A stretch of 64,000 bases of DNA, taken from positions 967,548-1,031,547 of the forward strand of contig NZ_KI911559.1 of NCBI RefSeq assembly GCF_000515255.1, given 5' to 3'. The stretch is from Rhodovibrio salinarum DSM 9154. Lineage in GTDB: Bacteria; Pseudomonadota; Alphaproteobacteria; Kiloniellales; Rhodovibrionaceae. Shown piece by piece: positions 1 through 64,000 of the stretch (positions are counted from its first letter, which is position 1; every line of letters starts with the position of its first letter). The notes beneath the pieces were generated by a model that saw only the letters and a program-made list of their open reading frames with translations, did not search any database and was not told the origin of the DNA. A program made the translations under genes and the position numbers.

Positions 1-293
1 GGGCGGGCGCGGACGACCGGCCGCTCGCCGAATGGCCGGACCGCGCGCTGCGCCGGATCGTGCAGCAGTTGAAGGACTGGCAGCTCGTCCCCGCCGGCAC
101 CGAGGGCTTCGCCAAGGCGGAGGTGACGGTGGGCGGCGTTGACACGGCCGCGCTCGACAGCCGCACGATGCAGGCCCGCGACGTCCCCGGCCTGTACGTG
201 ATCGGCGAGGCGGTGGACGTGACCGGCTGGCTCGGCGGGTATAACTTCCAGTGGGCCTGGTCGTCCGGCTGGGCGGCCGGGCAGGCGGTCTAG
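1..293 (+). CDS. C-terminal part of an HI0933/YhiN-type flavoprotein (NAD(P)/FAD-dependent oxidoreductase)
   Basis: The reading frame is open from base 3 to the TAG ending at 293 (96 residues), so the gene starts before the window. The end carries the signature GLYVIGEAVDVTGWLGGYN followed by FQWAWSSGWAAGQAV. This is the FAD-binding C-terminal segment typical of the HI0933/YhiN/BaiN flavoprotein family, in which the Gly-Gly-Tyr-Asn stretch contacts the flavin. The physiological substrate of most members is unknown. The missing N-terminus, with the Rossmann GxGxxG, cannot be examined. A tiny membrane-protein gene follows 29 bp downstream on the same strand. Family assignment is firm; exact function is open. 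Confidence 0.85.
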   Translation, partial: AGADDRPLAEWPDRALRRIVQQLKDWQLVPAGTEGFAKAEVTVGGVDTAALDSRTMQARDVPGLYVIGEAVDVTGWLGGYNFQWAWSSGWAAGQAV

Positions 294-322
294 CCGAAAC
301 AGGCAGCCAACGGGAGGCGGCG

Positions 323-430
323 ATGACCGGCTTCGAGATCCTGATCCTCGGCAAGCTCGTGCTGACCTTCGGCGGGCTGCTCGGCTTCGGGCTGTGGCAG
401 CTCTGGCAGTTGAAGCGCATGGGCTACTGA
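323..430 (+). CDS. Tiny single-pass membrane protein, 35 aa
   Basis: An ATG at 323 is preceded by a strong Shine-Dalgarno (GGGAGGCGG, 312-320) and opens a 35-codon frame to a TGA at 428-430. The peptide begins MTGFEILILGKLVL, continues as one hydrophobic helix (about residues 5-27) and ends with the basic cap QLKRMGY, which suggests a small inner-membrane protein with its C-terminus in the cytoplasm. I do not recognise a named family. The good ribosome site, clean hydrophobic profile and position just after the flavoprotein gene support a real gene, possibly co-transcribed with it. Confidence 0.55.
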   Translation: MTGFEILILGKLVLTFGGLLGFGLWQLWQLKRMGY

Positions 431-517
431 GCCCCGCGGGGTGGCAGGTCCCGCGCGGCGACTTACCTGTATTAGAGAGCGGCATCATCCAGCGGTGTCC
501 GATGGCGTCGCGCCCGC

Positions 518-570
518 CAGACAAAGACGATCAGACAAAGACGACCAGACAGGGACCCAGACAGGGACGA
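518..570 (+). repeat. Four tandem copies of a 12-14 bp unit in the leader of the TetR-type gene
   Basis: The unit CAGACAAAGACGA(T/C) occurs at 518-531 and 532-545. It is followed by two diverged copies of the form CAGACAGGGAC(C/G), at 546-557 and 558-570. The last copy runs into the purine-rich ribosome site (AGGGACGAGGA) of the gene starting at 581. This may be slipped-strand expansion of a Shine-Dalgarno-like element or a direct-repeat regulator site. Confidence 0.7.
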
Positions 571-580
571 GGAAACGGCC

Positions 581-1384
581 ATGGTTGAGGCGGCAAGCGC
601 GCCCACGCGCGGGATCGACCTGAGCGAGCTGGCGGAGCATGCGCTCACCCTCGCCGACGAACGCGGTTGGAACGACGTCGCGCTGCGCGACGTGGCCAAG
701 CGCGCCGGCCTGCCGCTGGCGCAGCTCTACCGGCAGTGCCCCAGCAAGTGGGCGCTGCTGCGCGCCCATGCCCGGCATGTCGACGCCCAGGTGGCCGAGA
801 CCCTGGAGCCGGAAGACCTGCAGGAGCCGGCCAAGGATCGCCTGTTCGAGGTGCTGATGAACCGCTTCGACGCGCTGGGCGACCACAAGCCGGCGGTCCG
901 CTCGATCCTGGAATGCACGCTGCGCGATCCCGCCCAGGCGTTCGGCGGCTACGGCCAGCTGCGCCGCTCGATGACCCGGATGCTGCAGGCCGCCGATCTC
1001 TCGACCGCCGGCGTGCGCGGCGAGCTGCGCGTGAACGGGCTGTGCGGGGTTTACCTGCTGGCGCTGCGCACCTGGCTGGACGACGACAGCGCCGACCTGT
1101 CCAAGACGATGGCCGCGCTCGACGGCTACCTGCGCCGGATCGAACGCCCGGCCGAGGTGCTGGAAGGGCGCGAACGCGCCCGCGACGTCGTCCGCGACAC
1201 GGTCAAGGACAGCCCGGTCGGGCGCGGTCTGTCCCGAATGGTGCGCGGCGCGGGGAGCGATGCCGACGGCCCGGTGATCGAGGGCGAGGCGACCGAGGTT
1301 CCGGAGACGAAGGGCGCCGGGACGATGGGTGAGCCGCCAGTCGACGATCCACACCCCGGTCCGGGCTCCTCGGCCGTGCACTAA
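581..1384 (+). CDS. TetR/COQ9-like transcriptional regulator
   Basis: The 267-residue protein opens with a TetR-type helix-turn-helix at about residues 14-60 (LTLADERGWNDVALRDVAKR then AGLPLAQLYRQCPSKWALL). The C-terminal body, with RSILECTLRDPAQ, RMLQAADLST and MAALDGYLRRIERPAEV, matches a TetR-fold family common in alphaproteobacteria and often annotated as TetR or COQ9-like. The last 60 or so residues are charged and probably disordered. The ATG at 581 follows GGGACGAGGA in a tandem-repeat leader. It lies upstream of the phasin gene but is separated by about 300 bp with its own promoter signals. The ligand and target genes cannot be deduced; a role in ubiquinone biosynthesis (true COQ9) is possible but weakly supported. 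Confidence 0.75.
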   Translation: MVEAASAPTRGIDLSELAEHALTLADERGWNDVALRDVAKRAGLPLAQLYRQCPSKWALLRAHARHVDAQVAETLEPEDLQEPAKDRLFEVLMNRFDALGDHKPAVRSILECTLRDPAQAFGGYGQLRRSMTRMLQAADLSTAGVRGELRVNGLCGVYLLALRTWLDDDSADLSKTMAALDGYLRRIERPAEVLEGRERARDVVRDTVKDSPVGRGLSRMVRGAGSDADGPVIEGEATEVPETKGAGTMGEPPVDDPHPGPGSSAVH

Positions 1385-1570
1385 TCGGTCGGGCGTTTTT
1401 TTGTCGGGTGCCCCTCCGAACGGGATGCGCGCGTGTGCGCTGAGGGCGATTTCTTGCGCATCCGCCGGAAAGCCGCCTATATCCTATGTTCTTTGCAGTG
1501 CGAAAAGACGGCTTTGCTGTGCTGTGTCAATCGGCGCGCAATAGCGCCTGTTCAGAACCCTCTTGAAATG

Positions 1571-1587
1571 TTTGTGCAGCGCACAAA
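1571..1587. promoter_or_regulatory. Palindrome upstream of the phasin gene, candidate PhaR operator
   Basis: TTTGTGC-AGC-GCACAAA is a perfect 7+7 bp inverted repeat with a 3-nt spacer, just upstream of a TTGACA at 1595. A related TGC-rich near-palindrome lies at 1492-1505 (TTTGCAGTGCGAAA). PhaR, the polyhydroxyalkanoate-responsive repressor of phasin genes, is known in alphaproteobacteria to bind TGC/GCA-rich palindromes, so these are candidate PhaR sites by position and base composition. Confidence 0.55.
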
Positions 1588-1594
1588 TCTGACC

Positions 1595-1623
1595 TTGACA
1601 GCGGCGTTGGTGCGTTGCAAATA
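1595..1623 (+). promoter_or_regulatory. Candidate sigma-70-type promoter of the phasin gene
   Basis: A perfect -35 hexamer TTGACA (1595-1600) is followed after 17 bp by CAAATA (1618-1623), a weak -10. It sits directly downstream of the 1571-1587 palindrome and about 65 bp before the phasin ATG, so repressor binding there could block polymerase. Confidence 0.4.
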
Positions 1624-1686
1624 CCAGGGCTAACGGCAAGGCGCTGGCGGACCGAGGCCGCGACATTCTCAAGGAGGAACGCGACG

Positions 1687-2301
1687 ATGGCGAGCAAGAC
1701 CGGCAACCCCTTCCTGGATCAGAACTTCACCGAGATGTTCGATCCGCGGAAGTACATGGAGCACTTCCAGAGCCCGAGCATGGACAACACGGCCTTCATG
1801 GAAGCGCACCGCAAGAACGTCGAAGCGCTGACCGAGGCCAATCGGGTCGCGTTCGAGGGTGTCCAGGCGATGGCCCGCCGTCAGACCGAGATCGTCCGCG
1901 AGGCGATGGACGAAGCCTCCAAGGCGATGCAGCAGATGCAGCACGCCGGCTCCAACGAGGAGCGCGTGGCCAAGCAGACCGAGGTCGCCAAGAGCGCCTT
2001 CGAAACCTCGCTGAAGCACGCCCGTGAGCTGGCGGAAATGAGCGCCAAGTCGCAGAACGAGGCGCTGGAGCTGATCAACAAGCGCATCGCCGAGGGCTTT
2101 GATGAGATGCGCGACAGCATGCAGACCATCGTCCAGCAGGGCGAGAAGGCGACCGGCCAGGCGACGAAGGCCGCGCAGACCGCCGTCAATACCGCGGCCA
2201 GCGCGACCAACGGCAGCGGTCAGACCAGCCAGGGCAGCTCCGCGTCCGGCTCCTCGAAGGGCAAGGGCAGCAGTGCTTCGACCAGCGCGAGCGCGAACTA
2301 A
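1687..2301 (+). CDS. Phasin family protein (PHA granule-associated)
   Basis: The 204-residue protein starts at the ATG at 1687 behind AAGGAGG (1671-1677). It has the Phasin_2-type helical core: NPFLDQNFTEMFDPRKYMEH, then HRKNVEALTEANRVAFEGVQ, EIVREAMDEASKAMQQM, and a long amphipathic helix with KHARELAEMSAKSQNEALEL. From about residue 165 the tail is Ser/Ala/Gly/Lys-rich and low in complexity. Phasins coat intracellular polyhydroxyalkanoate granules and control their number and size. PHA synthase genes are not in the window. Upstream palindromes suggest PhaR control, and a strong terminator follows at 2355-2402, so the gene is probably transcribed alone. Confidence 0.93.
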   Translation: MASKTGNPFLDQNFTEMFDPRKYMEHFQSPSMDNTAFMEAHRKNVEALTEANRVAFEGVQAMARRQTEIVREAMDEASKAMQQMQHAGSNEERVAKQTEVAKSAFETSLKHARELAEMSAKSQNEALELINKRIAEGFDEMRDSMQTIVQQGEKATGQATKAAQTAVNTAASATNGSGQTSQGSSASGSSKGKGSSASTSASAN

Positions 2302-2354
2302 CCCGCGCGGGTCCTGATAGGCTGCTGCTTGCGGCGACACCCGCAAGCGCACAA

Positions 2355-2402
2355 GCCGGGCCGGCACATCCCCGAAAACGGGTGTGCCGGCCCGGTTTTT
2401 TT
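2355..2402 (+). terminator. Rho-independent terminator of the phasin gene
   Basis: A long GC-rich stem, CCGGGCCGGCACA paired with TGTGCCGGCCCGG around a CCCCGAAAACGGG-type loop (about 2356-2395), is followed directly by seven T (2396-2402). This is one of the clearest intrinsic terminators in the window. Confidence 0.9.
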
Positions 2403-2502
2403 GTGTGCTTTTGCTGGGCGTCATGCGCTATGGCCCGTGGTGCCGGGGCCGGTTGGTGGAGCTACCGTCCCAGCAGGCAGGTCATAACGGGAGAGGTTGG
2501 AG

Positions 2503-2853
2503 ATGGCGGAGGAGACGGCGCCGGAGATCGGGTTCACGGATTTCCAGAAGGTCGACGTGCGGGTGGGGACGATCAGCCACGTCGAGGACTTCCCGGAAGC
2601 GCGCCGGCCGGCCTACAAGCTGTGGGTCGACTTCGGTCCTTTGGGCACCCGCAAGACCAGCGCCCAGGTAACCGTGCACTACACGAAGGACACGCTGTTG
2701 GGCCGGCAGGTCGCCGCGGTGATGAACTTCCCAGCCAAGCAGATCGCCAAGTTCCGGTCGGAGATCCTGGTGCTGGGCTTCCCGGATGAGAACGGCGAGG
2801 TCGTGCTGATCGCCCCCGACCGCCCGGTTCCAAACGGCGGGCGGCTATACTGA
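2503..2853 (+). CDS. csaA: CsaA-like tRNA-binding/export-chaperone protein
   Basis: The 116-residue protein is a single EMAP-II/Myf-type OB-fold: FQKVDVRVGTISHVEDFPEA, RRPAYKLWVDFG, KTSAQVTVHY, LLGRQVAAVMNFP, EILVLGF and a C-terminal DRPVPNGGRLY. The order and spacing match CsaA, a small dimeric protein described as an export-related chaperone in Bacillus; its tRNA-binding fold suggests RNA contacts. The ATG at 2503 lies behind GGGAGAGG; an in-frame TTG two codons earlier is less likely. It converges with the aminotransferase gene that ends at 2997, with a hairpin between them. Confidence 0.88.
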   Translation: MAEETAPEIGFTDFQKVDVRVGTISHVEDFPEARRPAYKLWVDFGPLGTRKTSAQVTVHYTKDTLLGRQVAAVMNFPAKQIAKFRSEILVLGFPDENGEVVLIAPDRPVPNGGRLY

Positions 2854-2930
2854 AAGCTGCCGCGCGGGGCCACCGATGAGGGGCGTCGGGCCCCTGCTGC
2901 GTCACAAGGTCGGTGGATAATCGGGAAAGG

Positions 2931-2960
2931 AGGGACGCGCAGGGACAGATTGCGCGTCCT
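2931..2960. terminator. Hairpin between the convergent csaA and aminotransferase genes
   Basis: GGACGCGC (2933-2940) pairs with GCGCGTCC (2952-2959) around an 11-nt loop, and flanking purine/pyrimidine tracts extend the stem imperfectly. No proper T-run follows on either strand, so it is a weak, possibly bidirectional terminator. Confidence 0.4.
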
Positions 2961-2996
2961 CTTCCCCAAACATCTTTGCCCAGGTGGGAGCGGGGG

Positions 2997-3911
2997 CTAC
3001 TCCGCCGCGCTGACGCTGGCGTGCGCCGTGCGCTGGTCGGGACGCTGCACCAACTCGTCGAACGCCTTGAGCAAGGTGCGCGTCGTCTCGCCGACGGTGA
3101 AGCTGTATTGGCCGATCTCGCGTACCGGCGTGACCTCGACGGCGGTGCCGGTGAGGAAGACCTCGTCGGTCTGGGCCAGTTCCTCCGGCATGATCGCGCG
3201 CTCGTGCACCTTATAGCCCAGGTCGTGCGCGAGCCCGATCACCGTCCGCCGGGTGATGCCATCCAGGAAGCAGTCGGGATCGGGCGTGTGTAGCTCGCCG
3301 TTCTGGACCAGGAAGATGTTGGCGCCGGTCGCTTCCGCGATGCGGCCCCGGTAGTCCAGCATTAGCGCGTCGTTGTAACCGGCCGCTTCGGCGGTGTGCT
3401 TGGACAGCGTGCAGATCATGTACAGACCGGCAGCCTTGGACTTCACCGGCGCGGTTTCCGGGGCCGGGCGCTTCCAGTTGGAAAACTGCATCCGGATGCC
3501 TTCCAGCCGCGCTTCCGGTGAGAAATAGGCCGGCCATTGCCAGGCCGCGATCGCGACGTTGATCGAGTTGTGCTGCGCGCTGACCCCCATCATCTCGCTG
3601 CCGCGCCAGGCGACCGGACGGACGTAGCCGTTCTCGATCCCGTTGGCTTCGAGCACTTGGCTGGCGGCTTGGTTGATCTCCTCGACCGAATAGGGCAGCT
3701 CGAAGCCCAGCAGGCGTGCGGAGTCGTGCAGGCGCTGATGGTGTTCGTCGCGCTTGAAGATCGCGCCGTTGTAGACCCGTTCCCCTTCGAAAACACAGCT
3801 GCCGTAGTGCAAGCCGTGGGTGAGCACGTGTACTTTACTGTCGCGCCAGTCCGTTAGCTGGCCGTTCATCCAGATAAAGCCGTCTCGGTCGTCGAAGGGG
3901 GGCATGGACAT
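2997..3911 (-). CDS. ilvE: Branched-chain amino acid aminotransferase (class IV, PLP)
   Basis: The 304-residue protein has the class IV aminotransferase pattern: DGFIWMNGQLTDWRDSKVHV, THGLHYGSCVFEGERVY, YVRPVAWRG, the Schiff-base lysine region VKSKAAGLYMIC, then GYNDALMLDYRGRIAEATG with NIFLV, and DGITRRTVIGLAHDLGY. It moves the amino group between glutamate and the keto acids of Leu, Ile and Val. The ATG at 3911 (MSMPPF) follows AAGAAAGAG; a second ATG is at 3905. It is divergent from the petP-like gene at 4185, and the aminotransferase-MarR-OmpR neighbourhood recurs in alphaproteobacteria. A second class IV enzyme is at 21812, so the isoleucine/leucine role could be shared. Confidence 0.93.
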   Translation of the reverse strand: MSMPPFDDRDGFIWMNGQLTDWRDSKVHVLTHGLHYGSCVFEGERVYNGAIFKRDEHHQRLHDSARLLGFELPYSVEEINQAASQVLEANGIENGYVRPVAWRGSEMMGVSAQHNSINVAIAAWQWPAYFSPEARLEGIRMQFSNWKRPAPETAPVKSKAAGLYMICTLSKHTAEAAGYNDALMLDYRGRIAEATGANIFLVQNGELHTPDPDCFLDGITRRTVIGLAHDLGYKVHERAIMPEELAQTDEVFLTGTAVEVTPVREIGQYSFTVGETTRTLLKAFDELVQRPDQRTAHASVSAAE

Positions 3912-4184
3912 GGCTTGCGCGCTCTTTCTTGGTCGCTCTTGGTTTTGATCGTGCGTATTCGGGACGCCCGCGCCGTACCGCCCTGCAGGCTGGCATCGCG
4001 AACGCTTTGCCGCGCGCGGCGGGGCGTGCGGGGGCCAGCGGCCAGCAATCGCGCAAACGGGCCTGGGATTCAACCCCCGCATGTCGATGCGCGCGTCGAT
4101 TGTTACCCGCCGCCAAAGCATAAGCGATACAATCTGTCCGCCAACTCTTGTATCCGGTAACATCATTATGCGATATATGTCAAC

Positions 4185-4724
4185 ATGGCTGACGTAAAAA
4201 CTGGCTATAACCCACTTTTCCTGCGCGAGGAGGAGTTGCGGCAGGCGATGGAGCTACTGTTCTTCGCCTACCGCGACTTTACGCGCGTGCCCGACCAGAT
4301 CCTGGCCAACTACGGCTTCGGCCGTGCGCACCACCGCGTGATCTATTTCGTCGGGCGCGAGCCCGGGATCACGGTGAGCGAACTGTTGCATCTGTTGCAG
4401 ATCACCAAGCAGTCGCTGTCCCGGGTGCTGAGCCAATTGGTGCGCGAGGGGTTCATCGAGCAAAGCCCGGGAACGGAAGACCGTCGCCAGCGCCGTCTGG
4501 AGCTGACCGACAAGGGGCGCGCTCTGGAACGCGAATTGAGCGAGAACCAGCGTCGGCTGATCGCCGCCGCCTACCGCGAGGCCGGGGCGGAGGCGGTCGA
4601 AGGCTTCCGCCGGGTCATGCTGGGCATGATCGAGGAAGGCGACCGCCGCCGCTTCGAGCGCCGCGAGGGGCAGCCCGGGCCGGACCCGGTTCCCCGCGGC
4701 CAGCCCCGACGGTTCGTGCGATGA
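4185..4724 (+). CDS. petP: PetP-like MarR-family transcriptional regulator
   Basis: The 179-residue protein has a MarR winged helix at about residues 60-112 (GITVSELLHLLQITKQSLSR, VLSQLVREGFIEQS, then the wing EDRRQRRLELTDKG), preceded by the helical dimerisation segment ELLFFAYRDFTRVPDQILA. The stop overlaps the next start by four bases (ATGA at 4721-4724), so the two genes are translationally coupled. This MarR-OmpR arrangement matches petP-petR of Rhodobacter, described there upstream of the cytochrome bc1 operon and needed for growth. Here the neighbour is the aminotransferase gene, divergent over a 273-bp gap. The petP name rests on organisation and sequence resemblance. Confidence 0.82.
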   Translation: MADVKTGYNPLFLREEELRQAMELLFFAYRDFTRVPDQILANYGFGRAHHRVIYFVGREPGITVSELLHLLQITKQSLSRVLSQLVREGFIEQSPGTEDRRQRRLELTDKGRALERELSENQRRLIAAAYREAGAEAVEGFRRVMLGMIEEGDRRRFERREGQPGPDPVPRGQPRRFVR

Positions 4725-5404
4725 GCGACACCGAGCCGCATATCCTGGTGGTCGACGACGACACGCGGCTGCGCGCGCTCTTGCAGCGGTATCTGAGCGA
4801 GCAGGGCTTTCGTGTCACCACCGCGGAAAGCGCGGGCGAGGCCCGGCGTAAGCTGGAGGCCCTGACGTTCGACCTGCTGGTGCTCGACATCATGATGCCG
4901 GGGGAAAGCGGGCTCGATCTGACCCAGGCGCTGCGGCTGGACAGCCGGGTGCCGATCCTGCTGCTGACCGCGATGACCGAGACCGAGGACCGGATCGAGG
5001 GCCTGACCCGCGGCGCGGACGATTACCTGTCGAAGCCGTTCGAGCCGCGCGAATTGGTTCTGCGTATCAACGCCATCCTGCGCCGGGTGCCGCAGGCACC
5101 GGCTCCCCCGCGCGAGCTTAACTTCGGGGAGTTCACCTTCGACCTCGCCCGCAGCGAGTTGAAGCGCCGCGGCGCGGTGATCCGTTTGACCGAAGTCGAA
5201 ACCGCCTTGCTGGCGGCGCTCGCCCGGCAGCCGGGCGAGGTGCTGTCGCGCGAGGATCTGCGCCAGGAAACCGCCGAGGCAACCTCGACGCGGAGCGTCG
5301 ACGTGCAGATGACCCGGCTGCGCCGAAAGATCGAGGATGACCCCAAGTATCCCCGGTTCCTGCGTACCGTGCGCGGCAGCGGTTATGTGCTGATGTCGGA
5401 TTGA
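4721..5404 (+). CDS. petR: PetR-like OmpR-family response regulator
   Basis: The 227-residue protein has an N-terminal receiver with the acidic pocket VVDDD (residues 10-14), phosphoacceptor Asp56 in LLVLDIMMPGESG, and the conserved Lys in DDYLSKPFEPREL. A C-terminal winged-helix domain follows (about 130-224: RSELKRRGAVIRLTEVE, TRSVDVQMTRLRRKIEDDP, LRTVRGSGYVL). No histidine kinase is adjacent, as in Rhodobacter petR, so it may act as an orphan regulator working with the coupled MarR partner. Translation starts inside the last codon of that gene. Phosphorylation-dependent DNA binding is inferred from intact pocket residues. Confidence 0.85.
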   Translation: MSDTEPHILVVDDDTRLRALLQRYLSEQGFRVTTAESAGEARRKLEALTFDLLVLDIMMPGESGLDLTQALRLDSRVPILLLTAMTETEDRIEGLTRGADDYLSKPFEPRELVLRINAILRRVPQAPAPPRELNFGEFTFDLARSELKRRGAVIRLTEVETALLAALARQPGEVLSREDLRQETAEATSTRSVDVQMTRLRRKIEDDPKYPRFLRTVRGSGYVLMSD

Positions 5405-5655
5405 GCGTTCGGCCGGACCGCCGCGCAAGAAGATTTCTTCATCACCACCAAAATCGACCCTTGATTTCGCAGAAAGAGGCGGCAGACTAAGGCGCGTTCG
5501 CGGCAGGGCCTAAGCGCACAGGTCCGATGCTGCGGACGGCCGTTCGGGGGGCTCTCCGGCGGTTCGATCGGTTCCGGCGTTTGGTCGGAAGATAAGCAAT
5601 GCGACGCGTTACGACGTGGACGAAGCCAACGGCCCAAGTCTGGGGAGGACACGCC

Positions 5656-5796
5656 ATGCAGGACCCGATCGAAAAGCTGCAAGAGAGCGAGACGTTCCAG
5701 AAGCTTGACCAAAAGGTCGAGTGGGCGCAGGTCACGCTGTTCTCCACCGTCGCCCTGTTGGTGCTGGTGGCCCTGGGCAAGAACGTCGTCGCCTGA
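5656..5796 (+). CDS. Small single-pass membrane protein, 46 aa
   Basis: An ATG at 5656 behind GGGGAGGAC (5642-5650) opens a 46-codon frame. The first 25 residues are charged and amphipathic (MQDPIEKLQESETFQKLDQK then VEWAQ). A membrane helix follows (TLFSTVALLVLVALGK), ending NVVA. The topology suggests a small tail-anchored protein. The purine-rich ribosome site and codon use support a real gene. I recognise no family. It stands alone between petR and a 490-bp stretch without clear genes. Confidence 0.6.
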   Translation: MQDPIEKLQESETFQKLDQKVEWAQVTLFSTVALLVLVALGKNVVA

Positions 5797-6287
5797 CTCG
5801 CGCGGCGCTCTGAGGCGCACAACGCGTCGTCGCTGGGGTCGGCGGCTAAGCAATGCCTGCGACTAACCGGTCGCAAGTGATGCTTGGCCGCTGACCTCGC
5901 CGACGGTCGTTATGGGCCTGCGGTCATATCGCCCGTGTCGACCGTGTTCTCCACGCTGTGTTCGCGCGGAGCGGGGTCACGTCGGCGGCAAGTCTGAATG
6001 CCCCGAAAGCGGCGTCTGAGTTGGCTGTGTTTACGTCCCAGCGAACTGGCTCACCGCCCAGAGCACGACGACGAAGTACAGGCAAGTTTTCACGACCATG
6101 AGACCAACTCCGTGATCCGGTGTTGCATTCAGGCCAGTTTGGCGGCGAAATATTAACGTTCGCTTGTCGCATTTACTCTTTGACATACGGCTGTTCGGAA
6201 AAACCGTGGGACGGCTATTGGCGTGTGCGTCCGTGACGGCCACATAGACACGCGGAGACAGAACAACAGCAACAAGCGAGGTGGGAC
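5797..6287. other. Gene-poor 490-bp interval
   Basis: Apart from the possible 22-residue peptide at 6031-6099 and an AT-richer stretch at about 6140-6200 that may hold the msrB promoter, nothing with coding character or clear structure was seen. Confidence 0.5.
6031..6099 (-). CDS. Possible 22-aa membrane micropeptide
   Basis: On the minus strand an ATG (6099-6097) follows CGGAG by about 7 nt and encodes MVVKTCLYFVVVLWAVSQFA plus two residues, almost entirely one hydrophobic helix with a single basic residue at the start. It resembles the many short membrane peptides of bacteria in length and composition, but hydrophobic runs of this size can occur by chance. No neighbour supports a role. 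Confidence 0.25.
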   Translation of the reverse strand: MVVKTCLYFVVVLWAVSQFAGT

Positions 6288-6731
6288 ATGACAGACACGT
6301 CCGAAACCCAGCCGAACACCCAGAGTTCTGATGGCGAGTCCCGGATCGTCAAGAGCGATGCCGAGTGGAAGCAGGAACTGAGCGAAGAGGCATATCGTGT
6401 CGCGCGGCGCGGCGGGACCGAACGGCCGTTCGCCAACGCGTATCACGACGCCAAAACCGCCGGCACCTATCGCTGCGTGTGCTGCGGTCAGCCGCTGTTC
6501 GACAGCGACGCCAAGTACGATAGCGGCACTGGCTGGCCCAGCTTTACCCAGCCGCTGAACGAACACGCGGTCAGCTACAAGACCGACCGTAAGCTGTTCA
6601 CGAAGCGCACGGAGGTCCTGTGCAGCCGTTGCGACGGCCATCTGGGGCACGTGTTCGACGATGGTCCGGAGCCAACCGGCAAGCGCTACTGCATGAACTC
6701 CGCCGCGTTGAAACTGGTGCCGGAGAGCTAG
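6288..6731 (+). CDS. msrB: Peptide-methionine (R)-S-oxide reductase MsrB
   Basis: The 147-residue protein repairs the R epimer of methionine sulfoxide in proteins. It has both zinc CxxC pairs (CVCCGQPLF and VLCSRCDGHLGHVFDDGP), the fold signature GTGWPSFTQPL, and the catalytic Cys135 in KRYCMNSAALKLVP close to the C-terminus. The ATG at 6288 follows AACAAGCGAGGTGGGAC. A short-chain dehydrogenase gene starts 6 bp downstream, so the two are probably co-transcribed. Length is standard for a stand-alone MsrB. Confidence 0.96.
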   Translation: MTDTSETQPNTQSSDGESRIVKSDAEWKQELSEEAYRVARRGGTERPFANAYHDAKTAGTYRCVCCGQPLFDSDAKYDSGTGWPSFTQPLNEHAVSYKTDRKLFTKRTEVLCSRCDGHLGHVFDDGPEPTGKRYCMNSAALKLVPES

Positions 6732-6737
6732 CTTCCC

Positions 6738-7505
6738 GTGCCCGCGCTGAAGGAGGACATTCCCCGCGTTGCGTTCGTCACGGGCGCGGCCAAGCGGGTC
6801 GGGCGTGCGCTGGCGCTCAACCTGGCAGCCGACGGGTGGGCGGTGGCCGTGCACTATGCCACCTCCCGCGCCGAGGCGGAGCAGACGGCTGCCGATGTGG
6901 AGGCCGCTGGCGGGCGCGCGGTCACGCTACAAGCCGACTTGACCGACGAGGAGGCGTGTGCCGCGCTGGTGGATCGTGCGGCGAGCGCGCTCGGCCCTGT
7001 CGGTCTGTTGGTCAACAACGCCGCGGTGTTCGGGCACGACACCGCCCAGACGGCGACGCGGGCCAGCTGGGATCGGCACATGGAGACCAACCTGCGGGCG
7101 CCGTTCGTGCTGGCCCAGGCGCTCAAGCGCCAGGTGCCGGCGGGGCGCCAAGGGATGATCTTCAACCTGCTGGACGGCTATGTCCTGCAGCCCGCAGCCG
7201 GGTTCACCAGCTATCACCTGTCCAAGGTCGGGCTATACAGCCTCACCCAGTCGCTGGCTCTGCAGTTCGCGCCGCAGGTGCGTGTCAACTCGGTCGGCCC
7301 CGGGGCGTTACTGCCGGATCACTACCGTGACCAGTCCGCGATCGAGGCCGCGCATGCCGAAACGCCGCTGAAGCGCGGAACCGATCCGGATGAAATCTAC
7401 CGCACCCTGCGCTTTTTCCTGGAGGCGCCGTCGGTGACCGGACAGATGATCGCGCTGGATGGCGGCCGGCATCTGGGGCCGTCGCGCCAGGGTGACGAGT
7501 TATAA
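6738..7505 (+). CDS. SDR-family oxidoreductase, pteridine-reductase/FolM-like
   Basis: The 255-residue protein starts at GTG (6738). The nucleotide-binding motif VTGAAKRVGRALA (residues 14-26) contains TGxxxRxG, the variant typical of pteridine reductases and FolM rather than the classical TGxxxGxG. The NNA motif is LLVNNAAVFG and the catalytic YxxxK is in SYHLSKVGLY (about 158-162), with the C-terminal VTGQMIALDGGRHLG. folB follows 70 bp downstream, which supports a folate or tetrahydromonapterin role: NADPH-dependent reduction of a dihydropterin. The exact substrate is inferred from motif and neighbour. Confidence 0.8.
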   Translation: MPALKEDIPRVAFVTGAAKRVGRALALNLAADGWAVAVHYATSRAEAEQTAADVEAAGGRAVTLQADLTDEEACAALVDRAASALGPVGLLVNNAAVFGHDTAQTATRASWDRHMETNLRAPFVLAQALKRQVPAGRQGMIFNLLDGYVLQPAAGFTSYHLSKVGLYSLTQSLALQFAPQVRVNSVGPGALLPDHYRDQSAIEAAHAETPLKRGTDPDEIYRTLRFFLEAPSVTGQMIALDGGRHLGPSRQGDEL

Positions 7506-7575
7506 GAACCGGTCACAGGGCTTTCATGCGATTCCTGTCTGGACCGCAGTGCGGTGAGCGGTTAGGGGAAAGGGC

Positions 7576-8001
7576 ATGTCTGGACAGCCCCGCCACGATC
7601 TCCCCGACACCACGCAAGCCGACACCGCGCGCACGGTGCGCCGGCAGCGTATCTTCCTGCGCGACCTGACGGTCAGCGCCCACCTCGGGGTCAGCGAACG
7701 CGAACGTGCCCGCGCCCAGCGCCTGCGCATCAATGTCGAGGCCGAGGTTCGCCCCGCGCGCCCGCTCGACGACGATCCGAGCCGGATCGTTGACTACCGT
7801 AAGCTGGTGCCGAACATCCGCAAGCTGATCGCGGACGGTCGTCCGCGTTTGCTGGAAACACTGGCGGACGATATCGCCGCGGCGACCTTTGCTGACGACG
7901 ACGGGGTGGAGTTGGTGCGCGTACGGATCGAGAAACTCGACCGTTACTCCGACGCTGCCGGGATCGGCGTTGAAGTCGAGCACGCCCGCGACGGTCGATG
8001 A
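7576..8001 (+). CDS. folB: Dihydroneopterin aldolase
   Basis: The 141-residue protein converts dihydroneopterin to 6-hydroxymethyl-dihydropterin in folate synthesis. Typical features are IFLRDLTVSAHLGVSERERA, the mid-strand RLRINVEAEV, DPSRIVDYRKLV, LLETLADDIA and the final strand VRVRIEKLDRYSDAAGIGVE. An extra N-terminal stretch of about 25 residues precedes the family core. The ATG at 7576 follows GGGGAAAGGG. It lies behind the pteridine-reductase-like SDR. folE, for the first step of the same pathway, is at 39065-39763 in this window. Confidence 0.92.
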   Translation: MSGQPRHDLPDTTQADTARTVRRQRIFLRDLTVSAHLGVSERERARAQRLRINVEAEVRPARPLDDDPSRIVDYRKLVPNIRKLIADGRPRLLETLADDIAAATFADDDGVELVRVRIEKLDRYSDAAGIGVEVEHARDGR

Positions 8002-8494
8002 CCTGCTTCTCTTTGTAGGCGTCGATCGGTTATCGCTACGCTCTCCGCGCCGAAGCCCCTAATCCATTTGGGTGGATTTACCCCTGTGTCCGTGGGCATT
8101 GGGTGCGCGGACCAGAACTTTTTTGCACATCGCGCTGAAGGGGGGCGCGTGCGCGGGTGACACGCCGCACCTCCTCAGGGTAAACGCGCCACCTTATGAT
8201 CACTCGAAATATTAACCAAGCAATATCAATGGGTTATAGGTTGTGCCTGATTCTTGGGCAATCCGTAGCGACTCCTGGATTTCCGGCGCGCTTGGAGCTT
8301 TCCCCAAGACCTTCCCACAAGGTTATCCACAGCACTCGTGGACGAGCTGCCGAGCGGCGCGGGGCGCTCTTTAACCCATTCGGTTAGGGCTTGATCAGGT
8401 GAATGCAGGCATGTGTAGCCGGTTGGGCGCCGAACAGTTCATTTAACGGCCAGCCGCGTTGACGTGGCCACCGGATAGGCGACATCTAACCACC
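8002..8494. other. 490-bp leader upstream of uvrC with an AT-rich patch
   Basis: No convincing gene. It holds an AT-rich patch (about 8195-8245) and a perfect DnaA-box sequence at 8323-8331. The uvrC promoter probably lies here. Confidence 0.5.
8323..8331 (+). promoter_or_regulatory. Consensus DnaA-box sequence TTATCCACA
   Basis: A perfect 9-mer TTATCCACA lies in the gene-free leader of uvrC. No further box was found nearby and no replication gene flanks it, so a single regulatory or titration site is more likely than an origin. Confidence 0.45.
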
Positions 8495-10582
8495 ATGGCA
8501 CAGGCACGCGGCACACGACGCAGCAAGGACCCCTCCGCCGGCGGCAAGCGCTCGGCGATGCGCGCGGAGGAGGACCCGGGCGACAGCTTCACCCAGGTTG
8601 CCGCTCTTGACGGTGCAGAAGCCGATCAGGACGGCCAGCCGGTCGGCGTGGCCGATGGCCCGGCGCTGTCGATGGAACGCGGCGTTGGCGTGCTCAAGCG
8701 GGCGATCAAGACCCTGCCAGGCCAGCCGGGCGTCTACCGCATGCTCAACCGCAAGGGCGAGGCGCTCTACGTCGGCAAGGCGCGCCATCTGAAGCGCCGC
8801 GTGACCAGTTACACCCAGTTGTCGCGGCTGCCCTATCGGCTGCAGCGGATGGTCGCGGAGACCGCCAGCCTGGAGATCGTCACCACCCGCACCGAGGTCG
8901 AGGCGCTGCTGCTCGAAAGCAACCTCGTGAAGCGGCTGATGCCGCGCTACAACGTGCAGCTGCGCGACGACAAATCGTTCCCTTACATCTTGCTGACCGG
9001 CGACCACGATTTCGCGCGGATCAAGAAGCACCGCGGCCAGCACAGCCGCCCCGGGGACTATTTCGGCCCGTTCGCCAGCGCTGGCGCGGTCAACCGCACG
9101 ATCACCGCGCTGGAGAAAGCGTTCCTGCTGCGCTCCTGCTCCGACAGCGTGTTCCAGCAGCGCTCGCGGCCCTGCCTGATGTATCACATCAAGCGCTGCT
9201 CGGCGCCTTGCGTCGATTACATCAGCCAGGAGGACTATTCCCAGCTGGTTAAGCAGGCGCGCGACTTCCTGTCGGGTCGTTCGCACGACATCCAGGAGGA
9301 GTTGGGGCGGGAGATGCAGGCGGCGAGCGAGAAGCTCGATTTCGAGACGGCCGCGCTCTACCGCGACCGCTTGCGCGCGCTGGCGCACATCCAGTCGCAC
9401 CAGGACATCAATGTCGAGGGCGTCACCGATGCCGACGTCTTCGCGCTCCATTCGGAAGGCGGGGTCACCTGCATCCAGGTGTTCTTCTTCCGCTCCGGGC
9501 GAAACTACGGCAACCGCGCTTATTTCCCGACCCACGACGACCAGTTGAGCAGCGGCGAGGTGCTGGCCTCCTTCATCGCGCAGTTCTACGACAACAAGCC
9601 GGTGCCCAAGCTGCTGCTGGCGAGCGAGGCGCCGGACGACCGCCAGTTGCTCGCCGACGCCCTTTCCGAGCGGGCGGGCGGCAAGGTCTACATCCACGTC
9701 CCTCAACGCGGCGACAAGCGCAACCTGGTCGACCATGCCCTGACCAATGCGCGCGAAGCGCTGGCCCGCCATCTGTCGGAAGGGCGCAACCAGCGCAAGT
9801 TGTTGGAGGGGCTGGCCGAGACGCTGGGCCTGGAGAATGCGCCCGAGCGGATCGAGGTCTACGACAACTCGCATACCCGTGGGTCCGAGCCGTACGGCGC
9901 GATGATCGTCGCCGGTGCCGAGGGTTTCCGGAAGAACCAATACCGCAAGTTCAAGATCCGCGGCACCCGCAAGCCGGGTCAGCAGGCCGGGGGCATCGAC
10001 CAGCGGACCGACGCAGAGGACGTCGAGGCCGCGGGTGCGGAAGCCGGCGACGACTACGCGATGATGCGCGAGGTCCTGACCCGCCGTTTCCAGCGTGCCC
10101 AGAAGGAAGACCCGGACAACGAACAGGGAACTTGGCCCGACCTCGTGCTGGTCGACGGCGGGCGCGGACAGCTCAACGTCGCGCTGGAGGTGTTCGCCGA
10201 CCTTGGGATCAGCGATGTGGCGCTGGCCTCCGTCGCCAAGGGGCCGGACCGCGACGCTGGGCGGGAGCGGATCTTCTTGCCCGAGCAGCAGCCGATCCTG
10301 CTGCCCAAGGACGATCAGGTGCTGTACTTCATCCAGCGCCTGCGCGACGAGGCACACCGTTTCGTCATCGGTTCCCACCGCAAGGGCCGCAGCAACGAGC
10401 GCCTGCGCTCCTCGCTGGACGACGTGCCGGGCATCGGCCCGACGCGCAAGAAGGCGCTGCTGTTGCACTTCGGTTCGGTCAAGGCGATTGGCCGCGCGCA
10501 CCTTGCCGACCTGGAAGCCGTCGACGGCATTTCCAAGACAGTCGCCCGCAAGATCTACGACCACTTCAACTCGGCCGGGTAG
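8495..10582 (+). CDS. uvrC: UvrABC excinuclease subunit C
   Basis: The protein (695 aa from the ATG at 8495; a TTG 12 codons earlier is possible) makes both incisions in nucleotide excision repair. An N-terminal extension of about 65 residues rich in charged residues precedes the GIY-YIG nuclease ([20 protein letters not shown], about 78-98). The cysteine segment [17 protein letters not shown], the UvrB-binding UVR motif ([20 protein letters not shown], about 266-285), the RNase H-like 3' nuclease ([19 protein letters not shown] and [13 protein letters not shown]) and the C-terminal helix-hairpin-helix pair ([32 protein letters not shown]) are complete. The extended N-terminus is longer than usual. 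Confidence 0.96.
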
Positions 10583-10637
10583 GGCGGCCCGAAATGGTTT
10601 GCGCGATCTCTGTAAGGGGGCCAGTCCCCACAAACGT

Positions 10638-10675
10638 ACGGCCGCCCCACGTCCTTTAACGACGGGGACGGCCGT
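10638..10675. terminator. Long inverted repeat after uvrC
   Basis: ACGGCCGCCCC (10638-10648) pairs with GGGGACGGCCGT (10664-10675) with one bulge. It lies between convergent uvrC and the PEP-CTERM gene. Neither side has a T-run, so it is a structure-only candidate terminator. Confidence 0.45.
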
Positions 10676-10743
10676 GAACGCCCTCCAGACCAGAACCCTT
10701 CAAGTCGGGTCCCGGAATATACGCCCCAAGCCGTTTGGCGGCT

Positions 10744-11424
10744 CTAGCTGGCGTTCTGGCTCAGCCGACGCGCGCCGAAACCGAGCGCCGCCAGGGCGAC
10801 TCCGAGCAGCGCGATGGACGGCGGAAGCGGAATGTCGGCGGTTTCCATGCTCAGTTGTGCGACCCGATAGCCATCACCGCTGCCGCCGGGCAGGCCGGCG
10901 ATGATGTAGCGGTAGGGCGTCGAACCGGGCAGGCCGACGTTCGTGATCTGCAGGGAGCCCGCGCCCGTTCCCGTGGCCAGCAGATCGCCGACCAGGCAAT
11001 CGGAGCCGGTGGTGCAGGAGGTGAAAACGCCGGTGTTGTTGCCATAGATGCGGTACTGGTCACCGTCGGTGAACAGACCGCCGTTGTTGGCGAGGCTCAG
11101 GTTGATCTCGACTGGCGTATGCACGCTGCCCAGATCGAAAATGATCGCCTCGTCGTCCCCGCCGTTATCGACCTGGTTGCTGTCACCGAAACCGAGATCC
11201 ACGCCAATCCCGAAGAGGTTGCGGCTCAGCGTCGGGTCGGGCGGCGGTTGGATATTGAGGGCTGTTGCCGTCAGGGAATGCGTGCCCGTGGTGTCGAGAA
11301 ACGTCTCGGACGGCCCGAGATTGCTGCTTGGTCCGTAGAAATTCCATGTAATAGCGGCGTAGGATACGCTTGGCCCCAATGCGACCGCTGCTAGGGCTAG
11401 CCCCGCCAAAACCCTATTGAACAT
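10744..11424 (-). CDS. PEP-CTERM sorting domain protein (VPLPA-type variant), secreted
   Basis: The 226-residue protein begins with a Sec signal peptide (MFNRVLAGLALAAVALGPSV followed by SYA, cleavage near residue 23). Its beta-rich body contains few lysines, many Asn/Gly/Asp and one cysteine pair (SCTTGSDC). It ends in a sorting signal, ADIPLPPSIALLGVALAALG then FGARRLSQNAS (about 196-226): a Pro-rich motif, hydrophobic helix and basic end. Such tails are recognised and cleaved by exosortases, placing the protein in the envelope or exopolysaccharide. The ATG at 11424 follows AGGAGAGG. A near-perfect sigma-54 promoter is at 11552-11567. No exosortase or EPS gene is nearby. A second substrate is at 43364. 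Confidence 0.82.
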   Translation of the reverse strand: MFNRVLAGLALAAVALGPSVSYAAITWNFYGPSSNLGPSETFLDTTGTHSLTATALNIQPPPDPTLSRNLFGIGVDLGFGDSNQVDNGGDDEAIIFDLGSVHTPVEINLSLANNGGLFTDGDQYRIYGNNTGVFTSCTTGSDCLVGDLLATGTGAGSLQITNVGLPGSTPYRYIIAGLPGGSGDGYRVAQLSMETADIPLPPSIALLGVALAALGFGARRLSQNAS

Positions 11425-11551
11425 AACGTCTGCCTCTCCTGCGAGATTGACACGAGAACCTGCTTTCCAAGGCACGCTCGGCGGGGTTGAAGCCGACCGA
11501 AACGGCCTTGAGCTTTGGGTGCCTTCGCGACCCCCCAATGGCGAGCGTTAA

Positions 11552-11567
11552 GCAATTTACGTACCAG
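11552..11567 (-). promoter_or_regulatory. Sigma-54 (-24/-12) promoter of the first PEP-CTERM gene
   Basis: Read on the minus strand the sequence is CTGGTACGTAAATTGC, then T. GG and GC are separated by exactly 10 nt and the flanks match the RpoN consensus YTGGCACGrNNNTTGCW except C to T in the -24 element. Predicted start about 11540, giving a leader of about 115 nt. The same class of element stands before the other PEP-CTERM gene at 43298. Confidence 0.75.
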
Positions 11568-12017
11568 CCGCCCTTCATCAGTCTGATCAAGGGGGTGCGA
11601 TCGGAACCGCAGGGTGTGTGTAAAACCTAGTGACAGATAGCCGCGCGTGCGTCCGGGCCGGCGTTACCAGCCTGAACAGGAAATACGTTTTTAAATCAGC
11701 GGCTTGGCTGGCATGTATGGCGAGGTTGCGATGGCCTGTGAGGTGTAAACGGATGTTACAGCCTGATGGGCGTGGTGGTGGGGGGCGGCGCATGCAGTCG
11801 TCATCGGAAAGCCAATGGGCGGTGAGGAGAGCCTTAAACGTTGCCCGGGATGGACGTGTGGTGAGGCCATACGTATGCCGGTCCTGCGCTGGAACGGCCG
11901 ATAGGCTTTCGCCGGGCGTCGGGTTGGCTTAGGGTTCGCGCGCGTGTCGGGCCGGTGGCGACGGGGCGGCCGGCGCGGCGTATGACGCTCACCCCTTCGG
12001 ACCCAAGGCGACCGGCG
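11568..12017. other. Divergent intergenic region between the PEP-CTERM gene and pgsA
   Basis: About 450 bp beyond the sigma-54 promoter. It contains an AT-rich patch at about 11680-11700 and the near-palindrome CCTGAACAGG at about 11674. Enhancer sites for a sigma-54 activator and the pgsA promoter would be expected here. No credible gene was seen. Confidence 0.4.
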
Positions 12018-12584
12018 ATGCTGCTGACCCTGCCGAACCTGCTGACGCTCTCGCGTATCCTGATCGTGCCGGTGCTTGTGGCGCTCTTGTTCTACCAAGG
12101 GCCTGAAGCCAGCTGGGCGGCGCTGGCCGTGTTTCTGGCAGCTTCGATCACCGATTGGGCGGACGGCTATTTCGCCCGCCAGCGCAAGACGGTGACGCCG
12201 CTGGGCCGTTTCCTCGACCCGATCGCCGACAAGTTCCTGGTCGCCGCGGTGATGATCATGCTGGTCGCGAGCGACCGTGTGACCGGCTTGCCGGTCGCTG
12301 CCGTGCTGTTGATCCTGTGTCGGGAGCTGCTGGTCTCCGGCCTGCGCGAGTACCTGGCGGAGCTGCGCGTCGGCATGCCGGTCTCCCAGCTCGCCAAGTG
12401 GAAAACGACGACGCAGATGATCGCCCTGTCGGTTTTGATCGTCGGCAACGCTGGACCGGGGTGGGCGCACCTGCAGCTGATCGGGGAAGTTTTCCTGTGG
12501 CTTGCGCTGGCGCTTACGCTGATCACCGGCTGGGATTACATGAAGCGTGGTTTGCAGCACATGCAGGCACAGCCGGAGCGCTGA
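12018..12584 (+). CDS. pgsA: CDP-diacylglycerol--glycerol-3-phosphate 3-phosphatidyltransferase
   Basis: The 188-residue membrane enzyme makes phosphatidylglycerol phosphate, committing CDP-diacylglycerol to phosphatidylglycerol and cardiolipin. The CDP-alcohol phosphotransferase motif is complete: Asp46, Asp49-Gly50, Ala53-Arg54, Gly63, Asp67 and Asp71 in DWADGYFARQRKTVTPLGRF then LDPIADK. The N-terminus LPNLLTLSRILIVPVLVALL is typical, and about five membrane helices follow. The ATG at 12018 fits the family's start best; an ATG at 11982 would add 12 residues. A mobB-like gene follows 91 bp downstream; pgsA-moaD-moaE neighbourhoods recur in alphaproteobacteria. Confidence 0.95.
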   Translation: MLLTLPNLLTLSRILIVPVLVALLFYQGPEASWAALAVFLAASITDWADGYFARQRKTVTPLGRFLDPIADKFLVAAVMIMLVASDRVTGLPVAAVLLILCRELLVSGLREYLAELRVGMPVSQLAKWKTTTQMIALSVLIVGNAGPGWAHLQLIGEVFLWLALALTLITGWDYMKRGLQHMQAQPER

Positions 12585-12675
12585 TTGCAGGTTGCCACGG
12601 CTTGGCGTGATACCTTTGCAGGCTTAGGCTGATCTGGCGGCTAAGTGCCTGAACCACGAACCCGAACCTCCGATC

Positions 12676-13221
12676 ATGACCATGCCTCCGATAGCTTTCG
12701 GCCTCGCCGGCTGGAGCGGCAGCGGCAAGACCACGCTGGTGCGCCAGCTGATCCCGGCCCTGGTCGCCCGCGGCCTGCGCGTTTCCAGCATCAAGCACGC
12801 TCATCACGACTTCGACATCGATCAACCGGGCAAGGATTCCTACGAGCACCGTGCGGCCGGGGCCGGCGAGGTGCTGGTTTCCAGTGCCCGGCGTTGGGCG
12901 CTGATGCATGAGCACCGCGGCGCACGTGAGCCCACGCTGGACGAGTTGCTGGCCAAGCTGGCGCCTTGCGACTTGGTGCTGGTCGAGGGGTTCAAGGGCG
13001 AGGCGCACCCCAAGCTGGAGGTCTTCCGGCGGAGCGTCGGCAAGCCGCGGTTGGCCGACGAGGTGCCGGGCGTGGTTGCGGTGGCGAGCGATGAGCCGCT
13101 CGACGCAGGGAACCTGCCGCAGCTCGATCTGAACGATGTCGCGGGCGTCGCGGACTTCATCCTGCACTACACCGGCTTGGCGTCCGGCCGGGCCGTCGGC
13201 GACGCCGCACGAGGAGACTGA
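12676..13221 (+). CDS. mobB: Molybdopterin-guanine dinucleotide biosynthesis adaptor MobB
   Basis: The 181-residue GTP-binding protein assists MobA in attaching GMP to molybdopterin, forming the bis-MGD used by NapA. The P-loop is GWSGSGKTTL (residues 12-21), followed by VSSIKHAHHDFDIDQPGKDS, SYEHRAAGAGEVLVSS and LVLVEGFKGEAHPKLEVFR, all characteristic of MobB. The ATG at 12676 is chosen; a second ATG lies two codons in. moeA starts 4 bp after its stop, beginning a tight mobB-moeA-moaD-moaE run. MobA itself is not in the window. Confidence 0.94.
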   Translation: MTMPPIAFGLAGWSGSGKTTLVRQLIPALVARGLRVSSIKHAHHDFDIDQPGKDSYEHRAAGAGEVLVSSARRWALMHEHRGAREPTLDELLAKLAPCDLVLVEGFKGEAHPKLEVFRRSVGKPRLADEVPGVVAVASDEPLDAGNLPQLDLNDVAGVADFILHYTGLASGRAVGDAARGD

Positions 13222-13225
13222 CCAC

Positions 13226-14476
13226 ATGGCGCAGCTGAGCGACGACTGCTTCGCCCATGGCGACCGCTTGATGCGCGTCGACGAGGCGCTGGCCGAGATT
13301 CGCGAGCGCATCACCGCCGTGGCCATGCCGGAAACGGTCGGCCTGCACGATGCCTTGGGCCGCGTGCTGCTGGAAGACGTGGTTTCGACCATCGACGTGC
13401 CGCAGCACGGCAATTCGGCCGTCGATGGCTATGCCGTGTTCTTCGACGATTTGAACGCGGACGTGGAGACGACCCTAAAGGTGACCGGCCGGGTCGCCGC
13501 CGGCCACCCGCTCGACCGCCCGGGGCGGCGGGGCGAAGCGATCCGCATCTTTACTGGCGCGCCGATGCCGGACGGGCCGGACACAGTGATGATGCAGGAG
13601 GACTGTCGGGAGGAGGATGGCCAAGTCACGATCAAGCCCGGCATCGCGCGCGGCGCCAATCAACGCGTGGCCGGGGAAGACGTGACAGCCGGATCGACCG
13701 TGCTACGCGCCGGCCAGCGTCTGCGCCCGCAGGATCTGGGGCAGGCGGCGGCGGTCGGCCGCAACACGCTCAAGGTCGCCCGGCCGCTGCAGGTCGGCGT
13801 CGTTTCCACTGGTGATGAGCTGTGCGAGCCGGGTGGGCCGCTCAAGTCCGGCGGTATCTACGATTCCAACCGCTTCACGGTGCAGGGCCTGCTGCGTCAG
13901 TTGGGCTGCGAGGTGCACGATCTCGGCATCCTTCCCGACGATCGGGCGGCTGTCACCGACGCCCTGGCCGATGCCGCCGAACGCCTGGATCTGGTGGTGA
14001 CGAGTGGCGGCGTCTCGGTTGGGGAGGAGGACCACGTCAAGCAGGCGGTCGAGGCTTTGGGCCAGCTGCATACCTGGCGCCTGGCGATCAAGCCGGGGCG
14101 GCCGATCGCGCTCGGTCAGCTCGGCCGGGTGCCGTTCGTCGGCCTGCCGGGCAATCCGGTTGCGGTCGTGGTCACCTTCGTCACGATCGTGCGCCCCCTT
14201 GTGCTGCGCATGTTGGGCGGCCGGTCGGACAAGCCCCATCTGTTCAAGGTGAAGGCCGGTTTCGATCACACGAAAAAGCGCGCCCGCCGGGAGTGGGTGC
14301 GGGCGCGGCTGGTGGCACAGGATGGCGAGCTGCGGGTGGACAAGTACCCGAGCCAGGGTGCCGGTGTGCTGTCCTCGATCGTCGAGTCCGACGGGCTGGT
14401 CGAGTTGCCGGAGGAGATGACCCAACTGGAAGCCGGCACGCTGGTCGACTTCCTGCCGTTCAGCGAGGTGGCGTGA
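13226..14476 (+). CDS. moeA: Molybdopterin molybdenumtransferase
   Basis: The 416-residue enzyme inserts molybdate into adenylylated molybdopterin. Visible signatures are GRVLLEDVVSTIDVPQHGNS then AVDGYAV, IFTGAPMPDGPDTVMMQEDC, GVVSTGDELCEPG with GGIYDSNRF, the molybdopterin-binding segment DLVVTSGGVSVGEEDHVKQA (about 254-273) and KPGRPIALGQLGRVPFVGLP then GNPVA. The ATG at 13226 follows GAGGAG. Upstream in-frame sequence belongs to the overlapping end of mobB. Its stop TGA overlaps an in-frame GTG of the moaD frame, so translation of the run is tightly coupled. Confidence 0.95.
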   Translation: MAQLSDDCFAHGDRLMRVDEALAEIRERITAVAMPETVGLHDALGRVLLEDVVSTIDVPQHGNSAVDGYAVFFDDLNADVETTLKVTGRVAAGHPLDRPGRRGEAIRIFTGAPMPDGPDTVMMQEDCREEDGQVTIKPGIARGANQRVAGEDVTAGSTVLRAGQRLRPQDLGQAAAVGRNTLKVARPLQVGVVSTGDELCEPGGPLKSGGIYDSNRFTVQGLLRQLGCEVHDLGILPDDRAAVTDALADAAERLDLVVTSGGVSVGEEDHVKQAVEALGQLHTWRLAIKPGRPIALGQLGRVPFVGLPGNPVAVVVTFVTIVRPLVLRMLGGRSDKPHLFKVKAGFDHTKKRARREWVRARLVAQDGELRVDKYPSQGAGVLSSIVESDGLVELPEEMTQLEAGTLVDFLPFSEVA

Positions 14477-14481
14477 ACGCG

Positions 14482-14733
14482 ATGCAGATTCTCTACTTCG
14501 CGTGGCTGAAGACCCACACGGGCACGAGCCAGGAGACGGTCGAGCCACCGGCGGCGGTAAGCGATGTCGCCGGCTTGCTGGACTGGCTGGCCGGACGATC
14601 GGATGGGCATGCCAAGGCGCTGGAAGACCGCCAGGCGGTGCGCGTGGCTGTGAATCAGGAGTACGCGCGCCCATCCGATCCCGTGAAACCGGGTGACGAG
14701 GTTGCCTTGTTCCCGCCGGTGACCGGAGGCTAA
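14482..14733 (+). CDS. moaD: Molybdopterin synthase sulfur-carrier subunit
   Basis: The 83-residue ubiquitin-fold protein carries the thiocarboxylate sulfur on its C-terminal Gly-Gly (ending VALFPPVTGG), which MoaE uses to build the dithiolene of molybdopterin. The N-terminal strand MQILYFAWLKTHTG and the mid motif VAVNQEYA are typical. Start is set at ATG 14482, where the preceding GAGGTGG can act as ribosome site; a GTG at 14473 that overlaps the moeA stop would add three residues. moaE follows after 6 bp. Confidence 0.94.
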   Translation: MQILYFAWLKTHTGTSQETVEPPAAVSDVAGLLDWLAGRSDGHAKALEDRQAVRVAVNQEYARPSDPVKPGDEVALFPPVTGG

Positions 14734-14739
14734 CCCGCG

Positions 14740-15237
14740 ATGATCCGGGTGCAGCGTGAAGATTTCGATGTCGGCACGGAACTGGCCGCTCTGACCCAGG
14801 ACAATCCGGGCGTGGGCGGCATGTGCTCCTTCGTTGGGCTGGTGCGCGACCTGCACCCGGACGCGCGCACCCCTGGGGCCGAGAGCGGTGAGGGGCGGGT
14901 CACCGCGATGACGCTGGAGCACTACCCAGGCATGACCGAGAAGATGCTCGAGCGTATCGATGCGGAGGCCCACCGCCGCTGGCCGATCGAGGCTTCGCTG
15001 GTGATCCACCGCTTTGGTCGGATGGAGCCGGGCGAGCGGATCGTGCTGGTCGCCACCGCCAGCGCCCATCGGCAGGCAGCCTTCGATAGTTGCCAGTTCC
15101 TGATCGATTGGCTGAAGACGAAGGCCCCCTTCTGGAAGCTGGAAGAGACCCCTGATGGCGGCCGTTGGGTCGATGCCCGGGACAGTGATGATACGGCGGC
15201 ATCCCGCTGGGGCTCGGATGACTGGGCAGCGGAGTAG
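14740..15237 (+). CDS. moaE: Molybdopterin synthase catalytic subunit
   Basis: The 165-residue partner of MoaD transfers sulfur to precursor Z. Signatures include NPGVGGMCSFVGLVRDL, VTAMTLEHYPGMTEKMLERI, SLVIHRFGRMEPGERIVLVA and the active-site lysines in WLKTKAPFWKLEE. The last 30 residues (WVDARDSDDTAASRWGSDDW plus AAE) extend past the usual end and are acidic. It ends the molybdenum-cofactor run; the PAS-protein gene converges on it, with only 30 bp between the stops. Confidence 0.95.
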   Translation: MIRVQREDFDVGTELAALTQDNPGVGGMCSFVGLVRDLHPDARTPGAESGEGRVTAMTLEHYPGMTEKMLERIDAEAHRRWPIEASLVIHRFGRMEPGERIVLVATASAHRQAAFDSCQFLIDWLKTKAPFWKLEETPDGGRWVDARDSDDTAASRWGSDDWAAE

Positions 15238-15267
15238 CGGTCTGTCACGTCCTTCCGCTGCCGGGCA

Positions 15268-15735
15268 TCAGTCGGTTCGCCGCAGGACCACCCGGCCCAC
15301 CATCAGGCCGGTCACGTTCTCGCCGTCCTCGGAGAGCGGCAGCACGAGACGGGCATAGGTATTGTTGCGCGCACCGTCCTGTCGCGTGTCCTCGCGATAT
15401 ACGGGTTTGCGGGTTTCCAGTACCTGGTCGAAGTTCGCGCGCACGATCAGCCGTTGTTCGGCTATCGGGTAAGCGCACAGTGTTTTGCCCGTCAGATCGA
15501 TGGTGTCCTGTGCGACCAGTTGGGTCCCCATCAGGCGGTACCGGTAGCGTGCGTCCCCGCTCTTTCCTTCTAAGACATCCACGAGCGCGAGACGGCCGAG
15601 CATCTGGCGGAAGTCGAACGGTTGGATCTCGTCGCGCCGGGGGGCGAAGCGGTTGCCGCACAGGGAACGCCAAACACGCAAAGTTTGCGCAAGCCGTTCA
15701 TCGCGAATGAACGCTTCGACGTCTGTCGTGTTCAT
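15268..15735 (-). CDS. PAS-domain protein (PAS_5/DUF1840-type)
   Basis: The 155-residue protein has the pattern of stand-alone PAS proteins abundant in Rhodospirillales: RDERLAQTLRVWRSLCGNR, PRRDEIQPFDFRQMLGRLAL, DVLEGKSGDARYRYRLMGTQ, IDLTGKTL, then ETRKPVYRED and LVLPLSEDGENVTGLMVGRV. The core is one PAS fold with no attached output domain, so it may act by partner binding or in a cell-cycle or stress network. No ligand-coordinating residue can be called. It converges on moaE. Confidence 0.78.
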   Translation of the reverse strand: MNTTDVEAFIRDERLAQTLRVWRSLCGNRFAPRRDEIQPFDFRQMLGRLALVDVLEGKSGDARYRYRLMGTQLVAQDTIDLTGKTLCAYPIAEQRLIVRANFDQVLETRKPVYREDTRQDGARNNTYARLVLPLSEDGENVTGLMVGRVVLRRTD

Positions 15736-16518
15736 AATGATCTGCCCGTGTGGTCCGGCGGTGCCATGGCGGTCCCGGATGATGCAACTCCTAACCTGTC
15801 ATATTCGGCAAGACACAACCAAATTCCGAGTTCGGACTGATACCAATATATGAGCATATCAGACAGGACTCGGAAGTATGCAAAGGACCCTCAATGCGAG
15901 AGCATTGAACTTGGGCGCAACCTGAGAGTAGGTCGATATTATTCGATGAACTTCTATTCGGGTAACGTGGCTGACGGGCGGCGGTCAAGCCAGCGTGCCA
16001 GACGCCGCTGATGCGAGCCGAGAGGCTGCATGTACCAAGTGTGGCCGTACTGGATCGCAGTTTCTTCCCATCTGCCGTTCTGCCCAATCGATGCCCAGGT
16101 GTCGAGCGAAGTGGCGTCGCAGCGGGCGCCGTCAATTCGCTCTTCCTCCTTTTAACGCTGGCGGGCGGGTTTGGGTCTGTGGCCCCCGACCCTATGCACC
16201 TGAACAGGGCGCGACGTACCGCCGCGCCCTAGCTTGGCAACTTCCTGGCCACCTCCTGCAGCTGCGGCACACGCCGCGTTGTGCCGTAACACGAGCAGGC
16301 GGCTTGGCCTGTGAATGCTGGCTGGGGGTAAGGCCGGTGGCAGATCGTTCCGTCTTCTGAGCACCTCGACGAAATTGAGCGTTGCCAGAAAGTGCCCAAT
16401 GCCGACCACGGATAGCGCCGAGAAGCAGTAGATGGCGCTCTGATCGGGTTGGAATCAGTAAACAAGCTTTAAATTGAAAGCGAAGATATGTACCTGAACT
16501 CATCTGCTTAAAGGTATA
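15736..16518. other. 780-bp region without genes; contains a GAGA-loop hairpin
   Basis: No frame has convincing coding character. The only clear structure is TCAATGC-GAGA-GCATTGA (15891-15908). The G+C drops near 15790-15960 and at 16450-16525, suggesting promoters for the flanking divergent genes. Confidence 0.45.
15891..15908 (+). other. Perfect hairpin closed by a GAGA (GNRA) tetraloop
   Basis: TCAATGC (15891-15897) pairs with GCATTGA (15902-15908) around GAGA. Flanking GACCC and CTTGGGC can extend the stem through an internal loop. GNRA loops are typical of structured RNA. No T-run follows, so this is not a terminator. Confidence 0.4.
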
Positions 16519-16536
16519 TTATCGACTGGTCGATAA
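16519..16536. promoter_or_regulatory. Perfect 8+8 palindrome upstream of the large histidine kinase
   Basis: TTATCGAC-TG-GTCGATAA is a perfect inverted repeat 44 bp before the kinase ATG. Size and symmetry fit a dimeric regulator site overlapping a promoter; the regulator is unknown. Confidence 0.5.
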
Positions 16537-16579
16537 GGCTGCGGCGCGGCCGGCTTCTTTGACACAGAAAGTGACTTGC

Positions 16580-19384
16580 ATGCCAGAGCTCACCGGGTCG
16601 TCAGCGCGCGCCGTGTATGAAGGGGGGCGTCGGCTTGTGTTGGCGACGGAGCTGGTTGAGGCTTTACCCGGTATCTCTGCCGTGCTGGATGCGGACGGCA
16701 TCATCGTCGCGGTGAACGCGGCGTGGACGAAATGTTGCCTAAACACGGGCGGGCGGATGACCGAGGTGGCGGTCGGCGCGTGCTATCTCGATCATGTTCG
16801 GTTATTTGACGGCGATATAGACGACGATCACGAGCGCGCCGGGGGAGTCCGTCAGGTGCTTGCCGGCACGCGCGCGGCATTTCAGCAGGTGTATGCCTGC
16901 GATGGGCCTGATGGCTTGCGCAGCTACCAATGCGAGGTACGTCCGCTTCGGGGCGAGGCAGGTGTTGAGGGCGCGGTCGTCACGAACATTGATGTCACCG
17001 ACGTGATGGCCCGTGTCGCAGAACGTGATGTCCGCCTGAACCGCGCGGCCAAGGTCGCCGAGAGCATTGGCGCGTATTGGTGGGAATGGCGGCTCGACGA
17101 AGACTGCATCGAGCTGTCCTCCGCCTTGGCACGTCGCCTTGGCCTGCCCGGGACCGAGACCTCGGGCCTGATGTTTCCCAGGTCCTATGTCCATCCCGAC
17201 GACCGCGTTGCCGCGGCTCAAGCGTTCAAGCGCGTGCGTGCCGGCGAGGTGACCGTCGTCGATGTCGAGTTGCGTTTGATCACGCGCGATGGGCCGCGGT
17301 GGGTCCATGCCCGGGGGCAGGCGCTTCACGACGCGCGCGGACGGGTTGAGCGGGTGGTCGGGATCACGCGGGACATCAGCGATCGCTATGCGCTGAGCGA
17401 CGAACTGGCGCGCGAGCGCGCCGACAGCCGAAAATTGGCGTTGGTTGCCGAACGGACCGATAACGGTGTTGTGATGACGGACGCCAAGGGCCGGGTCGAA
17501 TGGGTCAATGCGGGGTTCGAGCGGCTGAGTGGTTACACGCTGGCGGACCTTGCGGGCCGTTGCCCGGGCGACCTGCTGCAAGGTCCAGTCACCGAGCCTG
17601 ATGCATTGGCCGCGCTTGCCTCGGCGATCGCCGATCAGCGCGCCATCCGGGTGGAGCTCGTGAGCTACCAAAAGTCGGGGGACCCTTACTGGCAAGAGAT
17701 CGATCTGCAGCCGGTTCTGGATGACGATGGCGTGGTCGCGCAGTTCATCTCCATTCACCGGGATATTACCGATCGTAAGCGTGAGGCCGGCTTGCATGCG
17801 GCCCGGGCTGTGGCACTGCGCCAGAAGCTTGATGGCCAGGATCACCGCATGGCGCTGGCGGAAGTGGTGGTGGCCCTGGAAATCGGGTTCATCGATGCGA
17901 AGGTCGCGGTGCTTGTGCCTGACGCCAGCGGCGATAATCTGCGCTGTTTGGCAGCGCCTAGTTTACCGGGCGGGGTGCAGGTGCTGTTAGATAGCGTCCC
18001 GTCCGGCGATACGGGCGGTTTCCTGGGGCGTGCGGCTCAGGGCACGCGCGTCTGCGGGGGCAAGCTCGCAGATGATCCGCTTTGGGCTTCGATGATCTCG
18101 GCGGATCGGGTCGATGGATTGGTTGAGTGTTGGGCCGAGCCGATGGTCGGGCTGGATGGAACCCAACAGGGGGTGCTGGCGCTGTTCTTCACCCGGCCGC
18201 CCAGCGTGGCTGTGGCCAAGACGATTTTCGTCGAACAGGCTGCCTATACGGTTGCAAATCTGATCGAGCGGGAAGCCCGCGAAGAGGCCCTGCGGCGCAG
18301 TGAGCGGCATTTTCGAACTCTTGCGGAAGTTCTGCCGCTATTCGTCAGTTACGTCGATCGCAACTTCAATTTCCGCTATACCAATGCGGCGCACGATGCC
18401 TGCCTCGGGGTGAAACGCGGCAGTCTGATCGGCAAACCGTTGCGCAACATCTTTTCCGAAGAGAGTTGGGTCACGGCCCACGCGCATCTTGCCCGCGTGT
18501 TACAGGGCGAGCGGGTGCGCTGTGAATCGCTGAGAACCTACTGCAACGGGATTCAACGGTATGTTCACGCGACCTATGTGCCCGATATCGATGCTGAGGG
18601 GGTGGTGGTTGGGGTGCACGGCATCATCGAGGATATTACCGAATTTCGACGACGCGAGGACGAGTTGCGCGCGGCGAAGGAGCAGGCTCAGGCCTCCAGC
18701 GCCGCCAAGTCCACGTTTCTGGCGAACATGAGTCATGAACTGCGTACGCCGCTCAACGCGATCATCGGCTACTCCGAAATGATCCGTTCGCAGGTGCTGG
18801 GGCCGCTCGGAAACAGCAGGTACAATAGCTATGTCGAGGACATACATACCAGCGGCCAGCATCTGCTGGATTTGATCGAGAACGTGCTCGACCTGTCCAA
18901 GCTGGATGCGGGGGGAGTCGAGCTGGCCCGGGAACCGGTCGCCCTCGTGGACGTGGTCGCGCAGGCGCTGACGATGCTGGGCATGGCCGAAGACCCGCGC
19001 GTCACGGTCGATCTGCCAACCGGGGCCGCCGTTTATGGGGACCGACGCGCCATCAGGCAGGTCCTGGTCAACCTGATCAGTAACGCGGCGAAGTATGCCG
19101 GGACGGGGGCGATCAAGGTCGTTGCCCGGTCCGACGGCGACGACTGTCTGATCTCGATCACGGATCGGGGACCCGGGATCTCTGCGGCGGATGTGCCGCG
19201 TGTCACCGAGCCGTTCTATCGGGTTGGCCAACAGAACTGGATCGCCTCTGAAGAAGGGGATGGGGCGGGGATTGGCCTTGCGCTGGCGAAGCGGCTGGTC
19301 GAGGAGATGGACGGTCGTATGGTGATCGACAGCGTGCTTGGGGCGGGCACGACAGTCACGCTGCGCATGCGCTGTGCCGCCTGA
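16580..19384 (+). CDS. Multi-PAS/GAF sensor histidine kinase
   Basis: The protein (934 aa from ATG 16580; a TTG at 16559 would add seven residues) has no membrane helix. In order: a PAS (about 30-140), a PAS with PAC motif (ARGRVERVVGITRDISDRYA), a LOV-like PAS (GRVEWVNAGFERLSGYTLAD, with YWQEIDLQPVLDDDG, but no GRNCRFLQ cysteine, here GRCPGDLLQ), a GAF-like domain (about 405-570), a fourth PAS (FRTLAEVLPLFVSYVDRNFN), then HisKA with the phospho-acceptor His719 in FLANMSHELRTPLNAIIGYS and a HATPase domain (NLISNAAKYAG, ITDRGPGIS, GAGIGLALAK). No response regulator is adjacent. Cytoplasmic multi-signal sensing is inferred. Confidence 0.9.
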   Translation: MPELTGSSARAVYEGGRRLVLATELVEALPGISAVLDADGIIVAVNAAWTKCCLNTGGRMTEVAVGACYLDHVRLFDGDIDDDHERAGGVRQVLAGTRAAFQQVYACDGPDGLRSYQCEVRPLRGEAGVEGAVVTNIDVTDVMARVAERDVRLNRAAKVAESIGAYWWEWRLDEDCIELSSALARRLGLPGTETSGLMFPRSYVHPDDRVAAAQAFKRVRAGEVTVVDVELRLITRDGPRWVHARGQALHDARGRVERVVGITRDISDRYALSDELARERADSRKLALVAERTDNGVVMTDAKGRVEWVNAGFERLSGYTLADLAGRCPGDLLQGPVTEPDALAALASAIADQRAIRVELVSYQKSGDPYWQEIDLQPVLDDDGVVAQFISIHRDITDRKREAGLHAARAVALRQKLDGQDHRMALAEVVVALEIGFIDAKVAVLVPDASGDNLRCLAAPSLPGGVQVLLDSVPSGDTGGFLGRAAQGTRVCGGKLADDPLWASMISADRVDGLVECWAEPMVGLDGTQQGVLALFFTRPPSVAVAKTIFVEQAAYTVANLIEREAREEALRRSERHFRTLAEVLPLFVSYVDRNFNFRYTNAAHDACLGVKRGSLIGKPLRNIFSEESWVTAHAHLARVLQGERVRCESLRTYCNGIQRYVHATYVPDIDAEGVVVGVHGIIEDITEFRRREDELRAAKEQAQASSAAKSTFLANMSHELRTPLNAIIGYSEMIRSQVLGPLGNSRYNSYVEDIHTSGQHLLDLIENVLDLSKLDAGGVELAREPVALVDVVAQALTMLGMAEDPRVTVDLPTGAAVYGDRRAIRQVLVNLISNAAKYAGTGAIKVVARSDGDDCLISITDRGPGISAADVPRVTEPFYRVGQQNWIASEEGDGAGIGLALAKRLVEEMDGRMVIDSVLGAGTTVTLRMRCAA

Positions 19385-19504
19385 TATTCGTTGATCGCCC
19401 GTTGCGGCTCCTGGTTGCCGTGCATGGACGCCTGCCGTCTCGCCCCGCTATAGTCTGCCGCGGCGCACAACCCAGAAGATCAAGCGGCAAGGAGCGAGAG
19501 GCCC

Positions 19505-21655
19505 GTGGCGGATTTCCCCAAACGCACGCGCGACGACTGGGCTCAACTGGCGTCCAAGGAGCTCAAGGGCGGCGATCCGGACCAGCTGACCTGGCGCACG
19601 CCCGAGGGCATCGACGTCAAGCCGCTGTACACGGCTGACGATCTGACCGGGGTCGATCATCTGGGCGCGATGCCGGGCTACGCACCGTTCACCCGCGGCC
19701 CGCGGGCGACGATGTACACCAACCGCCCTTGGACGCTGCGCCAGTACGCCGGCTTTTCCACGGCGGAGGAATCCAATGCCTTCTATCGCAAGGCGCTGGC
19801 GCAGGGGCAGATGGGTCTGTCGGTTGCCTTCGACCTCGCCACCCACCGCGGCTACGACAGCGATCATCCGCGCGTGACCGGCGATGTCGGCAAGGCCGGC
19901 GTGGCGATCGACTCGGTCGAGGACATGAAGATCCTGTTCGACCAGGTGCCGCTCGACAAGATGAGCGTGTCGATGACCATGAACGGCGCCGTCCTGCCGG
20001 TGCTGGCCGGCTACATCGTGGCTGCCGAGGAGCAGGGGGTGTCGCAGGACAAGCTGTCCGGGACCATCCAGAACGACATCCTCAAGGAGTTCATGGTCCG
20101 CAACACCTACATCTACCCGCCCGAGCCCTCAATGCGGATCGTGGCCGACATCATCGAGTACACCTCTAAGTACATGCCGCGGTACAACTCGATCTCGATC
20201 TCCGGCTACCACATGCAGGAGGCCGGAGCGACGGCGGTGCAGGAGCTGGCCTTCACGCTGGCCGATGGGCTGGAGTATGTGCGCACCGCCCGCGCGCGCG
20301 GCTTGGACGTCGACGGCTTCGCGCCCCGTTTATCGTTCTTCTTCGCCATCGGCATGAACTTCTTCATGGAGGTCGCCAAGCTGCGCGCCGCGCGCACCCT
20401 GTGGGCGCGGCTGATGGGTCAGTTCGAGCCCAAGGACCCGAAATCGCTGGCGCTGCGCACCCACTGTCAGACCTCCGGCGTCTCGCTGGCGGAGCAGGAT
20501 GCCTACAACAACGTCGTCCGCACGTCCTTCGAGGCGTTGGCGGCCGTGCTTGGCGGCACGCAGTCGCTGCACACCAACGCGCTCGACGAGGCGCTCAGCC
20601 TGCCGACCGACCATTCCGCCCGGATCGCGCGCAACACCCAGCTGATCCTGCAGCACGAGACCGGCGTGAGCGCCACCGTCGACCCGCTGGCCGGCAGCTA
20701 CTACGTCGAAAGCCTGACCCAGGAGCTGGTCGACAAGGCGCAGGCACTGATCGACGAGGTCGAGCAGCAGGGCGGCATGACCAAGGCCGTGGAGGCCGGC
20801 ATGCCCAAGATGCGGATCGAGGAATCCGCCGCCCGCCGGCAGGCCCGGCTCGATCGCGGCGAGGACGTGATCGTCGGCGTCAACAAGTACCGGCCGGAAG
20901 AGCCGGAACAGATCGACGTCCGCGACATCGACAACACCAAGGTTCTGAACGACCAGAAGAAGAAGCTGGAGCGGCTGCGCGCCGAGCGTGACGACACCCA
21001 GGTGAAGCAGGCGCTCGACGCCCTTACCGAGGGCGCGCGCGATGGCGCGTCCAACCTGCTCGCGCTCGCGATCGAGGCGATGCGCGCCCGCGCCACCGTG
21101 GGCGAGGTGTCGGACGCGCTGGAAGCGGTGTTCACCCGCCACCGGGCGGTTACCCGCTCGATCTCCGGTGTCTACGGTCAGGCTTACGAGGGTGACGACG
21201 CGTTCCAGAAGATCAAGCAGGAGGTCGCCCGCTTCGCCGAGGAAGAGGGGCGCCGGCCGCGTATGCTGGTGGTCAAGATGGGCCAGGATGGCCACGACCG
21301 CGGCGCCAAGGTGATCGCCACCGCGTTCGCCGATATCGGCTTCGACGTCGACGTTGGCCCGCTGTTCCAGACCCCGGCGGAGGCGGCGCAGCAGGCGATC
21401 GAGAACGACGTCCACGTGATCGGCATCTCCTCCCAGGCGGCCGGGCACAAGACCCTCGTGCCGGGCCTGATGGAGGAACTGAAGGCGCAGGGCGCGGACG
21501 ACATCGCCGTCGTCTGCGGCGGGGTGATTCCGCCGCAGGACTACGACTTCCTGCTGTCCCACGGCGTCTCCGCGATCTACGGCCCCGGCACCAACATCCC
21601 CGCCGCCGCCCAGCAGATCATGGACATCGTCCGCCGGCAGCGGGAGGCGGCGTAG
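19505..21655 (+). CDS. scpA: Methylmalonyl-CoA mutase (single chain, B12-dependent)
   Basis: The 716-residue enzyme interconverts (R)-methylmalonyl-CoA and succinyl-CoA. The barrel carries [60 protein letters not shown] and [20 protein letters not shown]. The C-terminal cobalamin domain has [10 protein letters not shown] with the axial ligand His597, then [17 protein letters not shown] and [10 protein letters not shown]. The GTG start at 19505 follows AAGGAGCGAGAGG. Length matches single-chain mutases (MutB/ScpA type). Propionyl-CoA carboxylase, epimerase and the MeaB chaperone are not in the window. It feeds propionate, odd-chain and Val/Ile carbon to the TCA cycle; a role in the ethylmalonyl-CoA pathway is possible. 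Confidence 0.96.
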
Positions 21656-21811
21656 GCGACCGGCGTGGCGTGTGTGCGACGCAGGACTGGCGTGCTTTGC
21701 CGAACCTGAAAAGCGCGTGCTAGCTTTCCTCAGTTGTAGGGAAGTTCGGGCTGGCCAAGCACGCGCATGCGGCGGCCGGCCCGTGCGGGTTCAAGTGCGG
21801 GAGAGCGAAGG

Positions 21812-22657
21812 ATGACGGCGCTGACGTTCGTCGACGGCGAATGGCTGGAAGGTAACCCCGGGATCATGGGGCCGATGTCGCACGGCTCCTGGATGGCCTC
21901 GACCGTGTTCGACGGCGCGCGGGTGTTCGAGAACTGCGCCCCCGACCTGGACCGCCACTGCGAGCGGTTGATCCACAGCGCGCATGCCATGGAGCTGCAG
22001 CCGGTGGTGACCGCACGGGAAATCCTGGACCTGGCGCTGGAAGGGATCGGCAAGTTTCCGCGCGATACCGCCCTCTACGTCCGGCCGATGTTCTGGGCGG
22101 AGACCGGCTTTGTCGCGCCCGATCCAGAAAGCACGCGCTTCTGCCTGACCCTGCATGAGGCGCCGATGCCCGAGCCCAAGGGTACGGCGGTGACGCTGTC
22201 CAAGTATCGCCGGCCGCTGCCGGAGACGATGCCGACCGATGCCAAGGCCGCCTGCCTGTATCCCACCAGCGGCCGCGCGTTGCGCGAGGCGCGCACCAAG
22301 GGGTTCGACAACGCGGTGATGCTGGACGGCCTGGGCAACGTCGCCGAACTCGCCACCGCCAACATCTGGCTCGTGCTGGGCGAGGAGGTTGCCACGCCGG
22401 CGCCCAACGGCACTTTCCTAAACGGGATCACCAAGCAGCGGGTGAAGGCGTTGCTGCAGGACGCCGGATACAAGGTGGTTGAGCGGCGCGTGACTTTCGA
22501 TGAGTTGCGTCACGCCGACGAGGTCTTCTCCACCGGCAATTACGGTAAGGTGATGCCGATCGTGCGGGTGGACGACAGCCATTTGCAGCCCGGTCCGGTG
22601 TACCGTACCGCGCGACAGGCGTATTGGGACTGGGCGCACGCGTACCCGTTGCTGTAA
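21812..22657 (+). CDS. Second class IV aminotransferase (branched-chain type)
   Basis: The 281-residue PLP enzyme differs from the 2997-3911 protein but keeps the family features: MTALTFVDGEWLEGNPGIMG, FDGARVFENCAPDLDRHCER, LYVRPMFWAETG, the lysine region PTDAKAACLYPTSGRA, DNAVMLDGLGNVAELATANI, FLNGITKQRVKALLQDAGY and EVFSTGNYGKVMPI. The ATG at 21812 is preceded by GAGAGCGAAG. It may serve branched-chain amino acids or another acceptor such as D-amino acid or aminodeoxychorismate chemistry; the family does not distinguish these by sight. It lies between methylmalonyl-CoA mutase and a small unknown gene. Confidence 0.88.
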   Translation: MTALTFVDGEWLEGNPGIMGPMSHGSWMASTVFDGARVFENCAPDLDRHCERLIHSAHAMELQPVVTAREILDLALEGIGKFPRDTALYVRPMFWAETGFVAPDPESTRFCLTLHEAPMPEPKGTAVTLSKYRRPLPETMPTDAKAACLYPTSGRALREARTKGFDNAVMLDGLGNVAELATANIWLVLGEEVATPAPNGTFLNGITKQRVKALLQDAGYKVVERRVTFDELRHADEVFSTGNYGKVMPIVRVDDSHLQPGPVYRTARQAYWDWAHAYPLL

Positions 22658-22800
22658 CGGGCCTGTTGGCGCTGAAGGGGGCGTTCGATGAGCTTGGTCC
22701 GGCCAAAGTTAACCGTCCTTTCACCGGCAGCGGCTAGCAATCTTCTATCACGCACGTGCAGACGCATCCGTTTTGAGTAGATGAAAGGTAGGGCCGGCTG

Positions 22801-23205
22801 ATGGCGTCGTTGGATATGGACGGGCCGTTTCCCCTCGAAGTCGATGAAGTCACGCGTATCGTTTCTGGGTCCGGCCCGGGCAACTTCGCGCTGGGCAAGA
22901 TGGACAAGCAGAAGCGCTTCGTCGTGCGCTTTGTCGGGCGGGATGACAAGAATGTCCGCGATGCTTTGCTGTCAGCCGCGAAGAAGGCCGATCCGACGCC
23001 GGGTTTGATCGGTCGGATATTGGGTAAGGACGAGGGCGCGGATGCCTTCAAGTTCTCCTACGCCCAGGACGCCCAGGCGGCTTACGGCAAACAGTGCCGC
23101 ACCTACCATCAATTCAACTCCAAGGGGCAGTTGGAGAACAAAAGCCATCCCAAGCCACCGAACGGCGCCCCCGGCAAATGCCCCGTCTGCGGCGAGACGC
23201 AATAG
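22801..23205 (+). CDS. Unknown 134-aa protein with a C-terminal CxxC
   Basis: I cannot name this protein. It has an N-terminal motif GSGPGNFALGKMDKQKRFVV with FVGRDDKNVRDALLSA, a central FKFSYAQDAQAAYGKQCRTY with HQF, and an end rich in His, Pro and Cys: NKSHPKPPNGAPGKCPVCGE. The combination PGN-ALG, VGR-D, ECxxYH-like and final CPxC recalls a widespread group of small uncharacterised proteins in which the YVGRxD segment looks like a GIY-YIG-related fold; that is recollection, not a search. Two cysteines near the middle and the CPVC pair could bind a metal. The gene ends at the terminator at 23233. Confidence 0.6.
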   Translation: MASLDMDGPFPLEVDEVTRIVSGSGPGNFALGKMDKQKRFVVRFVGRDDKNVRDALLSAAKKADPTPGLIGRILGKDEGADAFKFSYAQDAQAAYGKQCRTYHQFNSKGQLENKSHPKPPNGAPGKCPVCGETQ

Positions 23206-23224
23206 CACGCCGCTTCGATGACCC

Positions 23225-23266
23225 GCGCAAAAATAAGGCCCGGAAGCTTCCGCTTCCGGGCCTTAT
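23225..23266. terminator. Strong bidirectional-type terminator hairpin
   Basis: ATAAGGCCCGGAAGC (23233-23247) pairs perfectly with GCTTCCGGGCCTTAT (23252-23266) around TTCC. On the minus strand the hairpin is followed by TATTTTTG, a proper U-tract, so it terminates the CocE-hydrolase transcript; on the plus strand it can serve the 134-aa gene. Confidence 0.9.
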
Positions 23267-23302
23267 CGCGTTCGAGGCCGGGTTGGACCGGCCGGGGCTG
23301 CC

Positions 23303-25345
23303 CTACACCAGATCGCGCGGGATCGCTTCGTCCCAGGTCTTGGCGAACACGCGGCTGTCACCCTCGTAAGCATCCAGGGTGGCGCGGATGCGGAAGGTTT
23401 CCGCATCGCTTGTCATCAGGGTTCGAGTGACCGTGTGCACTTCCCAATCGGCGCCGTCGGGGTTGCGGCGGCGGAAGGTGCGGCGCCACTCGGTCCAGCC
23501 GGACAGCGACTGGTAGTCCTCGTCGGAATAGCTGTAGCGCTCTGTGGTGCGCGAGCCGATCTCCAGGTTGTGCCGCTCGATCCGGTACAGCCCCTCGTCG
23601 TTGATCACCTGCAGGGTGTTCTTGTCGTTGGCGAGGTCGCGGATCACCGTCCACTCCTCGTGGGTCGGCTGAATCGGCGTCTTCTCCATGGCCGGCGCGC
23701 CTTCCGGTTCGCCGAACGCGGGCAGGGCGTCATCGTCGGCGTCGCGGCGCGGGCGTACCGGCAGCACCGCCTTGCTGTTGCCCAGGTGGACCGTCAGTTT
23801 GACCGGTTCCGGTGCGGGCCAGGCGAGTGGCCAGTAGACGGTCGAGACCGACACGCGGATCGAGTGGCCTGCCGGGAACTTCTGGGCGATATGCTTCAGG
23901 TTGACGCGCACGCGGTAGCGCTTGCCCGGTTCCAGCGGTTCCGGGAACTCGTCGCTGTCGCGGTGGGTCAGGTTGAGCACGCCGTAGGACACACGCGTCG
24001 CCTTGTCGTCCGGCTGTACGTCGATCAGGCGTACGGCCACCATGGCGACCGGCTTATCGCTTTCGAGGTCCAGTTCGACATAGGGCTGGCCGCAGATCTC
24101 CAGGGGCGCGTCCAGCCGCGGTGTCTCGAACACCAGGGCACCGCCGTCCTCGTCGCGTTGGTCGTGCGGCAGGTCGGGCGGAGCGTTGTAGGAGCACCAC
24201 TTGCCGGCATAGAGCCCGACGAACAGGGGCGACTGAATGTCGAGCGCCCCACGCTCGACCTCCGTCTCCTCGGGGACCAGGTCGTGGCCGTAGGTCAGTT
24301 TGTAGGCCGTCGGCTGGATGTTGTCGGACGGCCAGGACGGCTCGCCCACCCAGCGGCCCGGGCGGATGTCGTAGCGGGCGCTGGGCGGGACGCTGTCCTG
24401 CATCCACACGCGCAGGCGCGGCTCGTCCATGATCCCGGTGTCGGCCCCCTTCATCCAGTGATCGAACCAGCGCAGCGTTTCCTGCAGGAAGCCGATCGCC
24501 GGCCCGGGCACGCCCAGGTGCGGATACTTGTGCGCCCAGGGGCCGACCAGCCCCTTGGCCGGTACGTGCTTCAGCCCGTCCAGCAGGCGGAACACGGCGT
24601 TGCAGTAGCCGTCGGCCCAGCCGGACACGGCGTAGACGGGGATCTGGATGTCGGTGAAATCCTCGCAGACGCTGCCGTGCTTCCAGTAGGCGTCGCGCCG
24701 CTGGTGTTCCAGCCACTTCTTCAGCCACAGCCCGCTGCCGTCCAGGCGTTGCAACCACATCTCCTTCCAGCGCTCGCCGACCAGCTCGGGGTCGGGCGGA
24801 CAGGCGTTGTGGTCGAACATGGTCGACGCCCAGGACAGGTTATCGCCCAACAGACAGCCGCCCATGTGGTGGACGTCGTCGGCGTACCGGTCGTCGGTCG
24901 AGCAGATGGTGATGATGCACTTCAGCTGCTTTGGGCGCAGGGCGGCGACCTGCAGGCCGTTGAAGCCGCCCCAGGAGATGCCGATCATCGCGGCTTGGCC
25001 GTCGCACCAGGGCTGGTCCTCCAGCCACTGCAGGATCTCGACGCCGTCGTCCAGCTCCTGTTGCAGGTACTCGTCTTCCAGCACGCCGTCGCTCTCGCCG
25101 CTGCCGCGGATGTCGACGCGCACGCCTGCGTACCCGTGGCCGGCCCAGTAGGGGTGCATCTGGGCATCGCGGGCGTGCGTCAAGTCGCGCTTGCGGTAGG
25201 GCAGGTACTCCAGGATCGCTGGCACCGGAGTCTGCTCGGCGTCCTTTGGCCGCCAGATCCGGGCAGCCAGCCGGGTCCCGTCCTTGAGAGGGATCCAGGT
25301 TTCCTCCTCGATCACCTCGCGGGGGAATTCGTTCACGATTCGCAT
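23303..25345 (-). CDS. CocE/NonD-family hydrolase (X-Pro dipeptidyl-peptidase S15 type)
   Basis: The 680-residue protein is an alpha/beta-hydrolase with nucleophile Ser124 in MIGISWGGFNG, an acid in PVYAVSGWADGYCNAVFRLL (about residue 250) and a His in GLVGPWAHKYPHLG (about 282). A C-terminal beta-sandwich typical of X-Pro peptidases and cocaine esterase follows (EFPEPLEPGKRYRVRVNLKH, FPAGHSIRVSVSTVYWPLAW). It is longer than the usual 550-620 aa through an extra C-terminal region with RIERHNLEIGSRTTERYSYS. No signal peptide is seen, so it is cytoplasmic. It lies about 100 bp downstream of an ATP-grasp gene on the same strand, suggesting a pair that makes and breaks amide or ester bonds. Substrate unknown. 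Confidence 0.9.
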   Translation of the reverse strand: MRIVNEFPREVIEEETWIPLKDGTRLAARIWRPKDAEQTPVPAILEYLPYRKRDLTHARDAQMHPYWAGHGYAGVRVDIRGSGESDGVLEDEYLQQELDDGVEILQWLEDQPWCDGQAAMIGISWGGFNGLQVAALRPKQLKCIITICSTDDRYADDVHHMGGCLLGDNLSWASTMFDHNACPPDPELVGERWKEMWLQRLDGSGLWLKKWLEHQRRDAYWKHGSVCEDFTDIQIPVYAVSGWADGYCNAVFRLLDGLKHVPAKGLVGPWAHKYPHLGVPGPAIGFLQETLRWFDHWMKGADTGIMDEPRLRVWMQDSVPPSARYDIRPGRWVGEPSWPSDNIQPTAYKLTYGHDLVPEETEVERGALDIQSPLFVGLYAGKWCSYNAPPDLPHDQRDEDGGALVFETPRLDAPLEICGQPYVELDLESDKPVAMVAVRLIDVQPDDKATRVSYGVLNLTHRDSDEFPEPLEPGKRYRVRVNLKHIAQKFPAGHSIRVSVSTVYWPLAWPAPEPVKLTVHLGNSKAVLPVRPRRDADDDALPAFGEPEGAPAMEKTPIQPTHEEWTVIRDLANDKNTLQVINDEGLYRIERHNLEIGSRTTERYSYSDEDYQSLSGWTEWRRTFRRRNPDGADWEVHTVTRTLMTSDAETFRIRATLDAYEGDSRVFAKTWDEAIPRDLV

Positions 25346-25451
25346 GTCTGACTCACGTGCCGGGAAAATACGTCCGTCTCTCCCGCCCGGCGTTCCGGCC
25401 GGGGGGAGAGGCAAGGAGGATCAGTATGGGGTGCAAAGGCTAAAAAGCCGT

Positions 25452-26747
25452 CTACTCTTCGATGTCGAACTGGAAGTTCAGGCTCTTGATCACCTGTTCG
25501 TAGTTCCACAGCAGCTTGCCCTGACTCTTCGCACCCATCCAGATATAGGCGACGGCGAAGGAGTAGGCATCCTGCTCCGGCAGGTCGGATAGGCGGGTGC
25601 CCACCTTGACCTGTGGCGCGATATAGGTGCCAGGCACTTTCGCCTGCGCGGCCTCGAGCTGCTGCTTGTCCGGCACGCCCGTCACGGTCGCGTCGGTGAA
25701 GAATACGCGATAGAAGAACTTGCCCGCCACTTTATGCTCGCCCTGACGGTGCGGCATATCCGGCCGGCGGCCGAGCGCCAGGTCGACCGTCACCTGCTGG
25801 TGACTGATGCCGTCGACCTTCTCGAACAGGTCGCAGTGCGATTGCGAGATCCGGGTGTTGATCTCGAGCAGCCAGACCTGATCCGACACCTCGTCCCAGA
25901 AATACTCGATGTTGAACGCGCTGTTGTTGAAGCCGACGTGGCTCATGATCGTGCGCGTCAGCTCGGCCATCTTGTCCTGCACGCGCGCGGGCAGGTTGGA
26001 GGGATAGAGGTAATAGAAGAAGCTCAGCACCTGCGGGTAGCGGATCGAGTCCACCACGCCGTAGGGCACCACTTCGCCCTCGTAGACGTAGCCTTCCACG
26101 GTGCACTGCCGGCCGCCGATGATCTGCTCGGCCATGCAGTAGCGCCCGTCGACCTCGCGGATTTCGTCGGGCAGGTCGGCCTGTTCCAGGACGTAGTTGA
26201 ACGGCGTGGAGATCGTGCCAATGTCCGCGCGCAGCTTCTGGACGGCGTGATCGAAGTCCTCCGGGTTGTCGATCCGGAAGCCGAGTCGCGAGCCCGAGGA
26301 CTTGATCGGCTTGACGAAGAACGGGAACGCCAGCCCGGCCTCGCCGATCTTCGACAGCGCGCCATCGTCGAACGGATCGAAGGCGGTGAAGTTCGGGATG
26401 TGGTCCGGGATCACCTCGTTCTGGACCGAGCGGCTCCAGAACTTGTGCTCGCACTTCAGCAGGCTTTCCAGCGAGGTCGTCCGGGTGCCGAACTTGTTGC
26501 ACAGGATCGGCAGCATGGTGGAAACAGGAAAGTCCATGTAGCCGGCGATCGCGTCGATCGTGCCGTCGAAGGCGTTCAGTTGCGCCTCCGCCTCCTGCAG
26601 CATGGCGGGGATGTCGAACTCTTCGGTCTCGTAGACCTTGGCGGGGTCGATCAGGCCGTGGAACGTGATGTCTTCCGCGCCGCGCAGCCGCTTCAGCCTC
26701 TGATGGTGAAAATCGTTCAGACCGATGATGAAAACGTTCTTCGTCAG
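25452..26747 (-). CDS. ATP-grasp ligase (biotin-carboxylase-like), probable non-ATG start
   Basis: The frame is open from the stop at 26766-26768, but its first ATG (26603) cuts off a conserved-looking N-terminus. The upstream in-frame sequence reads LTKNVFIIGLNDFHHQRLKR, a typical pre-ATP-grasp Rossmann opening, so I place the start at the CTG at 26747 (431 aa). The ATP-grasp core is visible: FPFFVKPIKSSGSRLGFRID, LEQADLPDEIREVDGRYCMA then EQIIGGRQCTVEGYVYEG, and the metal-binding LLEINTRISQSHCDLFEKVD. It joins a carboxylate to an amine or thiol through an acyl phosphate; partner and product are unknown. It lies between napC and the CocE hydrolase on the same strand. The start is uncertain. 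Confidence 0.78.
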   Translation of the reverse strand: MTKNVFIIGLNDFHHQRLKRLRGAEDITFHGLIDPAKVYETEEFDIPAMLQEAEAQLNAFDGTIDAIAGYMDFPVSTMLPILCNKFGTRTTSLESLLKCEHKFWSRSVQNEVIPDHIPNFTAFDPFDDGALSKIGEAGLAFPFFVKPIKSSGSRLGFRIDNPEDFDHAVQKLRADIGTISTPFNYVLEQADLPDEIREVDGRYCMAEQIIGGRQCTVEGYVYEGEVVPYGVVDSIRYPQVLSFFYYLYPSNLPARVQDKMAELTRTIMSHVGFNNSAFNIEYFWDEVSDQVWLLEINTRISQSHCDLFEKVDGISHQQVTVDLALGRRPDMPHRQGEHKVAGKFFYRVFFTDATVTGVPDKQQLEAAQAKVPGTYIAPQVKVGTRLSDLPEQDAYSFAVAYIWMGAKSQGKLLWNYEQVIKSLNFQFDIEE

Positions 26748-26934
26748 GGGTTCTGTCGGGGCGGATTATCGGCCCCGCCTCCTTAGCATCGTGGAACAGT
26801 TTGCAGGGGTCCGACAGCGGGTCGCCTGGCGGACACCAGCGACACTATATCGCATTCCTGGCGATCTGTCGGTATTTTCACCGTCTTAGAGGGTAAATGC
26901 TGCAGGGCTGAGCTGCGATTTTTTCGTGAGAGAA

Positions 26935-26976
26935 CCCACATGCGGGCGCCGGCACAGGTTGGCGTCCGCATGTGGG
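26935..26976. terminator. Hairpin just downstream of napC
   Basis: CCCACATGCGGGCGCC (26935-26950) pairs with GGCGTCCGCATGTGGG (26961-26976) with one G-T wobble, 7 bp after the napC stop. There is no U-tract on the minus strand, so termination, RNA stabilisation or partial read-through into the ATP-grasp gene are all possible. Confidence 0.6.
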
Positions 26977-26982
26977 GATCGG

Positions 26983-27621
26983 TTACAGGCCGCTCGACCC
27001 GCGCAACTCCGGAGCGACCTTCCAACCCGGCTCGACGTCAGACATGTCGGGCAGTTGGTGGGCGATGCCCTTGTGGCAGTCGATGCAGGTCTTGTCGCCG
27101 TTGAACAGGTAATCCTGGTGGATGCGTTGAGCCCGGGCGTTCTGCGCCACTAGGTCCATGTTCTTGGGCTTGTGGCAGTTCTTGCATTCCTGGCTGTTGT
27201 TGGCCTTCAGCCGTGACCACTCGTGCTTGGCCATCTCCAGCCGGTGCTCCTGGAAGTCCTGCTTGGTCTCCAGCGTGCCAAAGATGTGGCCCCAGACCTC
27301 TTTCGAGGCCTGCATTTTGCGGGCGATCTTGTCGGTCCAGTCATGGGGCACGTGGCAATCCGGACAGGTTGCGCGCACGCCGGTGCGGTTGGAGAAGTGC
27401 ACCGTCTGCTGCAGTTCCTGGTACACGTTGTCCTGCATTTCATGGCAGGAGATGCAGAATTTCTCGGTATTGGTCGCTTCCAGGGCGGTGTTGAAGCCGC
27501 CCCAGAAGACCACGCCGAAGATGAAGCCGCCCAGCACCAGCGCACCCAGCGGCAGATAGCCGGACGGCCGGCTGGCGATTCGCCAGACGTCGCCCAGCAG
27601 CAGTTTGAGCCGCCGCACCAT
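26983..27621 (-). CDS. napC: NapC, membrane tetraheme quinol dehydrogenase of periplasmic nitrate reductase
   Basis: The 212-residue NapC/NirT protein takes electrons from quinol and passes them to NapB/NapA. One N-terminal membrane anchor ([20 protein letters not shown], about 24-43) is followed by a periplasmic domain with four c-type heme motifs: FCISCHE, TCPDCHV, ECKNCHK and TCIDCHK. The NapC-type segment [20 protein letters not shown] is present. The start lies 3 bp after the napB stop. It is the last gene of napEFDABC; napG and napH are absent from the operon, so quinol oxidation runs through NapC. Confidence 0.97.
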
Positions 27622-27624
27622 GGC

Positions 27625-28107
27625 CTAGTCGGCCTCCTGACCGCCGTTTTCGTTCGCGTTTGTGCCGGTCAGTTGGCTCATGTCGGTGAACATGCTGGGC
27701 ACCAGCGGTCGCGCGTCGGTCTGGGGCACGTGGCACTGAGTGCAAAAGTACCGCTGGCGCGAGACATCGGCCAGCATCTGGCCGTTGCGGTCCTGGTAGT
27801 GCGTGACCGAAATCATCGGCGCGCCGGACTGCGCGGTGTAGGTGCGCTTGTGGCAGGTCAGGCACTTATTGAAGTTGACCGACAGCTCGTAGCCGTCGAT
27901 GTCGTGCGGGATGGTCGGGGGTTGTTCAGGATAGGCGCGCATCCGCCGCGGCTGGTCGGTCTCCGGGCGGGCCAGTTGCGGGGCTGGCACGCTCGCTGTG
28001 AAGTCGTCCGGTCCGGTCAGGCGCGGCTGGTCGGTCAGGGTTTGGGCGCCTGCGGCGCCGCCCACGATCAGGAGCGGCAGCGCGAGCGCGAGGCGAATCC
28101 GGCGCAT
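27625..28107 (-). CDS. napB: NapB, diheme cytochrome subunit of periplasmic nitrate reductase
   Basis: The 160-residue precursor has a Sec signal peptide (MRRIRLALALPLLIVGGAAG then AQ) and two CxxCH motifs (NKCLTCHKRT and YFCTQCHVPQ). The NapB landmarks RRMRAYPEQPPTIPHDIDGY and MISVTHYQDRNG, plus the terminal PLVPSMFTDMSQLTG, are present. It forms the periplasmic complex with NapA and receives electrons from NapC. The ATG at 28107 sits 11 bp after the napA stop behind GGAGAG; an upstream in-frame stretch overlaps napA and is not needed. Confidence 0.97.
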   Translation of the reverse strand: MRRIRLALALPLLIVGGAAGAQTLTDQPRLTGPDDFTASVPAPQLARPETDQPRRMRAYPEQPPTIPHDIDGYELSVNFNKCLTCHKRTYTAQSGAPMISVTHYQDRNGQMLADVSRQRYFCTQCHVPQTDARPLVPSMFTDMSQLTGTNANENGGQEAD

Positions 28108-28118
28108 AGCAGCTCTCC

Positions 28119-30629
28119 TCAGGCCTGGGTGATCTTGACGGCGCACTTCTTGAAATCGGTCTGCTTGGAGATCGGGTCGGTGGCGTCCAGCGTGCACTGG
28201 TTGATCAGCATGCTGGCGTCAAACCAAGGCACGAACACCACGCCGCGCGGCGGACGGTTACGTCCCTTGGTTTCAACGCGGGTCCGGATCGCCCCGCGGC
28301 GCGAGGCAATCTCCACCTCCGAGCCGCGGCGCAGGTTGCGCTGGATGGCATCCTGCGGGTGCATGTAGACGCGCGCCCCCGGGAACGCCTTGTAGAGTTC
28401 CGGCACCCGCATGGTCATCGAGCCGGAGTGCCAGTGCTCCAGCACGCGCCCGGTGACCAGCCAGAGATCGTACTGCGCGTCCGGGCTTTCGGCCGGCTGC
28501 TCGTAGGGCAGGGCCATGATCCGCGCCTTGCCGTCGGAATGGCCATAGAACTGGATCTTGCTCTCGCCTTCCGACTGAGCTTTTGCCGCATAGGGGTCGT
28601 AGTCGGCGTTATAGCGCCAGCGCGTCTCCTCGCCATTCACCACCGGCCAGCGCAGCCCGCGTTCCTCGTGGTAGCGCTCGAACGGCGCCAGGTCGTGCGC
28701 CTTGCCCAGGCCGAACTGGCGGTATTCCTCGAACAGGCCTTTCTGGACGTAGAAGCCGAAGTGTTCGGATTCGTGGTTGGCGTAGTCGTCCGCCGTCTCT
28801 GACAGCGGATAGGCGTCGACGTTGCCGTTGCGATAGAGCACGTCGAACAGCGTCTTGCCTTTGTAGTCGGGGTTGGCGTCCAGAATTTCCTTGGGCCAGA
28901 CTTCGTCGGTCGTGAAACGCTTGGCGAACTCCATCAGCTGCCAGACGTCCGAGCGCGCCTCGCCCGGCGCGTCGACCAGCTGGTGCCAGAACTGAGTACG
29001 CCGCTCGGCGTTGCCGTAGGCGCCCTCTTTCTCCACCCACATGGCCGTGGGCAGGATCAGGTCGGCCGCCTTCGCCGTGACAGTGGGATAGGCATCCGAG
29101 ACGACGATGAAGTTGTCCGGGTTGCGGTAGCCCGGGTAGGTCTCGTTGGTCGTGTTCGGAGCAGCCTGCAGGTTGTTGTTCACCTGAATCCAATAGGCGT
29201 TGATCTCTCCGTCGTGGAGCATCCGGTCCTGCTTGACCGCGTGCGCGCCGACCCAGCCAGGCACCGTGCCTTCGGGCAGTTTCCAGATCTTTTCCGCCGT
29301 TTTCCGGTGCTCGGGGTTTTTGACAACCATGTCGGCCGGCAGGCGGTGGGCGAAGGTGCCGACTTCGCGCGCGGTGCCGCAGGCCGACGGCTGACCGGTG
29401 AGCGAGAAGGGGCTGTTGCCCGGCGTGGCGATCTTGCCGGTGAGCAGGTGCAGATTATAGACGAGATGGTTCACCCAGACCCCGCGGGTGTGCTGGTTGA
29501 AGCCCATCGTCCACAGGCTCATCACCTTGGTATCCGGGTCGGCGTACAGCTTGGCCAGGCTGATCAACTGGTCCTGGCTGACGCCGGACAGTTCGCTCGC
29601 CCGCTCGACCGTGTAGTCGGCGACGAACTCCTTGAATTCCTCGAAGCTCGCCGTGCGCATGCCCCCTGGATCGTCGGCGTTCTGGGCTTGCTGCTGCAGC
29701 GGGTGTTCCGGACGCAGGCCGTAGCCGATGTCGGTGTTGCCGACATAGAAGCCACCGTGCTTCTGAACGAAGTCGTGATCCACCGCGTCGTTCTGGATCA
29801 GGTAGTTCGCGATGAAGTTCGCGATCGCGAGATCCGTCTGCGGCTCGAAGGTGATCGGGATGTCCGCCAGATCGGAGCTGCGGTGGGTGAAGGTGGTGAG
29901 CACCGCCACCCGCACGTGGGGGTAGGACAGCCGCCGGTCCGACAGGCGGGTCCACAGTACCGGGTGCATCTCCGCCATGTTGGAGCCCCAGAGCACGAAG
30001 GCGTCGGCGTGCTCGAAGTCGTCGTAGCAGCCCATCGGCTCGTCGATGCCGAAGGTGCGAATGAAGGCCGCCACGGCGGAAGCCATGCAGTGCCGGGCGT
30101 TGGGATCGATGTTGTTGGAGCGGAAGCCGGCCTTCATCAACTTGGAGGCGGCGTAACCCTCCCAGACGGTCCACTGCCCAGAGCCGAACATGCCCAGGCC
30201 CTCGGGCCCCTTGGCCTGCAGCGTCTTCTTCCACTGCTTGGCCATCTCGTCGAACGCACGCTCCCAGGACACCTCCTGGAACTCGCCATCCTTGGCGAAC
30301 GCGTCGCCGCGCATGCGCATCAGCGGTTTGGTCAGGCGGTCCTGGCCGTACATGATCTTGGACAGAAAGTAGCCCTTCACGCAGTTCAGGCCGCGGTTGA
30401 CCGGCGATTCATGGTCGCCGTGGGTGGCCACGACCTTGCCCTGCTTGGTGCCAACCATGACCGAGCAGCCAGTGCCGCAGAAGCGGCACGCGGCCTTCGA
30501 CCACTTGATATTGACGGCTTCTTTGCCGCCGGGGATCGGCTGGGCGTGGGCGGGCAGGCTGATGCCGGCCACCGCGGCGGCGCCGGCAGCGGCCTTGGCC
30601 TTCAAGGCTTCGCGTCGGGTGACGGTCAT
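28119..30629 (-). CDS. napA: NapA, periplasmic nitrate reductase catalytic subunit
   Basis: The 836-residue bis-MGD enzyme reduces nitrate to nitrite. The Tat signal [20 protein letters not shown] (twin Arg5-Arg6) ends before QPIPGG. The [4Fe-4S] ligands are Cys48, Cys51, Cys55 and Cys83 (CRFCGTGC and NCVKG). The molybdenum ligand is Cys181 in NARHCMASA. Cofactor segments include [20 protein letters not shown] and [19 protein letters not shown]. Codon 1 at 30629 follows GGAGGGAGCC. The Moco genes at 12676-15237 and NapD and NapF here support its maturation. Tat export after cofactor loading is expected. Confidence 0.98.
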
Positions 30630-30726
30630 GGGCTCCCTCCGTGCACAGAGTATCCGGCATCCAGCCGCCCGAGGGCTGACCCGATCGGCTGGATGGCGTT
30701 TCTTGTTGTCGTTGTTGGGCTGTGGT

Positions 30727-31065
30727 TCAGCCGGTTTTTTGGTCTTGCGGATTTGCTTCGGCGAGCGCCGCGTCGTCGCGGAAATGGGAGACGATCGCGG
30801 CGGAGTAGACATGGTCGTAGAGCGAGATGCGGTTCACCATATCGGCGAGCGCGTGCTCGTCCGCGGCTTCCAGGACGACCACCAGGCGGCCGCCCTCACG
30901 CGCCGCGACCTCGGCACCGGCCAGGGTGTCGATCCAGCCGGCAACAGCTTCGGCGCGCTCCTCGACGGCGTTCACGACGATGCCGGAAACGTGTGCCTGC
31001 GCGTCATCGGCCGCGCCCTTACCGACGGTCGGCGGATCGTGTGGGGTCTGGACGGTGCGTGGCAT
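30727..31065 (-). CDS. napD: NapD, NapA signal-peptide chaperone
   Basis: The 112-residue cytoplasmic protein binds the Tat signal of NapA and holds back export until the cofactor is inserted. The ferredoxin-like NapD core is ISGIVV-like [20 protein letters not shown], then [20 protein letters not shown] and [16 protein letters not shown]. It has about 25 extra N-terminal residues rich in Pro, Thr and Asp, and a short C-terminal tail. napA starts 97 bp downstream; napF ends 9 bp upstream. Confidence 0.92.
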
Positions 31066-31074
31066 CTCGGAACC

Positions 31075-31641
31075 TCAGTTCGCCTGGTGTCTTGAATGGT
31101 GGACGATCTTGATGACCTGGGCCGGGCAGGCGGCGACACAGGCGCCGCAGCCGGTGCAACTGTCGGGGTTGAGCCAGGGGACCGGCGGACCGCTCTCTTC
31201 GGGCGCGAAAGGGATGGCATCGTAGTCGCAGACGTCGCCGCAGGTTTGGCAGACGATCCCGTTGGTTGCCAGGCAACCCGATCCAATGCGGGCGACCCAG
31301 TCCCACGGGCTGTGGGTGTCGGGGGCCTCGAACGCGGGCTCCGGGCAAGCGTCGACGCACGCCTGACAGAAGGTGCATTCCCCGCTGCCCTGGGTGACGT
31401 CGACCTCTGGAAAGCCGCCGTCGCCCTTGACCAGGATCCCCTCGGGACAGGCCTCGAGGCAGGCGCCGCAACGTGTGCAGGCATCTTCGAACGTTGCGCT
31501 TGCCCACGGTGGTCGCCAGGGGTCGGCGGCCGTATCGCGGGTGCGCTTGATGTCGCTCTGATCACGGGCTTCCACGAGCCCGGCCAGCGGGCGGCGTAGA
31601 AAGGCACGCCGGCTGCGGTCGATCCGGTTGTCCCCAGGCAT
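31075..31641 (-). CDS. napF: NapF, ferredoxin-type protein
   Basis: The 188-residue iron-sulfur protein carries cysteine clusters typical of NapF: CTRCGACLEACP, CTFCQACVDACP, CLATNGIVCQTCGDVC and CTGCGACVAACP, giving four [4Fe-4S] sites at most. The N-terminus has a twin-arginine-like RSRRAFLRRPLAGL but no real signal hydrophobic core, so it stays cytoplasmic. In E. coli NapF interacts with NapA and supports its iron-sulfur assembly. The ATG at 31641 follows GGGAGGGACC. It lies between napE and napD in the operon. Confidence 0.95.
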   Translation of the reverse strand: MPGDNRIDRSRRAFLRRPLAGLVEARDQSDIKRTRDTAADPWRPPWASATFEDACTRCGACLEACPEGILVKGDGGFPEVDVTQGSGECTFCQACVDACPEPAFEAPDTHSPWDWVARIGSGCLATNGIVCQTCGDVCDYDAIPFAPEESGPPVPWLNPDSCTGCGACVAACPAQVIKIVHHSRHQAN

Positions 31642-31662
31642 GTGGGTGGTCCCTCCCGGGCC

Positions 31663-31890
31663 CTAGACGCCTGGCGGCCCCGGTGGGCCGGTTAGAAGCT
31701 GATACATCCAGACTAGGAAACCATAGCCGCCCACGACGCCGACGGCGACGAACGGCCAGATCAAAACGGCGAGCAGCGCGAACACGAACTGCTCCCCCCG
31801 CTTACCCTGCAGGAAACGAGTTCGGATCGGGGTGGTCCCGGCGGCCTCATAGCTGGCAGCAGCGGCTGTTCGGTTGTCGCGCGCGGCCAT
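31663..31890 (-). CDS. napE: NapE, small membrane component of the nap operon
   Basis: The 75-residue protein has the NapE pattern: a basic cytoplasmic N-terminus, then KRGEQFVFALLAVLIWPFVA and VGVVGGYGFLVWMYQLLTGP, forming one membrane helix, and a Pro/Gly end. Its function is unknown; it is present in napEFDABC-type operons of alphaproteobacteria such as Paracoccus. As first gene here it sits about 100 bp downstream of a FNR-like site and sets the 5' end of the operon. Confidence 0.9.
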   Translation of the reverse strand: MAARDNRTAAAASYEAAGTTPIRTRFLQGKRGEQFVFALLAVLIWPFVAVGVVGGYGFLVWMYQLLTGPPGPPGV

Positions 31891-31990
31891 GGCGTGCCTC
31901 CCAGTCCGATCGGGGGTGTGTCTGGGCTGGACCCTTACGCATGTGTCGTTGCGTTTTCGACAGCTTGTTTCTTAAAGAAAGCCTGCCCGA

Positions 31991-32004
31991 TCGATGTGGA
32001 TCAT
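31991..32004 (-). promoter_or_regulatory. FNR/Anr-like site upstream of napE
   Basis: On the minus strand the sequence is ATGAT-CCAC-ATCGA, which matches eight of ten positions of TTGAT-N4-ATCAA. Its centre is about 108 bp before the napE start. The surrounding stretch (about 31960-32130) is markedly AT-rich, as expected for a promoter. Oxygen-responsive control of nap is common in alphaproteobacteria. Confidence 0.5.
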
Positions 32005-32161
32005 AAAAGGGATAATCGAAGAAAAATTGGTGTCACTTCATTTGCGGACGTTAACTGTTAGTCGGAGCGTTTCTCTTTCAATCAACCGAGATGTATAGAT
32101 TTTTAGGTTTAAATGTTTATGTATCGTCGGTGCTTTTTGCGCTGCGACATGCTGGTCAATC

Positions 32162-33778
32162 TCAGGTATCGGACTCAGGCGGGACCAGCGGCAGGTGGAT
32201 GGTCACCGTCGTGCCCTCGTTGGGTGTGCTGTCCAGTACCAGACGGCCGCCGTGGGCCTGCGCCAACTGCGCGGTCAGGGGCAGGCCGATGCCCAGCCCT
32301 TCGGCACTGCGGGCAAGGGATCCGTCAACCTGCTTGAAGGGCTTCAGCACCTCTTGTTGCTGGTCTTGGGCGATGCCCACCCCGGTGTCGGCGACCCAGA
32401 TCGCGATCTCCCCACCGTCCTGCTGGGCGCCGAGCGTGATGCGGCCACCGGATTCGGTGAACTTCACCGCGTTGGTCAGCAGGTTGACCAGCATCTGCCG
32501 GACTTTTTGCGGGTCGGCGACCAGTTCGGGCAGATCGTCCGGTGTCGTCACCTCGAGGTCGATGCCTTCGCGGGCGGCCTTCTCGCGGACAAACGCCGCG
32601 CAGGTGTCGAGCAGCCGCGGCACGTCGATCCCGTCCGGGTTTAGCCGCAGCTCGTCGAGTTCCAGCTTCACCACGTCGATGATGTCGTTGATCACGCCCA
32701 GCAGATGCTTTGAGGAGGTGAGCACGTCGTCGACGTAGGCGTCGTAGCGCTCGTCCCCCAGCGGGCCGAACAACTCCTGGTCCATCATCTCGGAAAAGCC
32801 GATCACGGCGTTGAGCGGCGTGCGCAGCTCGTGTCCGACCATGGCGAGGAACTGGTTCTTCGCCTTGTCCGCGGCTTGGACGCGTTCCAACGCTTCGTTC
32901 AGCTCGCTGTTCTTGTCGCGCAGTTTGCTCAGGGCACTTTCCAGTTCGCCGCGGTAGTTGCGTGCCCGCCGGTCGGCTGCGACTTCCTGTGTGACGTCGC
33001 GCGCCGACCCGCGGAAGCCCGCGAACCTTCCGTTCTCCTCGTCGAACTTCGGGATCCCGGAGATCTCGAACAGCCGCTCGTCGTCGCTATCCGGAGCGAT
33101 CACGTAGAGGACGTTTTCGAACGGCGCCCGTCGGTGCGCTGTCAGCGGGCGCTGCTTGGGCACCTTCGGGTTGGCCGTCACCCGGCCCAGATCGAAGAAC
33201 TTCCAGCCGATCACCTTGCCTGGATCGAACCCGAGCACCCCCTGGTCGCGAGTGCTGGAGGCGGTGAAGGTCCAGTTGCCATCGACCTCCCAGACCCAGT
33301 CGGAGACGGTCGAAAGGATTTCCTCGAATCGGCTGCGCAGGGCGCGTACCTCGGCGATCGCCTCGCGGGTGCGGGTGACCTCCGTGAAGGTGCCGATCAA
33401 GGCGCGCACGCCGCCGTCCGGATCGGGGACGGTGCGGTGCAGGCCTTCGAAGGTGCGTGTCTGCTCGGGCGTATTGCCGGATAGCCGCTCTGTCTGGCGC
33501 ACGGTGGTGTCCGACCGGACAATCCGGCGAACCAACGCGCGCGGCAGCCGGTCGCCGTCATCCAGCAGCGTGGCGGCTAGCTGCGCCTTGAACGCCGCGT
33601 TGGCGTAGATGATCCGGCCATCGGGGGCGGCGATATAGAGCGGGGCGGCCATCTCCAGCAGCAGCGGCCAGGCGGCTTCGAGGGCCTCCGCATCGCTGGT
33701 CGGCGTACCGCCGTGCTGTCCATCTGGTGCCATAACGGGGTGCCGGCTGGCTGGATGGCTATTGGACAGCTTGCTCAT
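32162..33778 (-). CDS. PAS-domain sensor histidine kinase
   Basis: The 538-residue cytoplasmic kinase has a first PAS (about 35-135, LYIAAPDGRIIYANAAFKAQ), a second PAS (about 150-275, SDWVWEVDGNWTFTASSTRD, with FAGFRGSARDVTQE as PAC), a coiled coil (LESALSKLRDKNSELNEALE), HisKA with His316 in FLAMVGHELRTPLNAVIGFS and a HATPase end (NLLTNAVKFTE, VADTGVGIAQ, SAEGLGIGLPLTAQLA). The catalytic G2 box GLGIGLPL is intact. Its start overlaps the end of the preceding degenerate EAL gene by 20 bp, indicating coupled translation. It sits beside nap but on its own strand direction, ending 270 bp before napE. A nitrate or redox role is possible but not shown. Confidence 0.9.
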   Translation of the reverse strand: MSKLSNSHPASRHPVMAPDGQHGGTPTSDAEALEAAWPLLLEMAAPLYIAAPDGRIIYANAAFKAQLAATLLDDGDRLPRALVRRIVRSDTTVRQTERLSGNTPEQTRTFEGLHRTVPDPDGGVRALIGTFTEVTRTREAIAEVRALRSRFEEILSTVSDWVWEVDGNWTFTASSTRDQGVLGFDPGKVIGWKFFDLGRVTANPKVPKQRPLTAHRRAPFENVLYVIAPDSDDERLFEISGIPKFDEENGRFAGFRGSARDVTQEVAADRRARNYRGELESALSKLRDKNSELNEALERVQAADKAKNQFLAMVGHELRTPLNAVIGFSEMMDQELFGPLGDERYDAYVDDVLTSSKHLLGVINDIIDVVKLELDELRLNPDGIDVPRLLDTCAAFVREKAAREGIDLEVTTPDDLPELVADPQKVRQMLVNLLTNAVKFTESGGRITLGAQQDGGEIAIWVADTGVGIAQDQQQEVLKPFKQVDGSLARSAEGLGIGLPLTAQLAQAHGGRLVLDSTPNEGTTVTIHLPLVPPESDT

Positions 33779-34844
33779 GTCTCTCGGCGATCGGGGCCGT
33801 GCGGGCGCTTGGGTGGGGGGAGATGGCGAGGTAGTTGACGCCGTGTTCGTAGAGCCAGCTGGCCTCCGGGCTGTCCGGAGCCGTGCTGGCGATTGTTTCG
33901 ATGCGCAGACGGTGCGCCATCTCCAGGAGCTTGCGCGCGATCACGCCGCGATAGGGGTCGTCGGCGATGCCGTCGATCAGCTGCGGGGCGAGCCAGGCGT
34001 ATCCGGGGCGCAGGTGCTGCAGCAGTTCCAGCGCACCGACACCACTGCCCAGCCGGCCCAGCGCGACTTCGTAGCCCTGGTCGCGGTAATAGCTGAGGAT
34101 GTTCTTCAAATGCGCGACGTCGTAACCGCCCTGGGGATGGTTCAGGGTGAAGACGATGTTCTCCGGCGGCAGGTCGACCCGCTTGGCGGCCTCCACGGTC
34201 GTGCGCAGGCAGTACACCGGGTCGTAGATCGCCGCCGGTTGGAACTCGACGAATACCGGGGTGTTGATGTTCTGCGCTGGCGCCGCCTTGATACAGGCGA
34301 TCCGCGCGCTCCGGTCCAACTGGTGCAGCAGGTCGGCCCGGCGGGCCAGCTCGAACACCGCGTCCGACTCCCCGCTCAGTCGTGGAAAGCCGACCTGGGC
34401 GCCGTGCGCCATGACGTCGCTATGATCGTCGGCGAACACGATCGGGGCGAAGCCGATCTCGAAGGCGTCGTGCGCCAGCGTGTCGATCAGCGGTCCGGCG
34501 CGCAGATAGTTCAGCAGCGTCTCGAGCGTGGTGACCCGGGGATAGTCGGCAAGCGTCGGTGTGGCGCCGGGCGTGAGCGCGAGCGTTCGGGCTGCGCGGC
34601 ACTCCTCCGCCGACAGCACCTCCTCCAGCCCGATCAGGGCCTGCCGCACAGCGTCCGTTTCGACCTGCAGGATCAGGCCATCGTCGTCGCCCGCCGTCTC
34701 GAACGGGATGCCTTCGGAGTCCAGGCGCTTGCGGATTTTGCCGGCGCTGTGGCCGAGTGGCGGCCAGAGGTACAGGGTTGACGGGGCATCGGGACGCGCC
34801 GGCAGTCGCTCACAGCGTGCGCACCCGGTGGAACTGCAGGCCAT
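33759..34844 (-). CDS. Degenerate EAL-domain protein (predicted catalytically inactive)
   Basis: The 361-residue protein follows the EAL phosphodiesterase fold along its length (TTLETLLNYLRAGPLIDTLA, ARRADLLHQLDRSARIACIK, YRGVIARKLLEMAHRLRIET), yet the residues for metal and c-di-GMP hydrolysis are gone. Where active members have ExLLR, FxNF, DDLGxG and EGVE it has GAQVGF, FVEF, GRLGSG and STAPDS. An N-terminal Cys-rich patch (MACSSTGCARCERLPARP) precedes the domain. The start at 34844 follows GGGAGAGACGACGC; upstream in-frame sequence looks non-coding. It overlaps the histidine-kinase start by 20 bp, so it likely acts as a c-di-GMP binder, receptor or partner of that kinase. Confidence 0.82.
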   Translation of the reverse strand: MACSSTGCARCERLPARPDAPSTLYLWPPLGHSAGKIRKRLDSEGIPFETAGDDDGLILQVETDAVRQALIGLEEVLSAEECRAARTLALTPGATPTLADYPRVTTLETLLNYLRAGPLIDTLAHDAFEIGFAPIVFADDHSDVMAHGAQVGFPRLSGESDAVFELARRADLLHQLDRSARIACIKAAPAQNINTPVFVEFQPAAIYDPVYCLRTTVEAAKRVDLPPENIVFTLNHPQGGYDVAHLKNILSYYRDQGYEVALGRLGSGVGALELLQHLRPGYAWLAPQLIDGIADDPYRGVIARKLLEMAHRLRIETIASTAPDSPEASWLYEHGVNYLAISPHPSARTAPIAERHEQAVQ

Positions 34845-34983
34845 GCGTCGTCTCTCCCAAAAGCCTGTTTGCGTTGGCCCGTCTGACCCTCTCCTGAATT
34901 TTGGCGCGTGTGCGCGCGGCGCATCCCTGAAGAGGCACCGCGACACTACGCGTCTTTCGGCTAAGAAATTGTGAAGTCTTACA

Positions 34984-35024
34984 CGCGCGGCCTGTCAACA
35001 GCGTTTGCGTGTGGAGGCCGCGCG
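34984..35024. terminator. Hairpin downstream of the NfuA-like gene
   Basis: CGCGCGGCCT (34984-34993) pairs perfectly with AGGCCGCGCG (35015-35024) around a 21-nt loop, just after the stop at 35044 on the minus strand. It lacks a U-tract. Confidence 0.4.
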
Positions 35025-35043
35025 ACAACTTTGGCGCGCGCCG

Positions 35044-35958
35044 TCACGCCACCGGCGAGTCGCCCCCGCCCATGCCCGGCTGGAAGTAGGGGTTGGTGCC
35101 GTTGGCGTGGTCGGTGACGTCGAGGATTTCCTCGACTTGCGGCACGTGGCGCTTGATCTCGTTCTCGATCCCCTGCTTCAGGGTCACGCTCGCCATGCCG
35201 CAGCCCTGGCAGCCGCCTTCCAGACGGACGTAGACGCGGCTGCCCTGCACGTCGATCAGGGTGATGTGCCCGCCGTGCCCGGCGACCGCCGGGTTGACCC
35301 GCTCGTCCAGCACCTGCTTGACCGCCTGGCCAGCTTCGGTGCGCAGGCCGGGGCGCACGATCGCGTCCTGGTAGTCCTGGACCTTCTCCACCTCGGGCAC
35401 GTAGTGGCGCAGCATGTTCTCGATCTGCGAGAGCATGGCGTAGGCGCTGCCCTGCAGCTTGAGGTTCAGCGTGCCGCCGACCATGGAGTGGAAGGCGACC
35501 TCGCCGCCGGTCTGCTCGATCGCCGGCTGGATGCGCGTCTCGATCAGCTCGGTGACCTGCTCGATCAGTTCGTCGTCGGCGTCGGAGACGGGTTCCGTGC
35601 CCTCCTGAACCGCGTGGCCGGGATCGCCGGCCGCGCCCTCGGCGCCGTTGCCCGCGCCCTCGGCGCCCGCAGGCTCCTCGATCACCGGCTGGCCGGAGGT
35701 GAAGTGCTGCATGATCCCGGCCAGCACGTGCGGCTTCAGGGTCAGCCAGTCGGCGTTCGGCGCCTTGGTGACGGCGACGCTTTCGCCGTTCAGCTGCACG
35801 CCGCGCACCTGCTCCTGCTCGAACAGTCGGGCGGCGAGCGGCGACCGGCGCGCGGTCTCCGGGCTGTCGAACGCGATCGGGCCCTCGGGATAGACCTCCC
35901 GGCCGGGCACGAACTCGATGGTGTCGGGATCGTTGGTCGCCTGCGTCTGAATGAACAT
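35044..35958 (-). CDS. NfuA-like iron-sulfur scaffold with a duplicated NifU-like domain
   Basis: The 304-residue protein starts with the Nfu N-terminal domain (MFIQTQATNDPDTIEFVPGR, then FDSPETARRSPLAARLFEQ and GVQLNGESVAVTKAPNADW). Family members have about 185-190 residues with one C-terminal NifU-like domain. Here two follow, joined by an acidic Ala/Gly linker (about 95-120). The first (about 125-200) is aligned along its length but has no CxxC. The second (about 210-285) carries Cys250 and Cys253 in GGCQGCGMAS and ends with VEEILDVTDHANGTNPYF. The protein should assemble or deliver [4Fe-4S] clusters. It may support the many Fe-S proteins here, such as NapA and NapF. Confidence 0.88.
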   Translation of the reverse strand: MFIQTQATNDPDTIEFVPGREVYPEGPIAFDSPETARRSPLAARLFEQEQVRGVQLNGESVAVTKAPNADWLTLKPHVLAGIMQHFTSGQPVIEEPAGAEGAGNGAEGAAGDPGHAVQEGTEPVSDADDELIEQVTELIETRIQPAIEQTGGEVAFHSMVGGTLNLKLQGSAYAMLSQIENMLRHYVPEVEKVQDYQDAIVRPGLRTEAGQAVKQVLDERVNPAVAGHGGHITLIDVQGSRVYVRLEGGCQGCGMASVTLKQGIENEIKRHVPQVEEILDVTDHANGTNPYFQPGMGGGDSPVA

Positions 35959-36176
35959 CTCACCCTCCGCGCCGAATGTGTGTGCCGGCGCTCTTCTCTG
36001 CCTGCCGCCGCGCGCCCTGGATGCCGGCCGTCAGCCAGCCGGGCGCGCGGGTGATAAATACCCGAGTGGGAAGGTAGGTGGCCGCTGGCGGATAGGGAAG
36101 GGGGAGCTGGTTTACCGATCCGTCTCGACTGCATCCCTGGAGGCGGCACCGTGCCGTGCAGCTCGTGCGCCGCTGA

Positions 36177-37376
36177 TCAAGCGATCAAACCCCGCAACAC
36201 CCTCACACACCGCTCCAGCTCATCCGCCTCGATGAACTCGTCCGGCTGATGCGCCTCGCGGATGTTGCCGGGGCCCATCACGACCGTGGAGAACCCGTGG
36301 GTCTGGAAGACGCCGCCTTCGGTGGCGTAGGAGACGACTTCCGTGTGGTTGCTGCCGGTGAGGTCGCGGGCGAGGGCTTCGGCGGCGCCGCGACGGTCGG
36401 GCGGGACGCCGTCGGCGGCCGCGTTGGGGCCGGTTTCCGGGGCGAGGGCGACCGCGCCGGCGCGCGGCACCGTCTCGATCGTTGCGTCCGGCGCGGTCGC
36501 CTGCAGGCGCGGCAGCACGGTTTCGCGCGCGAAGCGGTCGAGCGCCTGGACGTACTGGGCCGGGTCTTCGCCTGGCAGGGTCCGGCATTCCCAGGCGAAG
36601 TGGCAGCTGCCGGGGATGATGTTGAGCGCATGGCCGCCCTCGATCGTGCCGACCGAGAAGCTGGTGTAGGGCGGGGTGAAGGGACAGTCCGCCGGCGCGG
36701 TCTCGCGCGCCCGGTCGGCCAAGCGCTGCAGCTCTCCGATCAGCGCGCCCGCCGCCATGATCGCGTTGGCGCCCAGCTGGGTCTGGCTGGAATGCGCTTC
36801 CTTGCCGGTGACGGTGGTGTCGTAGCCGTTGATGCCCTTGTGTGCGATCACGAGCTGCATCTCCGTCGGCTCGCCGACGATGACGCCGCGCGGCGGGGCG
36901 ATCGCACCGTCGGCCATCTGCTTGATCATGTCCTGGCAGCCCACGCAGCCGACCTCCTCGTCGTACGAGATCGCGAGGTGAATGGGACGCGTCAGCCCGG
37001 CCGCCGCGAACTCCGGCACCAGCGCCAGCGCGCAGGCGAGGAAGCCCTTCATGTCCGTGCTGCCGCGTCCGTAAAGGCGGCTGCCGCGCTGGGTCAGGGT
37101 GAACGGGTCGCTCGACCAGCTCTGGTGCGCGGTCGGCACGACGTCGGAGTGCGCGGAGAGCACCACGCCGCCGTCGACGTTCGGACCGATCGTGGCGTAC
37201 AGGCTGGCTTTGTCGCCCTGCGCGTTCGGTACCCGCGTCGCGGCGATGCCGTGGGCGGCGAGGTAGTCCTCGACGAACGCGATCAGCGCGAGGTTGGACT
37301 GGTGCGAGACGGTGTCGAAGCCGACCAGCTTCGCCAGCATCTCCGTCGGCGTGTAGCGTGGACCTTGGGTGCTCAT
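36177..37376 (-). CDS. argE: Acetylornithine deacetylase (M20 family)
   Basis: The 399-residue zinc enzyme resembles ArgE: TPTEMLAKLVGFDTVSHQSN, the metal histidine in VLSAHSDVVPTAHQSW, the bridging Asp in LYGRGSTDMKGFLACAL, the catalytic glutamates in ISYDEEVGCVGCQDM, VGEPTEMQLVIAHKGI, VTGKEAHSSQTQLGANAI in the dimer domain and, at the end, GFSTVVMGPGNIREAHQPDE. It removes the acetyl group from N-acetylornithine in arginine synthesis; other M20 specificities such as N-acyl-amino-acid hydrolysis cannot be excluded. It ends 218 bp downstream (on the minus strand) from the NfuA-like gene and trkH follows upstream on the same strand. Confidence 0.88.
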   Translation of the reverse strand: MSTQGPRYTPTEMLAKLVGFDTVSHQSNLALIAFVEDYLAAHGIAATRVPNAQGDKASLYATIGPNVDGGVVLSAHSDVVPTAHQSWSSDPFTLTQRGSRLYGRGSTDMKGFLACALALVPEFAAAGLTRPIHLAISYDEEVGCVGCQDMIKQMADGAIAPPRGVIVGEPTEMQLVIAHKGINGYDTTVTGKEAHSSQTQLGANAIMAAGALIGELQRLADRARETAPADCPFTPPYTSFSVGTIEGGHALNIIPGSCHFAWECRTLPGEDPAQYVQALDRFARETVLPRLQATAPDATIETVPRAGAVALAPETGPNAAADGVPPDRRGAAEALARDLTGSNHTEVVSYATEGGVFQTHGFSTVVMGPGNIREAHQPDEFIEADELERCVRVLRGLIA

Positions 37377-37437
37377 ACCCTCCGGGGTACGATGGTTCGC
37401 GGCCGCTGTCGAGGGATTAAGGGGGCGGTGCCGCCGC

Positions 37438-38883
37438 TCACCCCTTCCAGAAGCTGGGGGCGAACATGATCAGGACCGTGAACAGCTCCAGCCGGCCCAG
37501 CAGCATGCCGAAGGAGAGCAGCCACTTCGCTTCATCGGGGAGGCTGGTGAAGGTGCCGGACGGGCCGATGATCGGTCCCAGGCCAGGGCCGACGTTGGAG
37601 ATCGCGGTGGCGGCGCCCGAGACGGCGGTGACGAAGTCCAGCCCCATCAAGCCGAGCGCCAGGGCCAGCACGGCGAAACTCAGGGTGTAGACGAAGAAGA
37701 AGCCCATCACCGACTGCGCCACCTGATCGGGGATCGGGCGGTTGTTGTAGTACGGGATGAACACCCCGTGCGGCTGCATCAGCCGGCGGATCTGCACCCG
37801 CGCCTCAGCGTAGACGACCTGGAAACGAAAGATCTTGATACCGCAGGTGGTCGAGCCGGCGCAGCCGCCGATGAACATCAGGATGAACATCAACACCACC
37901 ACGAACCCGCCCCACTGGCCGAAGTCCGCACTGGCGTAGCCGGTGCCGGTCATCACCGAGATCACGTTGAAGGTGCCGTGCCGGGCGGCGTCCGCGCTGG
38001 TGTAGAAGTCGTTGCCGACCAGGAAGGCCGTGGTGATCGCCGCCGCGAAGGCGAGGATCGCCAGCATCCAGCGCACCTGTCCGTCCATCAGCATCGCGAA
38101 CGGGTTGCCGCGTATCGTGCGCAGGTACAGCACGAAGGGCACCGAACCCAGGATCATGATCAGGCTGGTCGCCCACAAAATGCCGTGGCTGTCCCAATGG
38201 CCGAAGCTGGCGTCGTGGGTGGAGAAGCCGCCGGTGGCGATCGAGGTCATGGAATGCGCGATCGCGTCGAAGCCGCTCATGCCCAGCAGGTAGTACAGCA
38301 CCGCCGCGAACACGGTCAGCAGGATGTAGATGCCGGCGATCGCGGCGGCGACTTGAGCGGCGCGCGGCAGCACCTTGTCGGCGTCGAACGCCTCGACCCG
38401 GAACAGCTGCATGCCGCCCACGCGCAGGATCGGCAGGATGGCGATCGCCATCACGACGATCCCGATGCCGCCCAGCCACTGCAGCATCGCCCGCCAGATC
38501 AGGATGCCCGGCGGCGCGGTGTCCAGTCCGACGATCACGGTGGAGCCGGTCGTGGTGATCCCGGACATCGATTCGAACACCGCGTCGGTGAACGACAGGC
38601 CGAGTTCGGAGAAGGACAGCGGCAGCGCGCCGAACAGGGCGATCGTCGCCCACGCCCCGGTGGTCATCACGAACGCCTGGCGGATGTTGAAGCTAGCCCA
38701 GCCGGTGCGCGTGGTCAGGATCATCGACACGCCGGCGAACACCGTCACCGCTGACGAGGCGATGAAGACTTCCCAGTCCCGGTGGCCCAGAATCAGGTCG
38801 ACCGCTGCCGGTACCAGCATCGCCGCTGCCAGGATCGACAGCAGTACGCCGATCACGAAGGTTACCGGCCGCAGGTCGATCAT
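37438..38883 (-). CDS. trkH: TrkH-type potassium uptake transporter
   Basis: The 481-residue membrane protein is a Trk/Ktr potassium channel subunit. Pore-loop and gate segments are visible: SMSGITTTGSTVIVG, HSMTSIATGGFSTHD, VMTGTGYASADFGQWGG, and FIGGCAGSTTCGIKIFRFQV with the intramembrane loop, plus ATAISNVGPGLGPIIG, four P-loops in all. It would work with TrkA, not in this window. High-affinity potassium uptake is especially important in salt-adapted bacteria, but halophily is not demonstrated. The end, FAPSFWKG, is typical for TrkH. Confidence 0.95.
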   Translation of the reverse strand: MIDLRPVTFVIGVLLSILAAAMLVPAAVDLILGHRDWEVFIASSAVTVFAGVSMILTTRTGWASFNIRQAFVMTTGAWATIALFGALPLSFSELGLSFTDAVFESMSGITTTGSTVIVGLDTAPPGILIWRAMLQWLGGIGIVVMAIAILPILRVGGMQLFRVEAFDADKVLPRAAQVAAAIAGIYILLTVFAAVLYYLLGMSGFDAIAHSMTSIATGGFSTHDASFGHWDSHGILWATSLIMILGSVPFVLYLRTIRGNPFAMLMDGQVRWMLAILAFAAAITTAFLVGNDFYTSADAARHGTFNVISVMTGTGYASADFGQWGGFVVVLMFILMFIGGCAGSTTCGIKIFRFQVVYAEARVQIRRLMQPHGVFIPYYNNRPIPDQVAQSVMGFFFVYTLSFAVLALALGLMGLDFVTAVSGAATAISNVGPGLGPIIGPSGTFTSLPDEAKWLLSFGMLLGRLELFTVLIMFAPSFWKG

Positions 38884-39064
38884 CGTGGGCGGTCCAGGTC
38901 AGTTTGGGAACTTACGCGCGTTCTTGGCCCCAAACAGGCGCAAGGATGAGAGAATAAGGGGGCTGCCGGCATGGCGCTTGGGCGGTGTCTCCCCCTGATC
39001 CTCTGAGCCCACGTGGAAGCGGAGGGAGCCGCCGCGACGATCTGCGAACCGGCGGGCACCGCGC

Positions 39065-39763
39065 TCACCCGTGGTGTAGTCCGCCGCCATGCCCGATCAG
39101 GGCCAGGAACTCGCGCCGGGTAGCATCGGAGGAGCGGAACATCCCCAACATCCGGCTGGTCACCATGCTTGTGCCCGGCTTCTGCACGCCCCGGGTGGTC
39201 ATGCACTGGTGCTCCGCCTCGATCACCACGGCGACGCCCTTGGGCTCGAGGACATCCTGGATGGCGTTGGCCACCTGAGCCGTCATCTTTTCCTGGATCT
39301 GCAGACGCTTGGCATAGGCATCGACGACCCGCGCCAGCTTGGAGATGCCGACCACGCGCCGGTCGGGCATGTAGGCAACGTGCGCCTTGCCCAGGATCGG
39401 CGTCATGTGGTGTTCGCAATGGCTGGTGACCCGCACATCGCGCAGCACGACCATCTCGTCGTAGCCCTCGACCTCCTCGAAGGTTCGCTGGAGGATTTCC
39501 AGCGGGTCCTGGCCGTAGCCGACGAAGAAGTCTTCGTAGGCGCGGGCGACGCGGGCGGGCGTATCGACCAGCCCCTCGCGGGCGGGGTCGTCGCCGGCCC
39601 AACGCAGCAGCGTGTCGACCGCCGCTTCCGCCTCCGCGCGGGTGGGCAAGGGCACGCCGCAGGCGTTCAGCGCGCCGCCTGCGTGGCTGTCGCCGCCAGA
39701 GTTTTGGGGGGTGTCATCGGACGCCGAAGGGGTCCGGGAAGTTTCGGATGTCTGATCGGTCAC
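39065..39763 (-). CDS. folE: GTP cyclohydrolase I
   Basis: The 232-residue enzyme opens folate and pterin synthesis by making dihydroneopterin triphosphate from GTP. Landmarks are the helix [20 protein letters not shown] then [14 protein letters not shown], the zinc and catalytic residues in [20 protein letters not shown] and [30 protein letters not shown] and the end [17 protein letters not shown]. It begins at GTG 39763 with an acidic Ser/Thr-rich extension of about 35 residues ahead of the fold. folB for a later step of the pathway is at 7576. Confidence 0.96.
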
Positions 39764-39865
39764 GGCTTCGCCTGCGCAATCCGTCGATGAGCCTGTCGTG
39801 AGCCACCTCGCATGGCGGCGGCGCGCCGGCCCGGGCGCATCAACGGCGCGCGGCCAGCGCGGGCG

Positions 39866-40258
39866 TTAGTTGAGTTGCACGGGCTGGTGCGGGCTGTCCA
39901 GGGAAAAGGCCGGAATTTCGACGTCGAAACGCTCGCCGCTGCGCGTCTCCATCTCGTAGCTGCCAACCATGATGCCCGATGGCGTGCCGAGCGGGGTGCC
40001 GCTGGTGTATTCAAACGACTCGCCGGGATCGAGTACCGGCTGTTTGCCGACCACGCCGGAGCCACGGACTTCCTGAATCTGCCCGTTGGCATCGGTGATC
40101 CGCCAATAGCGGTTGATCAGCTGGACAGCGACCTCGCCGACGTTCTCGATCTTCACGTGGTAGGCCCAGACGTAATGGTCGTCGGACGGTGACGACTGAT
40201 CGTCCAGATAGTAGGGCTCCACGGTGATGCGGATGTCCTGCGAGGTGTGGCTATACAT
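39866..40258 (-). CDS. apaG: ApaG (Co2+/Mg2+ efflux-related protein)
   Basis: The 130-residue beta-sandwich protein matches Apa[80 protein letters not shown] and [20 protein letters not shown]. ApaG homologues (Salmonella CorD) are linked to cobalt and magnesium efflux; biochemical role is unsettled. The start at 40258 ([10 protein letters not shown]) follows GGATAAG; an ATG three codons earlier (40267) is also possible. It is read away from folE with 100 bp between them. Confidence 0.93.
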
Positions 40259-40487
40259 CTTATCCATCGGCGTGTCGGTGGTCCGGGCGGCCTTCGTCGG
40301 GCGCGCGAGCTGCACGTGCGCGTCCCGACGAAAGTAAGTTGCCCGGGGGCGCGCTGTCCGTGTCGCGTCGACCGCGCCTGTATAAGCGCCCAAAGCCCAC
40401 TTGTCCAAGGATCGCCAGAGTGTGGTGAGACAAGCGGCGTGGGTGCAATGCGCCATCGTCCTATCAGTGTTGGAGCCCAAGAGACGA

Positions 40488-41213
40488 TTAGTCGCTGTGG
40501 TGCGCGCCACCGACCAATCGAGGACCATTTTCCGGCGTGTGGCCCAATTCCAGGATCTTTCCGCCAGCCGCCCGGGCATCGTCCGGGTCGTGCGTGACCA
40601 GCAGGATCGGCAGCCCACGGGCGTGCGCATGTTCGAATACGAAGCGCCGTAGACGTCCGCGCAACGCCGTGTCCAGCTTGGAGAACGGCTCGTCCAGCAG
40701 AAGCGCGCGCGGCTCCGCCAGCAGAGTGCGCATCAGCGCCACCCGGGCGCGCTGGCCGCCGGACAGGGTGGCTGGGTCGCGGTCGCCGAAACCTGCGAGT
40801 TCCGCCTCGTTCAGCGCGGCCTCAACCCGCTGGCGGCGCCAGCGCTTGCTACGGCCCGGCGACAGCCCGAAGGCCAGGTTCTCGGCCACCGACAAATGCG
40901 GAAACAGCAGGTCGTCCTGGAACAGGATGCCGATCCGCCGCGTTTCCGGCGGGTCCGCCGTGACGTCCACGCCGTCGATCCGCACACGGCCGTATGCGGT
41001 GAAGCCGTGGGGCAGCGTACCGGTCAGGAAGGCCAGCAGGCTCGACTTGCCGGAGCCGGACGGGCCCATCACCGTGACCACCGTGCCGCCTGGAACCGAC
41101 AGGCTGATCGGGCCGAGCAGCCGGCGGCCGGCCAGGTCGATCGCGGCCGAGTCGACCGCCAAATGCCGGCGACCGGCCGTGTGCTCGAAAGCGTTTTGGG
41201 GCTCGTCGCGCAC
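40488..41213 (-). CDS. ABC transporter ATPase, YnjD-like
   Basis: The 241-residue ATPase has Walker A ([11 protein letters not shown]), Q-loop ([13 protein letters not shown]), signature ([14 protein letters not shown]), Walker B ([13 protein letters not shown]) and H-loop ([11 protein letters not shown]). It starts at a GTG (41213) only two bases after the permease stop and behind GGAGGG, so the two are coupled. Together with the double-size permease it forms an ynjC-ynjD type importer; the substrate in E. coli is unknown (a thiamine or sulfonate-like ligand is speculative). The matching periplasmic binding protein (ynjB) is not adjacent. Confidence 0.85.
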
Positions 41214-41215
41214 GC

Positions 41216-42970
41216 TTATCCCTCCAAGGCGCGGCGGTTGCGGAATAGCCAGGCGGGCAGGGCGATCGCCGCAGCGAACAGCGCCAGCGGCAAGAGCGCC
41301 TGCAAAAGGGCGAAGACCCCCGCGATCCGCCGGTCGCCGCCGCCGGCCTGGGCGACGGCTTCGGTGGTGAAGGTCGCGAACCGCCCGGCACCGGCGAACA
41401 CGGTCGGCAGGTACTGCGTCACCGAGACGGCGAAGCCGACCGCAAAGGCGAACAGGATCGGCCGTGCCAGCATCGGCAGCTTGACCCGCCAGAACACCCG
41501 GCCCGGCCGGGCGCCCAGGCATAGTGCGGCGCGCGGATACCGCGGGTCGAGCGCGCGGTAGGCATCGGCCAGCGACAGAAACAGATAGGGCAACACGAAC
41601 AGGAGGTGGCTCCACACCAATGCGGGCCATGTTCCATCCAGCCCGGCGCGCACGGCCAGCACCTGCGCGCCGAACAGAAAGGATACCTGCGGCACCAGCA
41701 GCGGCAGGTAGAGCAACCAAAGCGCCCGGCCGGTCGGGTGGGTCTGGTTGCGTTGCTCATTCTCTAGACAGCCGAGGGTGAGCAGCAGCGCAATCCCGGT
41801 TGCCGCCAAGCCGCAGATCAGCGTCGTGCTGCCGGTCAGCCAGATGGTGTCGAGCTGTCGGGTCCAGTTGTCCAGGCGCCAGCTTGTGGGCAGCGCGTCG
41901 GGATAGCGCCAGCGCCCAGTCAGCGACCAGACCGCGAGCACGACCAGCCCGGCCAGCGACAGCAGCTGGACGCTCACCATGGCGACCTTTGCCGAGGCGC
42001 GCGCGACCATCGCCGGTCCGCCGCGGGTCCCGGCGGCGATCCAGCGCCGGCCCAGGCGCATGATCCCCCGCTCCAAGAGATTCCAGGCCAGGATCGCGCC
42101 GGCGACCAGCAGCAATTGCAGTGCCGCGCCGGCCGCGCCGACGAAGCGCAGCATCAGGTCGGGATCGTTGAACCAGCGGAAGACCTGGACGGCCAAGGGG
42201 GGCGGTGTGCCGGGACCCAGCACCAGCGCCACGTCGACCACCGACAGCGAGAAGGCAAGCACCGCGTAGATTGGCAGCCGGATCTGGCCGTAAACTGCCG
42301 GCAGCACCGTCTTGAGCCACGCCACCACCGGCCCGTAGCCGAGCGAACGCGCCACCGCGAGACGCTTGTCCGCGCGCGTCTGGTCAAGCGCGGCCAGCGT
42401 CATCAGCAACAGGTAGGGCACTTCCTTCACCACCAGCGCAGCCGCCAGCGCGAGGCCGTAGGGGTCCTGCACGCTCGCAAGTGCGGGGGGCACGCTCCAG
42501 CCGGTAAGCCAGGGCGAGACCAACCGCGCCGCCCAGCCGCTGGGGGCGATCAGGAATGCGAGCCCGATTGCGACCGCGACGTGGGGAACCGCCAGCAGCG
42601 GCGCCAGAAAACGGCGCACCCGCGCCATCGTGCGCGTGCCCTGCGCGGCGGCGACGAAGCCGATAGTAATGGTCAGCGATAGCGCGGTTGCCAGCACACC
42701 GCTGGTGAGTGTGAGCCGCACACTTGCCCCCAACCCCGGCGTCGCCAGCAGCGTCCGCCAATGCTGCAGCGTCAGGCTGTCGCCGCCCAACGCCGGGAAC
42801 CACCCGAACGCCGGTAACCAAGTGTAGACCAGTCCGGCACCGATCGGCGCCAGGAACAACGCCAGGGCCGTTACCGGGAAAACCCGCAGCCAGGCGTCCT
42901 CCGGTCGGCGTACCGCCGCAGCCGCCGCGGGCGGCGTTAAGCCGGTCAACTGGCGTGGGGCAGTGGTCAT
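41216..42970 (-). CDS. Double-domain ABC permease, YnjC-like
   Basis: The 584-residue membrane protein consists of two fused permease domains (about residues 1-300 and 320-584), each with about six helices and an EAA-type coupling loop (VARSLGYGPVVAWLKTVLP in the first; CLGARPGRVFWRVKLPMLAR in the second). Inner segments include LALAAALVVKEVPYLLLMTL and WSHLLFVLPYLFLSLADAYR. The ATG at 42970 follows GGAGAG. It provides both membrane halves for the ATPase encoded directly downstream. No binding-protein gene was found up- or downstream, so another locus must supply it. Confidence 0.86.
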   Translation of the reverse strand: MTTAPRQLTGLTPPAAAAAVRRPEDAWLRVFPVTALALFLAPIGAGLVYTWLPAFGWFPALGGDSLTLQHWRTLLATPGLGASVRLTLTSGVLATALSLTITIGFVAAAQGTRTMARVRRFLAPLLAVPHVAVAIGLAFLIAPSGWAARLVSPWLTGWSVPPALASVQDPYGLALAAALVVKEVPYLLLMTLAALDQTRADKRLAVARSLGYGPVVAWLKTVLPAVYGQIRLPIYAVLAFSLSVVDVALVLGPGTPPPLAVQVFRWFNDPDLMLRFVGAAGAALQLLLVAGAILAWNLLERGIMRLGRRWIAAGTRGGPAMVARASAKVAMVSVQLLSLAGLVVLAVWSLTGRWRYPDALPTSWRLDNWTRQLDTIWLTGSTTLICGLAATGIALLLTLGCLENEQRNQTHPTGRALWLLYLPLLVPQVSFLFGAQVLAVRAGLDGTWPALVWSHLLFVLPYLFLSLADAYRALDPRYPRAALCLGARPGRVFWRVKLPMLARPILFAFAVGFAVSVTQYLPTVFAGAGRFATFTTEAVAQAGGGDRRIAGVFALLQALLPLALFAAAIALPAWLFRNRRALEG

Positions 42971-43297
42971 CGTCTCTCCACATGGCACGCGTCTGAAGTA
43001 GTGAAGCGCAAGATGACGCCATAGCGCTCACAAGGGCACGCCGCTTGGTTCTTCAGACACGCAGGCTCTGGGTTCCCAATGGATGGCGATCTGGGAGACC
43101 TAACTGGCCCTTTGATCAGGATCGTCCCGGTAGCAGATGGCTGACGGAGATCGTTGCTGCGCTCACGGCGCTTTTCCGAGCATCCACCGTCGCAGGATTT
43201 GACAGAATCTCCGGCCAGCCGTCCATACGCTGTCGGCCCGCTTTACATCGCTGCCGAAGGCGTTTGCGCATTCGTGTTGTTTCAATGGCTTGAATAG

Positions 43298-43313
43298 TTG
43301 GCACGAAGCTTGC
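43298..43313 (+). promoter_or_regulatory. Sigma-54 (-24/-12) promoter of the second PEP-CTERM gene
   Basis: TTGGCACGAAGCTTGC has GG and GC exactly 10 nt apart and matches the RpoN consensus YTGGCACGrNNNTTGCW at all defined positions of the core. Predicted start near 43325, about 40 nt before the ATG. The same class of element precedes the first PEP-CTERM gene. Confidence 0.82.
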
Positions 43314-43363
43314 GTGCAAGTTGGTATCAAGGGCTAGCGCCATGCAACGATGGAGAACACACA

Positions 43364-44029
43364 ATGTTTAAGCGGAAGACGTTGACGGGCGTGTTCGCGG
43401 CACTCGCGATCGGGGCTGTCATGTCAGTTCACGGGGAGGCAAAAGCTGGCCCCGTTATGAGCTTCAACCTGTCGAACGCTGTCGATCAGGAAGTGGTCTT
43501 TAGCCCCGGCGGTTCTTTCAGGTTCGAGGATGAGACGGGCGGGAACGACGACTTCCAGATCACTGGGCAGACCGGTGGTACGGGTGGATTGCTAGGCCTC
43601 TTTGGTGATTTGGACGGCACCTTCACTTTCGCTGATCCCGCTGGTGCGTCGTCTGTCGCCGTTGCGACTTCGGGGGGTGAATTTACCGTGAACGACGGCA
43701 CTGATGTCCTGACCGCGGACATGGTGATCTTCACCCTGGAAGAGTTGGGTGGTCCCTTCGGTGGGGTTCTCGGCGAAATCCTGTTCACGAGCACGACCTA
43801 CGCCGGCAGCAACGCCGACTTGCTCGATATCGCGAGCCGGATCGATAGCCCGCTCAGCATTTCCTTCCAGGTGGGCACGGGCGTGGAGTTGGATGATCTG
43901 TTCAACTCAGGTGGTAGCTTCAGCTACTCGGGTACGGTTATGCTGGTGCCGGTTCCCGCGACTGTGGCGATCTTCGGTCTAGGCCTGTTCGGCCTTGGCT
44001 TAGCCAGCCGGCGGTTTAGCAGAGCATAA
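43364..44029 (+). CDS. PEP-CTERM sorting domain protein, secreted
   Basis: The 221-residue protein begins with a signal peptide (MFKRKTLTGVFAALAIGAVM then SVHGEAKA, cut near residue 28). Its acidic, Gly- and Asp-rich beta-type body has no cysteine and almost no lysine after the leader (SPGGSFRFEDETGGNDDFQI, then TFTFADPAGASSVAVATSG). It ends VPVPATVAIFGLGLFGLGLA then SRRFSRA, a PEP-CTERM tail with Pro motif, hydrophobic helix and basic cluster. The ATG at 43364 lies behind TGGAGAA. A sigma-54 promoter is 50 bp upstream and a terminator follows at 44107, so it is a monocistronic surface protein. It shares tail and promoter class, but not body sequence, with the protein at 10744. Confidence 0.85.
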   Translation: MFKRKTLTGVFAALAIGAVMSVHGEAKAGPVMSFNLSNAVDQEVVFSPGGSFRFEDETGGNDDFQITGQTGGTGGLLGLFGDLDGTFTFADPAGASSVAVATSGGEFTVNDGTDVLTADMVIFTLEELGGPFGGVLGEILFTSTTYAGSNADLLDIASRIDSPLSISFQVGTGVELDDLFNSGGSFSYSGTVMLVPVPATVAIFGLGLFGLGLASRRFSRA

Positions 44030-44106
44030 TAGAGACTGGGTAGCGCCGTCGATCCGTGTATGCGCCCATTGAAACCGAAAAGACGCGAGTTGAAAATACC
44101 TTACTT

Positions 44107-44143
44107 AGCGGCGGAAGGAGACGACACCTTCCGCCGCTTTATT
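44107..44143 (+). terminator. Rho-independent terminator of the PEP-CTERM gene
   Basis: AGCGGCGGAAGG (44107-44118) pairs perfectly with CCTTCCGCCGCT (44127-44138) around AGACGACA, followed by TTATT (about 44139-44143). Confidence 0.85.
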
Positions 44144-44298
44144 GCGTAGCGTTCTCCGATCGGTCTGTGTCAGCCGGCGTGTTGATCGGCGGTCGAAACT
44201 ATCGCCGTGTCACTCGGCCAATATAGCGCGAGCCGACAGGGGTTTCGGAAGAAAACAAGGGCATTGCTAGAGACTAGGGTAGCCCGTGTTGCGAGCTA

Positions 44299-44327
44299 TT
44301 GAATGTCCGCTGGCTTTCGTCTAATTC
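44299..44327 (+). promoter_or_regulatory. Candidate promoter of the tRNA-Gly gene
   Basis: TTGAAT (44299-44304), a 17-bp spacer and TAATTC (44322-44327) lie 14 bp before the tRNA 5' end, the expected distance for a sigma-70-type promoter. Confidence 0.5.
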
Positions 44328-44340
44328 TCTCAGTTGTGAT

Positions 44341-44416
44341 GCGGGTGTAGCTCAGGGGTTAGAGCACTAGCTTCCCAAGCTAGGTGTCGTGGGTTCGAAT
44401 CCCATCACCCGCTCCA
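44341..44416 (+). tRNA. tRNA-Gly (anticodon CCC)
   Basis: The cloverleaf is complete: acceptor GCGGGTG with CACCCGC, D arm GCTC..GAGC, anticodon stem CTAGC with GCTAG around the loop TTCCCAA (anticodon CCC), T arm GTGGG-TTCGAAT-CCCAT and an encoded CCA end (44414-44416) after discriminator T. It decodes GGG glycine codons. It is a lone tRNA gene between the PEP-CTERM gene and the chemoreceptor. Confidence 0.97.
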
Positions 44417-44856
44417 CTAATCCTGCTGATGCAGGCGTTGGCAGCAGCCAAAACTGGTCTTTTCCTTGGGGGCACGTGGCGCCCTGCTGGCATCGTGTCG
44501 TGTAGTCGGCCTGTCGGTGGGCAGGGCCTTGCGCAATTAGCATTTTCGACACGCCCGCAGGCGGTTCGAGCTTGGTTGAGCGCTGGGTCACCGTCGTTCC
44601 GAGAGTATTAGCCCACCGAAGAAGATCGGCGAGACGTTCCAGGCCGTCCTGTGCAACGCGTCTTTGTTCGTAGCGGCGTTGCAGCACGAACCTGTCTCAA
44701 GCCGCTAAAGCCCTCTCGGCGACCTCACCGCACGCGTGAGACGGGCACAGAGGCCTGCCGATGAGTCTGGCTCTCGCAGATGGCAGACCGGCGCGGTGTA
44801 GGTCGCCGGTCTGCGCATCGTTGCGGGGCAGCGACGTCGGGTGTGCCAGCCGGTGC
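44417..44856. other. 440-bp region downstream of the tRNA without a clear gene
   Basis: No credible gene. At 44783-44792 and 44805-44814 a perfect 10-bp inverted repeat (GCAGACCGGC / GCCGGTCTGC) lies just past the chemoreceptor stop and could help end that transcript, although no U-tract follows. A short stretch at about 44620-44690 has faint coding character, but no start or family could be assigned. Confidence 0.4.
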
Positions 44857-46932
44857 TCAGGCGGCCCGGATGCTGTCGAGGAAGCTGGATACCTCGCTTT
44901 TCAAAGCATTGGACTGCTTCGAGAGGGCATCGGCTGCCTCCAGAACTTCGTGCGCGGCCGATCCGGTGTCCACGGCCGCCTCGCTGACGCCGCTGATGTT
45001 GCGGGTGACTTCCTGCGTGCCGGTGGCGGCTTCCTCCACGCTGCGGGCGATTTCCCGGGTCGCGGCTCCCTGTTCCTCGGCCGCCGAGGCCACCGATTGG
45101 GCAACTTCATCGATCTGCTCGATGGTTGTGGCGATGGTTTCGATAGCCTCCGCCGCAAGGTCGGTTTCGCGTTGGATTTCGTTCACCTGCTCGCGGATTT
45201 GGCCGGTCGCCTTGGCGGTCTGGCTCGCCAGCGTCTTCACCTCGTGGGCGACCACCGCGAAGCCCTTTCCGGCATCTCCGGCACGGGCCGCCTCGATCGT
45301 GGCGTTGAGGGCGAGCAGGTTGGTCTGCTCGGCGATCTCGGAGATCAGCTCGACCACCGAACCGATCTGATCCGCTGCGGTCTTTAGGCTGTCGACCCGC
45401 TGACCCGTGGTCTGGCTTTGCCGGCGTGCTTCGCCGGTCATTGTCGAGGCATTGGCGGCTTGCTGGTTGATGTCATCCACCGAGGTCGACAGCTCGCTGG
45501 CCCCGCTCGCCACTGTCTGGACATTCGACGAGGCTTGCTCGGCCGCCGCGCTGACGGTTTGTGCCTGTTTTCCGGAACGGTCGGCCATCGTACTCAGCGA
45601 CTGTGCCGTCGCGTTCAGTTCGGTGCTGGAAGAGGTCACTGCGTCCACCACCTCCTGAACGCTTTGCTCGAAGCTGGCGACCAGCTCGCGCAGCCGTTGC
45701 GCCCGTTCGGCTTCTGCGGCCTGACGTTCCTTTTCGCGCGCCTCCTGGGCTAGCTGTTCCACCAGGGCTTCCCGGAACACCTCCGTCGCCCGGGCGACGG
45801 CGCCGATTTCGTCCTGGCGATGGGTCTCCGGAACCGCCTGATCGGTCTTGCCCTGGGACAAGGCGTTGATCGCGTGGGTCAGCGCGCCCAGCGGGGAAAC
45901 GACCGACCGCACGACCCGATGCATCGTCACCGCGGTGATCGCAAGCAAGGCGATCCCAAGGCCGAGCGTCTGGATCAGCGACCAGGTTTTGGCTTCGGAG
46001 CGGGCCGTCATCGTGGCGGCCAGCGCATTGACCATGTCTTCCTCAAGGTCGCGCAACGCGTCGATCCGGCGTGAAGAGGCGGCGAACCAGGTTTGCGGGT
46101 CGACCGTCGTCTCGTGCGTATAGCCAGCTTGAACCGCCTGCTGCGACAGTTCGGCGACCTGCTGTCCCGCGGCACTGTCCTCGATCTCCTGAAGCTGTGC
46201 CTGGAACCGGGGTTCGGCTGCTGCGCGCAGCACGTCCAGATAGGCGGCTTCCCGGGCCCGCAGCGACAGGAACCGGCTGTGCGTCTTGGCATCGAAACCG
46301 CTGGCGAAACCGGCGGACCCTACCGCCCGCTGGATGCCGGCGCGCTCTTTCGCTTCGACCAGCCCCAGGTAAGCCGTCGTCTTCTCCGAAGTGCCCGTGC
46401 CGACCGTGGTCCGACGGAGATTCTGTAGGACCCCGATCAGGCTGCGTACGATCTGCGTATATCGTTGCGCGACCTCGCTTGGCGCGTAGATCTGCCGGTC
46501 AACATCCCGTCTTAGGGCGGCAAGGTCACGCAGCCGGGTTTTGACGGTCGTCATCGTCCCGTCGAATTTCCCGTCGCCCGCTTCCGGGAGCTGCGACAGC
46601 GCCTGATCGGTTGTGTCGCGCTGCGTTCGCAACTGCTGGCCGAAGCGCGCGCCCTCGCTCGCCGTATAGCCCACCGACATTCCACGTTCGCGTTGCAGGT
46701 GGTGCACCGCATCGCTGACAGGCGGCATCGCCTGGGTGAAGGCAGAGACGGTTTGCGCCTGGGTTCGGGCATTCAGATTTTCGACGGTATAGAGGCTCAG
46801 GACTCCCAAGAGGCCGATGAATGGGATGGCAGCGGCGAGCGCGAGACGTTGACCGACTCGCAGTTTCTTGATTTGCGAAAGCAAGATGCTTCTCCAGCTA
46901 GGCGCGTATGGCGTGTGCAGAAGAAGGCGCAT
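44857..46932 (-). CDS. Methyl-accepting chemotaxis protein with a NIT (nitrate/nitrite-sensing) domain
   Basis: The protein (691 aa from ATG 46932; a GTG at 46980 would add 16 residues) has a membrane helix ([20 protein letters not shown], about 28-48), a periplasmic region of about 280 residues with NIT features ([20 protein letters not shown] and [16 protein letters not shown]), a second helix ([20 protein letters not shown], about 325-345), a HAMP segment and the signalling domain with the hairpin [20 protein letters not shown] and [23 protein letters not shown] domains sense nitrate or nitrite in known receptors, and napEFDABC is 13 kb away. No CheR or CheB is nearby. Nitrate taxis is inferred. 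Confidence 0.87.
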
Positions 46933-47492
46933 CTTTCGTTTAAGTTTTAGTAAATACTCCTCATCCTTGATCAAGATCACATGAGACCTTCATCAAAATA
47001 AATATTAATACTTGTTTCATGATAATAAAAACAAAATTCCTAGCCATGTAGTCTGGAATATGCAAAAGCAAGCTGAGGGCGTCGGGGAATCCCTCCGAAG
47101 CAAGCCGTGGCGGCGGTATATGAATTGAAGGTGCGCCTGAAAACACACTCTACGGAACACGATTTTGCCGGGCGCAGGCGCTGTTGGGGCTAAGCAGCGA
47201 ACGCGATCAATGCTGCCGTTCATCATACACGGACGCATCGCTTGGCAGTGCTGTCTTTGATCCTGAACGCCGGGGCTGTTTCGCGCTCGGCTAAGAGGAC
47301 GCGCGCTCACCCGCGGCCAGGATCATTCTGATGCAGGACATATGTTTGGTCGGCCCGTGGGTGCGGCGGTGTCCCCCATCTGTGGGCCGGGGCTGGAAGG
47401 CGACTGGCCACCGTCCAGAATTTGCCGCGCTTCCGCGGCTTGGACCGCTGCTTGTCTTTATCGTTGGCGGGCCGTTTGTAACTCTATTGTGC
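46933..47492. other. 560-bp region with an AT-rich island upstream of the chemoreceptor
   Basis: The stretch about 46945-47045 is strongly AT-rich against a GC-rich background and should hold the chemoreceptor promoter. From 47060 to 47492 no gene or clear structure was seen. Confidence 0.5.
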
Positions 47493-48773
47493 TTAGCCAA
47501 AGATCAGGTTCGGCAGAAACAGGACCACGCCTGGCAGGAAGGTCAGGGCGAGGGTGGTCAGCGCGATCGCCAGGAACAAAGGCAGGGACTCGCGGGTGTA
47601 ATCCCCGACCGGGCATTTGAGGATCGAGCAGACGGCGTACATCGCGGCGCCGACCGGCGGGGTGAAGTTGCCCACGGTCGCCGCGATGATGAACACGATG
47701 CCGAAGTGGACCGGGTCGCCGCCCAGCCGCTCGATCGCTGGCAGGAAGGTCGGCGTCAGCATGATGATCAAGACCGTCGCATCGATGAAGAAGCCGGCCG
47801 CCAGGGTGAAGATCGCGATCACCACGATCGCGAGGTAGAGCTGTTCGGTCGCGCCCAGCATCAGACCGGCGATCAGGTCGGGTACCTGCTGGAAGATGAT
47901 GCCGTAACTGAAGATCGCGGAGAGCGCGATCAGGAACATCACCGAGCCGATGTCGCTCAGGCTGCTCTCCATGGCATCGAAGAAGGTGCCCGGCTTGAGT
48001 TCGCGATAGATCGCCACCCCGACGATCAACGCGTACACGACCGCGAAGGCCCCGATCTCGGAGGGGGTGAAGACGCCGGTGCGCAGCCCCAACAGTAGGA
48101 ATACCGGGAACAGTAGCGCCCAGATCCCCCGGCGCAGGCTGGTGCCCAGCTCGCCCAGGCTCGCCCGCTCGGTGCGTTCCGGCTGGTAGCCGCGCCGGCG
48201 GGCGGTCAGCCAGATCGACGACGCCAGAGCGGCCCAGAGCAGGAAGGCCGGCACGAACCCTGCGGCGAATAGTCGCCCGATCGATACTTGGCCGATGGTG
48301 CCGTAAAGGATCATGCCGATCCCCGGCGGGATGATCGGCGTCAGCACCGAGCCGAACGACAGCACGCCTGCGGTGAAGCCGCGGGCAAAGCCGCGGCGGA
48401 TCATTTCCGTGCCGATTAGCCGCGACTGCATCGCTGCGTCCGCGATCGCCGATCCGGACACGCCGCCGGTGAGCGCCGACAGCACCACCGACACCTGGGC
48501 CAATCCGCCCTTCAACCGGCCGGTCAAAACCGTCGCCAGGTCCAGCAGCCGGGACGTGATTCCGGAGCGGTTCAACAGGTTGCCGGCCATGATGAACATC
48601 GGCACGGCCAGGAGCGCGAAGTTCTGCGTCTGCGAGATCGTTTCCTGCACCGGGATGGTGAATGGCAGACCGGGGTGCTGCAAAAAGAACAGGCTGCCTG
48701 ACACCCCGATGGCAAAGGCGACCGGCATGCCCATCAGAAGCAGGACGACGAAGGCGAGCGTGACGATCAACAT
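47493..48773 (-). CDS. dctM: TRAP transporter large permease DctM
   Basis: The 426-residue membrane protein has about 12 helices and the TRAP large-permease signatures ALLAVPMFIMAGNLLNRSGI, GGVSGSAIADAAMQSRLIG, GFARGFTAGVLSFGSVLTPI and IPPGIGMILYGTIGQVSIGR. It drives sodium- or proton-coupled uptake of an acidic substrate delivered by the DctP-type protein encoded three genes upstream on the same strand. dctQ ends 6 bp before its start. This is the last gene of the island's minus-strand run. Confidence 0.95.
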   Translation of the reverse strand: MLIVTLAFVVLLLMGMPVAFAIGVSGSLFFLQHPGLPFTIPVQETISQTQNFALLAVPMFIMAGNLLNRSGITSRLLDLATVLTGRLKGGLAQVSVVLSALTGGVSGSAIADAAMQSRLIGTEMIRRGFARGFTAGVLSFGSVLTPIIPPGIGMILYGTIGQVSIGRLFAAGFVPAFLLWAALASSIWLTARRRGYQPERTERASLGELGTSLRRGIWALLFPVFLLLGLRTGVFTPSEIGAFAVVYALIVGVAIYRELKPGTFFDAMESSLSDIGSVMFLIALSAIFSYGIIFQQVPDLIAGLMLGATEQLYLAIVVIAIFTLAAGFFIDATVLIIMLTPTFLPAIERLGGDPVHFGIVFIIAATVGNFTPPVGAAMYAVCSILKCPVGDYTRESLPLFLAIALTTLALTFLPGVVLFLPNLIFG

Positions 48774-48779
48774 GGCGTA

Positions 48780-49316
48780 TTACGAACCCGCATCCGCCGG
48801 ATCCGGGCGCAGCAGCCCGTCATTCTGGAGCGCGCGCCGGATCTTTAAAACGGTCGTGACCAGAAGCAGCAGCCCGCCGACCGCCAGGCTGGAGGTGACC
48901 CATGAGTAGCTGACCCCGGGGATACCCTGGAAACTGCGCGCGCGACTGACCCACGCCAGCCAGGTGCCGGCGTAGACCACGTACCCCAGGAAACCGGTTA
49001 TGATCGCGTAGTTCAGGTACAGCAGAACACGCTGCATGCGGCGCGGTACCCGCTCGGTCACCAGGTGGATCGACATCAGTGCGTCGTTCCGCCAAGCGAT
49101 ATCCGCGCATAGGAAGCACGCCCACGCGAACAGGCAGGACGCCAGGTCGATGGTCCAGTTCTGCGGCGCTTGCAGCATGCGTGCCACGCCGCCAGCGAAG
49201 ATCAGGGCGACCATGAGGATCAGGAACAGCCCGGCGAGAAGCGCCTCGACCTTGACGAGGGCGGCGTAGAAACGACGCATTGCCTGCTTCGCCGGGCTGA
49301 CCATCGGGATGGGCAT
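48780..49316 (-). CDS. dctQ: TRAP transporter small permease DctQ
   Basis: The 178-residue protein has four membrane helices (VEALLAGLFLILMVALIFAG, SCLFAWACFLCADIAWRNDA, QRVLLYLNYAIITGFLGYVV and SSLAVGGLLLLVTTVLKIRR) and the DctQ motif WACFLCADIAWRNDALMSIH. It pairs with DctM. Start is set at the ATG 49316, 7 bp after the dctP stop; an adjacent in-frame TTG is possible. Confidence 0.92.
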   Translation of the reverse strand: MPIPMVSPAKQAMRRFYAALVKVEALLAGLFLILMVALIFAGGVARMLQAPQNWTIDLASCLFAWACFLCADIAWRNDALMSIHLVTERVPRRMQRVLLYLNYAIITGFLGYVVYAGTWLAWVSRARSFQGIPGVSYSWVTSSLAVGGLLLLVTTVLKIRRALQNDGLLRPDPADAGS

Positions 49317-49323
49317 CAACCGG

Positions 49324-50319
49324 CTACTTGCCGATTTCTTCCTGAACCTGGTTCTTGGCGTCGAGCACGCCCAGGGCCTCGTACGCGGCCTCGCCGGCCT
49401 TCCGGAAGGCCTCCTTGTCGACGTCCTCGACGATCGTCATGCCGGCTTCTTCAAGCTGCTGCTTGGCCTCCTGGCTGGCCTGCTGCAGGTGCTTGGAGGT
49501 CTCCTGGCCGGCCGCCCGGCATTCCTCGACCAGCGCGGTCTGGTAGCTCTCGGGGAGCTGATCGAACCAGTCCGCACTCACGACCTGGAAGTTGATCAGC
49601 AGGATGTGACCGGTCTCGTTGGCGTAGTCCAACACCTCGTTAAGATTGGCGGCCGTAATGTTGGGATAGACCAGTTCGGCGCCGTCGATGGCCCGCTGCT
49701 GCAGGCCGGAATAGACGTCGCCAAAGTTCATTGCGGTCGCCTCCGCGCCCAGCGCGTTGATCGACTGCTGCCAGATCGGTGCCGGCGGCGTGCGGATGCG
49801 TAGTCCCTCCAGATCGGCGGGTTCCCGCACGGGCTGGTTGGTGAAGAAGTGCCGGAAGCCCTGAACCCAGTCGAAGCAGACGACCTTCAGGCCGTAGTCT
49901 TCCGCCAGGGTCTGCTGCCATGTCTGCATGCTTTCGGAGTCGGCCAGCGCGTACGCCTTGTCGAGCGTCTCGACGAAGTACGGGCCGTTCACCACGGAGA
50001 TTTCCTCGACATAGTTGCCAAGGCGGGCCGCGTCGGTGTTTTGGCCGATGTTGGCGCCCTGGCGCATCTGCTCGATGATGTCTTCTTCCACGCCCAGCTG
50101 CGAGCTGTGGTAGACGGTCATCTGCAGGCCGCCGTCGGTGCGCTCCTCCACGCGCTCGGCCCACTTTTCAAAGCCGGCGTGGAAGGGATGCTTGGGCGAC
50201 AGGACGTGATTGAACCGCAGCGTATAGGTCTCGTCTTGCGCCATTGCTTGCGGCGCGGCCGCGACGGTCAGTCCCAGCGTCAGACAGATGGGACCAATCC
50301 AGCGGGTCGTCTTGACCAT
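49324..50319 (-). CDS. dctP: TRAP transporter substrate-binding protein DctP
   Basis: The 331-residue periplasmic protein has a signal peptide (MVKTTRWIGPICLTLGLTVA then AAPQAMAQ) and the DctP-type pattern LRFNHVLSPKHPFHAGFEKW, YHSSQLGVEEDIIEQMRQGA, LEGLRIRTPPAPIWQQSINA (the arginine that binds the substrate carboxylate) and SGLQQRAIDGAELVYPNITA. It captures an organic acid for DctQM. The ATG at 50319 follows GGAGGAAC. The companion dehydrogenases suggest a hydroxy- or sugar-acid ligand. Confidence 0.94.
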   Translation of the reverse strand: MVKTTRWIGPICLTLGLTVAAAPQAMAQDETYTLRFNHVLSPKHPFHAGFEKWAERVEERTDGGLQMTVYHSSQLGVEEDIIEQMRQGANIGQNTDAARLGNYVEEISVVNGPYFVETLDKAYALADSESMQTWQQTLAEDYGLKVVCFDWVQGFRHFFTNQPVREPADLEGLRIRTPPAPIWQQSINALGAEATAMNFGDVYSGLQQRAIDGAELVYPNITAANLNEVLDYANETGHILLINFQVVSADWFDQLPESYQTALVEECRAAGQETSKHLQQASQEAKQQLEEAGMTIVEDVDKEAFRKAGEAAYEALGVLDAKNQVQEEIGK

Positions 50320-50433
50320 GTCTGTTCCTCCATGAACGGTGCCTTCCCAATCTCCAAGGCTGCTTAGGGCAGCTTCTTGTTCGAGCGCCAAGCGCTTGTC
50401 GGCACGATGGCCGGTCAGCCCGGCTGGTCCGGA

Positions 50434-51516
50434 CTATCCCTCCACGGGAACCGGGCTCGACAGGCCGAACCGTTGGGCAAGTGTCTGGAATGCTTCGGCC
50501 GTGACCGGGTCCAGTGGAACGCCGGCGGTATCGCGGCGGTCGGCTTCGGCCCATTCCCGGTCGCCCGGCGCCATGACCCGGGCGCTCGAGCGCGCCGGCG
50601 AGGCACGCAGCGCGTTCAGGTAGCGGCGCATGCCGGCGTCGAAGGTCGCGCGGTCGACGAATGCGTCCGGTCGCAGGGCGAGGACGAAGGCTCCCAGGCC
50701 GCGGGGCGTGCTGAAATCCGGCCCGCCCATGGGCGCGATCTCGAAACTCAGGTTCATGCCGGTCACCACCGCGCTGAGCACCTCGATCATGCCGGCGAGC
50801 CCAGCGCCCTTGAAGCCGAAGGCCCCTCCCAACGGCGCCAGCATTTCGGCTTGGTCGGGATCCCGAGTGTCTTCCCCGTGCGCGTCGGAACAGGTTTCCG
50901 CCGGCAGTTCCTGGCCCAGGCTGCGGTAGAGCTGGACGCGGTTATAGGGGATGGCGCTGCTCGCCATGTCGAGCAGCCAGGGGCGCTGCTCGGCCAACGG
51001 CACGGCGCAAGCGATCGGATTGGTACCGTGAAAGCGGGACGCCCCATCATGCAGCCGCACGAAGCTGTCCGAGTTGCACACCGTGACGCCGATCATGCCG
51101 GCGTCCGCGGCGGCCATGGCATAGGCCCCGGCGGGTCCGAAGTGCGAGCTGTTGCGGATGCCGACCGCGCCGATCCCCTGAGTCGATGCCCGGTCGACGG
51201 CACGCGCCATGGCGGCATAGGTGGCCCGCGCCCCGTGTGCGTCATCGGCGTCCAGGGTCGCGACCGCGCCACCGCCATCGTGGAACGCAAGCTGGGGGCG
51301 CGGGTTGACCCGTCCCCCGGCCATGGCGGTGACGTAGTGGTTCAACAGCCGGACGCCGTGACTGTCGACCCCAAGGCGCGAGGCGTGCAGCATCGCCCGG
51401 GTCGCCGTCTCGGCACTGGCATCGTCGGCGCCCGTTGCGCTCAGCACATCCTGGCAGAACCGCTCAAGTACGGGCAGCGCGACGCGATGCGATGTCTCGT
51501 TGGCAGGGGGTGTCAC
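50434..51516 (-). CDS. Ldh-family (malate/L-lactate-type) NAD(P)-dependent oxidoreductase
   Basis: The 360-residue protein belongs to the Ldh_2 family (malate, ureidoglycolate, sulfolactate, piperideine-carboxylate reductases): HASRLGVDSHGVRLLNHYVT, the catalytic His-Ser region SHGVRLL and IRNSSHFGPAGAYAMAAADA, GTNPIACAVP, GAFGFKGAGLAGMIEVLSAV. Such enzymes oxidise or reduce 2-hydroxy acids, consistent with TRAP uptake of one. The GTG start overlaps the stop of the upstream dehydrogenase by four bases (GTGA), so they are coupled. The true substrate cannot be read from the sequence. Confidence 0.88.
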   Translation of the reverse strand: MTPPANETSHRVALPVLERFCQDVLSATGADDASAETATRAMLHASRLGVDSHGVRLLNHYVTAMAGGRVNPRPQLAFHDGGGAVATLDADDAHGARATYAAMARAVDRASTQGIGAVGIRNSSHFGPAGAYAMAAADAGMIGVTVCNSDSFVRLHDGASRFHGTNPIACAVPLAEQRPWLLDMASSAIPYNRVQLYRSLGQELPAETCSDAHGEDTRDPDQAEMLAPLGGAFGFKGAGLAGMIEVLSAVVTGMNLSFEIAPMGGPDFSTPRGLGAFVLALRPDAFVDRATFDAGMRRYLNALRASPARSSARVMAPGDREWAEADRRDTAGVPLDPVTAEAFQTLAQRFGLSSPVPVEG

Positions 51517-52256
51517 AGCGTCTGCCCCCCGTCGACCGTCATCACCTGACCGGTGGTAAACGCCGCTTCGTCGCTTGCAAGGTAGAGCGCGGCGGCGGCC
51601 ATCTCCTCGACACGGCCGAGCCGGCCCATCGGTTGCCGGGCGTTGAAGGCGTGTCGCGCGGCCTCGGGGTCGTCGCTGGCCTGGATGCGCGCCTCCAGCG
51701 ACGGCGAGTGTGTGGTGCCGGGGCACAGGGCGTTGACCCGCACGCCGCTTGCAATGACGTCGCGGGCGACCGCCTTGGTCAGGCCGATCACCGCGGCCTT
51801 GCTCGCCCCATAGGCCGCCCGTTGCGGCACGCCGGTCACCGATGAGGCCACGGAGGCGACGTTGATGATCGATCCGCCGCCGCGCTCGAGCATGGCCGGC
51901 AGGGCCGCCTGAATGGTGTGGAAACACGAGGTCGCGTTCTGGTCCAGGCTGCGCTGCCAGTCCACGGCTTGGCAGTCGAGGATGCTGCCGTTGTGCACCC
52001 ATCCGGCGCAGTTAACCAGGACATCGAAGGGGCCCATCGCCTCAATTGTGCGATGGACAGCCGCGCCGTCCGTGACGTCTAGCCCGACGGTTTTCGTGCC
52101 GGGGGCGAGGTCCGGCAAGTCGCGCATCTTCGATTCCGTGCGGCTGGTCGCCACGACCTGCGCGCCCTCCGCCGCGAACGCCAGCACGATCGCGCGGCCG
52201 ATGCCTTGCCCCGCGCCGGTAATGAACGCCCGCTTGCCAGCCAACCGGTCCGCCAT
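51513..52256 (-). CDS. Short-chain dehydrogenase, 2-keto-3-deoxy-L-fuconate/BDH2-like
   Basis: The 247-residue SDR has the cofactor motif FITGAGQGIGRAIVLAFAAE, the NAG-type motif LVNCAGWVHNGSILDCQAVD, the catalytic YGASKAAVIGLTKAVARDVI and the C-terminal CPGTTHSPSLEARIQAS. The DCQAVDWQRSLDQNATSCF and VASSVTGVPQRAAYGASKAA stretches are close to those of 2-keto-3-deoxy-L-fuconate and 3-hydroxybutyrate (BDH2-type) dehydrogenases. First gene of the minus-strand run (SDR, Ldh, dctP, dctQ, dctM), divergent from the second SDR over a 240-bp gap with an operator-like palindrome. Confidence 0.88.
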   Translation of the reverse strand: MADRLAGKRAFITGAGQGIGRAIVLAFAAEGAQVVATSRTESKMRDLPDLAPGTKTVGLDVTDGAAVHRTIEAMGPFDVLVNCAGWVHNGSILDCQAVDWQRSLDQNATSCFHTIQAALPAMLERGGGSIINVASVASSVTGVPQRAAYGASKAAVIGLTKAVARDVIASGVRVNALCPGTTHSPSLEARIQASDDPEAARHAFNARQPMGRLGRVEEMAAAALYLASDEAAFTTGQVMTVDGGQTL

Positions 52257-52361
52257 GCCCTGTCGTCCCTCCCCATTTTTGCAGAGGCCCCGGTCGGGCC
52301 AGGTCCGCCGCGCGCTGTCCCACGCGCTTCGGTGCCGCTGCGTTTGGATATCCGCAGTTAT

Positions 52362-52385
52362 ATGTCTAATGTGTACACTATACAT
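52362..52385. promoter_or_regulatory. Palindromic operator candidate in the divergent SDR gap
   Basis: ATGTCTAATGTGTACACTAT then ACAT contains the perfect core GTGTACAC (52371-52378) in an AT-rich setting. It lies between the two divergent dehydrogenase genes, where a GntR/FCD-type regulator (encoded at 53324) could act on both. GntR-family sites are typically short, AT-rich and contain GTnnAC-type half-sites. Confidence 0.5.
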
Positions 52386-52496
52386 CGGGGCGTCGCTAAG
52401 CAATAGGACGCCAGTCCCGGTCGGCGATGCGACTGGTGCGGTCCGGTCCGAGCCCGCATGCTTGCAGCACGACAAGGATAAATGGGGAGCAATGGC

Positions 52497-53267
52497 ATGT
52501 TCACGATGGACGAATTCGCCCTGACCGGTCGGACGGCGCTGGTCATCGGCGGTACTGGCGGGATCGGGCGGGAGATCGCACTCGGCTACCAGGCGGCCGG
52601 CGCCACGGTGCTGGTGGCGGGCCGCAGCCAGGACAAGCTGGACGCGATGGCGCGCGAGCTTGGCGGCACGGGCACGCCGCCGCTCACCTATGCCACGGAC
52701 GTGCGCGCGGTGGACGGACTTACCGCGTTGGCCGACCGGATCGGGCAGGATCACGGGGGCATCGATCTGCTGGTCAATTGCCAGGGCACGACGGTGATCA
52801 AGCCGGCGGTCGAACTAACGGAAGCGGACTACGACACGATCCTGGAAACCAACCTGAAGAGTGTCTTCTTCGCGTGCACCACCTTCGCGCAGCGGATGCA
52901 GCGCCAGGGGGGCGGTGCGATCATCAACATTACCTCGCTCGCCGCCCACTCCGGCTGGGCCAACGCCGCCGCCTACGGCGCGAGCAAATGGGGGGTCGCC
53001 GGGATTACGCAAAGTTTCGCTGCCGAATGGGGGCAGTCCGGTCTGCGCGTCAACGCGATCGCCCCCGGCTTTTTTATGACCGAACTGAATCGGGAAAAGA
53101 TGTCCGACGAACGCAAAGCGGAAGCGCGCCGGCGGAGCGCGCAGCAGCGGATGGGCGACTTGTCGGAGCTGGTCGGTGCGGCTATTTTCCTAGGCTCCGA
53201 TGCGGCGCGCTTCGTAAACGGCGCCACCCTCCGGGTCGACGGTGGCTACCTCGCTTCCGGGATATAG
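52497..53267 (+). CDS. Short-chain dehydrogenase, gluconate-5-dehydrogenase-like
   Basis: The 256-residue SDR has ALVIGGTGGIGREIALGYQA, LLVNCQGTTVIKPAVELTEA, the active-site INITSLAAHSGWANAAAYGA then SKWGVAGITQSFAAEW and RVNAIAPGFFMTELNRE, ending in a typical NGATLRVDGGYLAS. Family members include gluconate 5-dehydrogenase and other keto-sugar reductases. The ATG at 52497 follows GGGAG; an ATG five codons earlier is in-frame. It opens the plus-strand side of the island (SDR, GntR, MFS), so it likely acts on the same sugar-acid chemistry as the divergent operon. Confidence 0.87.
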   Translation: MFTMDEFALTGRTALVIGGTGGIGREIALGYQAAGATVLVAGRSQDKLDAMARELGGTGTPPLTYATDVRAVDGLTALADRIGQDHGGIDLLVNCQGTTVIKPAVELTEADYDTILETNLKSVFFACTTFAQRMQRQGGGAIINITSLAAHSGWANAAAYGASKWGVAGITQSFAAEWGQSGLRVNAIAPGFFMTELNREKMSDERKAEARRRSAQQRMGDLSELVGAAIFLGSDAARFVNGATLRVDGGYLASGI

Positions 53268-53323
53268 GCCCGGCATTTGGCCGGCGCCCCGCGCGTCCGA
53301 TCGCTTTCAAGCAAGGGCGACAG

Positions 53324-54379
53324 ATGCCGGCCAACCATCCGCCATCCGACACGGTCGGTGGAGAAGCTCGGGTACGCGGGACCGTTCCCCGGCTGTATCA
53401 GCAAGCGTTCGACGAACTCGCCCGCCAGATCCGCGATGGGATATCTGTGCAAGGCACACGCCTGACCGAAGCCGGCGTGGCGAGCCAATTCGGTATCAGC
53501 CGCGCGCCGGCGCGCCGGGCCCTGGCGGAGCTCGCGCGCTGCGGCTTCGTCGCTAAGGCCGACGGTCGGGGCTACGTCGTGCTGTCGATCGAGGATGCGG
53601 GCAGGGCACCTGCTGACCCGGGCGTCGTCCAGACGGCCCGGACGCCGTCCGACGCCGCGGCCACCGCCGATGGGACGACGCGGCTGGCCCCGCCCTCCAG
53701 CTGGGCGCGCATCTACGACGACGTGGAGCGCGAGATCGTCGCCCGCATCGCGTTCGCGAGCTGGCGCGTGAACGAGGCGGCCATGGCCCGCCACTACCGG
53801 GTCAGCCGGACGGTCACGCGGGAAGTGTTGGGCCGTCTGCAGCAACAGGGCCTGATCCGCAAGGATGGACGCTCCCGCTGGTACGCTCCGGCGTTGACGC
53901 CGAAGCATGTGGGCGAACTCTACGAAGTGCGCGGGCTGCTCGAACCGGTCGCGTTGGTCAAGGCGGCACCGTTCGTTCCAGCGGATTTCCTGGCAAGCAT
54001 GCGCGCGCATCTGGAACACGCGCAGACGCATGCCAATGCGGTCACCGGCGCGACGTTGGACGCGCTGGAGACGGAGATGCACGTTCAGCTCCTCGGCTAT
54101 TGCGATAACCCGACGCTGATGCAGGCGATTGATCTGCAGCAGTCCTTGCTGATCGCGCACCGCTTCCTCTACCGCCAGACGTCGCGTCTGTTCGAGGGCG
54201 AACCGTTCCTGCCGGAACATTTGGAGATCGTGGACCGGCTTGAACGCGGCCGTCCGGACGCGGCCGCCGAGCAACTGGAACACCATCTTCGGGTCTCGCG
54301 TGATCGGGCCCTGCACCGGATCGATGCCATTAATCAACAATATGAGCCGGACGGCCTGTCCTATTTGGACAGGCTATAG
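53324..54379 (+). CDS. GntR/FCD transcriptional regulator with two winged helix domains
   Basis: The 351-residue protein has a first GntR-type winged helix (about 15-90, RLYQQAFDELARQIRDGISV, QFGISRAPARRALAELARCG, FVAKADGRGYVVL), a linker rich in Ala/Thr/Pro, a second one (about 125-200, SWARIYDDVEREIVARIAFA, HYRVSRTVTREVLGRLQQQG, LIRKDGRSRWYAP) and an FCD ligand-binding domain (about 205-340, YEVRGLLEPVALVKAAPFVP, ALETEMHVQLLGYCDNPTLM, EHLEIVDRLERGRPDAAAEQ then LEHHLRVSRDRA). Usual FCD regulators are 220-250 aa with one DNA-binding domain. Probable local repressor of the island. Confidence 0.85.
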   Translation: MPANHPPSDTVGGEARVRGTVPRLYQQAFDELARQIRDGISVQGTRLTEAGVASQFGISRAPARRALAELARCGFVAKADGRGYVVLSIEDAGRAPADPGVVQTARTPSDAAATADGTTRLAPPSSWARIYDDVEREIVARIAFASWRVNEAAMARHYRVSRTVTREVLGRLQQQGLIRKDGRSRWYAPALTPKHVGELYEVRGLLEPVALVKAAPFVPADFLASMRAHLEHAQTHANAVTGATLDALETEMHVQLLGYCDNPTLMQAIDLQQSLLIAHRFLYRQTSRLFEGEPFLPEHLEIVDRLERGRPDAAAEQLEHHLRVSRDRALHRIDAINQQYEPDGLSYLDRL

Positions 54380-54509
54380 GGGCGGTTGGCCCGCCGATCC
54401 TCAGGCGCCATGCGTCCTTTCAAGGGGCCGGATGCCACGCTGGCCGTCGGAGGGTGTCGGCTGGTAAAGACCGGGCATCCGCTCCACCCGTTTTCCGGCA
54501 GGTCCGCCC

Positions 54510-55829
54510 ATGGCTGTACGATCCGTCCCCGGCGCCGGCGATACGACCGCCAGTGCGGCGTTGCGTATCTGGGCGCTGCTGTTCGGTATGGCGGCGATGC
54601 TGGCGGGCAATGGGCTGCAGTCCAGCCTGCTGGGCCTGCGCGCCGACGTGGAGAATTTCGGCGGGACGGTCACAGGCCTGATGATGTCGGGCTATTTCGT
54701 CGGCTTCTTCGCCGGTTCGATCCTAACGCCCAAGCTGATCCGGCGGGTCGGGCATGTGCGTACCTTCGCCGCGCTGGCCTCGCTCGCGTCGATCGCGATC
54801 CTGATTCATAGCGTCCTGGTGCTGCCGTCCGTCTGGACGGTGATGCGGCTGGTCACGGGGTTCAGCTTCGCCGGGCTGTACGTGGTCGCGGAAAGCTGGC
54901 TGAACGACAGCGCCAGCAACGCGCTGCGGGGCAGTTTGCTCGCGGTCTACATGATCGTCAGCTACCTCGGTCTCGGGGCCGGGCAGGTGATGCTGAACGT
55001 GGCGTCGCCGGACGGCTATGCGCTGTTCATCCTGTGCTCCGTCGTGATTTCCTTCGCGCTGATTCCGATCTTGCTGACCGCGGCCCCGCAGCCGGATGCC
55101 TCGGCGCCTTCACCGCTCAGCGTGCGCGCGTTGATCCGGATTTCGCCGCTGGGCATGTTCGGCTGCTTCGCTACGGGGATCGCGAACGGCGTGATCCTGG
55201 CGATGGCGGCCGTCTATGCCCGGCGCGTCGGTCTGGATGTTGGCGGGGTATCGGGGTTCATGGTGGCGATCGTGCTGGGCGGCGCCATTTTGCAATGGCC
55301 GATCGGCAAGTTGTCTGACCTGGTCGATCGGCGGAAGGTGATCCTGCTGACCGCCGTTCTGAGCGCGGTCGCGCCAATCGGACTACATCTCGCCGCCAGC
55401 GGGTCGTTGAGCGCGTTTCTCGTTGCTGGTGCGGTAACCGGAGGCCTTGCGCTCAGCCTGTACCCGTTGTTTCTGGCTTATACGAACGACTGGCTGGAGC
55501 CCCGCCAGATGATCGCCGCCAGCAGTACACTGGTGCTCGCCTACGGGGCAGGAGCGATTTTTGGTCCGTCCGGGGTGGGCTGGTTGATGGATCGTTTCGG
55601 ACCCCTAGGTTTTGCCGCCTATCTGGCGGCCATCCACGTGGCGATTGCCCTGTTCACGCTCTACCGCATGACCCGTCGCGCCGCTCCGGAGGCGCAGGAA
55701 GACTATGTGATCGGCCCCGTGCAGGCGTCCCCGACCGGAGCCTATTGGGCGGAAGCCCTGGTCGAGGAAGAGTCCGACCAGGACTCAGCCGAAGAGTCAT
55801 CGGACCGGTCGCGCGGCACCGGCCGGTAG
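54510..55829 (+). CDS. Major facilitator superfamily transporter
   Basis: The 439-residue protein has 12 helices, with the MFS loop motif GSILTPKLIRRVGHVRTFAA between helices 2 and 3 and GKLSDLVDRRKVILLTAVLS between helices 8 and 9. Other helices include VTGFSFAGLYVVAESWLNDS and LGGAILQWPIGKLSD. Resemblance is to the YcaD-type group. The C-terminal tail (about 400-439) is acidic and Ser-rich. It ends the plus-strand side of the TRAP/dehydrogenase island, so its substrate is probably related; export or uptake direction is not visible. Confidence 0.85.
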   Translation: MAVRSVPGAGDTTASAALRIWALLFGMAAMLAGNGLQSSLLGLRADVENFGGTVTGLMMSGYFVGFFAGSILTPKLIRRVGHVRTFAALASLASIAILIHSVLVLPSVWTVMRLVTGFSFAGLYVVAESWLNDSASNALRGSLLAVYMIVSYLGLGAGQVMLNVASPDGYALFILCSVVISFALIPILLTAAPQPDASAPSPLSVRALIRISPLGMFGCFATGIANGVILAMAAVYARRVGLDVGGVSGFMVAIVLGGAILQWPIGKLSDLVDRRKVILLTAVLSAVAPIGLHLAASGSLSAFLVAGAVTGGLALSLYPLFLAYTNDWLEPRQMIAASSTLVLAYGAGAIFGPSGVGWLMDRFGPLGFAAYLAAIHVAIALFTLYRMTRRAAPEAQEDYVIGPVQASPTGAYWAEALVEEESDQDSAEESSDRSRGTGR

Positions 55830-56257
55830 CTCCGCGAGGTCCGATTGCGTCCGATGGCCGTGGCGCGGCAATGAGACGCAGGCGCTCACGGTATGTGTGT
55901 GGGCGGGAGTCACGCAAAAGAGGTGACAGTTTTCGGGTTTTGCCCTGGCGTGGCAGCTTTCTACCCCGTTGGAACGGGCAATGCTGTGTAGATAAACGGA
56001 TACCTTGTGACAGGGATGGTGCGCGGAGGGGCTCTGGGCGTACCTGCTAGATACGCCCGGAGGTCGCCTGAATTCGCAGTTTCCTGGGCTGTGGCAGGAA
56101 TAACACGGACTCGCCACAAGACATCTTCCGTGCTCCTCGCCACGTTTAGTACAGCCGAGACCACCGGTCCGGCCGGCCGGCAGATTGGGGGTCGCTGGGG
56201 TCTCCGACAGAGAGCGCGGCATGGCGGCCGGCGGGCTCAGCGCTCACTCGAGAGGGG
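55830..56257. other. 430-bp region without recognised genes
   Basis: No coding frame of good quality. A small stem (GGGCGTA / TACGCCC, 56037-56058, loop 8 nt) and an opgH-locus promoter may lie here. Nothing else stands out. Confidence 0.4.
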
Positions 56258-56776
56258 ATGGAACAAACCGTGGCTTTCGAACCGACGACAGCAGAACACC
56301 TTCCCGTCACCGCCGGCGAACCGGCCGGCGAAGAGGTTGAAGATCGCCGCCTGTGGGAATGGGTGGTGCGCTACGCACCGGCAGACCGGCCAACTCAACG
56401 TGCCCTCTACCGCGCGTGCCATGATGCGCTGAAGGAGGTGCGCGTCGACGCCCGCGAGCCTGATGGCGGCCGCCTGATCCCGCGTGTGGTCGAACGCACG
56501 CTGGACCGCTATCTGGCGCGACTGTTGGGCACGGCGGAGCCGCGCAGCCGCCGCGAGCGGGCGAAGATCAAGGTGCTTGCGATGACGCAGCGCCGGGCCC
56601 CCGTGTATCGCCCCGCCCCCATCCAGAGCGTGACTCCGCTCAGCATGGCCGGGCCCAATCCGCGCAACAGTCCGATCGCGGCGAACACCGATACGGTTGC
56701 AAGCCGTCGGCGCATTCCGGCACCGCTGCTGCCGCCAGAGGCGCCGTTGGACATGCCCGAACAGGATCTGAGCTAG
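56258..56776 (+). CDS. Protein of unknown function preceding opgH, resembling a detached OpgH N-terminus
   Basis: The 172-residue protein has an acidic N-terminus, a helical middle (DRRLWEWVVRYAPADRPTQR, VVERTLDRYLARLLG), a basic Arg-rich stretch and a Pro-rich end that finishes PAPLLPPEAPLDMPEQDLS. That end resembles a motif (LPPEAPLxMPEQxL) I recall near the N-terminus of OpgH of Xanthomonas and relatives. The downstream opgH ORF lacks such an N-terminus and lies in the same frame, separated by two stops (TAG at 56774-56776 and TGA at 56813-56815). It could be a natural split of the N-terminal cytoplasmic part, a pseudogenised fusion, or a distinct gene. Start ATG is preceded by GAGAGGGG. 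Confidence 0.6.
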   Translation: MEQTVAFEPTTAEHLPVTAGEPAGEEVEDRRLWEWVVRYAPADRPTQRALYRACHDALKEVRVDAREPDGGRLIPRVVERTLDRYLARLLGTAEPRSRRERAKIKVLAMTQRRAPVYRPAPIQSVTPLSMAGPNPRNSPIAANTDTVASRRRIPAPLLPPEAPLDMPEQDLS

Positions 56777-56890
56777 AGAAAACGCGCGCTGAAGGCCGGC
56801 ACGGCCTTCGCCTGATATCTCTTCTGCTCTGGAAAGCGCGGGCATGCCAGCAATGTGCGTGACCCCACCCAGCCAGGCGAAAGGCCTGTC

Positions 56891-59011
56891 ATGACGACAA
56901 CCGACCCGACAAGTTCCCCTGCCAGCATGATCACGGCGGCGGCGCCCCCCGCTGACGGTCCTTCCAGCGGACTCGCAGCCCGGCTGGGCCGTGCCGTGAT
57001 CGCGCTCGCTATCCTGCTGACGGGGGCTGTGGGGACGGCCGTTCTGGTCGACCGGTTGGGCACTGGGGGGCTTGATGCGGTCGAGATTGCCCTCGTGGTG
57101 CTATACGCGGTGTTGATCCTGTGGATCGCATCCAGCTTCTGGTTCTGCTTGGTGGGCGGCATTTGGTGGCTGAACCAGCGCCGACTGACCGGCACGGCTG
57201 CGCAGCACGTCCCGGAACCGGATGCCCGCGCGATTCCGGCGACGCCCGATGGGCGTGCGCGCACCGCGGTCCTGATGCCGGTTTATAACGAGCCGGCGGA
57301 CCGCGTTTTCGCCGCCATGCAGGCGATCTATGAAAGCGCCCGCGCCGCCGGGGGGCTGCATCTATTCGACTTCTATGTGCTGAGTGACTCGACCGATCCC
57401 GAGCATTGGGTCTGGGAGGAGCGTTGCTGGCTGCATGTGACCAGTGAACTGGACGCCGACGGTAAGCTGTTTTATCGCCGCCGGCAGGACAATACTGGCC
57501 GCAAGCCCGGCAACATCGCCGAGTTCTGCCGGCGCTGGGGCGGGCACTACGACTACATGGCGGTGCTCGACGCTGACAGCGTCATGGACGGCCGCACGCT
57601 GGTCGAAATGGTTCGGCGGATGGATGCCGATCCCGGTACCGCGTTGCTGCAGGCGTGGCCGCGGCCGGTGAGTGGGCGTACCCTGTTCGCCCGGCTGCAG
57701 CAGTTCTCAGCGTCGCTGGTCGGTCGTCTGGTGGTGGCGGGGCTCGGCTGGGTCTCGGGCCGGGGCAGCACCTATTGGGGCCACAATGCGATCATCCGCG
57801 TTGACGCCTTCACGCAGTGCTGCGGCCTGCCCAAACTGAGCGGCAAGCCGCCGCTGGGCGGCGACATCCTGAGCCACGATTTCGTCGAGGCCGCGCTTCT
57901 GGTGCGTGGCGGCTGGGCGGTGCGGATTGCGCCCGACCTGGGCGGCAGCTACGAGGAAGCGCCGCCCAACATGCTGGAATCCCTGAGCCGCGACCGGCGG
58001 TGGTGCCAGGGCAACATGCAGCACTTGCGCGTGCTGTTCGCCCGCCGGCTGCATTGGATGAGCCGGGTCAACCTGCTGGTCGGGATCATGAGCTTCCTGT
58101 CCGCCCCGCTATGGGTGGTGTTCGTCACGCTGACGATCATCGAGGCGAGCAGCTCCGACTTCTGGGAGCGGATTTCGGCCGTGGCGGAGGTCACGACGCA
58201 GCCGATTGGCCCGTTTGGCATCGACATGCTCGCGGTGGTCGCTCAGGAGACGGAGGTGGTCAGCCTACTTGCGCTGGCTGTGGTATTGCTGCTTGGGCCC
58301 AAGCTGATGGGCGTTCTCCTGGTCGGCTTCGACCGCACCTTGCGGCGCAGCCACGCCGGTTTTGGGCGGCTGTTCGCCGGGCTCGTGCTGGAGGTCGTGC
58401 TGTCCGCGTTGGCGGCGCCGGTGATGATGGTGATGCACGCCCGTTTTGTGGTGGAGGTGCTGGCCGGCCGCGCAGTGAAATGGTCTGCCCAGCAACGCGA
58501 TGCCGACCGGGTTTCCTGGGGAGAATGCTGGCGGGCGCACAGGGTGCCGACGCTGCTGGGCGTCGTGTTGGCCATCAGTACGGGGATTTACGCGCCGACG
58601 CTGTTCTGGTGGCTATCGCCGGTCGTGTTGGGTCTGCTGGTGTCCGTACCGTTGTCCTACATGATGGGGCAGGCGGACGCGGGCGCCTGGCTGCAGCGCC
58701 GGGCGTTGCTGACAACGGCCGAGGAATGCGAGAAGCCGGACGTGCTTGCGCGTTGTGCCGCCTTAGTTGCGGGGACGCCGGGCCTGGAGCGGCCTGGTCT
58801 GGCGCAAGCGATCGCGGATCCGTGGCTGAACGCCGTCCACATCGCGATGATCCCGCATTCCGACCGGCCGAGTCCGCCCAACCCGGCGCTCAAGGATGCG
58901 TTCGCGCGTGCCTGCCGCGATGGGCTCAACGCGCTCAGCGCGGAAGACTGGCGCTTGGTGCTCGCCGACCCTTCGGCCACCCGCGAACTGCATCTGGCGG
59001 GTGCGAAGTAG
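56891..59011 (+). CDS. opgH: OpgH/MdoH-type glucan glucosyltransferase (osmoregulated periplasmic glucan backbone)
   Basis: The 706-residue membrane glycosyltransferase builds the beta-glucan backbone. Helices occur near 30-50 and 65-90. The GT2 core has RTAVLMPVYNEPADRVFAAM, FYVLSDSTDPEHWVWEERCW, MAVLDADSVMDGRTLVEMVR, SGRGSTYWGHNAIIRVDAF, HDFVEAALLVRGGWAVRIAP and DRRWCQGNMQHLRVLFARRL (QxxRW-type). Five to six C-terminal helices follow. It is shorter at the N-terminus than many homologues (no PPEAPL segment; see the 172-aa ORF upstream). Start is the ATG at 56891 behind AAAGG; a GTG at 56855 is possible. opgG, its usual partner, is absent. Confidence 0.92.
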   Translation: MTTTDPTSSPASMITAAAPPADGPSSGLAARLGRAVIALAILLTGAVGTAVLVDRLGTGGLDAVEIALVVLYAVLILWIASSFWFCLVGGIWWLNQRRLTGTAAQHVPEPDARAIPATPDGRARTAVLMPVYNEPADRVFAAMQAIYESARAAGGLHLFDFYVLSDSTDPEHWVWEERCWLHVTSELDADGKLFYRRRQDNTGRKPGNIAEFCRRWGGHYDYMAVLDADSVMDGRTLVEMVRRMDADPGTALLQAWPRPVSGRTLFARLQQFSASLVGRLVVAGLGWVSGRGSTYWGHNAIIRVDAFTQCCGLPKLSGKPPLGGDILSHDFVEAALLVRGGWAVRIAPDLGGSYEEAPPNMLESLSRDRRWCQGNMQHLRVLFARRLHWMSRVNLLVGIMSFLSAPLWVVFVTLTIIEASSSDFWERISAVAEVTTQPIGPFGIDMLAVVAQETEVVSLLALAVVLLLGPKLMGVLLVGFDRTLRRSHAGFGRLFAGLVLEVVLSALAAPVMMVMHARFVVEVLAGRAVKWSAQQRDADRVSWGECWRAHRVPTLLGVVLAISTGIYAPTLFWWLSPVVLGLLVSVPLSYMMGQADAGAWLQRRALLTTAEECEKPDVLARCAALVAGTPGLERPGLAQAIADPWLNAVHIAMIPHSDRPSPPNPALKDAFARACRDGLNALSAEDWRLVLADPSATRELHLAGAK

Positions 59012-59045
59012 GAATAAGATGAGCCTGTGTTCGGAAAAGGGGAGG

Positions 59046-59618
59046 TTATTCCGCGAACAGCGGGCCGAAGCTAACGGTGTAGGTGGCCATCAGGCTATCG
59101 GATCCGGGATTTTCGTCGTGGAGGTGGGCGTTCGAGACGTGTTGCAGCGAGACGCCGACCAGATCGTCCCACGGCAGCCGGTAGCCGACGTAGAGTTCGC
59201 TCATGAACTCCAACGTACCGCCCAAATCCCGGCTATCACCCTCTTCCCAGACGGCGACGTTGGTGCCCGGCCAGATCACGATGTTCTCGAATGGCCGAAT
59301 GTCGAGGTACAGGCCAACGTGGCCTAAGGCGCCGCCATCGGTGTTGATGCGGGCGCCGATCTGCGGGCCGACACCGCGCCAGATGTCGCCGGGCTCAGCG
59401 TCCATCGTCAAATAGCGAACGCCCGGCCGGTAGATGGCCCCAAAATCGACCGCTTCGTGCTCTTGATCGAAGACGTCGAACATGCCCACGCCGAGTTGTA
59501 GATGGTCGCGGGTGGGCAATGGCTCTGCGTCCTGGGCCACGACCGGGCCGGCGGCCGCGAGGCCCAACAGAAGGGTCAGTCCAAACGCCGCCGTGCGGCC
59601 TATCTCTTGCGCAGCCAT
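59046..59618 (-). CDS. PagL-like acyloxyacyl hydrolase (lipid A deacylase family)
   Basis: The 190-residue protein has a signal peptide (MAAQEIGRTAAFGLTLLLGL then AAAGPVVA, cut near 29) and a predicted outer-membrane beta-barrel. The family motif with the catalytic His160 and Ser162 is in GVSLQHVSNAHLHDENPGSD, with DFGAIYRPGVRYLTM, GARINTDGGALGHVGLYLDI and GTLEFMSELYVGYRL matching alphaproteobacterial acyloxyacyl hydrolases. PagL removes the 3-O acyl chain of lipid A; activity and target are not proven here. It converges on opgH, both envelope genes. Confidence 0.82.
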   Translation of the reverse strand: MAAQEIGRTAAFGLTLLLGLAAAGPVVAQDAEPLPTRDHLQLGVGMFDVFDQEHEAVDFGAIYRPGVRYLTMDAEPGDIWRGVGPQIGARINTDGGALGHVGLYLDIRPFENIVIWPGTNVAVWEEGDSRDLGGTLEFMSELYVGYRLPWDDLVGVSLQHVSNAHLHDENPGSDSLMATYTVSFGPLFAE

Positions 59619-59771
59619 TTTAGCCCCCGACACATCGATCCAAATGCGTGCCCGCCAGTTCCCCGCAGCAGGCCTGAACACCGCTTTAGCTTAAGTGTTG
59701 AAAGTTCACAATTGTCTTCTGCACGGTATCGATTGCCGGGCGGCTTCCGCCAGATGCCTTTGTAGCCCGGT

Positions 59772-60848
59772 TTAGCGCGTGGCTTGGGAGGTGTCGGAGA
59801 GGAAGGCGCGCATCGTCTCGGCCACGACCGCACGCTCCAGGTCGCGGACGATAAAAACCAGTTGGGTGCGCCGGTCGCCGTCGTCGGGCCAAGCGGGCAG
59901 GGCGGCCGGCGGGTGAAAGACGTGCTGCACGCCGTGAACCACCACCGGCCGCTGTTCGCCCTCGACGTTCAACAGACCTTTGATCCGCAGCAGGTGCTGG
60001 CCGTAGGTGCTGACCAGCATCTCCATCCAGTTGGCGAAACGCTCCCAGTCGACCGGGGCATCCCAGGTCAATGTGAAGGCATGGATGCGATCATCGTGCC
60101 GATTCGGGTCGTGGCCATGATCGTGACCGTGGTCGTGCCCATGCCCATGTTCATGCCCATGGTCCGTTTCGGCGTAGGCTTCGGCCGCCAGCCAGCGGCG
60201 TACGTCGGCGCTCTTGGTTTCGGGATCGTATAGCCCGGCATCGAACAGCCGGTCGGGATCCACTTCGCCGTGTGCGGCACGGATGCGCGGAGCGGCGGGA
60301 TTGAGCGTGGCCAGGCGGCGCTCCAACGTGGCCAAGGACGCCGCGTCGCTCAGATCGGTTTTGGTGAGCACGAGCCGGTCGGCGACGGCGGCCTGCTTCA
60401 CCGATTCTTCCTGATTGTCCAGCGTCGTCGATCCTGCGGCCGCGTCGACACACGCAACCACCCCGTCCAGCCGGTAATCGCGCTGGACCATCTCGTCGTG
60501 CATCAGGGTGTGCAGGATCGGCGCGGGATCGGCCAGGCCGGTGGTCTCCACCACCAGGCGCTTGAAGTCCGGCACGTCGCCGCGAATGCGGCGGGTGGAG
60601 AGCTGCTGCAGCGTCTTCACCAGATCCCCGCGCACGGTACAGCACAGGCACCCGGAATTCAGCAGGATCGCATCCTCGCGCGCGCTCTCGACCAGCTGAT
60701 GGTCCAGGCCGACGTCGCCGAACTCGTTCACGATCACCGCTGTCTCCGCCATCTCCGGGCGGTGCAGCAGGTGGTTCAGCAGCGTCGTCTTGCCGCTGCC
60801 GAGAAAGCCGGTGAGCACGGTGACCGGGATTTGGTGGCGGCTTTCCAT
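59772..60848 (-). CDS. CobW/COG0523-family GTPase (metal chaperone) with a His-rich segment
   Basis: The 358-residue G3E GTPase has the P-loop [20 protein letters not shown] (about 9-28), the metal-binding CxCC in [17 protein letters not shown], the switch [18 protein letters not shown], the guanine-recognition [10 protein letters not shown] and a C-terminal CobW domain ([20 protein letters not shown]). Between the domains lies a stretch (about 228-254) of repeated His-Gly/Asp units with about a dozen histidines, able to bind several Zn2+ or other metals. It is thus a likely zinc or cobalt chaperone. It follows ctaA by 4 bp on the same strand. Confidence 0.9.
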
Positions 60849-60852
60849 CAGG

Positions 60853-61947
60853 CTAACCTCGCGCAGGCGTCGGGGTGTTACTTGTCGGGCTGAGCCGGGT
60901 CAGCGCCCAGACGGTGAGCGCCAGCAGCGTCAGCGCGCCGGCTTGGTGTGCTGCGCCCAGCCAGACCGGCACGACCCATAGCAGCGTCCAGATGCCAAGG
61001 CCGAGCTGGCCCAACGCCGCCAAGGCCAGCAGGTCGAATGCCCGGCGTGCGGTCGCCGCCAGCGGGCGCGTGCGCGCCCAGCCCCACAGGCCGAGGGCGG
61101 TAATGACGGTCAGGACCGCCAGGACGCGGTGGTTGAACTGCACCGCGGCCGGGTTCTCGAACGGGTTGGCCCAGGTCGGCTCGCGGATCCAGTAGCCACT
61201 CGGCACCCATTCGCCAGCCATCTTCGGAAAGGTGTTGTAGGTCAGGCCGGCGTTGATCCCGGCGACCAGGGCGCCTGCCAGGATGGTCGCCGCGAGCAGA
61301 CCGGCGAAAGCGCGCAAGCCGGTGCGCAGGGCGCGTGCGCCGTCGCTCTGCGCGGGCGCGGGGGCGAGCAGGCCGAAGGTGATCCATAAGACGTAAGCGT
61401 AGATCGCGAGCGCCAGGCCCAGGTGGGCGGCCAGGCGATACTGGCTGACGTCGGTGCGCTCGGCGAAGCCGCTGGCGACCATGTACCAGCCGACGAGCCC
61501 TTGCAGCCCGCCCAGCGCGAACATCGCGATCAGGTGCGGGGTCAGCGCGCGGGAGATCTTGCGGCGGAAAAGCAGGATCAGGAAGCCGCCGGCGAACACC
61601 GCCCCGATCAGCCGCCCCCACAGGCGGTGGATCCACTCCCACCAGAAGATCTCCTTGAAGTCCGCCAGGCTCATGCCGCGGTTGATCTGCTGGTATTCGG
61701 GAATGGTCTTGTAGAGCGCGAACAGGCGCTCCCATTCGTCGTGGCTGAGCGGCGGCAGGGTGCCGGAGATCGGCGCCCATTCCATGATCGACAGCCCGGA
61801 CTCGGTCAGGCGTGTGATCGCCCCGATCACCGCCATGGCGAAGATCATGACGGCGACCGAGAGCAGCCATAGCCCAACGGCACGGTCACCTGCCTGGTTC
61901 GGGACCCGCCGGTCGGCGCGGTCGGAAGAAGCGGCCAGCGTACTCAT
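60853..61947 (-). CDS. ctaA: Heme A synthase
   Basis: The 364-residue membrane enzyme oxidises heme O to heme A for aa3 cytochrome oxidase. It has about eight helices. Key segments with the heme histidines are [60 protein letters not shown] then [40 protein letters not shown] and [20 protein letters not shown]. The ATG at 61947 is preferred over a longer reading. The CobW-type GTPase follows 4 bp after its stop, so the two form an operon; no other cytochrome oxidase genes are in the window. Confidence 0.95.
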
Positions 61948-62097
61948 GGCGCCGATATAGGACACCCGGTTCCCCCGGCCAAGCGGGATCGACGTCACGG
62001 GGTTCTCAGCAGGAGGTAATAAATACGCCTTTTGGGCGAGTAAATCATGAAATTCTCGCGTTACGTGATTTGGCTGTGTACTATGAATTTTGATGGG

Positions 62098-62130
62098 ACA
62101 CATGCGCATCAAATGCGCGATGACATGTGT
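62098..62130 (+). other. Structured leader immediately before the CHASE2 gene
   Basis: ACACAT (62098-62103) plus GCGCAT-CAA-ATGCGC (62104-62118) then ATGTGT (62125-62130) form a 12-bp stem with a 6-nt bulge, ending one base before the GGGGGG ribosome site at 62131. An RNA hairpin here could mask or expose translation start. Confidence 0.4.
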
Positions 62131-62138
62131 GGGGGGTG

Positions 62139-64000
62139 ATGGGCGAGCATCAGGGCAGCGGCACACCGAACGCGGCCGGCGGGCAAGGGCAGGGTGGGGA
62201 CGCGCGCCAGTGCGCACCCTTTTGGGCCCGTTTTCGCAAAGTGTCGAAACCCCTCGGGATCCTCATTTTATTCTTTCTGTGTGTTGATATCTTCAACCCT
62301 TACGGCATCCCCTCAGCAAGCGACAAGCTGTCTAGAGACACTTTTGATGCCATCCTGGCCCCCTGGTACGACACGGGCGAGGGCGCATGGAACCGCCAGG
62401 CGGGCCCATCGGATGGGCCAGACACGCCGCAAGACGCGTCGATCGTATTGCTGCTGGACGACAAGAGCCTGAGCTCCAGCCAGCACACTTGGCCGCTGCC
62501 CGCGCAGCAGTGGCATTACATGTTGCAGTCGCTCGCGGAAGAGTACCGACCCGCGGCCGTCTTCCTCGACGTGATGTTTACCCACGAACGGCCGGACCCC
62601 CGTTTGGCGCCGGACGTTCGGGAAGCCCAGCGTGCACAGATGCCGGCCTGCGATTTTTTCGATACCGATCCAGTTGTCCGGGCCAAAAAGGTCGCCTTGC
62701 GAGATTTCATCGAACGAAACGGGGAAGGAAGTGCTCGGGACATTAGTTATGAAACAGCAGGAGCGCGGCTGGTGGGGCTAGTTAAGGCCTCCCATCGTGA
62801 CAGTATTTTCCGGTGCCTCAAATATCACTATCGACCGGTTGATGGCCCGACCTACGAGTCACGTTTGATGGATTTGGAACCTGCTGATAGGCGGCATGAT
62901 ACCTGGACGGACCCACGTATTCCCCTGATCCAAGCGGTTCCCAATCCAGATGTCATAGGCAAACTCGCACCGCGGTTGTTGAGTGCGGATGTGCCTGGGG
63001 ACTTCGTAGCCGCGAATCGGCAGGTGCACGGGGACTGGGTCCAAGAGGTGCAAGCCGGCTCGAACGCGGATGATGACGTGCAGACATTTCGATGGGCCAG
63101 ATTTTTGCCAGAGCGGCTGCTGATACCAGGGCTGCGGGGCGTCGCGACCCCGGCCGTCGTGCAATTGGAAGTCAATCCGTATGAGCCGGGTGCCATGCCA
63201 CTAAATATAAAGCGGCCATTTTATCGTAAAAATGGTGAGTCGTTCATCGGGAGCCAAGTGACCACACCTGCGGCCGCTGCTGTCGTCGCTTTTTGTCGCC
63301 ATCATCCGAATAGTCTGCTTCCAGGATGCAAGGACCTTCGTGCCGCAGAAAAGGGATCCGAGTGCCAAATCGATACCGTAACAGAGTGCGGTGACTGGGA
63401 CTGGAAGCGGTCATTGTCTCTAAGTTGGGGGCTCAAGCCAGCGGTTACTGAAGAGTACTTCAAATTTGGCGACACAGACGAAAACGGCATAAACGAAAAC
63501 AAGGTCACTTTCCGGTCGAAAGCGGAAAGCTGCGCGTTCCTGCGGGCCGATCTCCATGGCGGCAAAAGCGACATTGGTCGACTGCGCGACACCTTGACCC
63601 GGATGAGTTGGAGCGTCCGGATTGCGTACGTCGGAGCCAATAACCAGGGTCGGGTGATATACGAAAGGTGCTCCTACATTCCGATGCTGATTGCGGATCT
63701 GAACTATTGGCCGGCGCGCCAGACCAAGCTGATGCGCGATCACCCGGATGGGCCGGTCGATCTGGGCGATCTCATCGATGGTCGTGTCGTCTTTATCGGA
63801 ACTAATTTCGATATTCAGAAGGATCGGACCCTCTCGCCGGTGCACGAAACCATGCCCGGCGTTTTCCAGCATGCCATGGCTTTCGACAATTTGTTGCGTG
63901 CCGGCGCTGACTGGCGGTCGCCGGCGGCAGGTGTGGTCAAGGGTTATGTGCCTGATGGCTCTTTACTATACCGTTTCTTGGCCGGGTTTTCTTGGTTGGA
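62139..64000 (+). CDS. CHASE2-domain sensor protein (3' end outside the window)
   Basis: The ATG at 62139 follows GGGGGGTG and opens a frame that runs without a stop to the end of the window (620 codons visible). A short N-terminal tail leads to a membrane helix (about 36-50, LGILILFFLCVDIFN). An extracytoplasmic CHASE2-type domain follows: DASIVLLLDDKSLSSSQHTW, YRPAAVFLDVMFTHERPD, and near the end GRVVFIGTNFDIQKDRTLSP then VHETMPGVFQHAMAFDNLLR. The region is unusually long and contains several cysteines. The output domain (cyclase, kinase or GGDEF) lies beyond base 64000. The G+C dips around 62850-63560, suggesting a region evolving separately. Confidence 0.8.
   Translation, partial: MGEHQGSGTPNAAGGQGQGGDARQCAPFWARFRKVSKPLGILILFFLCVDIFNPYGIPSASDKLSRDTFDAILAPWYDTGEGAWNRQAGPSDGPDTPQDASIVLLLDDKSLSSSQHTWPLPAQQWHYMLQSLAEEYRPAAVFLDVMFTHERPDPRLAPDVREAQRAQMPACDFFDTDPVVRAKKVALRDFIERNGEGSARDISYETAGARLVGLVKASHRDSIFRCLKYHYRPVDGPTYESRLMDLEPADRRHDTWTDPRIPLIQAVPNPDVIGKLAPRLLSADVPGDFVAANRQVHGDWVQEVQAGSNADDDVQTFRWARFLPERLLIPGLRGVATPAVVQLEVNPYEPGAMPLNIKRPFYRKNGESFIGSQVTTPAAAAVVAFCRHHPNSLLPGCKDLRAAEKGSECQIDTVTECGDWDWKRSLSLSWGLKPAVTEEYFKFGDTDENGINENKVTFRSKAESCAFLRADLHGGKSDIGRLRDTLTRMSWSVRIAYVGANNQGRVIYERCSYIPMLIADLNYWPARQTKLMRDHPDGPVDLGDLIDGRVVFIGTNFDIQKDRTLSPVHETMPGVFQHAMAFDNLLRAGADWRSPAAGVVKGYVPDGSLLYRFLAGFSWL

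Follow-up and report, generated by a model that had tools for sequence, protein, structure and literature searches.

The text of Haft et al. 2006 (PMC1569441) describes a two-motif promoter class found before 99 of 167 proteobacterial PEP-CTERM genes: motif 1, 17 nt long and with TTTACA at its end, is separated by a spacer from motif 2, a sigma-54 element. The same paper assigns one PEP-CTERM gene to the alphaproteobacterium Rhodospirillum rubrum. The published spacer has a mean of 62.8 nt (SD 10.6, range 32–92), and the phylogenetic profile of the promoter motif is stated there to match those of PrsR, PrsK and PrsT. For pepA of Aquincola tertiaricarbonis, RpoN dependence was reported by RT-PCR and the transcription start by primer extension (PMC9850573). 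In Desulfovibrio, the regulator DVUA0057 is reported to have enriched in vitro the five PEP-CTERM targets predicted for it (PMC3333781), and its motif is elsewhere predicted to be common to another activator in that genus (PMC4641369). IHF between enhancer and promoter is described as a common sigma-54 layout in PMC7962754; the RNA-seq table of an IHF mutant in the same paper includes GSU1943, a Geobacter PEP-motif exosortase substrate, which is suggestive only.

Here, we analyzed a 64,000-nt stretch (the window) of Rhodovibrio salinarum DSM 9154, whose genome is a single contig of 4,176,524 bases. The window holds two genes with exosortase-type tails, about 32 kb apart, and both carry a sigma-54 element, TGGTACGTAAATTGCT and TGGCACGAAGCTTGCG (11/12 each), as the earlier note had stated from the sequence. 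That note recognized the first sigma-54 element but overlooked the PrsR box 52 nt upstream of it and the 2006 publication of the class.

The two promoters of the window and their genes

The following features were identified in the window.
10744–11424, minus strand: tail gene of 226 aa, from ATG 11424 to a stop at 10744, with tail IPLPPSIALLGVALAALGFGARR
11551–11566, minus strand: sigma-54 -24/-12 element TGGTACGTAAATTGCT, matching 11 of 12 defined positions
11587–11597, minus strand: IHF-consensus-like CAC-CCCC-TTGA (CACCCCCTTGA), matching 6/7 of YAAN4TTGA, 31 nt upstream of -24
11619–11635, minus strand: proximal PrsR box (motif 1) TGTCACTAGGTTTTACA, 52 nt from the -24 element
11744–11760, minus strand: distal second PrsR-type box TGTAACATCCGTTTACA, farther upstream of the same gene
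43231–43247, plus strand: PrsR box TGTCGGCCCGCTTTACA of the second tail gene, 51 nt from -24
43283–43293, plus strand: perfect YAAN4TTGA, CAATGGCTTGA, 16 nt (not 30–32 nt) upstream of -24
43299–43314, plus strand: sigma-54 element TGGCACGAAGCTTGCG of the second tail gene, 11/12
43364–44029, plus strand: second tail gene, 221 aa, ATG at 43364, with tail VPVPATVAIFGLGLFGLGLASRR

The sigma-54 consensus is TGGCACGN4TTGCW. On the minus strand, positions 11567–11552 read CTGGTACGTAAATTGC, and TGGTACGTAAATTGCT departs from the consensus at one of the 12 defined positions, in agreement with the single deviation noted earlier. The element lies in a 530-nt intergenic gap between the minus-strand gene at 11424–10744 and a divergent ORF at 11955–12584, and the distance from motif 2 to the ATG at 11424 is 126 nt. 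The GG-N10-GC geometry to which the earlier note had also pointed is present at the site but is uninformative alone, as the window contains 1378 such matches versus 1396 expected.

The 226-aa product exhibits a signal peptide by visual judgement and an exosortase-type tail, IPLPPSIALLGVALAALGFGARR, at its extreme C-terminus, where a proline motif, a hydrophobic stretch and a basic cluster can be recognized by eye. This tail scores 14.9 bits with Pfam PF07589 (PEP-CTERM), below the cut-off of 20.7 bits, and TIGR02595 is absent among the NCBIfam hits of the protein. It scores 39.8 bits under a model built from the genome's own tails, with IPLPPSIALLGVALAALGFGARR itself among the seven rows of that model. 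We read IPLPPSIALLGVALAALGFGARR from these features as a variant of the PEP-CTERM-type tail. Orthologues of the 226-aa gene were found neither among 37 relatives nor in the genome contigs collection.

Placement before tail genes across the genome

Sites resembling a sigma-54 promoter are not rare in this genome. When at most two mismatches to the consensus are allowed, the window has 13 sites versus 12.2 expected, and with up to one mismatch the whole genome contains 42 sites versus 44 for the reversed pattern. The bare GG-N10-GC scan and the two-mismatch scan, both at chance level, were dropped as evidence. Since a sigma-54-like site alone is not rare, the claim was tested by placement.

Tail genes were collected genome-wide by tail models and by promoter. 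A PF07589 search returned six tails with E < 0.03, two of them in the window. The own-tail model (A2, seven rows) returned eight places with E < 1e-6, the next match having an E-value of 0.14; these are the six PF07589 tails, a gene at 1447 kb that had been found earlier through its promoter, and a new gene at 3740 kb, which was afterwards seen to carry the promoter. A ninth, weaker tail at 870 kb was reached via the promoter alone. Nine tail genes were found in all, and the promoter search had led to two of them that were missed by the Pfam model (870 kb and 1447 kb).

The 1447-kb gene (L030:1616-2605:+, genome position 1446963) encodes a choice-of-anchor A / ice-binding-like adhesive protein with tail VLGPGTLVLFGGGLLALGAVGRRR; it is absent from the PF07589 genome listing and was reached via the promoter only. 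The ORF L063:577-1476:- encodes a 299-aa protein whose tail, QPKNLYLIGSGLGLLVLILLRQ, is marginal and has another 27 residues after it. The ORF is preceded by a PrsR-type box and a sigma-54 site of 9/12, and NCBIfam and Pfam gave no matches to the protein at the cut-offs used.

All genes were scored by one rule, and 354 ORFs taken from the window and from 20 evenly spaced stretches of 20 kb served as controls; these ORFs were called by a simple script rather than a gene caller. An upstream site of at least 10/12 is found for 8/9 tail genes versus 7/354 control ORFs (Fisher 8e-12), and one of at least 11/12 for 6/9 versus 1/354 (Fisher 2e-10). When the two window genes and the two promoter-found genes are left out, five tail genes remain, which are situated outside the window and owe their detection solely to tail models; each of them has a site scoring 10/12 or more (p 1.6e-8). 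The exception among the nine is the 870-kb gene, with a 9/12 site and an atypical tail; the site at L001 reads TTGAA instead of TTGCW. From two genes, the earlier note had proposed a dispersed sigma-54 surface regulon and a genome-wide count against other genes as its check. This count, together with the five genes outside the window, supports the regulon, and the outcome that was to speak against it, other PEP-CTERM genes without the element, did not occur.

The PrsR-type box sharpens this association. The exact box TGTC-N7-TTTACA, which is predicted to be the PrsR site of Haft et al. 2006 as described in the text of PMC1569441, occurs twice in the 64 kb, upstream of the two window tail genes. 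A site of at least 10/12 together with a box of at least 8/10 at 30–110 nt upstream is found for 7/9 tail genes versus 0/354 controls (Fisher 2e-13), and with loose cut-offs (site 9/12, box 7/10) for 9/9 versus 7/354. TTTACA lies no more than 160 nt upstream of six of the 42 one-mismatch sigma-54 sites, and each of these six sites stands before a tail gene. The pattern TTTACA-N35-96-TGGNAN7TGC occurs seven times in the genome (reversed control: 1); six matches stand before tail genes, and the seventh, at 164973, lies inside long ORFs on both strands. Some of the elements are degenerate: the box reads CTTACA for the genes at 3740 kb and 3978 kb, and for the 3429-kb gene the automatic rule gives a best box of 7/10. 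Nevertheless, a -24/-12-type site and a PrsR-type box are both present upstream of 9/9 tail genes, so that, as far as can be read from the genome, the promoter class appears to stand before every exosortase-type tail gene found in it.

The -24/-12 matches might instead reflect chance in a GC-rich genome, as the pattern alone is no commoner than in controls. This explanation is very improbable, given the placement relative to the 354 control ORFs (p 8e-12) and the position of the combined pattern before tail genes in 6/7 cases. The signal of the sigma-54 sites is their placement, not their frequency.

Perfect 12/12 sigma-54 sites are found at genome positions 2884366 (L014) and 3854947 (L019). 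By eye, the genes behind them are a flagellin and a nitrogenase iron protein gene, respectively, and neither site has a TTTACA box within 160 nt.

PrsR exceeds its cut-off in 14 of 61 genomes of the order. Matches to the loose combined pattern are found in 12 of these 14, but also in 30 of the 47 genomes without PrsR over the cut-off; with two PrsR genomes lacking a match and 30 others having one, the loose pattern alone is no marker of PrsR genomes. In AT-richer genomes its matches are largely background.

Spacer phasing and an IHF-like third element

The distance between box and promoter was compared across the class. In 385 alphaproteobacterial genomes, TTTACA-N45-75-TGGYAYN5TTGC gives 143 hits in 78 genomes, and its reverse gives 23. 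Where a genome has at least three hits (13 genomes), the spacers fall at 49–52 (11 hits), 61–64 (51), 72–74 (6) and 59 (1), and none of these 69 hits, three of which come from the R. salinarum genome, has a spacer of 53–58 or 65–71 nt (Rayleigh R 0.81 at 10.5 nt). No phasing is seen in the 74 hits from genomes that have only one or two (R 0.16); these are therefore probably mostly chance matches, and they were left out of the spacing rule.

The surroundings of 112 pattern matches were read (loci L131–L240), some other hits lying at contig ends. A tail gene is found behind 42/70 in-phase matches versus 0/17 out-of-phase matches with a complete downstream ORF; for 25 further matches the ORF was missing or incomplete. 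The phase windows were fixed after the spacer distribution was known, although tail status played no part in this, and the tail rule matches 58 of 567 ORF segments in the same loci, true tails included.

In R. salinarum itself, the spacers are 50–52 nt in four genes, then 62, 73, 93, 95 and 106. These agree with the phase derived from the other genomes (p 7e-5 for a period of 10.5 nt, 0.002 for 11.5 nt), with a possible bias toward the fit, as the proximal box was taken where two exist and, in the case of the 3740-kb gene, a box at 73 nt was preferred to a stronger one far upstream. The 11.5-nt period, which is the best fit from the other genomes, fits the long spacers of this genome worse than 10.5 nt and was rejected. 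These distributions indicate that in Alphaproteobacteria the box-to-promoter spacer is quantized by helical turn, at about 51, 62 and 73 nt.

Most of the tail-gene promoters also carry a third element. The IHF consensus is WATCAAN4TTR, and its reverse complement is resembled by YAAN4TTGA, which is followed by AT-rich sequence. Among 46 tail promoters from 18 genomes (42 by the tail rule and four with tails accepted by eye), exact YAAN4TTGA is present in 23, every one starting 30–32 nt upstream of -24, compared with a mean of 0.7 and a maximum of 5 in shuffled spacers and 3/46 on the other strand. With one mismatch allowed, it is found within 29–33 nt in 37/46 promoters versus 0–3/46 in six other five-position windows. 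The element is present in 13/13 families, a count for which the family-level control was set aside, having covered four of the six other windows and omitted the two with 3 hits each. It also occurs in 16/39 in-phase matches without a recognized tail versus 0/24 out-of-phase matches. In the R. salinarum genome, it is in register (at least 6/7) in 3/9 tail promoters, with a fourth at 5/7, versus 1/72 other windows (p 0.004). Three-part promoters with the IHF-like element in register and spacers of 50 and 51 nt were also observed at L188 and L198 (G434 and G357), where they precede ORFs of more than 800 aa, cut by the fetched stretch, which are possible large PrsR targets.

As the element is in register in only three of the nine promoters here, a role for IHF can be proposed only indirectly. 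The element 30–32 nt upstream of -24 could instead be a second PrsR contact, an AT-rich UP-like polymerase contact or the site of another bending protein; it was identified solely by likeness to the IHF consensus, and 6/9 promoters here do not have it in register. This is possible but seems the weaker reading, given the strand specificity of YAAN4TTGA (23/46 versus 3/46), the AT-rich sequence after it, its presence in all 13 families, the encoded IHF-beta, and the common sigma-54 layout with IHF between enhancer and promoter (PMC7962754).

A likely general rule is a three-part alphaproteobacterial PEP-CTERM promoter in which a PrsR box, an IHF-type bend 30–32 nt upstream of -24 and a sigma-54 site are combined, and in which the box moves only by whole helical turns (about 51, 62 and 73 nt, and in R. 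salinarum also about 94 and 106 nt). Such a promoter would be specific enough to discover exosortase-tail genes missed by tail models. In the open-access literature, we found neither an earlier report of a third element linking PEP-CTERM promoters to IHF or integration host factor nor a printed account of spacer quantization by helical turn.

The predicted regulon and its closest relatives

The regulatory and sorting proteins expected for such promoters are encoded in the genome: RpoN (442 bits), PrsR (604), PrsK (432), PrsT (391) and exosortase A (XrtA, 290) each exceed their own cut-offs, and IHF-beta scores 145 bits. XrtA-type EPS genes are also encoded, with the ATPase slightly below its cut-off. 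A second exosortase (L062:9743-11251:-, at ~1.067 Mb) has XrtA as its best match, at 158 bits and below the 208-bit cut-off, and is unlinked to the XrtA/PrsT/PrsKR locus at 4.12–4.14 Mb.

Sigma-54-dependent promoters of this kind might be served by an activator other than PrsR. The genome encodes about five further proteins that contain a sigma-54 activator domain, binding of PrsR to the box is a prediction, and one motif is predicted for two activators in Desulfovibrio (PMC4641369). This seems unlikely, as the box matches motif 1, which according to the text of PMC1569441 has the same phylogenetic profile as PrsR, and as DVUA0057 is reported to have bound such targets in Desulfovibrio (PMC3333781).

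Thus, TGGTACGTAAATTGCT very probably serves as the RpoN promoter for a gene that belongs to a dispersed PrsK/PrsR regulon encoding exosortase-substrate surface proteins, and we expect expression in R. salinarum to depend on rpoN and prsR. In the proposed sequence of events, the sensor kinase PrsK would phosphorylate PrsR, which would bind the TGTC-N7-TTTACA box 52 nt upstream of the -24 element. The intervening DNA would bend, with IHF probably helping at the element 31 nt upstream of -24, allowing the AAA+ ring of PrsR to meet sigma-54 RNA polymerase at TGGTAC-N5-TTGC and the promoter to open. The product would then be secreted via its signal peptide, and its tail handled by exosortase A.

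What began as an impression from two genes becomes, if this model is correct, a genome-wide regulon of nine unlinked surface-type proteins under one switch whose main components can be named. A search for the promoter requires no knowledge of the protein, so it finds substrates with tails below the standard models. With the register of the IHF-like element fixed and the spacer stepping by helical turns, the geometry of the DNA loop in PrsR activation becomes open to direct tests, and IHF, which relates to growth phase and DNA architecture, may influence the timing of biofilm surface protein production.

The classical activator–IHF–sigma-54 promoters are those of nif and Pu. The order of elements is the same here, with an activator box, an IHF-like element and a -24/-12 site; the differences are that the activator would be PrsR and that its box is placed in helical steps, at a distance of about 51, 62 or 73 nt. 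With A. tertiaricarbonis pepA, the promoter shares a PEP-CTERM gene, a TGGCAC -24 element and an upstream enhancer sequence, whereas the organism and protein are different, and neither an IHF-like element nor a spacing rule is seen in the text of PMC9850573.

The closest match is the class of Haft et al. 2006. Compared with the text of PMC1569441 rather than the published logo (Figure 5), TGTCACTAGGTTTTACA agrees with a motif 1 ending in TTTACA. The 52-nt spacer of the 226-aa gene falls within the published 32–92 nt, motif 2 has the -24(GG)/-12(GC) form (11/12), and its distance of 126 nt to the start codon falls within the 23–221 nt described for the end of motif 2. The long upstream intergenic region and the sometimes repeated box are likewise shared, and PrsR, PrsK, PrsT and EpsH (here XrtA) are all encoded. 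With every testable feature in agreement, we assign the promoter of the 226-aa gene, on sequence grounds, as a true member of this class. A term search of the text of PMC1569441 returned IHF nowhere and helical in a reference title only. The R. salinarum promoters differ from the published description in spacers of up to 106 nt, compared with 32–92 nt, and the quantized spacer and third, IHF-like element now seen across the class, with the binding and bending that they suggest, add new detail to a promoter class already known since 2006.
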